NCBI RefSeq assembly: GCF_032854445.1
Contig: NC_088307.1
Span: 29,170,484 to 29,234,483, forward strand
DNA length: 64,000 nucleotides
Origin: Liolophura sinensis
Lineage: Eukaryota; Mollusca; Polyplacophora; Chitonida; Chitonidae
Direction of reading: 5' to 3'
Part shown: positions 1 through 64,000 of the stretch, one piece after another
Layout of the letters: every line of letters begins with the position of its first letter
How positions within the stretch are numbered: the stretch's first letter is position 1
Notes under the pieces: model-generated
What the model was told of the DNA's origin: nothing
What the model saw: only the letters and a program-made list of their open reading frames with translations
Databases searched by the model: none
Translations under genes and position numbers: made by a program

Positions 1-215
1 GAGTGCCTAGGGTAAACCGGAGTGCCTGGAGAAAACCGGAGTACCCGGAAAAAAACTGGTGTGGTTCGAAGTGAACCGAAGTGCCTGGGGTAAACCGAGG
101 GCTTGGGATAAACCGGAGTGCCTGGGGAAACCTGGAATGTCTGGAGTAAACCGGAGTGCCCGGAATAAACCTGAGTGCCCGCAGAAAACCTGAGTGCCTG
201 GAGTAAACCACAGTC
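1..215. repeat. Minisatellite, ~19-bp unit
   Basis: About 11 diverged copies of GAGTGCCTGGAGTAAACCG. It continues off the left edge of the window. Confidence 0.85.
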
Positions 216-237
216 CTGGCTAAAATCTGACTTAAAA

Positions 238-345
238 TCATAGCCGAGCCCGCGAGAGCTGGATTCGAACACACGACTTCGCAAATGAATGGCCTTTCAT
301 GTTAGTGCAAGAGCTTTCACAGCCTGAAGACTGTAGAGAACCCGG
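238..345 (-). mobile_element. SINE family D head fragment
   Basis: GAGCCCGCGAGAGCTGGATT followed by CGAACACACGACTTCGC resembles the head of the copy at 35.7 kb. It could be mistaken for part of a tRNA gene, but no acceptor stem or anticodon arm is formed. Confidence 0.5.
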
Positions 346-705
346 CGAGCACCACGCTGGTAAAGGATTAACCCCAGCTCAACCCACCAACTTCATCTCG
401 GTGATCAGTTGGCCGTATGCAAGTTATTTGGACTCTTTTTAAATGTTCGGCCCCTAGATTGAAAAGGTCGAGAGAAACATAAATTCTTGAATGCGGCGTT
501 AATAGCATTAGTCAAATAAATAAATATATTAAATATGGTACCCTTCAAGAATCTATGTAATTCAACGTACATGCATCCATTCTCGTTTGTTTAACTTAAA
601 ACTGCAAACTGCCGACGACAAAAAAGAACACACAGCGAGCATAACTGTTTTATCAGTACAAATGGACGAGGGGACGGTCCCAACAAGAGATTTGCTGCTA
701 AATTT

Positions 706-985
706 GATTGATTGATTTATTTATTTATTTGATTGGTGTTTTACGTCGTACTCAGAATATTTCACTTATACGACGGCGGCCAGCATTATAGTGGGAGGAA
801 ACCAGGCAGAATCCAGGTGAAACCCATGACTATGCGCAGGTTGCTGCAAGACCTTCCCACGTACTGTCGGAGTGGAAGCCACCATGAGTTGGACTTGAAC
901 TCACAGCGACAGCTTTGGTGTTAGAGACTCCTGGGTCATTACGCTGCGCTATCGCGCCAACCAACTGAGCCACGGAGGCCCCGCT
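706..985 (-). mobile_element. tRNA-derived SINE, family A (near full length)
   Basis: On the - strand it starts GGGGCCTCCGTGGCTCAGTT, with an A box (TGGCTCAGTTGG) and B box (GAGTTCAAGTCC). It continues through a body with CGGCCGTACGTGGGAAGGT-like sequence and ends CGTAAAACACCAATCAAAT followed by a TAAA-rich tail. At least a dozen diverged copies occur in the window. Confidence 0.85.
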
Positions 986-1782
986 AAATTTGATGGTTGA
1001 CTTTTACCTGTGTACAACATTCTAAACAGGCCTGCGTCTGTATTGTTTGGATCAAATCAAGTTTGTTAGTTTTTACCGTCCGTTACCACGTTTGTATTTT
1101 ATTCGCTTTCTATTATTATTCTTTTTGTTAGTATTCCCTGTAACACATCCAGTATGGGTCAGAAAAAACAACGACAAAATGACGAAGTATAATTCGGGTG
1201 TGGGTTGCTGCTTTTTATTATGTAACTCTTCGTAACGTAACACTACAACTATTGTGTGTTATTATACTTAATATATGAATAATTCCATAATTTGAGTCAC
1301 GGATTATTCATATCGGATTTGTAACACCTGTATTGGCAAAGGCTGACATAACGGACAACAAAAAGAAATGTTTTGACATCTGTTCAAATGTCACATCGTT
1401 TTTTGGGATTCAGATATCACGTACGCTGATTTAAATAGCCTCACACAGCTAGCGTTAAACGTCGAGCATGTTACATTATTTTGAAGTACAATGGGGCAGT
1501 GAAATCGTGTCGAGACAAATGAACATAGCTGTGTTTCTGTTATGGCTTGGCAAAGTTAAACACACGGAAAAGTGACATCGCTCGACAGTGGAGCGGAAGT
1601 AGAAAGAAAAGCCTGTAAAATTGACGTTGGGACTAAATGAGCTAATATTTGCGCGTGTGTTGCCTGAGGCTCCCTGCGTAGAGGCCTTCACCTTTCACCC
1701 CCAGTTACATTTGGGTCAAGAAACTCCTCTTCCTTTCCCTTTTCACGTATGGTGGACTCTAGGCTGGGTGCATGTGGCTGTC

Positions 1783-1843
1783 ATGGATGAATGCACCGAA
1801 ACAGTCATGGAGGAAAGACAGGAAAAGGAGACAAAATGCAACC
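1783..1843 (+). CDS. SLC17 exon 1 (start codon, cytoplasmic N-terminus)
   Basis: Encodes a short hydrophilic N-terminus beginning MDECTETVMEERQ and ending one base into a codon before the donor GTAAGT at 1844. The phase (1) fits exon 2 exactly, giving a Leu at the junction. A second in-frame ATG at 1807 is an alternative start. No homology signal exists in so short a segment, so the call rests on phase, donor quality and position. Confidence 0.65.
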
Positions 1844-4800
1844 GTAAGTTAGTCAAATGCCTGCAAACCTCAGACTAATGCATGCAGTTTTGAAGCCCCG
1901 TTTGAGTATCAATGAAGCGGCGAAGCTGCTGGAACGTGTACACAAGCACTCAGCCCCTTTAGCTATAAATACTAACCAGGCCACGACATCTGACAATACT
2001 CGGCTACCTTTTTCACGTACAAAACCAGACATTCCTCTCTGCACCGGCTGATGAGGAGTGTCAGCTTGGCAAAACATGGTTAAGAGATGTTATATAACTA
2101 AGGCATTGCCATGCTGTTTGTTTTTTCTTGCACTAGCCGTATCTCTCTGATACAACAGTGTAGGATGTATGCTGGCTAAATGGAGACCGCCCGGGAGATT
2201 TTCCATTAGCTCAATGTAGTGACAGAAGTGCAGATTAAAGTCCGAAAGATCCTATTTTCGAATCCAGAGAGGTTACCACGGTACTTTGTTCGCTCCCAGC
2301 TGAATTTTGGTAGTTTAAATGCATCTTCTGATTGGACGAATGAATGATTACTGTAATTGTTTAACATTTTCACATGTTTGCAAGAGTCTATTCAAGCACA
2401 TTTTGATGGCGTTTTTCTGGGTAGACTGATAAAAATTATACCTTCTTTGAAGCAGTGAAACTTGCAGGCCAGTTGTGTCTCCAACAAATTGATCAAATTC
2501 AAAAGGCACTTAGAACGCACTCAAAGTCGGTCTTTTATATGCGAAAAGACTGAGGAATTTGGGTATGGCTTGAGTGGAAGCTGGTAATATTTCAGCTTCA
2601 TCGTCGACGCAGCTTTAGATGATGTTTAGACCTGCTATATGTCCAACTAACTTCATTCACGAATATAAAACATTCCCCCCACCGCCGATGTTATGGGGAT
2701 AGGGCCACTACCAGCGTACACCGGAGTAGTCATGAGAACATTTGACTCTACGGCACTTATTTGAGCCAAAGAGCTAATTTCATTTCAAACAAGAATTTGC
2801 AAGCATGAATTCGTTTTAACTGACGGCGTGATGAGTGAGTGAATAAGTGCTTGGGGTTTAACGTCGTACTCAACAATTTTTCAGTAATATGATGACGAAG
2901 GAATCCTTTGGGTGCATGTGCGTGTAATGTGCCTCCTTGTTGCAGGACGGATTTCCACCGCTCTTTTATCTAGTGCTGCTTCACTAAGGCGACTTACCGA
3001 TGGCAAGTAAGTTGCCCCGCCCGAGCCATTATACTGATCAATCAGTCGTTGCACTATCCCCTTCATGCTGAACGCCAAAAAGAGGAAGTTACAACTTTCT
3101 TTTTTAAAGTCTTAGGTGTGACTCGATCAAGGATTGATCCTGGATCTACAGGTCCCGAAGCGGACGCTCTACCAACTGTGCTATCCGGGCCGGTAACGTG
3201 ATGAGTGCAGGTGTTTGTTCAGATTTATATAGTCAGTCATAAGTTATAGTTTTCTAAACGGATAACTCAAGAATATTACAACCAATTCTCTTCTGAGCAT
3301 AGGATTTCTTTACCTGCTATTGCTAGGTAACTAACACGAAACTAATGTGACATGTAATTTTTTCTTTACTCAGGTCCGTACGTGGGAACGGTCTGTCAGC
3401 AACCTGCGGATGGTCGTGGGTTTCCCCCGGGCTCTGCTCGGTTTCCTCCCACCATAATGCTGGCCGCCGTTGTACAGGTGAAATATTCTTGATTACGGTG
3501 TAAAACACCAATCAGATAAGTAAATAAATAAAATTACTCGGGCCATTCTCTCATCCCTTTGTGCACAAAGAGAAAAACCATCAACAAAACAACAAAAGAA
3601 AACTATTAAAAGAAAGTTTAATATTTTGTTTCTCTTTTTCAGTTCGAGACGCCATCTCTCGAAGATATCAGATCTGCTTCATAAGTATGACTGGCTGTAT
3701 GTTCGTCTTAGCTATGAGGGCAAATTTAGGTTTCGCCATCGTCTGTATGGTGATCCCATCCAATGCCACAAGCTTAATTAGGGAACCAAACCTTTCTCAG
3801 TATTCTCCGTGGATCGGAAACGATTCCGCTTTTGTGCCGATTAACTTCTCGATCGTGGAGAATTACCGGATGTGTGGTTCGGAAGCGATGTCTGCAAAAT
3901 CCTTGATTGGTCAGGTATGTGCGTTTTTGAAAAGCAATTCATTCAAAGGGCAAGATTTCAACAACTTTTAGCTTTTTATCCAATTTCGACACTATATGTT
4001 TCTGTTTAAGACAAGAAGTTCTGTAAATCACTCGGTCACATTTTACATTCTATATTTTATTTATTTGATTGGTGTTTTACGCCATACTCAAGAATATCTC
4101 ACTTATACAACGGCGGCCAGCATTGAGGAAACCGGGCAGAGTCCGGCGGAACCCCTCGACCTTCCGCTGGAAGACATCTCAACTTACGACGGAAGAGGAA
4201 GCCAGCATGAGCTGGACTTGAATTCACAGCGACCGCATTGGTGAGAAGCTCCTGGGTCATTGCGCCGGTCTGGCGTGCTAACCTCCTAGTGTACGTTACC
4301 TGATAACTCTTGCATTTCTTTATTTATTGATTGATTTGATTGGTGTTTCAAGCCGTACACACTAAAGTATCTCATTTTTTCAGTAATCGCAAAACTCATT
4401 GCCACAACCACGTTTGAAACGAACCAACGACCCTCCCCAATTTGCTATTTGATCTTCTCACGTACGACCGGAGAAGAAGGCTACCATGAACTGGACTCAC
4501 TGGGGTAGCACTGGTGAGAGACTCCCGAGTCAATAGGCTTCGCTAGTTCTCTAACCACGATCTTTCTTGCTCAAAATTTGGGAAGCCTCCTACAAACGCA
4601 CTGGATGAAACATCATGATATACATCTGACCTTTATCACCAAAAGTTGGTGGGTTCTAATCTTGTTCCCATCGACAGTTTGGAGCTCATCTGGCAAAGTG
4701 GCCTATTTTCACAGCGAAGTTTCCTCCAAGATTGGCTTCTCCAAATCTAACCGTTAAACTCAAATTTATTTTTATTAGTAAATGAATGTATATACCAGTA

Positions 4801-7800
4801 ATTTGTGATTTTCAATTTGATTTCGCCAGTTACGTGTACAACTAACAAACTGTATCAAATACCTTTTTGTGGTAGGGTGGAGAATTTACGTGGGATCGGT
4901 CCCTTCAGTCCAAGCTTCTGGCCTCATTTTATTTCGGTTACATCGTCACTCAGATTCCTGGGGGCTGGCTGGCACGACGGTACGGCTCACGTGACGTCAT
5001 AGGCTACAGCTTTATTCTGCTGGTCGTGGCCACCATCTTGTTTCCAGTGGCGTCACGTGCTCACACGTACCTTTCATTTGCACTAAGAGTTGTGGCGGGT
5101 CTCGCATCGGTAAGTTAGCCTTCCCTGGCTTGCAGATGAAAATCGTCCAATCAGACGTCTAATTGTCTGTAAATGAAAATGGCTACGTTAAACAACCACA
5201 AGAAGATCAGTGATTTAACCAATCAGGTACCTTGTCTGCAGATGGGTGTCGATAAGGTGACCAACCACATGCCTTGTGCACGGATGGAAATCCGTAAGGT
5301 GACCAACCACACGCCTTGTCCATAGATGAAAATCGACAAGCTGAGCAACCACACGTCTTGTATGTCGATGAAAAGTTGGCCAACCACATGCCTTGCCTAT
5401 AGATGGAAATTGGTATGGTAGTCAATCACATGCCTTGTCTATAGATGGAATCAGTAAGCTGCCCAGTCTCATGCCGTGAGTATAGATAGAAATCGGCAAA
5501 GTGACCAATCACATATGCCGTGTCTGTAGATGAAAATCGGTCGCACGTGTAATCTGTAGATGGAAAGCTGCAAATGAAGATGGGCAAGGTGATTTCCCCA
5601 TCAGATGCCGTGTCTGTGTTTAGCACCACTGCACATTAAACTGTAGTGTTATGCATAAAACACATCCCTCAGAATACATAATTACATAATTCTGTAGAAG
5701 AAAATCGTAAAGAAAACTTACATACCTGTCAGTGGCGTGTTATATTACTGAAGTCATGTGTTACTTTCATGATGTCAGTATTTGTTTTATTTCTGTTGTT
5801 TCAGGGCATGGTTTTCCCTGCTATGTCCTGTCTGTGGGGACGCTGGGCACCGCCCCTAGAGAGGTCCAAGCTGTTTGCCATTCAGCAGTTAGGTACGTTC
5901 AGGTATTTTCCAATGTCTCTACAGTTACGTTAGGTCTGCACAGGCCTATTGCAAATGTCTCAACAGTTACATGTAGGTCCGCACAGGCCCGTTCCAAAAC
6001 TCTCGACAGGTATATGTGGGTCCGTACAGGCCTATTGCATATATTCCAACAGTTATACTACACAGACCTATTCCAAATGTCTCAACAGTTACATGTAGGT
6101 CCGCACAGACTTATTCCAAATATCTCAACACTTACATGTAGATCTGTACAGGCCTACTGCAAATGTCTTAACAATTACATGTAGGTCCGAATAGACCTAT
6201 TGCAAATGTCTCGACAGTTACATGTACATGTCGGTCCGTGCAGGCCTATTCCTAATGTCCCAACAATTACCTGTAGTTCCGTACAGGCCTATTCCAAATG
6301 TCTCAACAGATACATGTACATCTGTACAGGCTTATTCCAAAGTTTCTCTAACACCCCGGTTTCTCTCACTCATAAACCTAAGTGAACAATTCCTAAACAC
6401 TACTGAATCAATCATTCAAAAATGCGTTATTTGATTAAATTGATTGTGACTTCCTTGCCACCACACGCTGAAAGACATGTTTTCACTTTAGTTATTGCGC
6501 AAATAATAGCTTCGTGGTTGCGGGCCTTGCGGTGTTTACCTAACTGTCCCCCGCTCGTGGATGCGTGCCTTGCGGTGTTTACCTAACTGTCCCCAGCTTC
6601 TTGGATGCAGGCATTGCGGTGTGTACCTAACTGTCCCCAGCTTCATTGTTGCGGGCCTTGCGGTCTTTACCCAATTGTCCAAGCTTCTTGCTTGGGGCCC
6701 TTGCAGTGTTTACCTACCTGTCCCCCGCTTCTTGGATGCAGGCCTCACGGTGTATACCTAACTGTCCCCCGCCTTCGTGGATGCGGGCCTTGCGGTGTTT
6801 ACCTAACTGTCCCCCGCTTTGTGGATGCAGGCCTTGTCGTGTTCATCCAACTGTCCCCCGCTTCTTGGATGCAGGCCTCACGGTGTATACCTAACTGTCC
6901 CCCGCTTCGTGGATGCGGGCCTTGCAGTGTTTACCTAACTGTCCCCCGCTTTGTGGATGCAGGCCTTGTCGTGTTCATCCAACTGTCCCCCGCTTCTTGG
7001 ATGCAGGCCTCACGGTGTATACCTACCTGTCCCCCGCTTCGTGGATGCGGTCCTTGCGGTGTTAACGTAACTCTCTCCCGCTTCGTGGTTGCGGGCCTTG
7101 CGGTGTTTACCTAACTGTCTCCCGCTTTGTGGATGCGGACCTTGCGGTGTTTACACATCTGTTCCCCGCTTCTTGGGCGGGCCTTGCGTGTTTACCCATC
7201 TGTTCCCCGCTTCTTGGATGCGGGCCTTGCGTTGTTTCCCTAACTGTTCCCCGCTTCGTATATGCGGGCCTTGCGGTGTTTACCTAACTCTCTCCCGCTT
7301 CGTGGTTGCGGGCCTTACGGTGTTTACCCAGCTGTCCCCCGCTTCTTGGATGCTGGCCTTGCCAGGTTTACCAAACTGTCTCCCGCTTTGTAGATGTAGG
7401 GCTTGCGATGTTTACCTAACTATTTCCCGGTTGGGTTTAATGTTCAACCTACTTTTCCATGCACTTTTTATTTGTTACATTTTCTTTTTCAATTTTTTAT
7501 GCTGCTTTCGTATTTTTATCTCATTTCGTATATACGTGACATGTTAATTTTTTTATTTTGATTTTAATTTTAATTTGGGGGGAGAGGGAGAGATATTTTA
7601 ATTTTTCTTTCAAATTTTTCATCTGTGGAATACCTTCATTAACAGGCATTCCTCTTGGCAGCGTACTGGCCCTATTCATCTCCGGATTCTGTGTGACTAC
7701 GGCTTCGATAACGGCTGGGGATCAATATTCTACGTTATCGGTAAGGTAACAACTCTATTCCCATGTTAACCATAGAAAGTAACAGATTTGTCTACTCTGT

Positions 7801-10800
7801 TTCTGAACCGGTTTCTAAACTCTCTACGTTGATAGGTCTGTGTGGGTTAGCCTGGGTTGTATCCTGGTTCCTGGTAGTGCACGATTCTCCATCACGTCAT
7901 CCTAAAATATCAGACCAGGAACGGCAGTTTATTGAACGAGCGATTGGGGACAGAGAAGCGGCCTGGGTGAGTCGATAGTTAGATAATCAGTCCGTTTTTA
8001 TATGATGCAGATTTCAAAATCGGCAGTATTGGAACATCTTGGTACTTCTTGGCTGACTTATTAACTTGACAGTAAAGGCTTCATATGCACGATGATTTAT
8101 AAACAAAAATACCAGGATTATCCCATAAAATATTTTCAAAAAAAATTTAATCCAAATTAAAATTGTCTCCTGCAAGAAGCTACACATCATTCCCATCGGT
8201 AACCTTTTCCACGACTTGAAGTCACTTTTCCGAATCGCACATCATCGTTGCTCTTCACTCCGAGCCATTTTTGTAACAGCACAGATTAAAAAAGTACAAA
8301 AGTCACAAGAAATTTCAGGACAAATGAGCGGATGCTGCCTACATGATTCATGTGTCTGTTTTTACCTTTGCCTAAATAGATTTGGACCTATACACATGCG
8401 GCCAGGGTGTGTTTTGACCAAAACTCGTATTCATGTACTATGTCTGCGGTACGCAACGATTGCTTTGGGCAAGAACTAAGTAAAGGCCACGCCCATCACT
8501 GTCTTGCATGTGGGAAATAGCAAAACCTCAATGTACAACGTATATAGGTCTTGCAGCAACCTGCGGGTGGTCGTGGGTTTCCTCCGGCTCTGCCCTGTTT
8601 CCTCCCACCATAATGCTGGCCACCGTCATGTAAGTGAAATATCCTTGAGTTCGGCGTAAAACACCAACGAAATAAATAAACATAACACATATAGGCCTAA
8701 ATGTATAACAATCAAAGATCAAACGATGAGTGAGTGAGTGAGTGAGTGCTTGGGGTTTAACGTCGTACTCAACAATTTTCCAGTCATATGACGACGAAGG
8801 AATCCTTAGGGTGCATGTACGTGAAATGTGCCTCCTTGTTGCAGGACGGATTTCCACCGCTCTTTTATTTAGTGCTACATCACTGAGACGACTTACCGAT
8901 GGCAAGTAAGCCGCCCGCCCGAGCCATTATACTGATACGGGTCAACCAGTCGCCGAACGCCAAGCGAGGAAGTTACAACTTCCTCTTTTAAAGTCTTAGG
9001 TGTGACTCGATCAAGGATTGATCCTGGATCTACTGGTCCCGAAGCAGACGCTCTACCAACTGTGCTATCCGGGCCGGTTCAAATGATGAAACTTAGATAC
9101 TTGTTGTTATACGTTTTTGTGTGGAGGGTATAAAGATAAACTGGTTTCTGCCTGGGCCAGCCTTTTGTAATTGAGGCATTGGATTCAAATTTTGCTTCAA
9201 GTCAGGGAGTGTGCAGGGGAGGTGGTTTTTCCCTCACATCAACCGAACCAAATACCAGTAAAACAAGCAAATACGTTATGAACTGATGATAAATAATTGT
9301 GAACATCGGTAACACTATTTGACAAAACTGAAGTATATGACCAGTTAAACAAGGATTGTGGGAATAGGGACACTAACCCTAACCGACCTAAAGTAGTTCG
9401 TGCCCACCCTTAGTAGCCTGATTCCTGTCTCGCCACAATAAATATAAGCGTCATGTCCGACATTCATATACCATTCGTAGTCCGTAAAGGGCGTTCCAAG
9501 TCGATAATCGCAAGATCCATTTCCAAAACAACGTTTTAACACTAGCTCCCAAAGACAAAGGTACGTAAGAAATTATACAGATAGGAAATAAAGCGGTAAC
9601 ACACAAGAGAAAAGCGGTCATCAGTTTTCAATGATGCCTGGTAGACAGTCGATATTACAGGCATGAATTCCGTATCAAAGTTCAAATTCGTAGTCATGAA
9701 TGAGTTCCAGGTCAAATAACAATTAAACAAGGTATCTCAGTCGCTCTTTGATTGCAACTGTTCATAAAGGCATCATGCAGATGTAATGAGCATGGCTACC
9801 TTTACGGCCCCTAGTCCCAGGTTAAGCGGTATTAGATACAGTTCGAAAATGACGAGCGTTACAGACCTTAACCGAACAGATTGTGATTCAAAAGTAACGA
9901 ATGATTATGTCTTTCCCGGTAATATGTAAAGATCTCATACAAGAGGCGCCATCTACGATGTTACACATGGCATACTGGTCTGTATAAAAGCTGTCTACAA
10001 GACATACGGTTACACTGGGCAACCGGTGCCATCTATGTTGTTAAATACCATGTACGCGATAGATATGTACATTAGGATAACAGCGCCGTCTATGCTGTTG
10101 ATCACAATGCAGATTGCCAGAGATTCGGAACGCTCTGTCCATACCTGCCAAAGAGAGTGTTATACTCATTGTAAAATCTGAGAAACTTAGAATGAAGGCG
10201 TTTGATGGAGTATCCTTGACAAACTAGTTTTTGAACTAACAAATTGTTACGCAGATTAAAGTCATCACAATTAACGCAAGATCTGACAGATGCTACAAGG
10301 CGAGATATGTCTAGCCATATGCAAGACCCTTTGGTATATTGCTATCCAAATAAGGATAATTTACAATACCAAAATTGAAATTATCCCTTTTGTCGTAAAG
10401 GCGACGTGAAAGGAGACCTTGTTCGTCTTTGTACAGATATAGATCCAAATAAAATGTACCATCAGGACTATCTTTTGTCTCCTTTAAATCCAATGAAGGC
10501 GGATAGATTTCCTTCACCGCTTCAGCAATATGGGGGTTATTTAACGCCAGTAGATCATCAGTATACCGCTTGGTAAATGAAATGAATCGAGCTTTAAAGA
10601 TATTACTTTTAAGTAATTTCTGCATATAGTCGTATTCATATGAAAACAGGTATAAGTCTGCCAAAAGAGGTGCACAACTGGTACCCATTGGAATGCCTAT
10701 GCACTGTTGGTAAATGGTATCCCCGAATTTCACATAGATGTTATTAATGAGAAATTCAAGTAAATCAATAAATAATGTAACATCCCATGAGTGGTAACCT

Positions 10801-13800
10801 TTATAAATAGTAGAACTAAAGAAAGCCTTATTGCTTCTGACGTTAATGTAACGGTGACCTGTTTTAGTAAATAAAGAGACAATTAACGACACTATTCTTT
10901 CAACAAGACCTTTGTGAGGAATTGTAGTATACAGAGTAGAGAAATCCCATATGGATACGTCTTTGTACGGTATATGCATATGAGCATCAAGTTCTTCTTT
11001 AGGACGTTTGGAGTTAAGAATCCACATGTAGTTGACACCTGAATTTTATGTTATGGCACAACAATACTTATTCCAAAATGACTTTACTTCTTGTAACGCT
11101 CTCGTAAGTAGGGTTGACAAGAGCTTGGTGGTACAACTTCTTGAACCCGCAATAAATCGAGCCTTGTATGGGGATTTATGCATTTTAGGAATCCAGTAAA
11201 GCTGTGGTATTTCTGTTTGACGGGTAAGTATATTTATGCGCCTTTCTTTAAGAAAGGTTTTGTGTTTGTAAAATAGTTCCTCCAGAGTACATGCAGTAGC
11301 AGAATACGAGGATGTTGTTGTAGATCTACACGGCTCTTGAACAAGAATTTGATAATAACAATTCTTGCAAATAAAGATGAGATTATTAGGAGCCTTGTCT
11401 GCTACAGTGATGACAAATTTAATATGAAGGTCAGTGAGTGTTTCTTGCACAGTGGGACCCTTCAGAACCTGTTTAACTTTAGGTAGAGCATCAATGTCTA
11501 GACGGTGTATAGCTAAACTAACCTGAAAGCTGAAATATTGCCGAGGTGGCGTTAAGCCACAATCATTTATCCATTCGTGCCTGTGTAATGTTGCTTTGTG
11601 TGCAGAGTGGTAACATGGTACTCGTGTATTACAACAGGACAATGGCCAGTCCTACTTGGCCCCTAGCCGTTGCGGGAAAAGGCGACCTCTGAAGATGTGG
11701 TTTATGTTTGACAGAGTAAAGATGTGAAGACGCCCTGGCGGAAGCTGCTGACGTCATCAGCCGTGTGGGCGGGAGTCGTGGCACACACGGGCACAAACTG
11801 GACAGTGGCCACTCTACTGACTGGTCTGCCCACATACATGAAGGAAGTCCTCGCCTTTGACATCAAACAGGTCTGGTTACACAAACAGTCAGTGTTAGTG
11901 AGAGTGGCGATGGGGGTGGGGCTCTTGGGAGTGTGGAAAGAGTGGTTGTGAGACAGTGGCGACTCTGCTGACCGGTTGATCTTCCCACATACAGGAAGGA
12001 AGTTTTCGCCTTTGACACCAAACAGGTGGGGTTACATAGACAGTCAGTGTTAGTGGCGGTGGTTGTTTGAAGGGGGGGGGGGGAGGAGAGCTGGTGGATG
12101 GGGACGGTTGTGATACAGTCGGGCACAAACTAGACTGTGGTCTGCGCACACACATGAGGGTACGGGAGGGGGCCGATTATCAAAGACAGAGGCTCACGCT
12201 GGCGAAATACTTGAATAAAGACTACACACAAATCCTGAAGCAATGTGTATAATGTAGACAATATATCCAGTTTTCAGTATTTTATGGTAATTCATTTTAA
12301 AACTGACTATAATCTGTTACGGCCGTACGTGGGAAGGTCTTTGGTTACTCCAGGGCTCTGCCAGGTTTCCTCCAACCATAAATCTGGCAGCCATCATATA
12401 AGTGAAAATTACATGAGTACGGCGTGAAACATCAAATAAATAAATAAATAAATAATCTGTTATGAGCTATATCTGTCTATTTAAGAGATGTATGTAAATA
12501 TTGCAAATGCAATAAGCAAAACCTTTGTTACTACATCATGAATGCCATCTTCACACAAATTTGTCAGAACTTTCAAATTCCTGCACGATCCGTACCGTGC
12601 AGAAAGCAAGTATTCTGACGAAGTTTCGAGGTTTCATTTTAGTCAAAAATGGCTTTATGGAATCGGCGGCTTGGCCCGGAAGCTGTATTTTACAACATCC
12701 TGTATTTTTTCAAGATGTTTTACTTCGTCCGTGACATTTTCAGAATGGCGTCTTGTCGGCCGTTCCAGCCCTCTGCGGCGTTTCCGCCATTCCTCTGATT
12801 GGCTACTCGGCTGACGCTCTTCAGGAACGAAACCTGTTAAGCACTCAAAACACCAGACGACTGTTCGAGTCCATTTGTAAGTTCACTGTTCACGTTTGAT
12901 TTCTTCCCCACTGCAGTGCCATATAAAGTGAATGTCTCGATACAATTAAAACATTCTACACAAAAATTACAAAACACGTTTGGTTTTGAATACCGTTCGC
13001 TTGGTATTTCGTGGCTGTTTTGTTGCCTTCCAAAATGTCGCCATGTCAACAGTGCTGTCTCACTCTCGCATCATTTTAAAGAAAACTGACACGTTCCAGC
13101 CAGCACCCGACTACAACTCTAGTAACACTTGTCCAGCCAGTACAGTTGGACCTTAATCAAAGAAAACTGGCCCAGACAGAAACCATTTGCTTAACGCCAT
13201 ATTCAAGGATTTTACACTTTTATAATGGCGGCCAGTGTTATGGGTGGAGAAAGCCCAAAGTGGTAAACCAGTGACATTTGACAAATTTCTGACAAACTGA
13301 CGCAAAGGTTTGCATTTCGTATCAGCTGATGGCAACTGGTTTTTCACAAGCATTACATTTCGCAAATGGCCACACGAGTGTCGTCCACTTCATTGTCATC
13401 AAAGAATCACGAACAATAACTGCAGTCATAAAATGTGTTGTTCATCTGTATGCAATTACTGTTAATCAGTTATAATGCTTAACGTGCGGACTGTGGATGG
13501 TTTCACAACAATGTTCTCTGCCTACTTAACTGGACATTTTTGTTTTGATATATTTGCACAATAACGTGTATTTTATCCCAGATGAAGGCGGCTTGTGTCC
13601 CCTTAACCTTTAATTCTAATGTGATTTTCCAGCAGAGTTGTATTTCACATAAAGCTGGTGCCGTTATGTTTAATTGTAGCTGGTATTGGCGGTGCCCTGT
13701 TCATGATGCTGACTGGGTTTGTTACCTGTGAAAACAGGCTTCTAGCTGTCGTGTATCTGTCCCTGGGGACCGTTTGTCTAGACGCTGTCAAAGCTGGACA

Positions 13801-16383
13801 GGGTCCTAACTCCTTAGACATAGCTCCTAGGTAAGTGAAACAAGAGGGGTTTTTTGGGGGTTTTTTTCAAACGGCGTAAGCTGAATATTAATTAGGCTAC
13901 TCTCCGCCCTCAAAGTCTATGGCGTATGGTCCCGTCCTTATGTCTTTCGGTGCTTCCGTCCATCTGCCTGTCTGTGTGCCCGTCAGTCTGTCTGTCCATG
14001 CGTCCATTCTTCTGTGTGTCTGCACTTCAGTTCTTCTGTCAGACCGTGTTTCCTTTGTTATGACTGCCCGTGCTCCCGCCCTTATGTCTTTCCGTGCTTC
14101 CGTCCATCTGCATGTCTGTGTGTCCGTCAATCTGTCTGTCCATGCGTCCGACAGTCAATTTGTCTGCTGGACCGTCAAATTGCCCCCATCTTCGTGACAG
14201 CCATAACCCTGAACCTAATGAAAGGAAATTCCCTTTTGCTGAGATAATCATTGTGACTCTTGTGACTCTGACATGTCTTCGTGCATTGTTGTCTAAAGTT
14301 GCGTAGAATATTTATTCATTTATTTGATTGATGTTTTACGTTGTACTATTTCACTTATAAGTGACGGGGGGGGGGGGGGCAGCATTATGGTGGAGGGTGT
14401 TGGCAGATCTTACCACGCACGGGAGGAAGCCATCATGAACTGGACTTGAACTCACAGCAGTCTGCGTGGAACCGAGGAGTGTTGCAATTCACTGCTATCT
14501 TTTATTTATTACAGCTGAATATAAACATTCAGTCCCGCAGCGACAAGCACCAAGACAAACCTGATCAGTTATTTACACTTACCCTGTTCACATTAAAAAA
14601 TTAATTCTATTAATGACTTCATCAATCCGTGTCTATCTCACATGAACCGGACGTGCGAGAATAAAATAACTTCAGCTCCACAGAGTGCGATCGTTTTACG
14701 CATGAATAGTGTATAGAGCAATGGAACGGGCTGTGTATACGGCACTTGTGCTTGGTCAAGCCTGAATGTAACATCTGGTGCAAGTAGCCCACGTGGCATT
14801 TAGAACGGTCTGTTTTGTTGCAAAAGTTCACTCCCTTGCAAAAGGAAACAAATGCTGCGATTGACAAAGAAACGCACGGCTTGATACACGTCACCCTTGT
14901 CCTAGTGAGGTGGTGTGAGAGGTGACATGTTTTGTTTCAAACCGGAATTTTTTTTTGTGATCGAGACATGTTAAAGATTGCGTCCTTTCGCTTTTATTTC
15001 GGCTAAATTTTAGTCAAAAATATAACTTTGAAGTGATTTGCTTATATTTCTAGGTTCTCTGGCGAAATCTGGGGTCTGTCCAACACCGTGGCTACAATGC
15101 CCGGAATGATAGCTCCTATTGTCAACGGCGTGCTGACACCGAATGTAAGTTTGGTCTGTGCTACAATACATTATCGTGTTTAAGGCCAGTGTAAAGTGCA
15201 CATATTTTCCCGCACATCCCATTTTCCGAGGTGTCTGGAACAGAAATAAAAGGAACAAGCCCCCCCCCCCCCCCCCACCTCCCGCCGTTTACCCACACCA
15301 CTAGTTGCGTTATCCACTATGAATGTGAAATATAACAGGTTTTGGTTGAATACAGTTACCCACCTTGCAGATGTAAAATCGCCACAGTACGACCATCGTA
15401 CAGATTAACATTCAAAGAATGTTTAGTAGGGGTTTTTTAACCGTCAGCTTTTCAGAGGGTTGCTGAGTGGTGCCTGGTGATATAACGTCCAGATCTGCAC
15501 GGTAGGTAATTCCATGAAGAGGATACATTTTCACAAAAGTTGATAGATTCCACGTTTATAATGTATATGGCCACTAGTGGTTATGATAAATGTGGTTTGG
15601 TTCCTTTTATTTCTCATTTTCAGACATCTTTCAAAATGTTAGTGCTGGAAAATTTGGTCATTATACTATTATCTTCATTGAATGTATAAAGAGACGGCTG
15701 GTGATCGCCTTGCAGAAAGTATACTTACCACATTAGTTTTGTATTTGTTTTGTTTGTTTTCTAAAATGTATTTGATTCCATTGATTCAGAAAGTTCTCAA
15801 GAACATGTTGCTTCTGCCAAAGACGGAGGTTAACTTTATGCCAGGCGAAACCACTATGTGGAGAGACATTTTCTTGTTAAAAATATGAATCGTTACTCAT
15901 CTTTATGCTATTTATTTCATTGGTGTTTTACGCCTTATTCAAGAATATTTCACTTATACGAAGGCGGATAGCATTATAATTGGTGGAAACCGTGCAGAGC
16001 CCGGGGGAAACCCTCGATCATAGGCAGGTTGCCGGCAGACCTTCCCTGGTACGTATGAGAAAACTTGACGATAATATTTGGGATTTCGCATTACATAAAT
16101 TATATCTTCAAAGAAGTTTTATTTATCCAGGACAATGAGTGTAATTTTGCTAACATTCCACATATATTGTCTTGTTTTGTTTTGTGTTCAGGGAACGCAA
16201 GAAGAATGGCAGACAGTCTTTTATCTTTGTGCTGGATTTTCTCTCCTCAAGACCGTCGTATTTGTCATATTCGTCAAAGGTCACGTGCTGCCATGGGCAA
16301 CCGGAAACGTTTCCGTGGGAACGGAGATAGCCTCACCCATGTTAACAGAAGTGGCATTGAGGACGTCTGTGGTTACAGCGTGA
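1783..16383 (+). CDS. SLC17-family transporter (sialin/vesicular anion transporter-like), 11-exon gene
   Basis: Spliced gene assembled by eye from 11 exons: 1783-1843, 3643-3914, 4876-5109, 5805-5892, 7646-7740, 7836-7966, 11715-11870, 12744-12876, 13680-13830, 15054-15144, 16192-16383. Total is 1604 nt, and 1605 (535 codons with stop) if the one missing base in exon 5 is allowed. All introns are GT-AG and the phases agree. SLC17 landmarks in order: first membrane helix with MRANLGFAIV (compare RCNLGVAIV of vesicular glutamate transporters); a luminal loop with N-glycosylation sequons NAT, NDS and NFS; FYFGYIVTQIPGGWLARRYG; WAPPLERSKL; NWTVATLLTGLPTYMKEVL; PGMIAPIVNGVLTP. Members are 12-helix, H+- or Na+-coupled organic anion carriers of lysosomes, vesicles or plasma membrane. 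The substrate (sialic acid, acidic amino acid, phosphate, nucleotide) cannot be told from this sequence. Family assignment is firm, subfamily is not. Confidence 0.9.
2829..3196 (-). mobile_element. tRNA-derived SINE, family B
   Basis: On the - strand it begins ACCGGCCCGGATAGCACAGTTGG with GGTAGAGCGTCC (A box) and GGATCAATCCTTGATCGAGT (B box). It carries AGGAAGTTGTAACTTCC in the body, then TGAGTACGACGTTAAACCCC and a CACTCACT tail. Both this copy and the one at 8.7 kb end in the same TACGACGTTAAAC motif. Confidence 0.85.
3375..3533 (+). mobile_element. SINE family A, 3' part
   Basis: Body and tail only: GGTCTGTCAGCAACCTGCGG, TTTCCTCCCACCATAATGCTGG, then ACGGTGTAAAACACCAATC and AAATAAATAAA. The tRNA-like head is missing. 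Confidence 0.85.
3643..3914 (+). CDS. SLC17 exon 2 (first membrane helix and luminal loop)
   Basis: Acceptor TTTCTCTTTTTCAG precedes it and donor GTATGT follows. It encodes residues about 21-111: a basic RRYQ just before the first helix, MRANLGFAIV at the helix end, then a polar loop with three N-X-S/T sequons as in sialin and the vesicular glutamate transporters. It ends in phase 0 at SLIGQ. Confidence 0.9.
4056..4290 (-). mobile_element. SINE family A copy
   Basis: TTATTTGATTGGTGTTTTAC at the left marks the tail. Body and B-box region (TGGACTTGAATTCACAGCG) follow, and the head is partly preserved to about 4290. It lies in SLC17 intron 2. Confidence 0.8.
4317..4560 (-). mobile_element. SINE family A copy, divergent
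   Basis: Directly follows the previous copy in the same orientation: TGATTGGTGTTTCAAGCCGT tail, then a rearranged body and CATGAACTGGACTCACTGG. Older than its neighbour by its divergence. Confidence 0.7.
4876..5109 (+). CDS. SLC17 exon 3 (helices 2-4)
   Basis: Phase 0 on both sides, 78 codons. It encodes GGEFTWDRSLQ, then the family signature FYFGYIVTQIPGGWLARRYG and a hydrophobic pair of helices ending RVVAGLAS before GTAAGT. The F-x-W-D and G-Y-x-x-T-Q-I-P-G-G-W motifs are diagnostic of SLC17 anion/cation symporters. Confidence 0.95.
5205..5630. repeat. Intronic minisatellite, ~45-bp unit (SLC17 intron 3)
   Basis: About nine diverged copies around GGTGACCAACCACATGCCTT and GTCTATAGATGGAAATCGG. 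Unit lengths vary and the copies are old. Confidence 0.8.
5805..5892 (+). CDS. SLC17 exon 4
   Basis: Begins after TTGTTTCAG and ends one base into a codon before GTACGT. It encodes GMVFPAMSCLWGRWAPP followed by LERSKLFAIQQL. The W-x-P-P-L-E-R-S motif of the central cytoplasmic side of the SLC17 fold is clear. The 43-bp tandem array that follows in the intron resembles this exon's 3' end. Confidence 0.95.
5893..6345. repeat. Minisatellite, 43-bp unit, starting at the SLC17 exon 4 donor
   Basis: About ten copies of CAACAGTTACATGTAGGTCC plus GCACAGGCCTATTCCAAATGT. The first unit reads CAGCAGTTAGGTACGTTCAGG and TATTTTCCAATGTCTC, i.e. the exon 4 end, its donor and the intron start. The array therefore appears to have grown from that junction. 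Confidence 0.8.
6515..7440. repeat. Minisatellite, 44-bp unit (SLC17 intron 4)
   Basis: About 20 copies of GCGGGCCTTGCGGTGTTTAC plus CTAACTGTCCCCCGCTTCTT. GC-rich compared with its surroundings. Open frames across it are a product of the repetition. Confidence 0.9.
7441..7645. other. AT-rich intron end with long pyrimidine tracts
   Basis: T-rich stretch leading to the SLC17 exon 5 acceptor. No other feature is seen. Confidence 0.5.
7646..7740 (+). CDS. SLC17 exon 5, with 1-base deletion
   Basis: Starts after TTAACAG in the correct phase with GIPLGSVLALFISG, then loses frame. The expected continuation ILCDYGFDNGWGSIFYVIG is present one frame over. One base is missing at about 7683-7687, where GGATTC stands for an expected GGAATTC. 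Phase arithmetic agrees: 95 nt leaves the next exon out of frame, 96 restores it. The cause is either an assembly error or a true lesion. Confidence 0.85.
7836..7966 (+). CDS. SLC17 exon 6
   Basis: Acceptor TTGATAG, donor GTGAGT, phase 1 in and 0 out. It encodes a helix (GLAWVVSWFLVVHDSP) and then the conserved cytoplasmic H-P-x-I-S-x-x-E-R-x-x-I-E segment seen in SLC17 proteins (HPKISDQERQFIERAIG). Confidence 0.93.
8535..8690 (+). mobile_element. SINE family A, 3' part
   Basis: GGTCTTGCAGCAACCTGCGG, TTTCCTCCCACCATAATGCTGG, and CGGCGTAAAACACCAACGA with an AAATAAATAAA tail. The head is absent. It lies in SLC17 intron 6. Confidence 0.85.
8726..9078 (-). mobile_element. SINE family B, second copy
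   Basis: Same layout as 2829-3196: TGAGTGAGTGAGTGAGTGCT at the tail, GACGGATTTCCACCGCTCTT body, CGCTCTACCAACTGTGCTAT at the head. A short internal deletion removes part of the centre. Confidence 0.85.
9340..11660 (-). mobile_element. Reverse-transcriptase retroelement, probably Penelope-like, in SLC17 intron 6
   Basis: Contains a reverse transcriptase readable from about 11642 to 10130 on the - strand. Downstream sequence 9340-10220 recurs at 51.7-52.6 kb, partly in both orientations, and at 55.5 kb, which marks it as part of the element. Ends are not defined; I see no long terminal repeat. The protein type (GIPMGTSCAPLLADL, YTDD, LYDKRDNFNF) is one I associate with Penelope-like elements, but the class is not proven. 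Confidence 0.75.
10311..11642 (-). pseudogene. Reverse transcriptase ORF with one in-frame stop and a 3' frameshift
   Basis: Two open stretches in the same frame (11642-11046 and 11027-10311) are separated by a single TAA at 11043-11045. The first has the fingers motif PQLYWIPKMHKSPYKARFI. The second has DFSTLYTTIPH, GIPMGTSCAPLLADLYLFS, the catalytic Y-T-D-D (RYTDDLLAL), then SLDLKETKDS, FYLDLYLY and LYDKRDNFNFGIVNYPYLDS. It stops at AYG*, but the family's C-terminal part continues in another frame as RSCVNCDDFNLRNNLL and FLRFYNEYNTLFGRYGQ to about 10130. It is a recent, nearly intact copy, probably no longer coding as read. Confidence 0.85.
11715..11870 (+). CDS. SLC17 exon 7
   Basis: 52 codons, phase 0 at both ends, acceptor TTTGACAG and donor GTCTGG. 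It encodes TPWRKLLTSSAVWAGVVAH and NWTVATLLTGLPTYMKEVL, matching the family's helix-7 region (N-W-T, L-P-T-Y-M-K-E-V-L). A decayed duplicate of its second half lies just downstream at about 11953-12060. Confidence 0.95.
11953..12060 (+). pseudogene. Decayed tandem copy of the end of SLC17 exon 7 plus its donor
   Basis: The stretch from GACAGTGGCGACTCTGCTG through CCTTTGACACCAAACAG and the following intronic GTTACATAGACAGTCAGTG parallels about 11798-11905 closely. The copy carries an extra base after GACCGG, which gives an in-frame TGA, and its donor is GTGGGG. It is best read as a single tandem duplication across the exon 7 / intron boundary that has since decayed. Confidence 0.8.
12316..12458 (+). 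mobile_element. SINE family A, 3' part
   Basis: GTACGTGGGAAGGTCTTTGG start, CTCTGCCAGGTTTCCTCCAA, ACGGCGTGAAACATCAAATA tail. Truncated and diverged. Confidence 0.8.
12744..12876 (+). CDS. SLC17 exon 8
   Basis: Acceptor ACATTTTCAG, donor GTAAGT, phase 0 in and 1 out. It encodes NGVLSAVPALCGVSAIPLIG and a hydrophilic stretch ending RRLFESI. This matches the N-G-x-x-S-A-x-P start of helix 8 and the following loop with R-R-x-F in SLC17 proteins. Confidence 0.93.
13680..13830 (+). CDS. SLC17 exon 9
   Basis: Follows TTAATTGTAG and ends before GTAAGTG in phase 2. It encodes GIGGALFMMLTGFV, a polar turn (CENR), a second helix (LLAVVYLSLGTVCLDAV), and GPNSLDIAP. The N-x-x-D-I-A-P motif is characteristic of the family. 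Confidence 0.93.
13915..14165. repeat. Two ~145-bp direct copies of a CTGT/TCCGTC-rich sequence
   Basis: CTTATGTCTTTCGGTGCTTCC at 13937 and CTTATGTCTTTCCGTGCTTCC at 14082 head two similar blocks rich in TCTGTCTGTCC. Intronic in SLC17. Confidence 0.8.
14310..14480 (-). mobile_element. SINE family A fragment
   Basis: Tail TTTATTTGATTGATGTTTTAC, a G11 run inside the body, and B-box-side sequence AACTGGACTTGAACTCACAG. Internally deleted. Confidence 0.75.
15054..15144 (+). CDS. SLC17 exon 10
   Basis: Acceptor ATATTTCTAG, donor GTAAGT, phase 2 in and 0 out. It encodes RFSGEIWGLSNTVATMPGM followed by IAPIVNGVLTPN, matching helix 11 of SLC17 carriers (G-x-x-N-T-x-A-T-x-P-G-M). Confidence 0.94.
15905..16055 (-). 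mobile_element. SINE family A fragment
   Basis: Tail TTATTTCATTGGTGTTTTAC and body AGAGCCCGGGGGAAACCCTC up to GACCTTCCCTGGTACG. The head is missing. It sits just before the terminal SLC17 exon. Confidence 0.8.
16192..16383 (+). CDS. SLC17 terminal exon with stop codon
   Basis: Acceptor TTTGTGTTCAG. It encodes GTQEEWQTVFYLCAGFSLL, a last helix (VVFVIFVKG) and a cytoplasmic tail to TGA at 16381. E-E-W-Q-x-V-F-Y is conserved at the start of helix 12. The tail is about 30 residues. I see no AATAAA close downstream, so the end of the transcript is not placed. Confidence 0.93.
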   Translation, partial: GTQEEWQTVFYLCAGFSLLKTVVFVIFVKGHVLPWATGNVSVGTEIASPMLTEVALRTSVVTA

Positions 16384-16725
16384 CGATAACGATTCAGATA
16401 AAGTATACACCGGTACCTGTATTACATAACTACCCTTGCCAGAGAAATGGACTTTTCAAGATTTAGTCTCATTTATTGAACATTCCTCTAGTGATATCCA
16501 CGACATTCCACAATCGCAGTTTTGTAAATCTTAAAGATCCCACATAAAGCAGGGTATAAGTAAGTTGCACATCTACCTCCAGGGAACTACATTACTAGTA
16601 AATGCGCGTTCATATCAAATGATAGCTGTGTGCTAAATATATACGGATTTTGTCCATCATTCTACCTGCCATTCCCTTGATTTGAAGAGTAGTCTGGTAC
16701 AAGTATGTCCCTATGGGTGTTGGTT
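16384..16725. other. 3' flank of the SLC17 gene
   Basis: Unique sequence between the stop codon and the 35-bp array, presumably holding the 3' untranslated region. I see no clear AATAAA. Confidence 0.4.
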
Positions 16726-19700
16726 TCAGTGCTCTAACTGTCCTCCCAGGGGTAGAAGTGAATGTGCTCTAACTGTTCTCCCAGGGGTAGGAGTGAATGT
16801 GCTTTAACTGTTCTCCCAGGGGTAGGAGTGAATGTGCTCTAACTGTTCTCCCAGGGGTAGGAGTGAATGTACTCTAACTGTTCTCCCAGGGGTAGGAGTG
16901 AATGTGCTCTAACTGTCCTCCCAGGGGTAGGAGTGAATGTGCTCTAACTGTTCTCCCAGGGGTAGGAGTGAATGTGCTCTAACTGTTCTCCCAGGGGTAG
17001 GAGTGAATGTGCTCTAACTGTCCTCCCAGGGGTAGGAGTGAATGTGCTCTAACTGTCCTCCAGGGGTAGGAGTGAATGTGCTCTAACTGTCCTCCCAGGG
17101 GTAGGAGTGAATGTGCTCTAACTGTTCTCCCAAGGGTAGGAGTGAATGTGCTCTAACTGTTCTCCCAGGGGTAGGAGTGAATGTGCTCTAACTCTTCTCC
17201 CAGGGGTAGGAGTGAATGTGCTCTAACTGTTCTCCCAGGGGTAGGAGTGAATGTGCTCTAACTGTTCTCCCAGGGGTAGGAGTAAATGTGCTCTAACTGT
17301 CCTCCCAGGGGTAGGAGTGAATGTGCTCTAACTGTTCTGCCAGGGGTAGGAGTGAATGTGCTCTAACTGTTTTCCCAGGGGTAGGAGTGAATGTGCTCTA
17401 ACTGTTCTCCCAGGGGTAGGAGTGAATGTGCTCTAACTGTTCTCCCAGGGGTAGGAGTGAATGTGCTCTCTGTCCTCCCAGGGGTAGGAGTGAATGTGCT
17501 CTAACTGTCCTCCCAGGGGTAGGAGTGAATGTGCTCTAACTGTTCTCCCAGGGGTAGGAGTGAATGTGCTCTAACTGTTCTCCCAGGGGTAGGAGTGAAT
17601 GTGCTCTAACTGTCCTCCCAGGGGTAGGAGTGAATGTGCTCTAACTGTCCTCCCAGGGGTAGGAGTGAATGTGCTCTAACTGTTCTTCCAGGGGTAGGAG
17701 TGAATGTGCTCTAACTGTCCTCCCAGGGGTAGGAGTGAATGTGCTCTAACTGTTCTCCCAGGGGTAGGAGTGAATGTGCTCTAACTGTCCTCCCAGGGGT
17801 AGGAGTGAATGTGCTCTAACTGTTCTCCCAGGGGTAGGAGTGAATGTGCTCTAACTGTTCTCCCAGGGGTAGGAGTGAATGTGCTCTAACTGTTCTCCCA
17901 GGGGTAGGAGTGAATGTGCTCTAACTTTTCTAACAGGGGTAGGAGTGAATGTGCTCTAACTGTTCTCCCAGGGGTAGGAGTGAATGTGCTCTAACTGTTC
18001 TCCCAGGGGTAGGAGTGAACGTGCTCTAACTGTTCTCCCAGGGGTAGGAGTGAATGTGCTCTAACTGTTCTTCCAGGGGTAGGAGTGAATGTGCTCTAAC
18101 TGTTCTCCCAGGGGTAGGAGTGAATGTGCTCTAACTGTCCTCCCAGGGGTAGGAGTGAATGTGCTCTAACTGTCCTCCAAAGAGTAGGAGTGAATGTGCT
18201 CTAACTGTTCTCCCTGGGGTAGGGGTGAATGTGCTCTAACTGTTCTCCCAAGAATAGGAGTGAATGTGCTCTAACTGTTCTCCCAAGAGTAGGAGTGAAT
18301 GTGCTCTAAATGTCCCCTCATGGGCCGGAGTGAAAGTGATCTAAGTGTTGCTTCATTGTCCGGAGTGAATGTGCTGTAAGTGTTCTCTCATGGTCTGAAG
18401 TGAATGTGCTGTAAGTGTTCTCTCATGGTCCGGAGTGAATGTGCTCTAACTGTCCTCCCAGGGGTAGGAGTGAATGTGCTCTAACTGTCCTCCCAGGGGT
18501 AGGAGTGAATGTGCTCTAACTGTTCTCCCAAGGGTAGGAGTGAATGTGCTCTAACTGTTCTCCCAGGGGTAGGAGTGAATGTGCTCTAACTCTTCTCCCA
18601 GGGGTAGGAGTGAATGTGCTCTAACTGTTCTCCCAGGGGTAGGAGTGAATGTGCTCTAACTGTTCTCCCAGGGGTAGGAGTGAATGTGCTCTAACTGTCC
18701 TCCCAGGGGTAGGAGTGAATGTGCTCTAACTGTTCTCCCAGGGGTAGGAGTGAATGTGCTCTAACTGTTTTCCCAGGGGTAGGAGTGAATGTGCTCTAAC
18801 TGTTCTCCCAGGGGTAGGAGTGAATGTGCTCTAACTGTTCTCCCAGGGGTAGGAGTGAATGTGCTCTCTGTCCTCCCAGGGGTAGGAGTGAATGTGCTCT
18901 AACTGTCCTCCCAGGGGTAGGAGTGAATGTGTTCTAACTGTTCTGCCAGGGGTAGGAGTGAATGTGCTCTAACTGCTCTCCCAGGGGTAGGAGTGAATGT
19001 GCTCTAACTGTCCTCCCAGGGGTAGGAGTGAATGTGCTCTAACTGTTCTCCCAGGGGTAGGAGTGAATGTGCTCTAACTGTTCTTCCAGGGGTAGGAGTG
19101 AATGTGCTCTAACTGTCCTCCCAGGGGTAGGAGTGAATGTGCTCTAACTGTCCTCCCTGGGGTAGGGGTGAATGTGCTCTAACTGTTCTCCCAAGAATAG
19201 GAGTGAATGTGCTCTAACTGTTCTCCCAGGGGTAGGAGTGAACGTGCTCTAACTGTTCTCCCAGGGGTAGGAGTGAATGTGCTCTAACTGTTCTTCCAGG
19301 GGTAGGAGTGAATGTGCTCTAACTGTTCTCCCAGGGGTAGGAGTGAATGTGCTCTAACTGTCCTCCCAGGGGTAGGAGTGAATGTGCTCTAACTGTCCTC
19401 CCAGGGGTAGGAGTGAATGTGCTCTAACTGTTCTCCCTGGGGTAGGGGTGAATGTGCTCTAACTGTTCTCCCAAGAATAGGAGTGAATGTGCTCTAACTG
19501 TTCTCCCAAGAGTAGGAGTGAATGTGCTCTAAATGTCCCCTCATGGGCCGGAGTGAAAGTGATCTAAGTGTTGCTTCATTGTCCGGAGTGAATGTGCTGT
19601 AAGTGTTCTCTCATGGTCTGAAGTGAATGTGCTGTAAGTGTTCTCTCATGGTCCGGAGTGAATGTGCTGTAAGTGTTCTCTCTTGGTCCAGAGTGAATGT

Positions 19701-22700
19701 GCTTTAAGTGTTCCTTCATGGGCCGGAGGGAATATGCTCTAGGTGTTTCCCATGGGCCGGAGTGAATGTGCTGTAAGTGTTCTCTCTTGGTCCGGAGTGA
19801 ATGTGCTCTAAGTGTTCTCTCTTGGTCCGGAGTGAATGTGCTCTAAGTGTTCCTTCATGGGCCGCGTGAATATGCTGGAAGTGTTTTCCCATGGGTCGGA
19901 GTGAATATGCTCTAAGTGTTTTCCCATGGGTCGGAGTGAATGTGCTCTGTGTATTACCCCATGCATCGGATTAAGTGTGTTCTCACTAATCCCTACAAAG
20001 TCGGAGTGAGTGTAATCTAAATATTCCCTCATGGGTCGGAATGGGTGTGCTGTAATTATTCCCCCATGTGTGGGATTGACTTTGTTCTGACTATTCACAC
20101 TTGGGTGGGAATGAGCAGGGTCTAATGATTCCCCCAAGGGTCGGAGTGAGTGTACTATAAGTATTCCCTCATAAATCGGAGTGAATGTCCTCTAACTGTT
20201 CTCCCAGGGGTAGGAGTGAATGTGCTCTAACTTTTCTCCCAGGGGTAGGAGTGAATGTGCTCTAACTGTTCTCCCAGGGGTAGGAGTGAATGTGCTCTAA
20301 CTGTTCTCCCAGGGGTAGGAGTGAATGTGCTCTAACTGTTCTCCCAGGGGTAGGAGTGAATGTGCTCTAACTGTTCTCCCAGGGGTAGGAGTGAATGTGC
20401 TCTAACTGTCCTCCCAGGGGTAGGAGTGAATGTGCTCTAACTGTTTTCCCAGGGGTAGGAGTGAATGTGCTCTAACTGTCCTCCCAGGGGTAGGAGTGAA
20501 TGTGCTCTAACTGTTCTCCCAGGGGTAGGAGTGAATGTGCTCTAACTGTCCTCCCAGGGGTAGGAGTGAATGTGCTCTAACTGTTCTCCCAGGGGTAGAA
20601 GTGAATGTGCTCTAACTGTCCTCCCAGGGGTAGGAGTGAATGTGCTCTAACTGTTCTCCCAGGGGTAGGAGTGAATGTGCTCTAACTGTTCTCCCAGGGG
20701 TAGGAGAGAATGTGCTCTAACTGTTCTCCCAGGGGTAGGAGTGAATGTGCTCTTACTGTCCTCCCAGGGGTAGGAGTGAATGTGCCCTAACTGTTCTCCC
20801 AGGGGTAGGAGTGAATGTGCTCTAACTGTTCTCCCAGGGGTAGGAGTGAATGTGCTCTAATTGTTCTCCCAGGGGTAGGAGTGAATGTGCTCTAACTGTT
20901 CTCCCAGTTGTAGGAGTGAATGTGCTCTAACTGTCCTCCCAGGGTAGGAGTGAATGTGCTCTAACTGTTCTCCCAGGGGTAGGAGTGAATGTGCTCTAAC
21001 TGTTCTCCCAGGGGTAGGAGTGAATGTGCTCTAACTGTCCTCCCAGGGGTAGGAGTGAATGTGCTCTAACTGTTCTCCCAGGGGTAGGAGTGAATGTCCT
21101 CTAACTGTTCTCCCAGGGGTAGGAGTGAATGTGCTCTAACTGTTCTCCCAGGGGTAAGAGTGAATGTGCTCTAAATGTTCTCCCAAGAGTAGGAGTGAAT
21201 GTGCTCTAACTGTTCTCCCAAGAGTAGGAGTGAATGTGCTCTAAATGTCCCCTCATGGGCCGGAGTGAAAGTGATCTAAGTGTTGCTTCATTGTCCGGAG
21301 TGAATGTGCTCTAAGTGTTCTCTCATGGTTCGAAGTGAATGTGCTGTAAGTGTTCTCTCTTGGTCCGGAGTGAATGTGCTCTAAGTGTTCTCTCTTGGCC
21401 CGGAGTGAATGTGCTCTAAGTGTTCCTTCATGGGCCGGAGTGAATATGCTCTAAGTGTTTCCCATGGGCCGGAGTGAATGTGCTCTAAGTGTTCTCTCTT
21501 GGTCCGGAGTGAATGTGCTCTATGTGTTCCTTTATGGGCCGGAGTGAATATGCTCTAAGTGTTTTCCCATGGGTCGGAGTGAATATGCTCTAAGTGTTTT
21601 CCCATGGATCGGAGTGAATGTGCTCTGTGTATTCCCCAATGGATCGGATTAAGTGTGTTCTCACTAATCCCTACAAAGTCGGAGTGATTGTGATCTAAAT
21701 ATTCCCTCATGGGTCGGAATGAGTGTGCTGTAAGTATTCCCCCATGTGTGGTATTGACTTTGTTCTGACTATTCACACTTGGGTGGGAATGAGCAGGGTC
21801 TAATGATTCCCCCAGTGAGTGTACTATAAGTATTCCCTCATAAATCGGAGTGAATATGCTTTAAGTGTCCCCCATGGGTCAAAATGAGTGTGCTGTAAGT
21901 ATTCCAATAAGGATTGGCGTGAGTGTGCTCTTAGTATTCCCAATAGTTCTGAGCGAGTATGCTCTAAATATTTCTCTTGGGTCTGAGTGAGTGTGCTCTA
22001 AGTATTTCTCCATGTGTCGGAGTCAGTGTGCTCTAAGTATCTCCCAATAGGTTGGAATGAGTGTGTTCTAAGTATTCCTAATGGGTCGAATTCAGCGTGT
22101 TCTTTCAAAGTTTTCCCCCATTTGTAGAAGTGAGTGTGCTCTAAGTATTTCCCTAGTGGTCTATGTATTCCTTCACGGGTCAGAGTGACTATGCTCTAAG
22201 TATTCCTTCACGGTCATAGTGAATGTGCTTTAAGTATTCCCTCACGGGTCAGAGTGACTATGCTCTGTGTATTCCCTCACGGGTCAGAGTGACTATGCTC
22301 TAAGTATTCCTTCACGGGTCAGAGTGAATATGTTCTAAGTATTCCCTCACGGGTCAGAGTGTCTATGCTCTGTGTATTCCCTCATGGGTCAGAGTGACTA
22401 TGCTCTATGTATTCCTTCACGGGTCAGAGTGAATATGTTCTAAGTATTCCCTCATGGGTCAAAGTGACTATGCTCTTTGTATTCCTTCACGGGTCAGAGT
22501 GACTATGCTCTATGTATTCCCTCACGGGTCAGAGTGTCTATGCTCTATGTATTCCTTCACGGGTCAGAGTGAATGTGCTTTAAGTATTCCCTCACGGGTC
22601 AGAGTGACTATGCTCTATGTATTCCTTCACGGGTCAGAGTGACTATGCTCTATTTATTCCTTCACGGTCAGAGTCACTGTGCTCTAATTATTTCCATGTG

Positions 22701-23240
22701 AGCAAAATGTGTTTGATTCCCTAATGTTGGAGAGGTAGTGTGCTTTAAGTGTTTTCTTATGGGTCAGAGGGACTGTGCTTTAAGTATCTGCCCATAACTC
22801 TGAGAGACTGTGCTTTAAGTATCTCCCCATGGGTTGGAATGAGTGGTTTCTAAGTATTCCTTTATGTGTCGAAGTGAGTGTGCTCTTTCAAAGTTTTCCC
22901 TCTTATGTAGGAGTGAGTGTGGTCTAAGTATATCTTCTATTGGTCGGAGTGATTGTACTCTAAGCGTTCCCCCATCGGTAGAAATGAGTGTGCTGCAAGT
23001 ATTCCCATATGGGTCGGAGTGAGTGTGCTGCAAGTATTCCCATATGGGTCGGAGTGAGTGTGCTGCAAGTATTCCCCCATGGTTCGGATTGAATGTCCTC
23101 TAAATATTTTGCATGGCTCGGAGGTGGCTGTGTTCTAGGTATTCCCATATGCGTCGGAGTGTGTGTGCTCTAAGTATTTCCCCATGGGTCGGAGTGGGTG
23201 TGCTCTAAGGGTACTCTCATGAGTCGGAGTGAGTATGCAA
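16726..23240. repeat. Large minisatellite, 35-bp unit, about 6.5 kb
   Basis: Consensus GGGTAGGAGTGAATGTGCTC plus TAACTGTTCTCCCAG, period 35 (for example 16823 to 16858), close to 185 units. Units 16.7-18.3, 18.4-19.5 and 20.2-21.2 kb are nearly identical. Between and after them lie diverged types (CATGGGCCGGAGTGAATG, TAAGTATTCCCTCACGGGTC), which dominate from about 21.2 kb to the right end. Block-level duplications of roughly 1.2-1.4 kb are visible. It lies between the convergent 3' ends of both genes. Confidence 0.95.
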
Positions 23241-23267
23241 AATGTGCTGTCAGTTTAGACATACTGA

Positions 23268-23455
23268 TTTATTTACTTGATTGAAGTTTTACGCCCTGCT
23301 TAATTAGTGTTTTGGAAACTGAAGTGAGCTCGAGCAGTTGCCGAAGGGAACAAACGCATGAAAGGAGAAGAAGCCATCATGAGCTGGACTTGAACTCACA
23401 GTGATCACATTGGAGAGAAGCTTTTAATTCACAGTGCTGTGCTAACACGACACGG
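23268..23455 (-). mobile_element. SINE family A fragment
   Basis: Tail TTTACTTGATTGAAGTTTTAC and B-box-side CATGAGCTGGACTTGAACTC with part of the head. The body is rearranged. It marks the right end of the 35-bp array. Confidence 0.75.
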
Positions 23456-25255
23456 AATTCCTCGGTCATTTTAGTGCTTTAAATCATAATTTTGCGTAGA
23501 GGAATATTCGCTTTGGATTTCGTTTGCTTTTATCGCAGTTTTCTTGGAATGCTTGGTTCGGGAGATTGACATAAAATACATCTGCATATGTTTGAGTATC
23601 GACCTTGAACTGCGGAAACAGACCATCGTGTGACCTTTACAACTTGTTATCATGACACTACGACAGTGAGAGTGAGGGAATCTTTACACCCGCTGTCCAA
23701 GGCCGTGTTTGAATCCGCACCTCTCTAGTCTTGTGATGGAACGGCAATCACTTTCACCACCCTGCCAGATGCTGCTCATTGAACACACACGTTGCAGACA
23801 TGACACCGTTATATGTATTAATGAGACAGCCACTATTATTAACAAGTATCTTGATAATGCCGGGCATAGTTCCAATTAAATAAACAAATTTTTTTGATAA
23901 TGTGCGACATTTACACATTACGATCAACTGAAATGTTTACAATCAGTTTACTTCCAAAGAAAATCTGAAACAAGACGCAAGATGTTATAGAAAGGCAACA
24001 CAAAAGCACTGATGTTAAAGCAAGCGCGTTTATTCATCGAACGTAATGTTTTAATACTGATGCAACATTGACAGTCAGGGATCTGAATCTTTGTACGAAA
24101 ATCAAAAAATATGTATAAAAATGTTCGACAATCCCAAAAGTGTGTGTATCAAAAGTAAATTTAATAATTCTATATTTAATTATATTTTATCAACTATCAC
24201 TTATCGCATTTAATAATAGCATTCATATGGTATATATGATTAATAAACATGTTCACCAGTTGTGATATATGTGCATAGCAGTAACAAGGTTTGTTAACAC
24301 AGCGCCTAAAAGGGTAAAAGTCTTACCCAGGATTGTCCTGCGATATCGAATTACGAAGTGAAAAATGTGTTTGGAATGATTATCAGCATACCGAGTTTAT
24401 AAATCTACAGTTTTTGTGAAATCATAGGCCTACTGTTTACACATTGTTTCTTTGGAGATGTATCAAACTAGTGCGTTCATAAATCCAGATGTTTAATCGT
24501 AATTTTATAAAACGTCACGAAACATTGACTAAATCTCCGCATACATGCGTCTTTAAGACGCGATTCGTTTCAAACTCAACTAGTTGTATGCTAATGGCCA
24601 CAGGACTTCGCACGGAACCGGCATGCACATAACTACTGGAGTACATCTCAAGTTGAGTGGCGTCGTTATTTGGCAAATAGGAGTGCGACGAAACAGTCGG
24701 GTTGACTTGAGTTCGGTCTTCTGCTTCTCTGTACGCCGAGTTTAACAATATATGATGATTTTCAGATATATAGTATCCCGTTTGAAAATATTATACAGCT
24801 GCGCACTTTTCAAAACTTCACAAAACAGCTGGTAACATTAATTCTGCATTACAAATAATTCCATCTCAAAGTTTATAAAGTGTTTAGCTAAAATGAAGTA
24901 AATAAAGTTTCGTAAAACATTCCAGATATCTTAAAACCGATGTCAAAAAAAGTCTAAAAATGCGCCCCTTCAGTGCGCTGCTAAACATGTAAATATTATA
25001 AACAGAAACGGTCAGATTTGCTCATTAATATAAAACTGCGAAATTACTGTTCCCAGGGAGTAAACTTACAGAGTAGATTATCACCTTAAGGCACGTAAAA
25101 CTCGTATGAGTACGGGTACATGTACATTTATATTGCATTGTAGCTATAATGTTCCGTTAAACATAATGTTATAAATAGTTGCGTAAATATTAGTCTCATT
25201 TACGGTAATATCAAAATATATTTGCTCAAAGCTATGTTAAAATATGGATACCTTT
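23456..25255. other. AT-rich intergenic sequence
   Basis: No exon, SINE or array recognised. It contains several TTTATT and AATAAA hexamers on either strand. Part could be untranslated sequence of the TRPM transcript, but nothing shows it. Confidence 0.4.
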
Positions 25256-26625
25256 GTGTTAATGATTCATCTTGTGTAAGGGTGTGGATGGTTCGCCTTG
25301 TGTAAGGGTGTGGATGGTTCGTCTTGTGTGGATGTTTCATCTTGTGTAAGGGTGTGGATGTTTAATCTTATGTAAGGGTGTGGATGGTTCATCCTGTGTA
25401 AGGGTGTGGATGTTTCATGTTGTGTAAGGGTGTGGATGGTTCATCTTGTGTAAGGGTGTGGATGGTTCATATTGTGTAAGGGTGTGGATGTTTCATCTTG
25501 TGTAAGGCGTGGATGTTTCATCTTGTGTAAGGGTGTGGATGGTTCATATTGTGTAAGGGTGTGGATGGTTCATCTTGTGTAAGGGTGTGGATGTTTCATC
25601 TTGTGTGAAGGTGTGGATGGCTCATCTTGTGTAAGGGTGTGGATGTTTCATTTTGTGTAAGGGTGCGGATGGTTCATCTTGTGTAAGGGTGTGGATGGTT
25701 CATCTTGTGTAAGGGTGTGAATGGTTCATCTTGCGTAAGGGTATGCATGGCTCATCTTGTGTAAGGGTGTTGATGCTTCATCTTGTGTAAGGGTGTGGAT
25801 GGTTCATATTGTGTAAGGGTGTGGATGTTTCATCTTGTGTAAGGCGTGGATGGTTCATCTTGTGTAAGAGTGTGGATGTTTCATCTTGTGTGAAGGTGTG
25901 GATAGCTCATCTTGTGTAAGAGTGTGGATGTTTCATCTTGTGTGAAGGTGTGGATGGCTAATCTTGTGTAAGGGTGTGGATGGTTCATCTTGTGTAAGGG
26001 TGTGGATGTTTCATCTTGTGTGAAGGTGTGGATGGCTCATCTTGTGTAAGGGTGTGGATGTTTCATTTTGTGTAAGGGTGCGGATGGTTCATCTTGTGTA
26101 AGGGTGTGGATGGTTCATCTTGTGTAAGGGTGTGAATGGTTCATCTTGCGTAAGGGTATGCATGGCTCATCTTGTGTAAGGGTGTTGATGCTTCATCTTG
26201 TGTAAGGGTCTGGATGTTTCATATTGTGTAAGGTTCTGGATGTTTCATCTTGTGTAAGGGTGTGGATGGCTCATTTTGTGTAAGGGTATGGATGGTTCAT
26301 TTTGTGTAAGGGTGTGGATGGTTCATATTGTGTAAGGGTGTGGATGTTTAATCTTGTGTAAGGGTATGGATGATTCATCTTGTGTAAAGTATAAATGTGT
26401 CATCTTGTGTGAAGGTGTGGATGGTTCATCTTGTGTAAGGGTGTGGATGTTTCATCTTGTGTAAGGGTTGGATGTTTCATCTTGTGTAAGGGTCTGGATG
26501 TTTAATCTTATGTAAGGGTATGGATGTTTCATTTTGTTTAAGGGTGTGGATGGTTTATATTGTGTAAGGGTATGGATGTCTAATCTTGTGTAAGGGTGTG
26601 GGTGGCTCATCTTGTGTTATAGTAT
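25256..26625. repeat. Minisatellite, 26-bp unit
   Basis: About 52 copies of TCATCTTGTGTAAGGGTGTG plus GATGGT, with a few shortened units. Blocks of several hundred bases recur (for example GCGTAAGGGTATGCATGGCT at about 25733 and 26150), showing multi-unit duplication. Confidence 0.93.
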
Positions 26626-27966
26626 GAAGAAGAAGAGGTAAACAGAGCAAGCCATTTTTCCTCTGGAAAATACACAACCAAGTCTCACACCCTTTGTAAG
26701 ACGATTTCCCTCCTTCCTTTATGGACAAACCGTGTCCTCGCCACCAAATGGCGTTATAGGTGCTCCAGTTCTCCAGTGCTTTGTCGAAGGAAGAGTGTGT
26801 AACCTATAGCAGAAAATCTCCATATTTTTATCCCACGCTAAAAATTTCAAAATGTTTTTGCACTGAGGCGTTAATGTATGATGAAAATTGCAGGTTGAAC
26901 ATGGGTATAGCTATGTATTCGAGCAAAATGTGGCCTGTAGTCGGTGACATCCTCTCCATCAACAACACTGCTAAAATCCTACAGACAAGTCTCGTCTGTG
27001 CAAGACATGCACTCCATCAGGGACATTGGTGAAGTCCTACTTATAAGTCATTTGGCAAGACAGGGACTCCATCAAGAATAACGCAGATACGGCGCAAAAG
27101 TCTAACGAAGTATTAGAACTGTATTATCACATTGTAGATGCTCCAGATGGCGTAGCTCACACCCTCTGTCTGATGAGCTATACAGCATCACCGGCGATGG
27201 GGAAATCTCCTCACATTGTACGCATTCCTCATAATGTTACAGGGTCTCATTTTAGCATCACGGGGAAATGTCAAAACGTTGAACATTCTGGAAGTTGGCA
27301 CATTGAAGAAGGCCGTGGATTTCACTAGTGAACTGGTCACATTTACGTCAGGTTTGTGACGCACAGCAAAACGCACACAACTCAAGCAGATCCTAATCAT
27401 ACTAAATGATGAAGCCTGGTTCACGACGAGAGAATAGCTAAACAGGCCTCTCTAATCGTTTCGAGATGAAGAAATAAAGACAAAAGTAGATCTCCGTGAC
27501 GATTTCGATGAACTGGCAGCGTTTTGCGATTAGTAGGTGACCTGATTTTGTCCCACAACCTACGTCACTAACTTCAAGATCGGTTTTGTTTCTGATGCAG
27601 TAGCACGGATAGGGAATTCACACTCTAGAATGCCTGTCTTACAAGAGTGGACAAAACATAACACATCAGTTCACAGACACCATCAGGTAATCGCCTATTA
27701 ATGACACGGATGTGGCTTTCTTATGGATAACATCTCTTTGGTTAATTCCACGAAAACGTTTCGGCGTAGTTCTTAATATGGTTGTCGCTTCATGAACTTC
27801 ACCCAACCACACGGCAACGATTCTGGTAACGACCTGTAGGCCTACTTCAAACTGTCGTGTACCAATGAGCCATAAAGCCCTACACTATAGGAAAAACACC
27901 CTATTACACTTTATCTCCCAACCATATGGGAGAAGTCCATATAAATAGGAGCATTTGTTCTTTCAC
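26626..27966. other. Downstream flank of the TRPM gene
   Basis: Unique sequence directly 3' (gene sense) of the TRPM stop. Open frames here are short and show no family resemblance. Probably 3' untranslated or intergenic. Confidence 0.4.
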
Positions 27967-28131
27967 CTAGCAGTCGTCAGAATATTGTCTGCCTTTGTCA
28001 GCGTATCTGTTCCGTCTCAGAGTTGCCCGACCACCGTTTTGCGTACAGTGGTTTAGCGTCATCTTGATATCCCGGGCATTGGCTTGTATCTGAGACTCGA
28101 CTCTTTGTAATCTATCACTGAGGTCAGCCAT
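27967..28131 (-). CDS. TRPM terminal exon 25 (coiled coil, stop)
   Basis: Begins after TAATTCCAG with MADLSDRLQRVESQIQANAR, heptad-like hydrophobic spacing (L, L, V, I) as in TRPM C-terminal coiled coils that tetramerise the channel. It ends in a basic, polar tail ending QYSDDC and TAG. Confidence 0.85.
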   Translation of the reverse strand: MADLSDRLQRVESQIQANARDIKMTLNHCTQNGGRATLRRNRYADKGRQYSDDC

Positions 28132-31100
28132 CTGGAATTATGGTAAAATAAAAGACTTCAGAAACAATAAAACTTCGGCACTTTAATGTGGTTTAGTAAT
28201 TGATGTTTTGTCTGATTAGTGTTTGAAATGAGCAGAGGCTCAAAAATATTTTCACTTATACTACCTTTCCTGTCAACTTTTCCTGTCTTATCTCGTAAAG
28301 AAAAGCATCGCCATATTTAATTCTATCCCAAGTATTCACCAGATAGGGATTCACGAAACTGTGAAATTGAGCATACCATTTGAATCTTTGGCATAAAGAT
28401 TTGTCGCCCAGGCCTACAGTTTTCTTTTGTATAGTGATGCATGTACTTGCGGTCGTTCCGAATTAAAGGGTTGCCAAGTAGTTTTGCCGTTTTACCTGTC
28501 TGAGAAAGATTCTTCTGAAGGAGATGAAATCGTCTGACGAGGCCGTCATGTCCTGATAAATCATACTCTGTAAAACAGAACAGTTTCTTGTCAACAATCA
28601 CATATATATGTAACTCATAACTCTTTTATACTCATTAACGTACAATACAACATCTGCTTTGAACATCCTGAGCCCTTCAACAACCAATTTTGTGTACGTA
28701 ACTACCATATTCACGTAAACACCACCGGAATAGTTGTAACGGTAATTACCCCCCACAATATCACCTGAATGTTACTCTCATGGTGTAATAAAACACTTCA
28801 GCACAGCCTCCCACCGTAATTACGTGCAAGTAACGTTACTGTAGGATTACAGACATGTAGCTACCATGTTGACATCAAACACCACCACAATGACGATATA
28901 AACCACCACCACAGAGGCGATATAAAACACCACCACAGTGGCGATGTAAAACACCACCATAGAGGCGACACAAACCACCAACACAGATGTGATATAAAAC
29001 ACCACCAGAGTGGCGATATAAAACACCACCACAGAGGCGATATAAAAGACGACCACAGAGGCGACACAAACCAACACAGATGTGATATAAAATAGCACCA
29101 GAGTGACGATATAAAACACCACCAGAGTGACGATATAAAACACCACCACAGAGGCGATATAAATCACCACCACAGTGGCGATGTAAAACACCACCATACA
29201 GGCGACACAAACCACCAACACAGATGTGATATAAAACACCACCAGAGTGACGATATAAAACACCATCATAGTGGCGATATAAAACACCACCACAGAGGCG
29301 ATATAAAACACAACCACAGAAGCCACACAAACCAACACAGATGTGATATAAAATAGCACCAGAGTGACGATATAAAACACCACCAGAGTGACGATATAAA
29401 ACACCACCACAGAGGCGATATAAATCACCACCACAGTGGCGATATAAAATACCACTACATTGTCGGTACAAAACACAACCACAGAGGTGACAAAAACCAC
29501 TAACACAGATGAACACCGCTAGAGTGACGATATAAAACATCACTACAGTGGCGATATAAAACATGTATAGTTGACATACATGTAAAATAACACCTCCGTG
29601 ATTACCACGTATCCATCTGTGCATAAATATGATAAACAGCATGCTTTTCCTCAAAATGTAGCCTGTGAGGCTCGGGTTTGTACATACTATTAGCATTCTG
29701 TTTCTTTTCTTCATTAAAACAGATTATTATGTATACTATGCTTTCCACTGGCAGTTTCAACTGAATGTTTGGGGTTTTGGCAACGCGCTTAGGTGGTAAA
29801 GTTTTAGGGTTTAGTTAACACTCTTTGGTGTTGATGTTTGGGGTTTAGCTAACACACACAGGGTTTTACGTCTGGGGTTTAGTTAGTAGGCTTAATTTTG
29901 ATGTTTGGGGTTTAGCTAACACACACAGGGTTTTACGTCTGGGGTTTAGTTAGTAGGCTTAAGTTTCGATGTTTGGGGTTTAGGAAACTCGCTTAGGCTT
30001 TGATGTTTGCGTTTTGGGGTTGATGTCTGGGGTTAAGCTAACACACCTCTTTCTTCGCCCAGGAGAATGTGTTGGATTGTCTGGGTAGTGTAGACATTGT
30101 GTACTTCTCATCATAGCCAGCAGATCTGAAACAGACAAAACTCCGTGTAATGAACATATTGAAGCTACATTACAGCATGTTCAATAAAAAACAACTAAAA
30201 TTGACATTTTTTCATTTATTTATTTAATTGATGTTTTAAGCCGTACTCAACAACATTTCACTTATTCGGTTTCATGGAACACTCTTGCCCATATATGACA
30301 ACACCCATGTCCAAATACGGCAACACACATGTCCTTGTATGCCAAAACTTCAGAAAGATAAGCATTCCAGAAAGGCATTTTTCCCATCGCTCAGCTCATA
30401 TGCTGAGTGAGATGGAGATCACATGGTTGAACCATCCAATAATATTTTTGGTAAAAATTTCCCTTCCCTCTGAGGAATTTCGGCAATTTGATTGGATCGC
30501 TGATAACTGGCTGTAATAACGGAAAGCAGGCTACATTTACCAGTGTGTGTACTGGAGTGAAACAAAATACTGGAGTGGGAGATGATATTGGCGGGGATTG
30601 TGATCCTGGAGTGGAACATAATACTCTAATGGGAGATCATACTGGCGGGGAATATGATCCTGGTGTGGGCATATAATACTGGAATGGGACATGATACTGG
30701 CGGGGAATATGATCCTGGAGTGGGAACATAATACTGGAATGGGAGATGATATTGGCGGGGAATATGATCCTGGAGTGTGAACATAATACTGGAGTGGGAG
30801 ATCATACTGGCTGGGAATATGATCCTGGAGTGGGAACATAATACTGGAGTGGGAGATGATACTGGCGGGGAATATGATCCTGGAGTGGGAACATAATACT
30901 GGAATGGGACATGATACTGGCGGGGAATATGATCCTGGAGTGGGAACATAATACTGGAATGGGAGATCATACTGGCTGGGAATATGATCCTGGTGTGGGA
31001 ACATAATACTGGAATGGGAGATCATACTGGCGGGGAATATGATCCTGGAGTGGGAACATAATACTGGAATGGGAGATGATATTGGCGGGGGAATATGATC

Positions 31101-34100
31101 CTGGAGTGGGAACATAATACTGGAATGGGAGATGATACTGGCGGGAAATATGATCCTGGAGTGGGAACATAATACTGGAATGGGACATGATACTGGCGGG
31201 GAATATGATCCTGGAGTGGGAACATAATACTGGAGTGGGAGATCATACTGGCTGGGAATATGATCCTGGAGTGGGAACATAATACTGGAATGGGAGATGA
31301 TATTGGCGGGGAATATGATCCTGGAGTAGGAACATAATACTGGAATGGGAGATCATACTGGCGGGGAATATGATCCTGGAGTGGGAACATAATACTGGAA
31401 TGGGAGATGATATTGGCGGGGAATATGATCCTGGAGTGGGAACATAATACTGGAATGGGAGATCATACTGGCGGGGAATATGATCCTGAAGTGGGAACAT
31501 AATACTGGAATGGGAGATCATACTGGCTGGGAATATGATCCTGAAGTGAAGTATGATACTGGAGATAATTATCATACTGGAATAAAATATGGTAATGGAG
31601 TGGAACATGGTACTGGATGGTATATTATAATGGAGTGGTATATGATACTGGAATTATGAGTGTAAAAAGACCGAAGCTTCACACTTTGTGGCGACGCTCA
31701 GACACCTTTTTGGCGACGCTCTGACAGCTTTATGGCGACGTGTAGACAGTTTTATGGCGACCCACAGCCAACTTTATGGCGACGCACAGCCAGCTTTATG
31801 GCGACGCTCAGACAGCTTTATGATGTCAAGAAGATACTTTATGTCTACACCCAGACTATTTTGGCTTTATGTCGATATTCGGACTATTTTGCCACAAAGG
31901 AAACATCGTCATATGACTGATTTAAACATCAAAAACCATACTAAACGTCTTCTTTGCCAACACACAGGCAGATGGCACTCTATCATGCATCATACCAGAA
32001 AAAAAAATCTTGTCATATTTACCCGATGGTCAGTTCTCGCTCCTCGATTTTCTCAAGGTAGCGGTCCTGCATCGTCTCTTCCCATTTCAGGTCCTCTTTG
32101 GTTTTGTACGTCTCCATTCCTTCGTCAATGGCCTGACTGTGGATGTCTGCCAAGAATGAGGGCAACAAATGAGCGCCATGTAAAACAAAAGAACGTTTAC
32201 ATTCTATCACCAGAATAACTACGCTGCACAGATTCATATTCAACCACCACAAAAACTAAACGTCACAGATTCACATCCTACCACCAGAATAACTACGCTT
32301 CACAGATTCACATTCTACCATCAGAATAACTACGCGTCACAGATTCACATCCTACCACCAGAATAACTACGCGTCACAGATTCACATCCTACCACCAGAA
32401 TAACTACGCGTCACAGATTCACATTCTACCACCACAATAACTAGACGTACAGATTCACATCCTACCACCAGAATAACTACGCGTCACAGATTCACATTCT
32501 ACCACCAGAATAACTGCGCGTCACAGATTCACATCCTACCACCAGAATAACTACGCGTCACAGATTCACATTCTACCACCACAATAACTAGACGTACAGA
32601 TTCACATCCTACCACCAGAATAACTACGCGTCACAGATTCACATTCTACCACCAGAATAACTGCGCGTCACAGATTCACATCCTACCACCAGAATAACTA
32701 CGCGTCACAGATTCACATTCTACCACCACAATAACTAGACGTACAGATTCACATCGTACCACCAGAATAACTGCGCGTCACAGATTCACATTCTACCACC
32801 ACAAAAACTAAACATCACAGATTCACATCCTACCACCAGAATAACTACGCGTCACAGATTCACATTCTACAACCACAATAACTAAACGTCACAGATTCAC
32901 ATTCTACCACCAGAGTAACTACGCGTCACAGGTTCACATTCTACCATCAGAATAACTAAACGTCATAGATTCACATTCTACCACCAGAATAACTACGCGT
33001 CACAGATTCACATTCTACCATCAGAATAACTACGCGTCACAGATTCACATTCTACCACCAGAATAACTACGCGTCACAGATTCACATTCTACCACCAGAA
33101 TAACTGCGCGTCACAGATTCACATTCTACCACCAGAATAACTACGCGTCACAGATTCACATTCTACCATCAGAATAACTATGCTGCACAGATTCACATTC
33201 TACCACCAGAATAACTACGCGTCACAGATTCACATTCTACCACCAGAGTAACTACGCGTCACAGATTCACATTCTACCACCAGAATAACTACGCGTCACA
33301 GATTCACATTCTACCATCAGAATAACTACGGACCACAGGTTCATATTCTACCAAAAGGATAACAGCGTGCAAGGTTCCTCTCGGAGTAACGGGATTTACC
33401 TTGGGCCAGTTCTTCAAACGTGCTTCCTTTACACCTGAGACAGCGCCTGACAAGTGTGAAGATGTTACCAATGAGAGACAAGGGCGGGGGGAAGTAAGAG
33501 CGAACAGCGAACTCCATGGCCAGGCGGTAACTCTCATAGTTCAGGTAACGGACGGCGCTGTTCTCCACCTTTCTGTACGTCGAGCTGCAATCACATTTTA
33601 TTTACTTATTTATATGATTGCTGTTTAGGTCTGTACTCAAAATCGTTTCACTTTTACCAGGGCTGTCAAGGTTTCTAGGTAGAAAAAGCCGGAATGCACG
33701 GAGTCAGTCATGGACATTTACTGGGTGTCTGGGAAATCCTGTTGATTATGTGTATTAAACCACTATTTTCCTAAAGCTAAAAGACCTATAGGCCTACTGC
33801 AACATGCGTGAATGAGGACTACAAATCCAGGCTCCGAACCTTTTGAGTAAATGTTTCAGTAGGTTTATGCGTGAGCGGAAACGTTTACCAAGATAAATGT
33901 TAACCTTTACATTGCAAAAGTAAACGTAAAGTTTCATGTGAAGTTCATCTTTACTTAATTGTATGCAGCCTAGCTGCACCATTTTCTGCAAAGGTTTACT
34001 GAGAACATTTAACAGGGCAGCAACGTCCCGTTATTATTCTAACCTAAAGTCTCTAAAATGGATAAAGCGCGTCGTATTATGTTTGAAATTTTAGAATCAT

Positions 34101-37100
34101 TTTAACACCAAAAATGATACAGGTACGAGTCTGATACGTACTGAAAGGTAATAATTTGAACTATTCATGGAAAATAAGGAAAATTTGAATTGATTAGCGA
34201 GTATGTATTTTCTTCATAAATCTCCAGTATAGCATCTTATTATGGCAATATTAAGGCTAAATATTATGGCTAAATTGCGGCGAATTGCATTTAAAGAGTA
34301 GATGAACTTAGGATCGTTATGCACACTTACCTGAATATGGCAATTAGTAGATTGAGTAGCAGAACGTTTGTGATAAACATGTAAATAGCTGTCATGGCCG
34401 GAGCTAGCCTCCGACCCAAAGGGCTAGGACACATCTTCTGATACTCGTCCATTTCCGTCCGATTGCTGGCACATTCCTGTGATCCTGCAATTCGATAAGA
34501 TAACGGACTGATTGTTAGACTGACTGACTCATCGAATGACTGATGTGCTCAAGAGTTTATCAAAAGTATATAACGACGGTAAAGTTTATGGGGCAAAGGA
34601 AACCAGAGCACCCGAAATAAAGCAGGTAACCTTAATAAGTTAAAGCTACATGTGACACTTGGAAAACCTGGAACGACTGATTTACTGATGACACAAGAGT
34701 TACGAAGATAAAGTTCCGTCAAAAAAGCTCACCTATGCAAACGAGTTGCCATGGTTACATTATAGTGACATGGCGCAGTTTTATGTTAACGGTTCCAATA
34801 AAAACGCAGCTGAGATTTTCTTGCTCTACGTGACCTTGCTGTGGACTACGTACTGGTTTTGACGGACCATATATTACCCACGTATGTCTTTCCGACATCA
34901 TTAAAACCTGCTGACTTTTCTAAAACCAGGCAACTATCTTCCGTTAAAATTATATACCTTTTTAAAAGATTATGATGTTAATTTTATTCAATGAGTAAAA
35001 TGGTCCCTGGGAAATTCAGTGGATATTGTTTTACTAGTTGATGGCCGGAACTGTGATTCGGACATTGTTTTGCTGGTCGACGGCCGGAACTGTGATTCGG
35101 ACATTGTTTTGCTGGTCGACGGCCGGAACTGTGATTCGGACATTGTTTTACTGGTTGACGGCATGAACTATGGTTTTCACACTATTTTACTGGTTGACGG
35201 TCTGAACTGTGATATGGACATTGTTTTACCGGTTAACAGCCTGGACTGTGACGGGGCAATTTGTTTTAAAGGTTGACGACCAGAGCTGTGATTTGAATAT
35301 TGTTTTACAGACTGACAGCCAGAACATTGATTTTAATAGTGTTTCACAGGCTGACGGTCAGAACTGTGATTTGGATATTGTTTTACCGGTTGAAGACCAA
35401 AACAATGATTTGAACAGTGTTTTACATGTTGACGGTCAGAATTGTGATTTGGATATTGTTTTAAAAGTTGACGGTCAGAAGTGTGATTTGGACACATCAC
35501 TTATCATGTGCAAGGCTCACGAGTTAGGCATCAAGGTAAGGTGAAGACGGGTTGATGGATTCATTTACTGATTGGTGTTTAACGCCGTGTTCAATTTTTC
35601 ACTTACACGACTGCCTTAAGGTTTATGAGTGTAAGAATGCGGAGAGCCCGGTGTAAGTCATCACACTTTTGCCAGGTAGGTGCTGACAAACCTCCTTACC
35701 TAAAGCTGCAGTAGAAAGCACCGAGAGCTGGATTCGAGCATGCGAACTCATTGGTCAGGGGCCTGATAGTTGCAGAGAGCCAGCGCTTTAACTGACGCAT
35801 ACAGCGTTTGAATTAGTTAAGAATTGGGGGTGTGCAAAAGTGTATCACAGAGGACGGACACACATGTATCTGATGTATTTCATCGTTCCAGGAAAGGAGA
35901 GCCATAATGTGGCCATTCTGACAGGCCTGATATGATAAGTCACCGCCGTCACCACATGCCATATTTTCACAGCATTGTAAACGCCATTTTAGGAGCCACG
36001 TACACAAGTGTCTGCACTTGTACCTTGGGCAACATTCTACTGCCATTTCAGCAGCTATTTACTAATCGCTTTTTAGCTCATATGATGCTTTAGATTAGGG
36101 TGATCCGAGTTCAAAAACAGTTGTAACCCACGAAGTAAACGCTTTATCTGTTTAAATGTTACCGCGAGGCATGGGTGTATCGTCGTGGAAGCGCGGATGT
36201 GTTATGGGAGGGGAGAAATTACATAAATGTGTTAGTTCTAAATCCTCTAACCATTGCAGACTAACCTTCGATTTCGTCAGTAAGAGTTCTCCGAACAGTT
36301 GCCAGACCGGTCGGCGGAGAAGATTCTTGGCGCCATGCTCGGCAATAGTGGCGTTAGGGAACAAGGTCACCTCGATGGCGATTCCGTAACCAAACATGAT
36401 CGTTATCATGATGATCATGAAAATTACCATGTTAAACATCTGTAAGAAACAGCAGGAATGTGACCTTCAGACTGGGTAAAAATTATAAACATCTGTAAGA
36501 GACTGCAGGAATGTGACCTTCAGACTGGCTGAAAATTACCAGGTAAAACATCTGTAAGAGACTGCAGGAATGTGACCTTCAGACTGGCTGAAAATTATAA
36601 ACACCTGTAAGATACAGCAGGAATGTGACCTTCAGACTGGATGAAAATTACCACGTTAAACCTGTGTAAGAGTCAGCAGGAATGTGACCTTCAGACTGGG
36701 TGAAAATTCCCATGTTAAACATGTGTAAGAAACAGCAGGAATGTGACCTTCAGACTGGCTGAAAATTACCACGTTAAACACCTGTAAGATACAGCAAGAA
36801 TGTGGCCTTCAGACTGGGCGAAAATTATAAACATCTGTAAGAGACTGCAGGAATGTGACCTTCAGACTGGCTGAAAATTACCATGTTTAACATGTGTAAG
36901 AAACAGCAGGAATGTGACCTTCAGACTGGGTGAAAATTACCACGTTAAACCTGTGTAAGAAACAGCGGGAATGTGACCTTCAGACTGGGTGAAAATTGCC
37001 ACGTTAAACACCTGTAAGATACAGCAGGAATGTGACCTTCAGACTGGGTGAAAATTATAAACATCTGTAAGAGACTGCAGGAATGTGACCTTCAGACTGG

Positions 37101-40100
37101 TGAAAATTACCATGTTAAACATGTGTAAGAAACAGCAGGAATGTGACCTTCAGACTGGCTGAAAATTACCATGTTAAACATGTGTAAGAAACAGCAGGAA
37201 TGTGACCTTCAGACTGGGTGAAAATTACCACGTTAAACATGTGTAAGAGACTGCAGGAATGTGACCTTCAGACTGGGTGAAAATTACCATGTTAAACATG
37301 TGTAAGAGACAGCAGGAATGTGACCTTCAGACTGGCTGAAAATTACCACGTTAAACATCTGTAAGAAACAGCAGGAATGTGGCCTTTAGACAGGGTGAAA
37401 ATTACTATGTTAAACACCTGTAAGATACAGCAGGAATGTGGCCTTTAGACTGGTTGACAAATTCCAGGCTAAACATCTGCATGAGAAAGTACACGTAGGA
37501 CAGAGGAGTCCACAAAGGTATTGTACATTCAAATTGAGGAAGCCTCTGTGAAAACGGTTACTTGTTGGCAATGTGCATATTTCTGTTGGAAGTCATTGTA
37601 TTTACATAAATTTATACGTTTTCGCTTTAAACTCTAGTATAAAACCAATGGCTGGTTTATTATCACGCTTCAAGTTGTAAAAGAACTGAACAATGTTTGT
37701 CTGTAGGTTTTAGTAACTAGGCCTATATAAATCTGAACAAATCTTTGTGAGAAGACATTTATTTATCTATTTCCTGTTAGCACGGGTCAAATTTATCAAA
37801 GCATCCAAAATTTCATCAGGAGCGTATTATTTTTATGTACTACGTGTTATAAAAGGTGTAGGATACAACAATCCTTCCCCCCCCCCCCGCCCCACACTCC
37901 CCGTCAAAATTGCCGTATATATGCAAAGTAAGAGTGACATCTTTTTAGTTTACGTTGGTTTTTTTACCAACGTAGTGTTGGTTAAACTCTGATGGACACA
38001 AAACTTACCATTTCTCTCATCATCACAACCTTTATCCCAATGGCCGAGAAGCCAGGAAGAAGCGCAGAGAGTTCAGGTAGAAGAAGGAGAGAGCGATGCT
38101 CAGGATTAAGGTGCCAATCTCATAGTGGATCACGTGGTGTGGGTTGCGAAGAATGAAGCCCACGACAAATAATAAATACGGCACAAAGATTAACGCTGTC
38201 ATCAGAGATACCCCACGGAACCGGATTACCTGGTGAAAACATAAAAGGTATAATAAATACGCCACACAGATTAAAACTGTCATCAGGCATACCCCAAGGA
38301 ACCGGCTTACCGGTGAAAACATGAAGAGTATAATAAATACGCCCACACAGATTAACCCTGTCATCATGGATACCCCACGGAACCGGCTTACCGGTGAAAA
38401 CATGAAGAGTATAATAAATACGCCACACAGATTAACGCTGTCATCAGGGACACCCCACGGAACTGGCTTACCGGTGAAAACATGAAGAGGATAATAAATA
38501 CGCCACACAGATTAACCCTGTCATCATGGATACCCCACGGAACTGGCTTACCGGTGAAAACATGAAGAGTATAATAAATACGCCACACAAATTAACGCTG
38601 TCATCAGGGACACCCCACGGAACTGGCTTACCGGTGAAAACATGAAGAGTATAATAAATACGGCACACAGATTAACCCTGTCATCTTGGACACCCCACGG
38701 AACTGGCTTACCGGTGAAAACATGAAGAGTATAATAAATACGCCACACAGATTAACCCTGTCATCAGGGATACCCCACGGAACTGGCTTACCGGTGAAAA
38801 CATGAAGAGTATAATAAATACGCCACACAGATTAACCCTGTCATCATGGATACCCCACGGAACTGGCTTACCGGTGAAAACATGAAGAGTATAATAAATA
38901 CGCCACACAGATTAACCCTGTCATCATGGATACCCCACGGAACTGGCTTACCGGTGAAAACATGAAGAGTATAATAAATACTGCACACAAATTAACGCTG
39001 TCATTAGGGATACCCCACGGAACTGGCTTACCGGTGAAAACATGAAGAGTATAATAAATACGGCACACAGATTAACCCTGTCATCATGGATACCCCACGG
39101 AACTGGCTTACCGGTGAAAACATGAAGAGTATAATAAATACGGCACAAAAATTAACGCTGTCATCAGGGATACCCCACGGAACTGGCTTACCGGTGAAAA
39201 CATGAAGAGTATAATAATTACGGCACAAATTAACGCTGTTATCAGGGATACACCACAGAACTGGCTTACAGGTGAAAACATGAAGAGTATAATAAATACG
39301 CACAAAAACTAACACTGTCATCAGGGATATCTCAGGGAACGGGATTACCTGGTGAAAACATGAGAATAAATACGTATACGGCACAAGATCAACTCTGTTA
39401 TCAGGGATACCTCACGGAACTGGAATACCTGGTTAAAAACCTGAGGTGTATAATAAATACCCCACACAGATTAACGCTGTCATCAGGGATATCTCACCGA
39501 ACCGGATTATCTGGTGAAAAGAGTAAACAATCATAACAACATGACATTGCACGTCAATGTGTGGAACTGTTTTAAGGGCAGGTCAAGGTGGTGGGATTTT
39601 TTTGTACGTTGCAACAAATGATATTTCACAGTTGTGCGGAAGTGGTAACCAATTTATTTATTTGATTGGTGTTTTACACCGTATTCAAGACTTGAACTCA
39701 CATCGACCGCATTGGTGAGAGACTCATGGGTCATTACGCTGTGCTAGCGCGCTAACCAATTGAGCCACGGAGGCCCCGTAACCAATTTAGAGAGGAAGAA
39801 ACCAGATAAATGCTTTCACGTCTATGACTCAGGCGCCTTCCACCGATGCGGTCGCTGTGAGTTCAAGTCCAGTTCACGCTGGCGTCCTCTCCGGCCGTAC
39901 GTGAAAATGTCTATCAGCAACCTACGGATGGTCGTGGGTTTCCACGAGGCTCTAGCCGGTTTCCTCCCATCAGAAAGCCGACCGCCGTGATGTAAGTAAA
40001 ATATTCTTGACTACGGCGTAAAATTCTAAATAAATAAATAAATTTGTGTGTTGTCACCTGTGTGAGTTCCTCAATGAACGCGGTGACAACCCAGGTAGCC

Positions 40101-43100
40101 ACGATCCAGCCCAGGGCGGGGAAAGCTTCGTCCCGACCCAGTAACAGGTTTATCGTGTACATGGTGAGGAAGGCGAGGTAGGACAGCTGGCAACATTAAA
40201 ACAAGAAGACGACGATATTACAGGCGTACATAGCAATATAGTACATGGTCAGTCATTTAGAAGGGAGGTAACTCCTCTAACCAAAGGAAGGCAATATTTA
40301 CACCCCCTCTAGCTGTCAAATGTTGGGCATGTGTTTTGGTTATAAGTATTCATTTTTTTCAGGACGTCTCCACTTAAATGTTTCTATTTATAATAAGCCT
40401 ATCTATTTCTTTAACCATTTTCTATTTCCAACAGAATATCACTGTGACGAGGGCGACTTTGCTAATTTACAGAAGAAAAGCAAATAGGTCTTAACGTCGT
40501 CGATCTTCCAATTATTCGTTTGTTTTCAAGATTTCTGTTTCTTTCATCTCTTTTTATTTCATCAACATGATACTGTCAGATTACAGACGAGAAGTAATTT
40601 CTTCGTGACACTGTTTCTAAATCAAACCGTTGTACTCAAGTATGAGAGTGTTAAGAGAACGTACCATGAACCGGAAGTACTTGATGACAGGGGCTGCTGC
40701 TGAACTGCGGCACATTTCCCGTAGCCCTAGGAAACAATAATCAGACCCATTACAGGAAATCGGGGATTGTCATTGCCGGCGTGTGTGGCAAAAAATACCC
40801 CACTCGACCGCCGTCGACCACTGCACCTCGAATTAACAAAAATTAACAACACAACATTTATAATAATAATGTAATAAAAGAAAACATGAGTATTACAAGC
40901 AATAAATAAGTTTACTGAAGCATCACGTCTGTCTCGGTATCTGGTGTCAAGTGAGCATTCTGTTAGTCGAACCGTTCTCAGTATCTGGTGTCAAGGGAGC
41001 ATTCTATTGGCCGAACCGTTCTCAGTATCTAATGTCAATTGAGCATTCTGTTAGTCGAACCGTTCTCAGTATCTGGTGTCAAGTGAGCGTCCTGTTAGTC
41101 GAACCGTTCTCAGTATCTGGTGTCAAGTGAGCATTCTGTTGGCCGAACCGTTCTCAGCACCTGTGTCAAGTGAGCATTTCGTTGACCGAATCGTTCTCAG
41201 TATCTGGTGTCAAGTGAGTATTCTGTTGACCGAATCGTTCTCAGTATCTGGTGCCAAGTGAGCATTCTGTTGACCGAACCGTTCTCAGTATCTGGTGTCA
41301 AGTGAGCATTCTGTTGGCCGAATCGTTCTCAGTATCTGGTGTCAAGTGATCATTCTGCTGACCGAATCGTTCTATCGTTCTCAGTATATGGTGTTAAGTC
41401 GGCATTCCGGTGGCCGAATGGTTCAATAGATTTAACTAATAATGATATAAGTGAATTATGACTGGATTGTAGCTCTACCACCTGAGCTTGTGTAATTCTG
41501 CTGGAGAGAAGAAAGTGCCCGAACATGAGACATCCCGTGTAGCCAGCCGTTGTTCACTAACGTGATGTGTCACCTTGTCACCTATAAGACTGTCCTTTTG
41601 ACGCCATGTAATGCCAGACAACATGAGACTGTGTAAGACTAACACAATACTAGTGTCTTACTTCACTCCTTACCTTTGGCTCTTTTGTACGTGAGACAGA
41701 ATCTCATCTGAAGCAGGGAAAAACAGAAGACCTACAAACAAAAGAATAGAACAGGCTGAAACAAACAGGTATGAGTTATAAAGAAAGTTTTGAAAACAAG
41801 ATACAACTCGAATTCTCGAATTTCCCTGTGACTCACAATACTGTATAAATCAGACAGGTCACACAAAGAATTATGTAGGAAAAGAAACACATGTGCTTTA
41901 ATATTAAGAAAAGACAAGCTACATGTATCTCTTTCCCCGGTGTTCCTTAACCTTAGCCCTCAAGTCTTTTCGTCCTCCCCACACTTTACGTTATCCACCC
42001 TTTATTGGTGTGACCATTGGTTTTACCTTCCACCAACAGCTGCACGTGACCCTCTCCCGCATTTAAACTTCTTTCTAGTTGTTCTCCCTAATCCAAAGTC
42101 CTCTATTTCTACAGCTGTCTCTTCCATCGACTATTAAGGTTAGCCCTAGGTCTCTCATGTCTGCTTCCTAAATTCCACCGGCTGCTGTTGTCGACAACCT
42201 GGTGAAGAACTTTGATGTGGTTCAGGCCCAATGCCAACACCTGGACTTCAACACCTTTCACCGATTACAGAAACTATACAGCTCTTCCAGCCACAACTCA
42301 TCCAACTATACTATCCTACCCAGTATCTCCCCACCTCCCCTCTATCATGTACCTTCCATCGGCTTTGCAGTTCGCCACGTCTCCCATCCACACCTCGATT
42401 ACCTCTCACCCTCCCAACTTATCACTTCTGTGACGTATATTCCTCCGGATCTGTAGTTTGTCCACATCCTCACCTCGTTGACCCTTTCCAACCTGTCTCA
42501 CAAATTCCAGTTCTGTGACGCAGCTTCACACCGGCTTTGCAGTTCGCCATGTCCCCCATCTACACCTCAATGGACCCCATGCTCCCTCCCTCCCTTCTAT
42601 GAGGTACCTTCCACGGTATCGCCAGGTCACCCATCCACACCTTGTTAACCCTTTCCTACCCATCATACATGTACCATTTCTGTGACGTAACTTCCACCGG
42701 CTTTATAGTTCGCCCATCTGCACTTCGTTGACCCTCCTCTCCCATTACCACTTTCTATCACGTACCTTCCACCGGCTATTGCAGTTTGCGAGGTCCCCCA
42801 TCCACACCTCGTTAATAACCGGCTCGAAGGACTCGTGTGACATGACAGCCTGGCTGTCGATGGCCATGCGAAAAGAGGATACCTTGCCCCAAGCCTGACT
42901 CTTCTTACTGAGCACGGCCGGTGTGCTCCACGCTTGTCTCTTGGTACTGGTCCCAGTAGCTGCACAGCCAGGGTCTCAAACATGCTGCAAACACGGAAAT
43001 TTGAACATTTGTGCAGGACTGGTTGTTTTATACAGAAAAATCGATTACGTTTTCTTCAGATATTTCAGAAGTACACTAGAATAACGTTCAGATCATCACT

Positions 43101-46100
43101 AAATTCATAGTGGTGGAATAGTCATAACCTCTGTTCAAGTCCAGCTCATGCTGCATTACCTTTCTGGCCATACACGGAAGGTCTGGCAGCAATCTGCAGA
43201 TGGTTGTGGGTTCCCTCAGGGCTCTGTCCAGTTTCCTCCCACCATAATGCTGGCTGCCGTCTTATATATGAATATTCTTGAGACGACGTAAAACACCGAT
43301 CAATAATTCAAGCCCTTTTTTCGAAATATTTCGCTACTATGACGGGTGTCAGGTATATAATCTAACTTAAAATCTGTAACATGATAAACCTCACCTTGCA
43401 TGCTTCTCCAGACCTAGCTTTGGTCTGTTGAACTTCTTGGATTGCTGTGTCAGTATTGTGTACGCGACCAATGCTGCCAGCAACGGTTCCTGGAAATTGA
43501 CATAATATAGGACATTATTTTTATGCCGCAATAATAGTGAAACGTTCCCTTGTGTTTTTCTTTGTCCATAAATGTATTTAGCGTATCTCAAGCACTAGAA
43601 AGATGAAACGTAACAAAACACTGGTAATATCCAAAATGTCCGGGAAAGGTAACCAATACATTCCTAGGATTATCATGATATGTGGTGAGGAAAACTTTGT
43701 TTTATAGAGTGAATTACGAGAATACGATGTCGCCAGACTTTGTACAAATATCTGATTAGACATCTTACGAGGAGGGGATGGTTGGTGTGTTTGCGGGCGG
43801 GAAGTGTGTGTGTGTGGGGGGGGGGGGGGGGAGGGGGGGGGGGGGGTTAGTGTTCACTTACCGGAACTTCTCCCACAATACCCTGGACACGGTCTCTCTG
43901 TTACTGAGGACGGACCACAGAAACAGGTGAATAATTTTCTCCTCGGGAGGAAGACGGGCTGTCACCTTCACAACACAGAGCGGTGGCAATAATGAAAAAA
44001 AAAAAGATGCAGGTTAATGAATGGATATACGGATTGGAGTTACTGAACTTAACAATGCGTGATAATGAATATAACGATGCGTGTTAATAATAATGAGCAG
44101 AAGGAAGCTTGTACATGAATATATTAATGAATAATTGGAATGTTTCATGTTAGCTGCTTAGTGCGCTTGTAAAAACTGGACGGACAAAAGGTATGAAACC
44201 ATCAGTTTTGGGGGCAGGGGGTAAATTTTTGGGGGCAGGGGGTAAATTTAATGACAAAATTAACCAGCTCGAATAAACCACAAACGAAACATTTAACAAT
44301 TTGTATCATCTGTAACAGGATAACGCTATCCCGATATTTGAATCACTTAATGTTTAGATTTCAAAAGTGGTGAGTTAAGAAGAATACTTAATTTAAACGT
44401 TTTTCTAAGAATGTGCCCTAAATTTTCGGTTTTTCAACACTTGAAGAATCGTGACGAAGGCTTCACTTCAATATATATATTATGATCAGTTGGACAATAA
44501 ATGTGTGATTACCTAACCGGTGGAAGTAAAATCCTATGGATTCTAGCGGAGGATATAGACTCTTCAGAAGTTCTTTGATTTTTTGGAACGTCACCTGTCA
44601 GAAAGATAGACAGGAATCAAAGACAATGATGCAGATTGAAGATGATGGAAGATAGTCACATTAGATGGCCGCCGACAAAACTGTACAGTAATCTAATTAG
44701 CTGATTCTACACAGATGAGTACACGTTCACGAAGCCCCGATATCATCGCGAGCTCGCCCCTGCCACGGCGACGTCATACATACAGTGCTGGTTGCCATGG
44801 TAGCTACATGCACATAGCGACCGCCTCGGTGCCCTAATGGTAAGAGCCTCGGAGCCCGGGATCAATTCCGGGTCGGGCCATATCAAAGACTAGATATGGT
44901 ATATGTTGCTACCTCGTTTGGCGCTGGGAACCGAGAGGTTATAGCAAGGAATTGGGACAGGTGTCAGTATAATGTGACTGGATGAGGTGTCATGATTGGT
45001 GTAATACTTCAGTGGCGGCATAAGACTCTCTGTGACAAGAAGACACAGTATATGTACACACACTTTGTGACTCCTCATCGTCATGAAACTTTGTTAAGTA
45101 CGACGCAAAACTCATCAGTCTTATAGCATTACACTATTACATTACGTGCAAATAACGCTATTAGGGATTCGTGCAACGACCTAGGCATAAAATCGCGGAT
45201 AACATAGAGAGGAGAGATATGATAACATAGCGAGGAGAGACATGATAAAATAGCAAGGAGAGACATGATAAAATAGAGAGGAGAGACATGATAACATAGC
45301 AACCAGAGACATGATAACATAGAGAGGAGAGACATGTTAACACTCAACACAGTCTTCACACAATACAACTAACACATGTCATACATACTGTGGTAAAGGG
45401 TGAAGGTAACCCTGAAAATCACACAGTGTACACAGTAAGGGAGACATCAATATCACGTGAACAGCGAGGAAGGCCAACATTTAGCGCTCTCACTGGTTCA
45501 GTCACGGATGTAAATCAGGAGTTTTGAAGGGTAACTGGCACGGGCCGGTCGTTTGCCCTGGGGTGTGCCCGGTTTCGGTATCGTCGTCAAGAGAGAACAT
45601 TCTCCATAACGGCTACAAACATCGCTTTGAATAAATCTATATGGTCTGACACATTTAGCAACATCCCTTAGCGGCCCATGGCGTGCTATTATATACTGTA
45701 TATACATAGACGTCTCTTTATGTATATGGTTTGAATGCCGTTTATTTATAGCAATTCACAAGAATTTTCCAAGTGTATGGCGGCGCTCAGCGTTGAAGTT
45801 GAAGGGAACCGGTTTGGCTGGAGAAAAGCACCGCCCTTCCCCCAGGTACCTGACATATATCCTGACTTACAGCCACAGTCTTAGCAGCAACAGCTTTATT
45901 GGAACACGCTACCCCATTGGTCAATGACCTGGCCATTGAGGGAGCAAGCCCTTTCATCGTTCAAACCAACGTGATGTTACGTGAGGTGCGTAACGCCATT
46001 AAGGCTCTTGTAGACTTACCTTCCATGGGGCTGTGGTAGGGTCAGGGTAAATGACGTCCTTAGACTCCTGCAAAACAATAACAAAATCATTAATTGATTT

Positions 46101-47317
46101 ATTTACATGTTTGTTATTTATTTATTTGATTGTTGTTTAACGCCGTAATCAAGAACTTTTCCCGTATACGATGGCGGTCAGCGAGAGCGGCGGAAATTAA
46201 TTTCATATTAAGGTACGATTTGTGCTTGTGAAACTGTCTTTCTTTGATAGCCTGCAGAAATTCAGTACCAAGGTCATAGCCGATCGCGGACAAACATGTT
46301 TTTCTTCTTTGTACTGGTAGCTATTGGCACCTTTCTCAGCCATGGTGTTTTAATCAAAAGGAGCTCGCAAAATTAACAATATGTCTGTGCGTTTGTTAAA
46401 CGACTAAAATAATACGATTGAAATTATTACTGTGATCACTTTTCGTTAACTTTCCTTAAACCTGAATGTATGTTTTTAACTCTGGCCATATGCAGGATTG
46501 TAAGCCTATAATATCAAACTTTGATTTCCGTCACTTTGGACATTATCGATGTGGTTGTCCTTATGTCAAACCCAATCAAAGTATTTAACAATAAATTCAT
46601 ATTTAGGCCTTTAGTAAGCCTTTAGTAAGCCTGTAGTAAGCCTTTAGTAAGCCTTTAGTAAGCCTGTAGTAAGCCTGTAGTAAGCCTTTAGTAAGCCTTT
46701 AGTAAGCCTTTAGTAAGCCTGTAGTAAGCCGTGCTTACAGATATTAAATGAATAACTATCACAACAAAAATGTATCAAAACCAACGCCAGACAACGCGCG
46801 TTGATGGCTAGGCCTACCTGATACAAAGCTTGTATGTGGCTGATCTTCAGAAAGGACAAGATCTTGGTGAGGAAATGCCTCGTAAACAGAGCGTTCTTCA
46901 GCATGTGACCCAGCAGCTTGGGTTTCTGTGTCACCAAGGCGTCCATGTCGACGTCTTGAAGAAGCTGACGGAAAAGAGATGGACGAAGTTTGGCACTGAC
47001 TGATGTCAATATGTACATAAAACATCAAGCTGTAAACAGAGTTTTGGTTATGTCTGTGGATGTAGCAGAAAAGACAGAAGGTGATACAATCCAACGCAGA
47101 TCGTAGATTATAAGTTGCCACACAAATTTGGCTAAAATTGGAATTGTTTTTCTCCTCTTAAAGATTTTCGAACGGAGGGCGCCGCAGAAATTTGCAAGGG
47201 ATTTGACAAACATCCTAAAATTTGGCCCGTGAAAAACTGTGCATGTATATAATTTTCTCATTTTCGCTTTAAACAAATATATATATATATATATTTGATT
47301 GATTGATGGGAGGAGCG

Positions 47318-47355
<38 letters not shown>

Positions 47356-50300
47356 CGCTCCTCCCATCAATCAAAACAAAGCATGCTTGTATTGACTGCA
47401 ATAACGCCGACATGTGGTGTAAAGGCATAATCATTCAAACATTCATTCATTTAAATAGGTCATTCCTAAGTGTGAGTGGTATAAGCCATCGGTTTATCGT
47501 GTTGTACATACCGCTTGAGACAATGTCTGAAGGCTAGATAGATCATGTTCCCAGCTCAGGAATGAAAAAAACCTTGTCTTTGGTGTTCAAACGAGGACCT
47601 GTTCAAAAAAAGTACTCATTTTACACGGAAACATGACAATAAATCTTCGGGTTTTAAAATCACCCTTCTTAGTTGAGTAGGTTCGTTCCAAATAGTTGAA
47701 TAACGAATGTAAATGACTTTGTAGAAATCCATCACTGCGGAAGGCTCTCCCTCCCAAGGATCATGAAACTGTCTTAGATTTAAGTGATACTTAGGCTTCC
47801 CTTCAAAACGCTTAACAATATAATAAAAATTTTACTTCATTGTTTATCGATATCGTAATATTTCGTAAACTTGAAAAACAGCGTTTAAAGCTAAGTTCAA
47901 ATCTAAGATAATGAATCATGCAATAAGTTAAGACTAAGTCAGACTTAAGTCTAAGATTTTCTTCATGACCCTGGGGCAGACAAATAAATGTCATTAATCC
48001 TCCAATCACGGATATATTGCAAATTCTGAAAAGCATCAGTCAGCCACTGTAAATGCTTACCGAAACGTAACTTAGATATCGCCGCTAACGCTAAAAGCCA
48101 CGAGAAGTTTGCCTGAAAGGCTGCAGCAGAGACTACACGATCTAAACTTGTCTGGGTATATGTTTCCCAATAAGAACCAATATTCATGACAGTTTGAATT
48201 ACAAATGTAAATGACAGAATGGCCCGTTTTGAAATGGTCGGTCATTACTGCCTGCCAATAGCGCTTTGTATAAGGAATGAACTGAAAAAAGACCACAGGC
48301 CACGGGCCCTTGCGATGACAATTCTGTCTTCTAGAATTGGAAATTACGGTCTATATAGTAACAACATTATATTATATTTCAAAATGATATATATGGCTAC
48401 AAGAATTGTTCATGTAACGCTTATTTTTGGCTATTTGCATCGCTCAAAGAACACTGCGTAGATAGACACACAATCGGATGTAGCATGCAGCTATGTGGTG
48501 CTTTATTCTGTCGAATTATCGAACCTCTTAAGGCGGATTAAAATGGCGATCTGTAAAGACGGCGCTGTTGTGACGTCACTGAGGTCGATCTTCCAGAGCA
48601 GATCGGGATTGTTTTGACAGAAAGACACTGTCTTGATAGCCTGGAGTTTTAGTCTACTTCCGGTTGTGTTATCCACCTCAGAATTCCCTTGATGTTCTTC
48701 GTCCTTCTCACTGCAAACAGACGTGCATTGAATTACATACCATTGGAACATTATCTCATTAGCAGCCAAATATAATAAGTATACAGTAAATTTAAATACT
48801 TCTCCCAGCGTCAACCGCTTCAGTGGATGAGAGGTTAAAGTGTCCATCTACAAGTCGGGAGACGTGAGATCAAACCCGGATCGAGTCATACCAAAGGCTT
48901 TGAAAATGATGCTTGATCCTGCCTCCCTTTTGGCTTAACACTGACGGGTTTAGGGCAAGGAAACTTGACTGGATGATCCGGTCGTTATATGAGTGGAAAA
49001 TGTTGCGCACCAAGAGCCCAAATATACGAGCATTACCCAAAATTCAACTCAAAGGCTGGAAATCAATAAGAGACTGCACAGCCAAACATTACATTCCCAA
49101 TTGCTCAGATTACTTAAGGCGAGAGAGTTCCCCTTTGGCTGTGGCTTTTCACCTTTTCAAGGATAGTGCACTTATATGACAAGTGCTATGTTTATCACTG
49201 AGAGAAACCGGACAGGGCTGCTCGGAAACTACCGTTCTGCACGCCAGACAACTGACAAACTTCCTAACGCACTGAAATTAGTAAGACTTTCTGTATTAAT
49301 CCACACAGTATTCATACAGTGCATCTAACGAAGAAAACTAGTGAAACTGAGTACATGTATGCACAGTTAGCGTTTTAATAAATGTACCTGTCTGAAAAAG
49401 CGACGTCTAACTCGTCCATTGTTTCCGCCAAGACATCGGCGGCTCCTCCAGTACCCTGGCACGATAAAGACATACCGCCTATTATTAATGTCAAAGATTT
49501 AAATAAAGAAAACCGGAATGGTGATGAAGGAGATTTTGCTAGATCATAAATCAGTTACATCTTACAGATCAAAGACATCCAAGAGTTGTAGCTGAATTTG
49601 TAGAGCACGATAACGGAACTTTGAGGTCTGTCCTGTCAAATTAAAAAATCAAGTGCAGAAAGGAAGAAGGAAATATTCCTAGGATCTAAGTGGTGGTTTA
49701 ATTGTGAGATAAGTTAATTGTAGTTGAACACATAAAAGTTTTCGTGATGGTGTCTGACGTTAATCACAGCAGTATTTCCTTGTTGCAGTTTGTAAGTCCG
49801 GCTCTCGTCGCACGCGAGGCTCTTATCTCAGCCCCATTTTTACTTTTAATGTCACCACAACGAAGAGCTATCGGCTCAGCAATCTGCTGACTACTGCGTC
49901 AGCTGTGTTAAGGTTGTATTATTCTGGCTTCAATAATCACTAACTTCATGTAAATTGGCAAACAGCTCCTTTAGGCTATGACTTCTCATGGGCAAGAAGT
50001 CTGTATTTTTACCCTGTGCAGTTTAAGCAGCGTAGAGAAACTCTCTTATCAGAATCAGCATCAGAATCCAGACAAAAACGTACTAATATTTTTTGCTTGG
50101 ATTACTTCTGTCAACAGTGTGATTTCTTGAAGAAACGGTGTCGTTAAGGATGTATCAAACGAAGGGAGATAACTACGGACCCACCTTCAACACGAGGACT
50201 GGGATGTTATTCTCCACCGCCTGCTGGACTCTCTGAAGATCAGACAAACTTCCGCCGAGTAACAACTTTACAAACCGGAAGGGGGCGGAATGCTACGGAA

Positions 50301-53300
50301 ATAACCGAGTTCTTGATTACGGATGTGTAGTGGTTTCTGTTACGCCAGGTGTCTATCACATGTACGTGTACAGTTACATTCTAAACAGCCAGCATAATAC
50401 ATGTAGGTCATGATACATGAATCAGGGAGTTCAGAAACAAAACCTGGAGGGGAAGCATGTGGTGGCAATAACAAAAATGTGTAAGTCTGATAAATATTAG
50501 TGATTACCTCTAGCCGGGATAGATGGCACTCTGGGCGAGAACAAAATTAAATAGAGCTATGGTAAATGAAAGTAAAAGCAAAAACAAATATTATTCATTC
50601 ACCATATTCGTCAGTCTTCCCAAGATAGAAAATTAAAACGGGATATTAAAAAAAAACGTTTATGTACTTGTGGAGTGTTTTGGGGTATTCAGGCAGCATT
50701 CTCAGTCCATTTCAACAAAAACGCAGGTGTTTTGAATGAACGCATGAATGAATGTTATTTATTTGATTGGTGTTTTTCGCCGTACTCAAGAATATTTCAC
50801 TTATACGACGGCGGCCGGCATTATGGTGGGTGGAAACCGGGCAGAGCCCGAGGGAAACCCACGGCCATCCGCAGGTTGCTGAGGGACCTTCCTACATACG
50901 GCCGCATAGGAAGCATTGGTGAGACTCCTGGGTCATAACGATGCGCTAGCCCGCTAACCAACTGAGCCACGGATGTCTCTCATGAATGAATGAATGAACT
51001 GATTGACAGGTACTTAATCGTGGGTGCATGGAAAACTGTGGATGCATGGAAAACTGCGAAGGTATGGAAGAACTGTGGATGCATGGGAAGACTGTGGATG
51101 TATGGAAAACTGGGGATGCATGGGAAACTGCGGAGGCATGGAAAACTGCGAAGGCATGGAAGAACTGTAGATGCATGGAAAAACTGTGGATGCATGGAAA
51201 ACTGCGGAGGCATGGAAAACTGCAGAGGCATGTAAAACTGCAGAGGCATGGAAAAACTGCGGATGCATGGAAAACTGCGGAGGCATAGAAAACTGCAGAG
51301 GCATGGTAAGCAGTCGCTGACCATAGGTGGGATTGAACTATCCATCAACAACAATAAGCTTATCTTCGCTGAATATTTAACTGCGTTAAACTGTTCATGA
51401 AGCACATCTATGGATTAAATGGGTGTCACAGGGGAGATAAACGCTATCAAAGTCCAAGGTGTGGAATGTTATCAGTGTGCTATCGCCCATGAGTCGGATT
51501 TCTGTGGTATTCAGTGCTCACTCAAAGCAAAAAGCAATTCAAGATGTCGAACTAAAGATTAAAAATTAGATCATTATGACTGATAACAAAGGAGATAACA
51601 AGGGCCCCCTGCATAGAATTGTTGATCGAGTTTTCATATCATTACTGACAACTGTAAAACGACACCTCCTGGTAGAAGTACAAAAGTAGTTTATTGGGGA
51701 CATTCTTTATAAGTGTTTTACGTCACTACTGCTTCACAGACGAGCAATCTAAGCATCAATTCCGATATTCGTTTACCAGCCGTAAATCATAAAGGGGCGT
51801 TGCTAGTCGATAATAGCAAGACCCATTTCCAAAAGAACCTAAAATAACAGCCCGTAGACGAATACATAGGAATAAATACACATATAGTAAATAAAGGTGG
51901 TGACTTGTTAAAGAGGAGCAGTTATGAGTTCTCGCTAGTGAAGGGAAGACAGAGGATTTTGTAGGTAAGACATCAATTTTCCGTAAATAAGTTCCAGACC
52001 GAATACAAATTTAGATATTCTAGTCAGGCTTTGATAGCAAATATTCATAAAGACATCATGTTGATTAATAAAGATGAATGCTCACACAGCCTCTAGTCCT
52101 GGGTTAAGCGAATACTATGACAAGAACGAATCAAATCACAAGGGGTTTTGAACGATCTGCCCATATCTGCCAACCAGAGTGTTGTACTCATTATAGAATT
52201 TAAGTAACTTGAAGTGAAGGCGTTTGATGGAGTATCGAAGACACAAATGAAGACACAAATGAACTCATTCACGGACTACGAATTTGAACTTTGATATGGA
52301 TTTCATGCCTGGAATATTCATTGTCTGCCCGGCATCATTGAAAACTGATGACCGCTTCTCTCTTGTGTGTTACCGGCTTTATTTCTTATTTGTACAATTT
52401 CTTACATACCTTTGTCTTCGGGAGCTAGTGTTAAACGTTGTTGTGGAAATGGATCTTGCGATTAATGACTTGGAACGCCCTTTACGGACTACAAATGGTA
52501 TAGGAATGTCGGACTTGACGCTTATATCTAAAGGGTTTCTCCCAGAACGCTCCCTGATGTAATCAACCAAATTAGAACTCTGTGTATACAAGCAATGATG
52601 TAGTCTTAAGTGCTCATGCAACCCTTATTTAATTTCTTTATTCATATTAACCCCTTTATTCATATTAAGGGATTAATCCCTGCGTAGTCCCTTCGCAATG
52701 TTCTCATGTTACTGTTTATTAAATGTGACCAGTGACGTCTAATAACTTAACATCACTGCATTTTGCCCCCTAATTCTGCCTAAGCCCTAGTGCTAGGGGG
52801 CGTGTAATTTGTTATGATTTAAGCATTTACATGAATGAAGCCGTAACTAAGGTAAATTGATTAGAGGTTGTGTGTCACCATTTACACGTATGTGTGACCA
52901 TTTGCCAGCTATCACTCTTGACGCTGCTCTGGTCTGGTCCATATATTTTACTAAATCTTTTATAAAAAAAAACTCTGCCTGAGGTTCGGCAGAGTGTGGA
53001 ATGGAAGTGGATTGTTGTCTCACTATCTGGAAAGTATTGTAGCAAGTTTACACTCTCGACACCTGTCCAAATCTAGTATAACGGTCATTATAAGGGCTCA
53101 CTACTGTAGCAAGTTTACACTCTCGACACCTGTCCAGTTCTAGTATAATGGTCACTCAAAGGGCTCACTGCTGTAGCTGTACTGTAGCAAGTTTACACTC
53201 TCGACACCTCTCCAGATCTAGCTCACTAGTGGTTCACTAGAGAAGAGTTGCTCGGCATATGATTAAGATGCATTCCTTTACAGGGTTCTGTGGATCCGAT

Positions 53301-56300
53301 GCAGTCTAGATCCAGACAGCTCAGCGGTGGAAAAGATACCGTATTATGAATGACGGTTATAAGCTGCACATGTTGACTTTTACGATGAATAATAAATTGC
53401 ATGGGGAACCATATATATCTGTGTATATATGAACTGTGTAGACTGTATCTCACCCATGCGTGCCCGTTGTAGGAGGATTATCTCCATCCGAATACAGAGA
53501 TCTTGTTGAGGTGACAGACGATTCAAACCTTTCTCGAAGAACATAAACATAGAATGATTTGTCACGAGATACTGCTTCTTTTCGTCACGAAGTGTAGCCG
53601 GTGTGTTCTGAAAATAAATCAGCAATTTCAGTGATCATAGATATCAGGCTTTGTATTTCGTGGTACTGTCATGGCTTGTTTTATGCTGTTATCTGATTTG
53701 CTTCCAAATTCAGGATAAATCCCAATATAGGCCTAATGAACAGGAAGATATCTACGTCTTGTGACACTGATCCTGTCTTCATTTCTAGATGTTGGCAATT
53801 TGTTTTTGTTACCTGGCTAGGGTATTGTTACATTTATTGGTTCATTTTGTGAACCGATGAGCCATTCAAGTGAATAAGGAACACTTCTTCATGAGTACTA
53901 GTTTTATTATTATCAATGAAAAAATGACCCAAATTTATCTAGGGTAAGAGCGCTCGTCTTTACCTCTGTCCGTCTCAGGAGCGGTTCGTCCCACTGCACA
54001 ATGCCAACGGCTGGGACGACATCTGAACGCCTGGACCTGTGAGCGTCACCTACGATCACGTTCAGCTGGTTATCCAGTCCGTTTGTGAGAGTCCAGGCCC
54101 CTGCAACAGCACACCAAAACGATGCCAGAACAGCCAAGAACGAATATAAAATAGGAAAATGATTGAATTTTTCGAAGTTATGAGCTCTAGTGGCTAATTC
54201 TTAGGTGGAAATGCTGTCCTTCGGTTTTACAGAAAAGGTGAGCAAACCGCAGATTCGGGCAGATTAAAAATGCTTTACTGTCAACCCAATGGTGAACCGC
54301 TAGCCTGCCAGGTCTGTGCCTGTTGAATGCAGATGGAATTATTGTACAAATCCACATATCCCGGACGGCTATATATATTCACAGCAATGATGCCACCCAG
54401 CAGGTGAAGGGGAATTGTGCTAAAAGTAGTAGAACGTTGGCAGTACGCCTCATGTACGCTAAAGATGTAGTGGCGCGCTTTAGCCTGGTGGTCAGTGTAG
54501 ACAAGCTCCGTATCAAAACAGAGGAAAGCGTTAAGGAGCTCAAACACAATCGACGGTTATTTAAAGATATTTTGAATTCGAAACACTGAGAGTTTGACTT
54601 ATTGTGAATACGGCGCCGTTGAACACTGGAGGTGATCGAAGAGCCCACGAACCGTGAGAGCTGGGACGGTCTGTGTAAAGTCTACTTTAAGCCATGTTAT
54701 TTGTCAATAACACAAACAGTACCAAGTATATTACACCTTCTTTATGGGCAACAAAACTGAATGACTAGCTGAATCTTATGTTAAGTTTCCACATCTCTAT
54801 CACAGTTCGATCCCAGTTAGATCACAGTAATACAGCTCTACGTGGAATTGTTATGTGTGTTACTTTACAAAGGCTAGTGGGTTTGTCCAAACCATTGGTA
54901 TCGTGTAATAAATGAACCTATCAGCCCTAAGAATGTTATATCTTCAAAACTGACCAAAAACTCAAGCCAAGCTAGACCAAATCAGTATTTAACTAAGTCT
55001 GTTTAAATTGAGCGAAGTCTGACCGGTAGTCCTGATGGTAAGAGAGAGAGCGTCTTGGAAAGTGTTCATAGTCCACTGTAGGGAGAGGTCATCTGTCAGC
55101 TCGCCGATCACAGACACAACCAGACCCGGTTCCTGGAAGTTAAACTTTGTTTTGAGGAGCTTCAGCGGCTGCTCGATACAGTCCGCGGTGGCTTGTGGGA
55201 ACATGACGGCGTACTGAAAGTGAAAGTGATAATAAGTCCGCTTGATCACAATTCAGCTGGACCCCTACTTATCAAGACTTAAGTTCAAACGCAGCTACAA
55301 TTAGAATATTTTGCTCGAGGTAGTTTAAAATTTCTACATTGATTCTTCACTGCAGAACAATATATCAAGCATAATTTGATCTATTTTCTGTTCTGAATTC
55401 AGCTTTTTGAGCTCTCGCAATTTTTAACTTAAGCTTAGTTACTTGGTAAAGACGAGTGGGTGAGAGGAAAGTATGAAAATCGTATACCAGCCGTTGACCA
55501 AAGAACACCTTCATGGTTAATAATCACAAGGTCAGTTCCCAAAACGACGAATAACACCAAAGATAAAGTATGAAAATAGGACGGAATCATGCAAATAGAA
55601 GCGGTGAGCAGTTTTCACTGATGTAGGAAAGGCGCATCATGTATGTTCTAGGCAACTGAGTGTAATCAGTATTCAAATCGTGTACAATGCTAGAATATCA
55701 GTTGTCGATAATAAAATATATATCTCAGTTATGCTTTGATTGTAACGGTTCATATATTCAACGTAACGATCTAATTCAACACGATGGATATTTATCCTCT
55801 AGCCCAGGTTTAAGAGGAATTAGAAGGCACTTGATGGAATAACTTTGACACACTAGTTTTCGCAACAAGAACTTGTGAAGTTGATTGAAATCGTCACACA
55901 ACACACAGGATCTAACAAATGCTACATGGCGAGATATGTGCACGCCATATGCAGGAAATATTGCATATATATTATATTATAATATTGCAGTATATTGCTG
56001 TCCAAGTAGGGATGATTTACAATGTCAAAATTAAAACTGTCCCTCTTCACCAAGAGAGGAAACCCTTTTGGTCTTTGTACAAATATAGGTGCAGATATGA
56101 TGTGCCCCATCTGGAGAGTCTGTGGTTTCCTTTTAATCCAGCGAAGGTGGATAAATATCTGTCACAGCCTTTGCTATGTACGGTTTGTTTAAAGCCAGCA
56201 GATCATCAATATACAGTTCAGTGGATGAAAACAGATCGAGTCTGGTGAGGGTTGCTCCTTAATGGTTTCTGCATACAGTCGTATCCATGTGAGAACAAGT

Positions 56301-59300
56301 GTCGGTCGGGGATTGTACCCATGGGAATACCTTTACACTGTTGATATATGGTTTCCACGAATTTCACATAGATGTTATTAATGAGAAATTCAATCAACTC
56401 AATGAACATGGAAACACCCCATGAATGGTAACTATTGTACGTGGTGGAACTGAAGAAGGCTTTTTTGCCTCTGACTTTAACATAGCGGCGACCGGTTTTA
56501 TTAAACACCAAAAACAGTTAGTGATGAAATTCCACCTATTAAATTCGCGTGAGGAATCGTAGTATAGAGAGAGGAGAAATCTCAAGTAGACATGTACTTA
56601 TGTACCTTATACGGTATGTGTATTAGAGCGTTCAGGTTTTCAGTGAGACGTTTAGAGTATTTTAAGTCTCCACATAAAGTTGAGGCCTGCATTTTTTGCA
56701 ATTGCAGTACATGTACTTGTTCCAAAATGACTGTACTTCTTATAGTGCCTTCTTTAAGAGATTTGATACAAGTTTGGTTGTACAATTTTTTGACACCGCA
56801 ATAAAGCGAGCTTTGTAGGGGGATTTATGAATTTTTGGAATCCATTAAAGATGTGGTATGCCGATGTGACGGGAAGGTACGGATATACTGTTTGAAAAAG
56901 GACTGATGTTTTTTAAATAGTTCCTCCAGAGTATAGGTCGTGATGGATTACGCTGATGTTGCGGCAGTTGTAATATGAAGCTCCTCCACAAGAAACTCAT
57001 AGTAATAATTCTAGCTGACAAATATAATATTATTAGGGGCTTTGTCAGCAGGAAGAATAACGTTTTTTTCTCTGAATATTATCAAGTACCCTTCACACGG
57101 TAAGACCCTAAAGAACTTCCTTGGCTGTGACATGAACATTAATAAGAATACGGTGGATAGCATACACAACATTTTTCTTCACTAGCTCAAGCCATGCTTC
57201 AAGAACTGAAGTCTCTATCTTCTCCATTTTAGACAATTTTTAACCAAATTTCCAAGTTTCGGACCTCTCACCTTCGTAGATCATCACTGTTTACAATATC
57301 TAGGTTACCCGTCATGACATGTTCACATAGATTGTAACCCGTCATGACATGTTTACATGGATTGTAACCCGTCATGACATGTTCACATAGATTGAAATGA
57401 AGTCTGACGATTCACAGTCACAACTGTGTCTACCAGATATATAATCCGACATCTCAAAATCTTTCGCTTTCGTATAGTTAAATGTCTCGGATGTGGCAGG
57501 TTTTGAATATTTATAAGAAATGCACGGGGCTCTCGTATGCTGAAATAATTCGGCACAACAATGCAAACCTCTGGATTATTTAAAATCCATGGTACGTTGA
57601 GTAAATCAAGACCCTATCTAGGTACTTACATTTTACGAGCAGTACTTTTAGCAGTATGACCTGTCCTGACTGGATGGTAATGTCGAATATAGCATATTTC
57701 TGACATACATGGATCACATGGGTGGTACAGAAAGCGTAGAAGTAAATGTTACTTTTGTAGCTATTTTACTTTTTAAAGGGAAGTGCATATAATACTGTGC
57801 GTAGAGCGTCCATGATGTTAATTGTTTTAGACAAACCTACCAGATAGTTGACAGTTATGTTGCCATGAGTCGGCACCTTACTAAACTTCCTCCTACCATG
57901 ACTGCGTTGATTTCTCTGATGGCTCTTCAAAAGTTGGGTTATGTTAGAAATGTGGTTAACTGAATGTTACGTTGCCAATCCCCACATCATTGTCATTTAA
58001 GCCATAAGGAAAGACTGAACCAGTATCCAGCATCCAAAATAGTTCCCCATCGCGGGTCCCAGTCATGGTCAAAGGCAAAAAAAGATTTGCCTATAAGCTG
58101 TTGTTTTTTCCGGACAGATTTTTTACCCCTAGATGTAATTTCTGGGTCGCCTTTTCAACGTAAGCTTGACCACACAGTTTGCACAAAACCAAATAAATGC
58201 AATATGATGATATACAACCAAGATTAACACAACATTGAACACGATATGAGTTACCAATTAGAGATGAATTAGAGCAGTTTTTTTAAGTGTTTAAGAGTGG
58301 ACGTGTTGGCCATTTCCTATGTGCACACCTGGAAATAGTACATTAAGAACTTTGGGAAGTATGTGTTAAGCAGTCGTTTAATTGCATATTACCAGGTTTG
58401 TTTGAATCCCTTGTTTTGCCCTGTCATGGAACTTGACCCTTGTGTTGTGAAACCGTTTATGCACAGAGAGGGTCCCGTTGTAAAAGTGAAAATATAAGAA
58501 GCCTACGGTCGTGTAATCAATGAAGAAAGTCAGTCAAGTATGGACGAAATCCCTTTGATGAATGCAACGTAGTGAGAGCAAAGTGACACGAAGAACTTTT
58601 GTGCAATATACCTTAAAAATATTTGTATATAACAAAAACCAAATGGAGTCAATGCTGAATAAATACTGTTAGTCAGTGTACATGATTAACTGTAAATGAT
58701 AAATTTTCACCATGTTTACTCCATGTCGATGACATGAGAATACTCTGTGCCGTATAACCTACCCCAAATGTTCGATCGCCGGGAAACTTCGAGAATTTTA
58801 CCGACCACCCATGGATAGTTTTATCGTTCTGAAAAGGAAAACCAAAAAATTAGAAATACACAATTTATATCTTACCGTCTTTGTGTTGACAGACAAAAAT
58901 CAAAAAAGGAATAAGCACGTTTCATGTATGTGCCCAATACGCATGCAAAGGTGATCACATGCAATCGCACAGGCCTTTGTATTATCCCATTGCTGATATA
59001 GATACTGTCAGAAAAACTGACGTTACGCCGCGTTGACGCGCTATGCTACAGAATACAAACAATAACAACAACAGCATGGATAGCGATGACAGTGTAATAG
59101 ATGACAAATGGTCACAAGTAGCCCGTGAAATGCGGCGTCTTCTTAATTTACTTCAGTTACGTATTTATTTGCATTTAACTGTTCATGTAAATGCTTCAGT
59201 AGTAGGACCCTGCACACCTTATACACGTAGCACCTAGAAAATTGCACACCTTACATACGCAGCACCTGGGAATCTGCACACCTTACACACGTAGCACCTG

Positions 59301-62300
59301 GGAACCTGCACATCTTACACACGTTGCACCTAGGAACCTGCACACCTTATACACGTAGCATCTAGGAATCTGCACACCTTATACACGTAGCACATAGGAA
59401 CCTGCACACCTTAGACACGTAGCATCTAGGAACCTGCACACCTTACACACGTAACATCTAGGAATCTGCACACCTTATACACGTAGCATCTAGGAACCTG
59501 CACACCTTACACACGTAGTATCTAGGGATCTGCACACCTTATACACGTAGCATCTAGGAATCTGCACACCTTATACACGTAGCATCTAGGAACCTGCACA
59601 CCTTACACACGTAGTATCTAGGGATCTGCACACCTTATACACGTAGCACCTTGGAACCTGCGCACCTTATACACGTAGCACTGTCGATTAAGTACACCTA
59701 GAACCCATGAATTTAAAAATATGGTTATTGTGCAGTGGAATTTCAGGGTTATAAGGCTTTAGCCGCATGAATGTGAGTCAACCGATCTAACAGTGCACTG
59801 ACGTATCGAGCAGAACTGATCCACACTGACTAGTGGTAGGTCCTCTGGATATCGGCTGCAAACATTAGTTTTTATACCATTATTAGATTTTTAGGACCTA
59901 CATGAATTTTCTTTCGACTTCGGTGAGAGCAAATATGCAATACCGTACCTAATTACAGCAAATTCGAAGCGGTGCAGTGGTTTGTGTTCGCCAATGTTTG
60001 TCTCTGGAAGAGAGCAATTCCCCCCAAAAATGGAGTCGGCCCGAATTTAGCGACTCGATCCCGTTAGCGGCAACAAGCAAATTTTCTTTAATCACGGTCA
60101 GGCTGAATCATTGGAAATGCGACAATTTTCCATCATGCAGCCAAAAAGAGCGAGCAGACAACACTAAAATTTTATTGTAAAACAAAAACACAGTTTGACT
60201 GGTATTTTATGAACTAAGTACTGTGCCTCACAATAACGATGCCCTAGGCGGTTTACATACTCAAATAGAAGAAAGCCTCACGGAGATGCTGAAACACACC
60301 GCGGCTGTACACTCTAAAACTGGAACTACTTCGGGAAATCGGTGACAATTTTCACCACCTTTGAAATACTCTCAGGAATCTGTCCGCTTAGCTCCCAGAT
60401 GCCCCTCCCCCCCCTAAAAAATGTACTATTTATTCTGCAGTTTGTTAGACGTCACTGGTCTGCAAAGCTTTGTGCGTTTTCCCACCTGAACGCGTTGATG
60501 GTTCATTAGATGAGCTTGGTAATAGCTAGAGAGACGTCACTGGACAAACACACTAGTACATTTACCTTGATCGTTAAGATTACATGTGCCACTCCTTGCC
60601 GAATTAGATCGTTAGATTAGGGAATACGGGTAGTAAAGACTAATTAAACATTAAGGAAATCAATCTTATAAGATTAAAAAACGCGTAGCCTAAGTAGTTC
60701 TTTTAGTTACCCCAAAAAACATTTATATAATTTCTGGAAAAATTTTGTTTATTACATGACAGAGATAAAAAATATGGGCTAGAATCTTTTTACGGCTCCT
60801 CTAATAAGTTTTACAATAGACTTTGCCGGCAGTTTGGTCCACGATGGTACATTTTCTTGTAGATAATCATCCCTCTTCCGACTATATTTACAGAAAATTA
60901 CGTAGTTACATAAGAAAGGTCCTAGAAATGTACAACATCGTTCAATATTTTTTCACAGCCAAACTGCAGCAAATTGTACACAAATACGGGCCAACACATG
61001 ACAAAAAGTTGCACCTAAAAGGAGCGTAGGTAATTCGATGGCCAGAAAACACTGTAAACTTACTTATATAGAGTATTTTTTGCAGGTCTTCAATTCGTCA
61101 ATGACAAGTATTTATTGGATTTTCACTGTTGTATAAAGTATGCGAAAATATTGTGTATATAAATAGAGATTTTATAGTTTTACATTCGTGACAATTTAAA
61201 TTTACTCTCGTAAAATCTCGTTTTTCTAGCGTGACCAGTCGTCCAACGAACAATCTGGTGACAAAAGGTTAAAATGTTTCCAATACAATAACTACATTTC
61301 ACTGTTCATAACGATGACGTATCGGTTGACTAAAATTTTCATTATGGAGAAGAGCAACATTTTCACTTTTTTGCATGTCATCCTTCACATCAAAATCCAT
61401 TAGCATCGTGTGTACGTTATTGTAGTCTGGCCAGTTTTACTGTTCTGTGTCAGGATTGTCGACTGGACGCCAGTGAACGCGAGATAGTACGTGGTTTTAC
61501 GAGTATGATTCAAACGTAGACGTTGTTTAATTCGACAGGGAAAAATCGCCGGGGATTCCCCGTACACGGTTACTTAATAATTCATTCTACACAATAAAAT
61601 GTAACGTGTCAAAGATGTGACCTAAGACCTAAGTTCTGCTCCGATGACCGCTACTCTGAGAATCTTCCTTAATCTCGTGTGAAACTGTCATCCGCGACCT
61701 GAGTCACAGAAGGGTCGTGCAGAACAGGTTTTGTGGGTATTCATCGTGTTATAACCTGACTACAGCTTTTATTAATTTCACTGGTTAAGGCATACGCCCG
61801 ATGCTATTCGTGCCCTATCATCATGTGACAGTAGATAATAGGCCTACTGTGTACTAGGGGATCCGTCTCAAGTCTCTACCAAGAAGACCCGCTACCGAAG
61901 GGGACAAAGCTACAGGCACAGCCCAAAAACCTTTTAAAAATTTTCCAGAAATACATGTCCTTGCATTTCATAAGCTTTTATACTCAGTGTAGAATGCAAA
62001 GAAAGGCGTGTGGAGGCCCATATAGGTTGAATCTATGATCAATGTGTTCTTCACACGTTTATGTTCAGAAAGATTTCAGCTATATGGTGTCGCTCGAAGC
62101 GGAATATATCATTAGAATGCCTTTTACGCCATTCAAAAATATGTCACGTCTGAGTGATGCTAGAATGTGTTCTGCTTTTACAGTGGATTATTCTGTTAAA
62201 TATAACACACATGTTACATTAATTTTGGATGTTATGTGTCAATATTGTCAGAATATCGTGTTAATATAACAGAAAACACTCTAGCATCACCCAGATAACA

Positions 62301-63656
62301 GTCTCTCTGTTCAAGTTACTGATTATTGTTTTGAGTGCAGAAGAATTAGTTCCAAGAAAGGAAGAAGACTTTTCCCCCAGTAAGCCTGTGGATTTGTGTC
62401 ATGTAAGATATGTCCATACTTTCTCTGAATATATAACATCCACAAGCTCAATAACCCTTAACTGTCTTATTTTCTACCCTGTTTGGCGAAACCATCATTA
62501 AATATAATAGCATGTTAAATTTGATGGCATGTTAAATATGGCAGTATGTTTAATATGATGGTATGTTAAATATGATGCTATCCTAAATATGATGGTATGT
62601 TCAATATGATGGAATCCTAAATATGATGGTATGTTCAATATGATGGAATCCTAAATATGATGGTATGTTAAATTTGGTGGTATGTAAAATATAACGGTAT
62701 GTTAAATATGATAGCATGTTAAATATAATAGTATGTTAAATATGATGCTATGTTAAATTTGGTGGTATGTAAAATATAACGGTATGTTAAATATGATAGT
62801 ATGTTAAATATGATAGTATGTTAAATATGATGGTATGTTAAATTTGATGGTATGTAAAATATAACGGTATGTTAAATATGATAGTATGTTAAATATGATA
62901 GTATGTTAAATATGATGGTATGTTAAATATGGTGGTATGTTAATATGGTGGTATGTTAAATATGGTGGTATGTTAGATAAAATGGTATGTTAAATATGAT
63001 GGTATGTTAAATATGATGGTACATTTATGTGAAATATGATGGCAGACAGTACCCTGAGTAATTCTAAGACAGTGACGCCTAGTAATTTGCTGCTATCGTC
63101 ATTGCCGTTTATTTACCTAATTCTGTTTAGTTCATAGTGCTAAAGAGGGTGTGCGTTGCTTTTTTTTTTAGCTTAGGCCACAGTGCCAGAGAGGGTGTGC
63201 GTTGCTTCTTTATAGATTAGGCTACAGTGCTGAGGAAAGTGTTCGTCGCTCCTTTATAGTTTAGGCCACAGTGCTAGAGAAAGTGTTCGTCGCTTCTTTA
63301 TAGTTTAGGCCACAGTGCTAGAGAGAGTGTGCGTCGCTCCTTTATGGTTTAGGCCACAATGCTAGAGAGGGTGTGCGTCGCTTCTTTATGGTTTAGGCCA
63401 CAGTGCTAGAGAGGGTGTACCTCGCTTCTTTATAGGTGAACATGAACAGATAGAATCAAACCCTGACCAAACACATACCCAGCCATCTTACTGCCCTGCT
63501 CTGTATTTTACTCTCTGTGCTGTAAGCGTGTTATTATATTGTATAAGGACAGTGTAGACTTACATTTTGTGTTTGTCCCTGGTTTTGATAACGGGACCGA
63601 CGAGGAATCCGGAGGAGAGGAAAGATGCCAGAGGTCGGACGTTCGTTCTCCGCCAT
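27967..63656 (-). CDS. TRPM-family cation channel, 25-exon gene
   Basis: Read right to left, 25 exons from ATG at 63656 to TAG at 27967-27969 give about 1040 residues. N-terminal TRPM homology region (about 32-410): IGELTDDLSLQWTMNTFQDA, TTGAWTLTNGLDNQL, AVGIVQWDE, LLLGGSLSDLQ, VLVLKGTGGAADVLAE. Helical region (about 430-600): HLFLWSVLSNRETVSRVLWE, FETLAVQLL, AWGKVSSFRMA. Channel (about 605-835): S1 LSYLAFLTMYTINLLLG; S2 ending FIEELTQ; S3-S4; S5 MVIFMIIMITIMFGYGIAIE; pore FGELLL; S6 AIYMFITNVLLLNLLIAIF. TRP-helix region, then coiled coil LSDRLQRVESQIQANARDI. Family members are Ca2+- or Na+-permeable tetrameric channels sensing temperature, Ca2+, lipids or nucleotides. No kinase (TRPM6/7) or NUDT9-H (TRPM2) domain follows, so it resembles the short-tailed TRPM1/3/4/5/8 layout. 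Several one-base frame breaks exist (see exon entries). TRPM family is firm, orthology is not. Confidence 0.9.
28496..28567 (-). CDS. TRPM exon 24
   Basis: 24 codons, SMIYQDMTASSDDFISFRRI then FLRQ, between GTTTTACAG and GTAAAA, phase 0 both sides. Another frame of the same segment is longer and open (EYDLSGHDGLVRRFHLL), but it leads to a stop in the next exon. Confidence 0.7.
28858..29570. repeat. Minisatellite, 24-bp basic unit (TRPM intron 24)
   Basis: Variants of GGCGATATAAAACACCACCA plus CAGA, with ACACAAACCAACACAGATGT units at intervals that define a longer order of about 240 bp. The 24-bp period is a multiple of three, which is why long - strand frames (to 279 codons) stay open. Confidence 0.9.
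29770..30046. repeat. G-rich repeat next to TRPM exon 23
   Basis: Copies of GATGTTTGGGGTTTAGCTAAC and ACGTCTGGGGTTTAGTTAG, about five. It abuts the donor of exon 23. GGGGTTTAG is reminiscent of telomere-like motifs, but the units are not telomeric. Confidence 0.75.
30047..30125 (-). CDS. TRPM exon 23
   Basis: 79 nt between CTGTTTCAG and GTGTGT, phase 2 in and 0 out. It encodes YDEKYTMSTLPRQSNTFSWA, a polar linker without recognisable domain. Splice phases agree on both sides. Confidence 0.75.
30205..30272 (-). mobile_element. SINE family A tail remnant
   Basis: TTTATTTATTTAATTGATGTT and AAGCCGTACTCAACAACATT, 68 bp only. Confidence 0.6.
30535..31655. repeat. Minisatellite, 55-bp unit (TRPM intron 22)
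   Basis: About 19 copies of GGGAACATAATACTGGAATG, GGAGATGATACTGGCGGGGA and ATATGATCCTGGAGT. The unit itself looks built from three related ~18-bp pieces around ATACTGG. It explains all the overlapping long - strand frames here. Confidence 0.93.
31685..31830. repeat. Short array, 22-bp unit
   Basis: Six copies of TTTATGGCGACGCTCAGACAGC. Intronic in TRPM. Confidence 0.85.
32023..32146 (-). CDS. TRPM exon 22
   Basis: Acceptor CTTGGCAG, donor GTAAAT, phase 1 in and 2 out. It encodes a charged helix, DIHSQAIDEGMETYKTKEDL then EETMQDRYLEKIEEREL. It stands where TRPMs have the E-x-x-x-x-x-x-Y-x-x-x-E-x-x C-terminal connecting helix. Confidence 0.85.
32180..33350. repeat. Minisatellite, 37-bp unit (TRPM intron 21)
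   Basis: About 31 copies of CAGATTCACATTCTACCACC plus AGAATAACTACGCGTCA, with MluI-like ACGCGT in most. A higher order of three units (one ending CTAGACGTA) recurs at 32.4-32.75 kb. The intron is little more than this array. Confidence 0.93.
33400..33584 (-). CDS. TRPM exon 21 (TRP helix)
   Basis: Acceptor GATTGCAG, donor GTAAAT, phase 2 in and 1 out. It encodes YRKVENSAVRYLNYESYRLA then FPPPLSLIGNIFTLVRRCLR. It matches the post-S6 TRP domain (V-x-x-x-x-x-x-x-W-x-x-x-R-Y-x-x-x-x-E) followed by P-P-P-L-x-x-x-x-x-I-x-x-L-x-R. Confidence 0.92.
33600..33662 (-). mobile_element. SINE family A tail remnant
   Basis: TTTACTTATTTATATGATTGC, then GTCTGTACTCAAAATCGTTT. It lies immediately upstream (gene sense) of TRPM exon 21. 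Confidence 0.55.
34331..34476 (-). CDS. TRPM exon 20 (pore loop to S6)
   Basis: Encodes ECASNRTEMDEYQKMCPSPL, with paired cysteines and an N-glycosylation sequon (NRT) after the filter, then S6 AIYMFITNVLLLNLLIAIF. This is very close to the family's I-Y-M-x-x-T-N-I-L-L-x-N-L-L-I-A-M-F. Phase 0 at the CACAG acceptor (34477) fits the previous exon. The upstream acceptor TTGCAG (34485) would add two residues plus a phase conflict. Confidence 0.92.
35019..35520. repeat. Minisatellite, ~39-42-bp unit (TRPM intron 20)
   Basis: About 12 copies of GACATTGTTTTGCTGGTCGA plus CGGCCGGAACTGTGATTCG. The left copies are near identical and the right ones diverged. The 39-bp period keeps a + strand frame open (DIVLLVDGRNCDS per unit). 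Confidence 0.9.
35555..35810 (-). mobile_element. SINE family D (tRNA-like head, shared tail)
   Basis: Tail ACTGATTGGTGTTTAACGCCG at the left, body GCGGAGAGCCCGGTGTAAGT, and on the - strand a B-box-like GCTCGAATCCAGCTCTCGG. The segment at 238-345 has the same GAGAGCTGGATTCGAACAC head. Confidence 0.65.
36266..36439 (-). CDS. TRPM exon 19 (S5 and pore entry)
   Basis: 58 codons, acceptor TTTCTTACAG, donor GTTAGT, phase 0 both sides. It encodes S5 MVIFMIIMITIMFGYGIAIE, a loop, and LRRPVWQLFGELLL, in which F-G-E occupies the selectivity-filter position. The first 22 bases and the acceptor are repeated about 18 times upstream. Confidence 0.93.
36425..37485. repeat. Tandem array, ~60-bp unit, derived from the S5 exon acceptor junction
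   Basis: 18 units of about 58-60 bp. On the gene (-) strand each unit reads roughly CTGCTGTTTCTTACAG, ATGTTTAACATGGTAATTTTC, then ACCCAGTCTGAAGGTCACATT. The first two pieces are the real acceptor and first 21-22 bases of TRPM exon 19 at 36439. The array is directly contiguous with that exon, on its upstream side. Confidence 0.93.
38009..38229 (-). CDS. TRPM exon 18 (S3-S4), with 1-base deletion
   Basis: Acceptor TTTTCACCAG, donor GTAAGT. It encodes VIRFRGVSLMTALIFVPYLL, FVVGFILR, and SFFYLNSLRFFLASRPLG, then IKVVMMREM one frame over. One base is missing in TTGGGATAAAG (about 38034-38037). 221 nt plus one equals 74 codons, exactly what the phases need. The usual W-N-x-x-D at the S3 start is not visible. 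The 5' part of this exon is repeated about 16 times upstream. Confidence 0.88.
38217..39515. repeat. Tandem array, 80-bp unit, derived from the S3-S4 exon acceptor junction
   Basis: About 16-17 units. On the gene strand each carries CATGTTTTCACCGGTAAGCC, AGTTCCGTGGGGTATCC and GACAGGGTTAATCTGTG. The real exon 18 start at 38229 is TTTTCACCAG then GTAATCCGGTTCCGTGGGG. Only the outer copies (about 39350, 39430, 39505) keep CACCAG or CTCACCAG-like acceptors. The homogeneous core has CACCGG. Confidence 0.93.
39650..39778 (-). mobile_element. SINE family A with internal deletion
   Basis: TTATTTGATTGGTGTTTTAC is joined directly to GACTTGAACTCACATCGACC and runs to CCACGGAGGCCCC. Head and tail are kept, most of the body is lost. 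Confidence 0.85.
39800..40043 (+). mobile_element. SINE family A copy
   Basis: GCGGTCGCTGTGAGTTCAAG (B box), CCGGCCGTACGTGAAAATGT, TTTCCTCCCATCAGAAAGCC and ACGGCGTAAAATTCTAAATA tail. It ends only 15 bp from the donor side of the TRPM S1-S2 exon, and lies opposite the previous copy, so the two could form a hairpin in the transcript. Confidence 0.85.
40058..40186 (-). CDS. TRPM exon 17 (S1-S2)
   Basis: 43 codons, phase 0 both ends. It encodes LSYLAFLTMYTINLLLG (S1, compare S-Y-x-x-F-L), an extracellular loop, and S2 IVATWVVTAFIEELTQ. The E-E-x-x-Q end of S2 is conserved. E and Q here are two of the Ca2+-coordinating residues in Ca2+-regulated TRPMs. Confidence 0.93.
40665..40726 (-). CDS. TRPM exon 16 (pre-S1)
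   Basis: 62 nt between TGTTTCCTAG and GTACGT, phase 1 in and 0 out. It encodes LREMCRSSAAAPVIKYFRFM, matching the pre-S1 segment of TRPMs (L-x-E-F-Y-x-A-P-x-x-K-F-x-x-x). Confidence 0.88.
40945..41425. repeat. Minisatellite, 44-bp unit (TRPM intron 15)
   Basis: About 11 copies of CTCAGTATCTGGTGTCAAGT plus GAGCATTCTGTTGGCCGAAC. No resemblance to the flanking exons. Confidence 0.92.
41674..41707 (-). CDS. TRPM exon 15 (micro-exon)
   Basis: 34 nt, MRFCLTYKRAK, between CCCTGCTTCAG and GTAAGG, phase 0 in and 1 out. It is a basic linker before the pre-S1 helix. Both neighbouring phases agree. Confidence 0.75.
42340..42765. repeat. Degenerate array, ~80-bp unit, derived from the TRPM exon 14 end and donor
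   Basis: Starts near 42350, 42431, 42518, 42603 and 42680, with the true junction at 42759-42820. On the + strand each has ACCTTCCACCGGCTTTGCAG, TTCGCCATGTCCCCCATCC and ACACCTCGTTGACCC, the complement of the exon's last ~50 bases plus its donor. More diverged fragments (CACCGGCTGCTGTTG near 42176, CACCTTTCACCGATTACAG near 42250) may extend it leftward. Confidence 0.85.
42766..42984 (-). CDS. TRPM exon 14, with two apparent 1-base insertions
   Basis: Frame 1 gives MFETLAVQLL, frame 2 gives DQYQETSVEHT and frame 3 gives AVLSKKSQAWGKVSSFRMAI, then INEVWMGDLANCNSRWK to the donor GTACGT. Together they match the TRPM pattern A-x-x-L-L-x-x-x-Y, A-W-G-K-x-x-x-x-x-M-A. The extra bases would be one G in a GGG (about 42943) and one C in CACACCGG (about 42920). 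Removing both makes the length fit the phases. The 3' end and donor are repeated downstream (42340-42765). Confidence 0.85.
43110..43305 (+). mobile_element. SINE family A copy
   Basis: CTGTTCAAGTCCAGCTCATG, GGTCTGGCAGCAATCTGCAG, TTTCCTCCCACCATAATGCTGG, GACGTAAAACACCGATCAAT. Nearly full body, 5' head lost. Confidence 0.82.
43395..43489 (-). CDS. TRPM exon 13
   Basis: Acceptor CAATTTCCAG, donor GTGAGG, phase 0 in and 2 out. It encodes EPLLAALVAYTILTQQSKKF and then PKLGLEKHA. This aligns with the family's D-x-L-x-x-A-L-x-A-S-K-L-L segment. Confidence 0.88.
43862..43965 (-). CDS. TRPM exon 12
   Basis: Encodes LPPEEKIIHLFLWSVLSNRE, then TVSRVLWEKF. This is the conserved H-x-F-x-W-A-x-L-x-N-R-x-x-x-A helix pair before the channel domain. 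Length 104 nt is one short of in-frame. The expected end would be R-E with one more G at the exon/donor boundary (TTCCGGTAAGT), another probable homopolymer miscount. Confidence 0.85.
44513..44594 (-). CDS. TRPM exon 11
   Basis: Acceptor TTTCTGACAG, donor GTAATC. It encodes VTFQKIKELLKSLYPPL then ESIGFYFHRL, comparable to the helix V-x-x-x-L-R-E-L-L of TRPMs. It ends in phase 1, whereas the next exon starts in phase 0. A small indel, a different donor or a missed micro-exon is possible. Confidence 0.7.
44815..45122 (+). mobile_element. tRNA-derived SINE, family C
   Basis: Head CGCCTCGGTGCCCTAATGG, then TAAGAGCCTCGG (A box) and GGGATCAATTCCGGGTCGGG (B box). A body with GCTGGGAACCGAGAGGTTAT follows, ending GTTAAGTACGACGCAAAACTC, the same tail motif as families A and B. 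Confidence 0.75.
45190..45345. repeat. Short array, ~24-bp unit
   Basis: Six to seven copies of AGAGAGGAGAGACATGATAAC plus ATAG. Intronic in TRPM. Confidence 0.85.
46020..46067 (-). CDS. TRPM exon 10
   Basis: A 16-codon exon, ESKDVIYPDPTTAPWK, between TTTTGCAG and GTAAGT, phase 0 on both sides. It lies in a region of variable linker length in TRPM proteins. The splice sites are good and the phases fit. No direct homology can be claimed. Confidence 0.65.
46110..46195 (-). mobile_element. SINE family A tail fragment
   Basis: TTATTTATTTGATTGTTGTTT, AACGCCGTAATCAAGAACTT and a short body piece GATGGCGGTCAGCG. Confidence 0.7.
46605..46740. repeat. Short array, 11-bp unit
   Basis: About 12 copies of TAAGCCTTTAG / TAAGCCTGTAG. 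Intronic in TRPM, next to exon 9. Confidence 0.88.
46818..46995 (-). CDS. TRPM exon 9
   Basis: Phase 2 in, 0 out, donor GTAGGC. It encodes LRPSLFRQLLQDVDMDALV, then QKPKLLGHMLKN and a helix ending HIQALYQ. This corresponds to the A-L-x-x-N-K-P-x-F-V-K-L-F-L-x-N-G ankyrin-like helices of TRPM homology region 3. Confidence 0.85.
47274..47376. repeat. Perfect long palindrome around a (TA)n core
   Basis: Left arm TTGATTGATGGGAGGAGCGTTA and right arm TAACGCTCCTCCCATCAATCAA are exact reverse complements, separated by about 40 bp of alternating TA that is itself self-complementary. A second (TA)n run lies to the left. It could fold as an uninterrupted hairpin of roughly 40 bp. Possibly a very small inverted-repeat transposon or a cruciform-forming site. 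Confidence 0.88.
47377..48524. other. TRPM intron sequence without recognised feature
   Basis: AT-rich, no array and no SINE seen. Confidence 0.4.
48525..48710 (-). CDS. TRPM exon 8
   Basis: Acceptor CTGTTTGCAG, phase 2 in and out, donor GTTCGA (weak). It opens with an acidic, low-complexity EKDEEHQGNSEVDNT and ends TAPSLQIAILIRLK, in the position of the A-L-x-W-N-R helix of other TRPMs. The 3' boundary is the least certain part. It was chosen because its phase joins the next exon as K-S-A-K. Confidence 0.75.
48815..48985 (+). mobile_element. SINE family C-like fragment
   Basis: GGATGAGAGGTTAAAGTGTCC, GGGAGACGTGAGATCAAACCC and CATACCAAAGGCTTTGAAAA parallel the head and body of the 44.8-kb copy (CCATATCAAAGACT, AGCAAGGAATTGGGAC). 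The tail is lost. Confidence 0.6.
49388..49455 (-). CDS. TRPM exon 7
   Basis: Acceptor GTGCCAG, donor GTACAT, phase 0 in and 2 out. It encodes GTGGAADVLAETMDELDVA, the conserved G-S/T-G-x-A-A-D-x-L-A loop of the TRPM N-terminal domain. Confidence 0.9.
49456..50184. other. TRPM intron sequence without recognised feature
   Basis: Nothing recognised between exons 6 and 7 apart from short AT-rich tracts. Confidence 0.4.
50185..50292 (-). CDS. TRPM exon 6
   Basis: Acceptor TTCCGTAG, donor GTGGGT, 36 codons. It encodes FRFVKLLLGGSLSDLQRVQQ and AVENNIPVLVLK. This is the P-V-V-x-L-x-x-x-G-G strand and the P-V-x-V strand that precede the G-x-G-x-A-A-D-x-L-A motif of TRPM proteins. Confidence 0.88.
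50755..50985 (-). mobile_element. SINE family A, near full length
   Basis: TTATTTATTTGATTGGTGTTT tail, GGCGGCCGGCATTATGGTGG body, and head to AACTGAGCCACGGA. The B-box segment is partly deleted. It is the best-preserved body in the window. Confidence 0.85.
51010..51312. repeat. Minisatellite, ~16-18-bp unit
   Basis: About 17 copies of GGAGGCATGGAAAACTGC and GGATGCATGGAAAACTGT. It starts just after the SINE at 50.75-50.98 kb. Open frames on both strands result from repetition. Confidence 0.9.
51745..52560. mobile_element. Two fragments of the same retroelement in inverted arrangement
   Basis: 51745-52245 parallels 9460-10220 in the same orientation, including TGAAGGCGTTTGATGGAGTATC. From about 52262 to 52540 the sequence is instead the reverse complement of about 9470-9700, for example the segment read as ASLKTDDRFSLVCYR on the + strand here and on the - strand at 9.6 kb. 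It is a head-to-head or tail-to-tail junction of truncated copies, as often reported for Penelope-like elements. Confidence 0.75.
53035..53225. repeat. Three copies of a ~68-bp unit
   Basis: CTGTAGCAAGTTTACACTCTC at about 53036, 53104 and 53174, each followed by GACACCTGTCCAGATCTAG. Confidence 0.85.
53454..53607 (-). CDS. TRPM exon 5
   Basis: Acceptor TTATTTTCAG, donor GTGAGA. It encodes LRDEKKQYLVTNHSMFMFFE and LSPQQDLCIRMEIILLQRARM, matching the family's N-H-S-x-F-x-x-V-D-D region. It ends in phase 1, which does not fit exon 6 as written. The mismatch disappears if the C5 run near the start of exon 6 is really C4. Confidence 0.85.
53964..54100 (-). CDS. TRPM exon 4
   Basis: Acceptor GTTGCAG, phase 1 in and 0 out, donor GTAAAG. 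It encodes AWTLTNGLDNQLNVIVGDA then VVPAVGIVQWDEPLLRRTE. This matches the G-A-W-I-x-T-G-G and I-G-I-x-P-W motifs of TRPM homology region 1. Confidence 0.92.
55024..55213 (-). CDS. TRPM exon 3 (homology region 1)
   Basis: Acceptor CTTTCACTTTCAG, phase 0 in and 1 out. It encodes YAVMFPQATADC, then PGLVVSVIGELTDDLSLQ and FQDALSLTIRTTG. The P-x-L-x-I-S-V-x-G core of the TRPM N-terminal nucleotide-binding-like fold is recognisable. The junction Gly continues into AWTL of the next exon, as in the family's K-T-T-G-A-W. Confidence 0.92.
55480..57240 (-). mobile_element. Older, degenerate copy of the retroelement
   Basis: Follows the 9.3-11.6 kb element along its length with many indels. Recognisable pieces include FFSSTTYNSYHSWGVSMFIE, LINNIYVKF, QQCKGIPMGT (about 56300-56500), the C-terminal region near 55.8-56.1 kb, and the fingers segment with the IPKIH-like region near 56.8 kb. 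No long frame survives. Confidence 0.75.
57285..57395. repeat. Three copies of a ~35-bp unit
   Basis: GTAACCCGTCATGACATGTTC, ACATAGATT three times; contains the palindrome TCATGA. Confidence 0.8.
57396..58762. other. TRPM intron 2 sequence, unannotated
   Basis: Unique sequence, no exon signal or repeat recognised. Confidence 0.4.
58763..58828 (-). CDS. TRPM exon 2
   Basis: 22 codons between CCTTTTCAG and GTAGGT, phase 0 on both sides. It encodes a segment ending VKFSKFPGDRTFG, comparable to the F-G-x-I-x-F region that opens the TRPM N-terminal homology domain. Weak alone, convincing by phase and order. Confidence 0.7.
59215..59690. repeat. Minisatellite, 32-bp unit (TRPM intron 1)
   Basis: About 15 copies of CTGCACACCTTATACACGTA plus GCATCTAGGAAT. 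Confidence 0.92.
59691..62494. other. TRPM intron 1, unique AT-rich sequence
   Basis: The largest stretch of the gene without array or SINE. No coding signal recognised on either strand. Confidence 0.4.
62495..63030. repeat. Minisatellite, 17-bp unit (TRPM intron 1)
   Basis: About 30 copies of GATGGTATGTTAAATAT with variants GATAGTATGTTAAATAT and TGGTGGTATGTAAAATA. Confidence 0.92.
63140..63440. repeat. Minisatellite, 44-bp unit (TRPM intron 1)
   Basis: About seven copies of TAGTTTAGGCCACAGTGCTA plus GAGAGGGTGTGCGTCGCTTC and TTTA. It lies about 120 bp from the donor of exon 1. Confidence 0.9.
63564..63656 (-). CDS. TRPM exon 1 (candidate start)
   Basis: ATG in a good context (GAGACATGG) opens MAENERPTSGIFPLLRIP, ending in phase 0 before GTAAGT, which fits the next exon. 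An acceptor-like CACCCACAG ends at 63683, so the exon probably has 5' untranslated or further coding sequence upstream to 63682. The N-terminus has no recognisable domain, so the start is inferred. Confidence 0.55.
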
Positions 63657-64000
63657 GTCTCCGTGCGTCTCGCCCTCTGCATCTGTGGGTGTAAACAAGA
63701 AACTTTTGGTGAGCTGCAGAAAACAGAATAGGTTTGAAAACTTTTTCATCCCTTCTAAAAACGACCGGAGAGATGATTTAGTATGAAAATTGCGATTTGT
63801 AAACATTTGCTCCGAACCTCTTTCAATAGTCAGTTGTTGTAGAGACGCCATATACGTCCATATACAGACAAGAAAATACTGACATCAAGCAAACCAGAGC
63901 ATTTTCTACCAGTCATTCTCACGCCGATAAAGTCACGGGAACAAGTCGATCCTGATAGGAAACCACATAGAACATACAGTCAGGTCCTATTTCACCAGGT

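Follow-up and report, generated by a model that had tools for sequence, protein, structure and literature searches.

A mirage-like minisatellite at an exon boundary of a chiton TRPM3-like gene, and the probable founder origin of its acceptor-less core

How does the edge of an exon come to be copied many times over within its own gene, and how do most of the copies come to lack the dinucleotide that makes them acceptors? These questions are raised by a TRPM3-like channel gene of the chiton Liolophura japonica, in which 16 copies of a unit of about 80 bp stand upstream of a 221-nt exon. Within the window, the whole 64-kb stretch of DNA that was analysed, the array occupies 38169..39520 on the minus strand, with the genuine exon edge as its last unit, and TRF describes it with a period of 80, 16.9 copies and a score of 2051. 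Cut at a TTTTCACC-like anchor and read 5' to 3' on the minus strand, each copy comprises some 20 nt of intron, then the acceptor, then some 60 nt of the exon, here called exon b, and unit 17 is the genuine site. On its near side the array passes into exon b itself, and the sequence becomes unique past GTATTTATTAT. The roughly 16-fold copying described by the sequence-only reading is thus borne out by TRF and the unit table, and with 16 aligned copies chance can be ruled out. A search of the assembly DNA, in which the best candidates were scored, revealed no second haplotype of the array, the 16 matches listed being the locus and its own repeats. In our view, the array is probably a mirage, and the loss of the acceptor AG a founder event carried by array turnover.

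The gene was recognised from five exons between 40189 and about 33402 which, joined as one peptide with an X placed where the frame breaks, align with TRPM3 chains along 280 residues (E 1.6e-32). Exon a, from the S1-S2 region (40058..40189, minus strand, 5' edge approximate), ends in FIEELTQ/GTGACA; alone it gives a weak TRPM7 match (E 0.65), and it forms part of the joined TRPM3 match. Exon b, the genuine S3-S4 exon (38009..38229, minus strand), begins at 38229, has its donor directly after 38009 and was delimited by its frames and by the joined alignment, where together with its neighbours it covers the S2-S3 to S4 stretch of TRPM3. Searched alone against the PDB, it gave no TRPM match, and its identity therefore rests on its place between its neighbours and on the joined match. 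A protein search of the genome for paralogues of exon b at E<=0.01 returned two matches, the exon and a site within its array. At the start of the exon (38190-38229), some 11 residues that TRPM3 has in its S2-S3 stretch are absent, and the exon edge may have shifted when the array formed. Exon c, covering S5 and what follows (36266..36439, minus strand), is supported by its frames and a TRPM3 match (E 5.5e-4 over the first 45 residues of a query from 36415 down), and its acceptor is copied as well. Scanned singly against Pfam, exons a, b and c matched neither a TRPM nor an Ion_trans family; exon d alone reached Ion_trans at E 0.0019, under the cut-off, and the joined peptide at E 5.7e-5 and 22.9 bits, under the cut-off of 25. 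None of the 28 PF18139 matches lies inside the 64-kb window.

Tandem repeats are abundant around these exons. TRF lists 54 tandem-repeat rows over the whole window, including one at 16729-21626 with 140 copies of a 35-bp unit. Two arrays were considered as boundary arrays and set aside: a 37-bp array at 32199-33353, which by eye lies between donor and acceptor, and a 39-bp array at 35020-35494, which is mid-intron and away from any edge. The intron between exon a and the 80-bp array also holds a repeat with a tRNA-like part (39660-40045), whose tail we take to resemble mollusc SINEs.

The genuine acceptor AG lies at 38230..38231 on the minus strand as TGTTTTCACCAG/GTAATC, placed by splice scores and exon frames; its unit, with first exon base 38229, reads CACCAGGTAAT. 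The three distal units, 1 to 3 (39279..39520, minus strand), retain the AG and read CACCAGATAAT, AACCAGGTATT and CACCAGGTAAT. Units 4 to 16 (38240..39278, minus strand) form a homogenised core without the acceptor A, unit 4 reading CACCTGTAAGC and units 5 to 16 CACCGGTAAGC. Tabulating CACC(A)GGTAA for all units gives an AG kept in 3/16 copies and the A deleted in 13/16, twelve of the latter reading CACCGGTAAG and unit 4 reading CACCTGTAAG. The sequence-only reading had held that core copies lack one A, destroying the acceptor AG, and the unit table agrees; its further statement that the outermost copies keep the AG is true of the distal units 1 to 3, but not of units 15 and 16 beside the genuine exon. 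A deletion common to 13 units and lying outside a homopolymer would not plausibly be a read error.

The 13 copies without AG are contiguous and have two linked changes in common, the A deletion and a T>G at exon position +5, which argues for a single founder spread by homogenisation. We read the core as the product of one loss followed by spread, rather than of repeated loss. A further change, G>A at exon position +8, is common to units 4 to 14 and is also present in unit 2. Units 5 to 16 differ on average by 4.4 positions among themselves, by 10.5 from the genuine copy and by 16.5 from units 1 to 3. Between the core consensus and the genuine unit, 10 of 81 positions differ; with that many differences, the AG pair would be struck at least once by chance with a probability of about 0.23. 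On a UPGMA tree that includes the genuine copy, two changes are counted at the AG site, a count for which conversion of the genuine copy's flanks could be another source. The contiguous block, the linked changes and the homogenised core all favour the 'lucky founder' that had been offered as one explanation of the loss.

Arrays of this kind are known from lancelets, where minisatellites lie at the exon boundaries of Adh, globin, TnC and PGBD5 genes, carry AG or GT in many but not all copies, and are reported to leave splicing undisturbed (PMC3087553, PMC3902484). The name mirage stems from work on lancelet Adh in 2002, as cited in PMC3087553. As described for lancelets, the unit of the chiton arrays spans an exon edge, here taking in roughly 20 nt of intron and 60 nt of exon b, and both acceptor and donor edges are affected. 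The splice dinucleotide is likewise kept in many but not all chiton copies (3/16 in the 80-bp array, 102/174 over all acceptor arrays described below and 121/138 over the donor arrays). The concerted core and diverged cluster boundaries of lancelet mirages also recur in the 80-bp array (4.4 differences within the core vs 16.5 and 10.5 outside it). Copy numbers of 6 and 3 units are described for the two haplotypes of lancelet BflGb6, and the chiton arrays have 6 to 68 copies besides the genuine one. Unlike lancelet mirages, the 80-bp array has its acceptor-A deletion fixed through 13 contiguous units, and its host is a mollusc.

A course of events that would account for the array begins with the tandem duplication of a stretch spanning the intron-exon boundary, giving a minisatellite that would have expanded by unequal exchange or slippage. 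Copies accumulate on the intron side in such a process, which leaves an unbroken exon only after the final copy, and the last acceptor is most likely still the one used in splicing. The early copies, units 1 to 3, would have retained their acceptor; one internal copy would have lost the A of its AG together with the nearby T>G and become the founder of units 4 to 16 during homogenisation, and the G>A would later have spread across units 4 to 14. The loss of AG would then most likely be neutral, or at most mildly favoured.

Did the loss silence decoy splice sites, as had been suggested? By splice matrices that are not derived from chitons, as for every acceptor and donor score given here, the genuine acceptor scores 7.9 and the decoys of units 1 to 3, named by their first 'exon' base, score 8.1 (39510), 3.7 (39428) and 7.2 (39348). 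The core acceptors do look disabled; the decoys at 39510 and 39348, however, score about as high as the genuine site. Units 4 to 14, which are 11 of the 13 copies without AG, carry a further CAG about 10 nt downstream, GTAAGCCAG/TTC, and this new CCAG was rejected as a replacement acceptor, since it scores -0.4 or -2.5 against 7.9 for the genuine site (non-chiton matrices). The core also contains 13 donor-like GTAAGC sites, one in each of units 4 to 16 (G of GT from 38310 to 39269, minus strand); by the non-chiton matrices twelve of them score 8.9, above the real upstream donor of exon a at 6.9, and that of unit 4 scores 5.6. The claim that loss of the A creates a donor holds in part: GTAA predates the loss, and the genuine edge CAG/GTAAT is already donor-like at 7.6, whereas the core form CCG/GTAAGC reaches 8.9 (non-chiton matrices). 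With two distal decoys of genuine-like strength and 12 strong core donors, silencing is incomplete. A recursive, or ratchet, splice site is an acceptor directly followed by a donor and is used in the stepwise removal of introns; the genuine site and unit 3 would have the sequence form of one in CACCAG/GTAAT, whereas the core copies are without the acceptor half.

The 80-bp array is one of several at exon edges of this genome. Within the window, a 59-bp array delimited by TRF (36418..37486, minus strand) copies the acceptor of exon c 18 times besides the genuine one. At least 13 boundary arrays, eight at acceptors and five at donors, with the 80-bp array among them, were found in four channel-gene regions; the further acceptor arrays are L041_54, L041_40, L041_41, L047_42, L048_55 and L053_86, and the donor arrays L041_39, L045_29, L052_67, L052_26 and L054_28. 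With copies at more than 42% edits to the template excluded, and copy counts that shift slightly with the template, the AG is kept in 3/16 (80-bp), 10/18 (59-bp), 37/68, 14/15, 15/23, 14/21, 3/7 and 6/6 copies (102/174 pooled), and the GT in 24/26, 7/12, 60/64, 25/29 and 5/7 (121/138). AG is the majority state in six of the eight acceptor arrays, and the copy adjoining the real exon keeps it in five of the eight (5/7 when the 80-bp array is set apart).

These regions were hand-picked: eight TRPM regions from PF18139 matches, then the loci of the 30 best of 110 listed Ion_trans matches, and finally 12 pieces taken by hand for exon matches or as continuations of an array-rich gene. Being chosen and not sampled, they can give no genome-wide frequency. 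Seven of the 50 loci L007-L056 hold boundary arrays, at least 11 in number, and these seven come from just three gene regions. The edges of exons were assessed visually, and part of the TRF-listed arrays was viewed at both edges, so that all counts are minimum ones; L045 5194-8875, L043 750-1035 and L053 2987-3424 were left out of them as unclear.

The survey also brought individual loci to attention. A single TRPM-like gene region (G000:C1:6918800-6947000; pieces L041 560-9090, L045 2233-2581 and L052 769-6172) has seven boundary arrays, including a 67-bp donor array with 64 copies and a 54-bp acceptor array in which 68 copies accompany the genuine edge. The L045 5194-8875 array, close upstream of a TRPM-like exon, has about 85 copies of a 43-bp unit whose consensus looks like an acceptor. 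At L047 4274-5132 and L041 8122-9090, copies with and without the AG take turns in a higher-order pattern, and in the former roughly every third copy lacks it. In another TRPM-like gene, the 19-bp array at L043 750-1035 consists of pyrimidine tract only, and the exon behind it resembles the exon behind the 41-bp array of L041.

The foremost alternative to a founder event is that selection silenced the decoys, and we regard it as possible though unlikely. Usable upstream acceptors would be harmful, and arrays would therefore grow from copies without AG; since transcription reaches acceptor decoys ahead of the real site, these would suffer more than donor decoys. Consistent with this, the AG is lost from 72/174 copies over the eight acceptor arrays and the GT from 17/138 over the five donor arrays, and the changes involved differ between arrays (A deletion in the 80-bp array, AG>AT in five, AG>AC in the 59-bp array, and a few losses as GG, AA or TG). 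Moreover, spurious AGs near 3' splice sites are reported to be selected against in Drosophila (PMC10946897).

The retention of the splice dinucleotide was further ranked among the dinucleotides of its unit. By copies, which within one array are not independent, AG had a mean rank of 0.33 over the eight acceptor arrays (P=0.053), or 0.36 without the 80-bp array (P=0.11), and GT a mean rank of 0.59 over the five donor arrays (P=0.75). In six of the eight acceptor arrays AG was lost in more copies than most other dinucleotides (ranks 0.09-0.42), and a one-sided Mann-Whitney test of acceptor against donor ranks gave P=0.085. With distinct unit types in place of copies, the acceptor P was 0.065; parsimony events on UPGMA trees gave no signal, with mean ranks of 0.42 for acceptors (P=0.21) and 0.54 for donors (P=0.61). 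Other AGs in the acceptor units were kept in 264/326 cells, against 102/174 at the splice site, and other GTs in the donor units in 396/508 cells, counts subject to the same non-independence of copies. Overall, AG is not lost significantly more than other dinucleotides in the eight acceptor arrays. The AG ranks (P=0.053) and the contrast with other AGs do lean towards selection and against a neutral founder, and the direction fits a purging of decoy acceptors; their strength is suggestive only and falls short of establishing it. The persistence of two full-strength decoys and the creation of 12 strong donors (non-chiton matrices) in the 80-bp array, two acceptor arrays that are nearly all AG (14/15 and 6/6), and a TRPM-like gene that may not be intact speak against it as well. 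Selection, the other explanation offered by the sequence-only reading, is thus not shown, given that the seven other acceptor arrays keep the AG in 99/158 copies and the pooled tests are not significant.

A broader version of this idea seems doubtful to us. Copied exon edges would be a common mode of intron growth in chitons and would at the same time preserve a record of selection, with acceptor decoys upstream, being transcribed first, put out of use more frequently than donor decoys downstream; the 80-bp array would be the extreme case, in which one disabled copy took over.

It is very improbable that the array is making new exons, with distal acceptors and core GTAAGC donors bounding cassette exons much as in the new-intron proposal for lancelets. 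Pairing its decoy acceptors with its core donors gives 39 stretches, 35 of them interrupted by a stop and four open; only 39348 to 39111 (237 nt; 7.2 and 8.9 by the non-chiton matrices) is both open and a multiple of three, and the frames continued from the acceptors at 39510, 39428 and 39348 run into a stop after 25, 27 and 106 codons. A path from mirage to new intron is drawn in PMC3087553, the same source that, with PMC3902484, reports undisturbed splicing. Genes of human segmental duplications have variable internal tandem repeats, some of which are reported to lie where exon meets intron and to be linked to novel introns (PMC2812944); the boundary minisatellite is a likeness to the 80-bp array, but those repeats average four 30-bp units and belong to recent primate paralogues. 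Introns are also reported to be gained by tandem genomic duplication of AGGT-containing sequence (PMC4974935; Rogers model in PMC3087553), which likewise sets acceptor-like and donor-like AG/GT halves in a row; in the 80-bp array, however, an existing intron boundary is copied and no new intron is in evidence.

A decaying gene copy, in which the splice sites of the array would drift without consequence, is no better a candidate. In this assembly the frame of exon b is broken by an in-frame stop at codon 66; exon c ends in phase 0, whereas exon d would have to be entered in phase 1 to give its TRPM-like frame (34331-36439, minus strand); and the residues missing from exon b and the sub-threshold Ion_trans score point the same way. 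Against decay stands the long match of the joined exons to TRPM3; small indel errors in a 14x assembly (PMC11068029) would presumably look alike, and the AG loss, common to the whole block, may predate any decay. With two frame offsets, the assembled gene is perhaps not intact; a decayed gene, a haplotype lesion or an assembly error may lie behind them. The argument from selection requires a working gene, so the offsets weigh on that as well.

No mollusc report of such boundary arrays was recognised in the open-licence literature by titles and abstracts. The 80-bp array is real but of a kind known from lancelets, and 13 arrays in four chiton channel-gene regions suggest that mirages are not peculiar to lancelets. 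Since up to 68 decoy splice sites stand beside a real one, the choice made by the spliceosome and the purging of decoys become directly testable, the ground for such tests being a species with RNA data.
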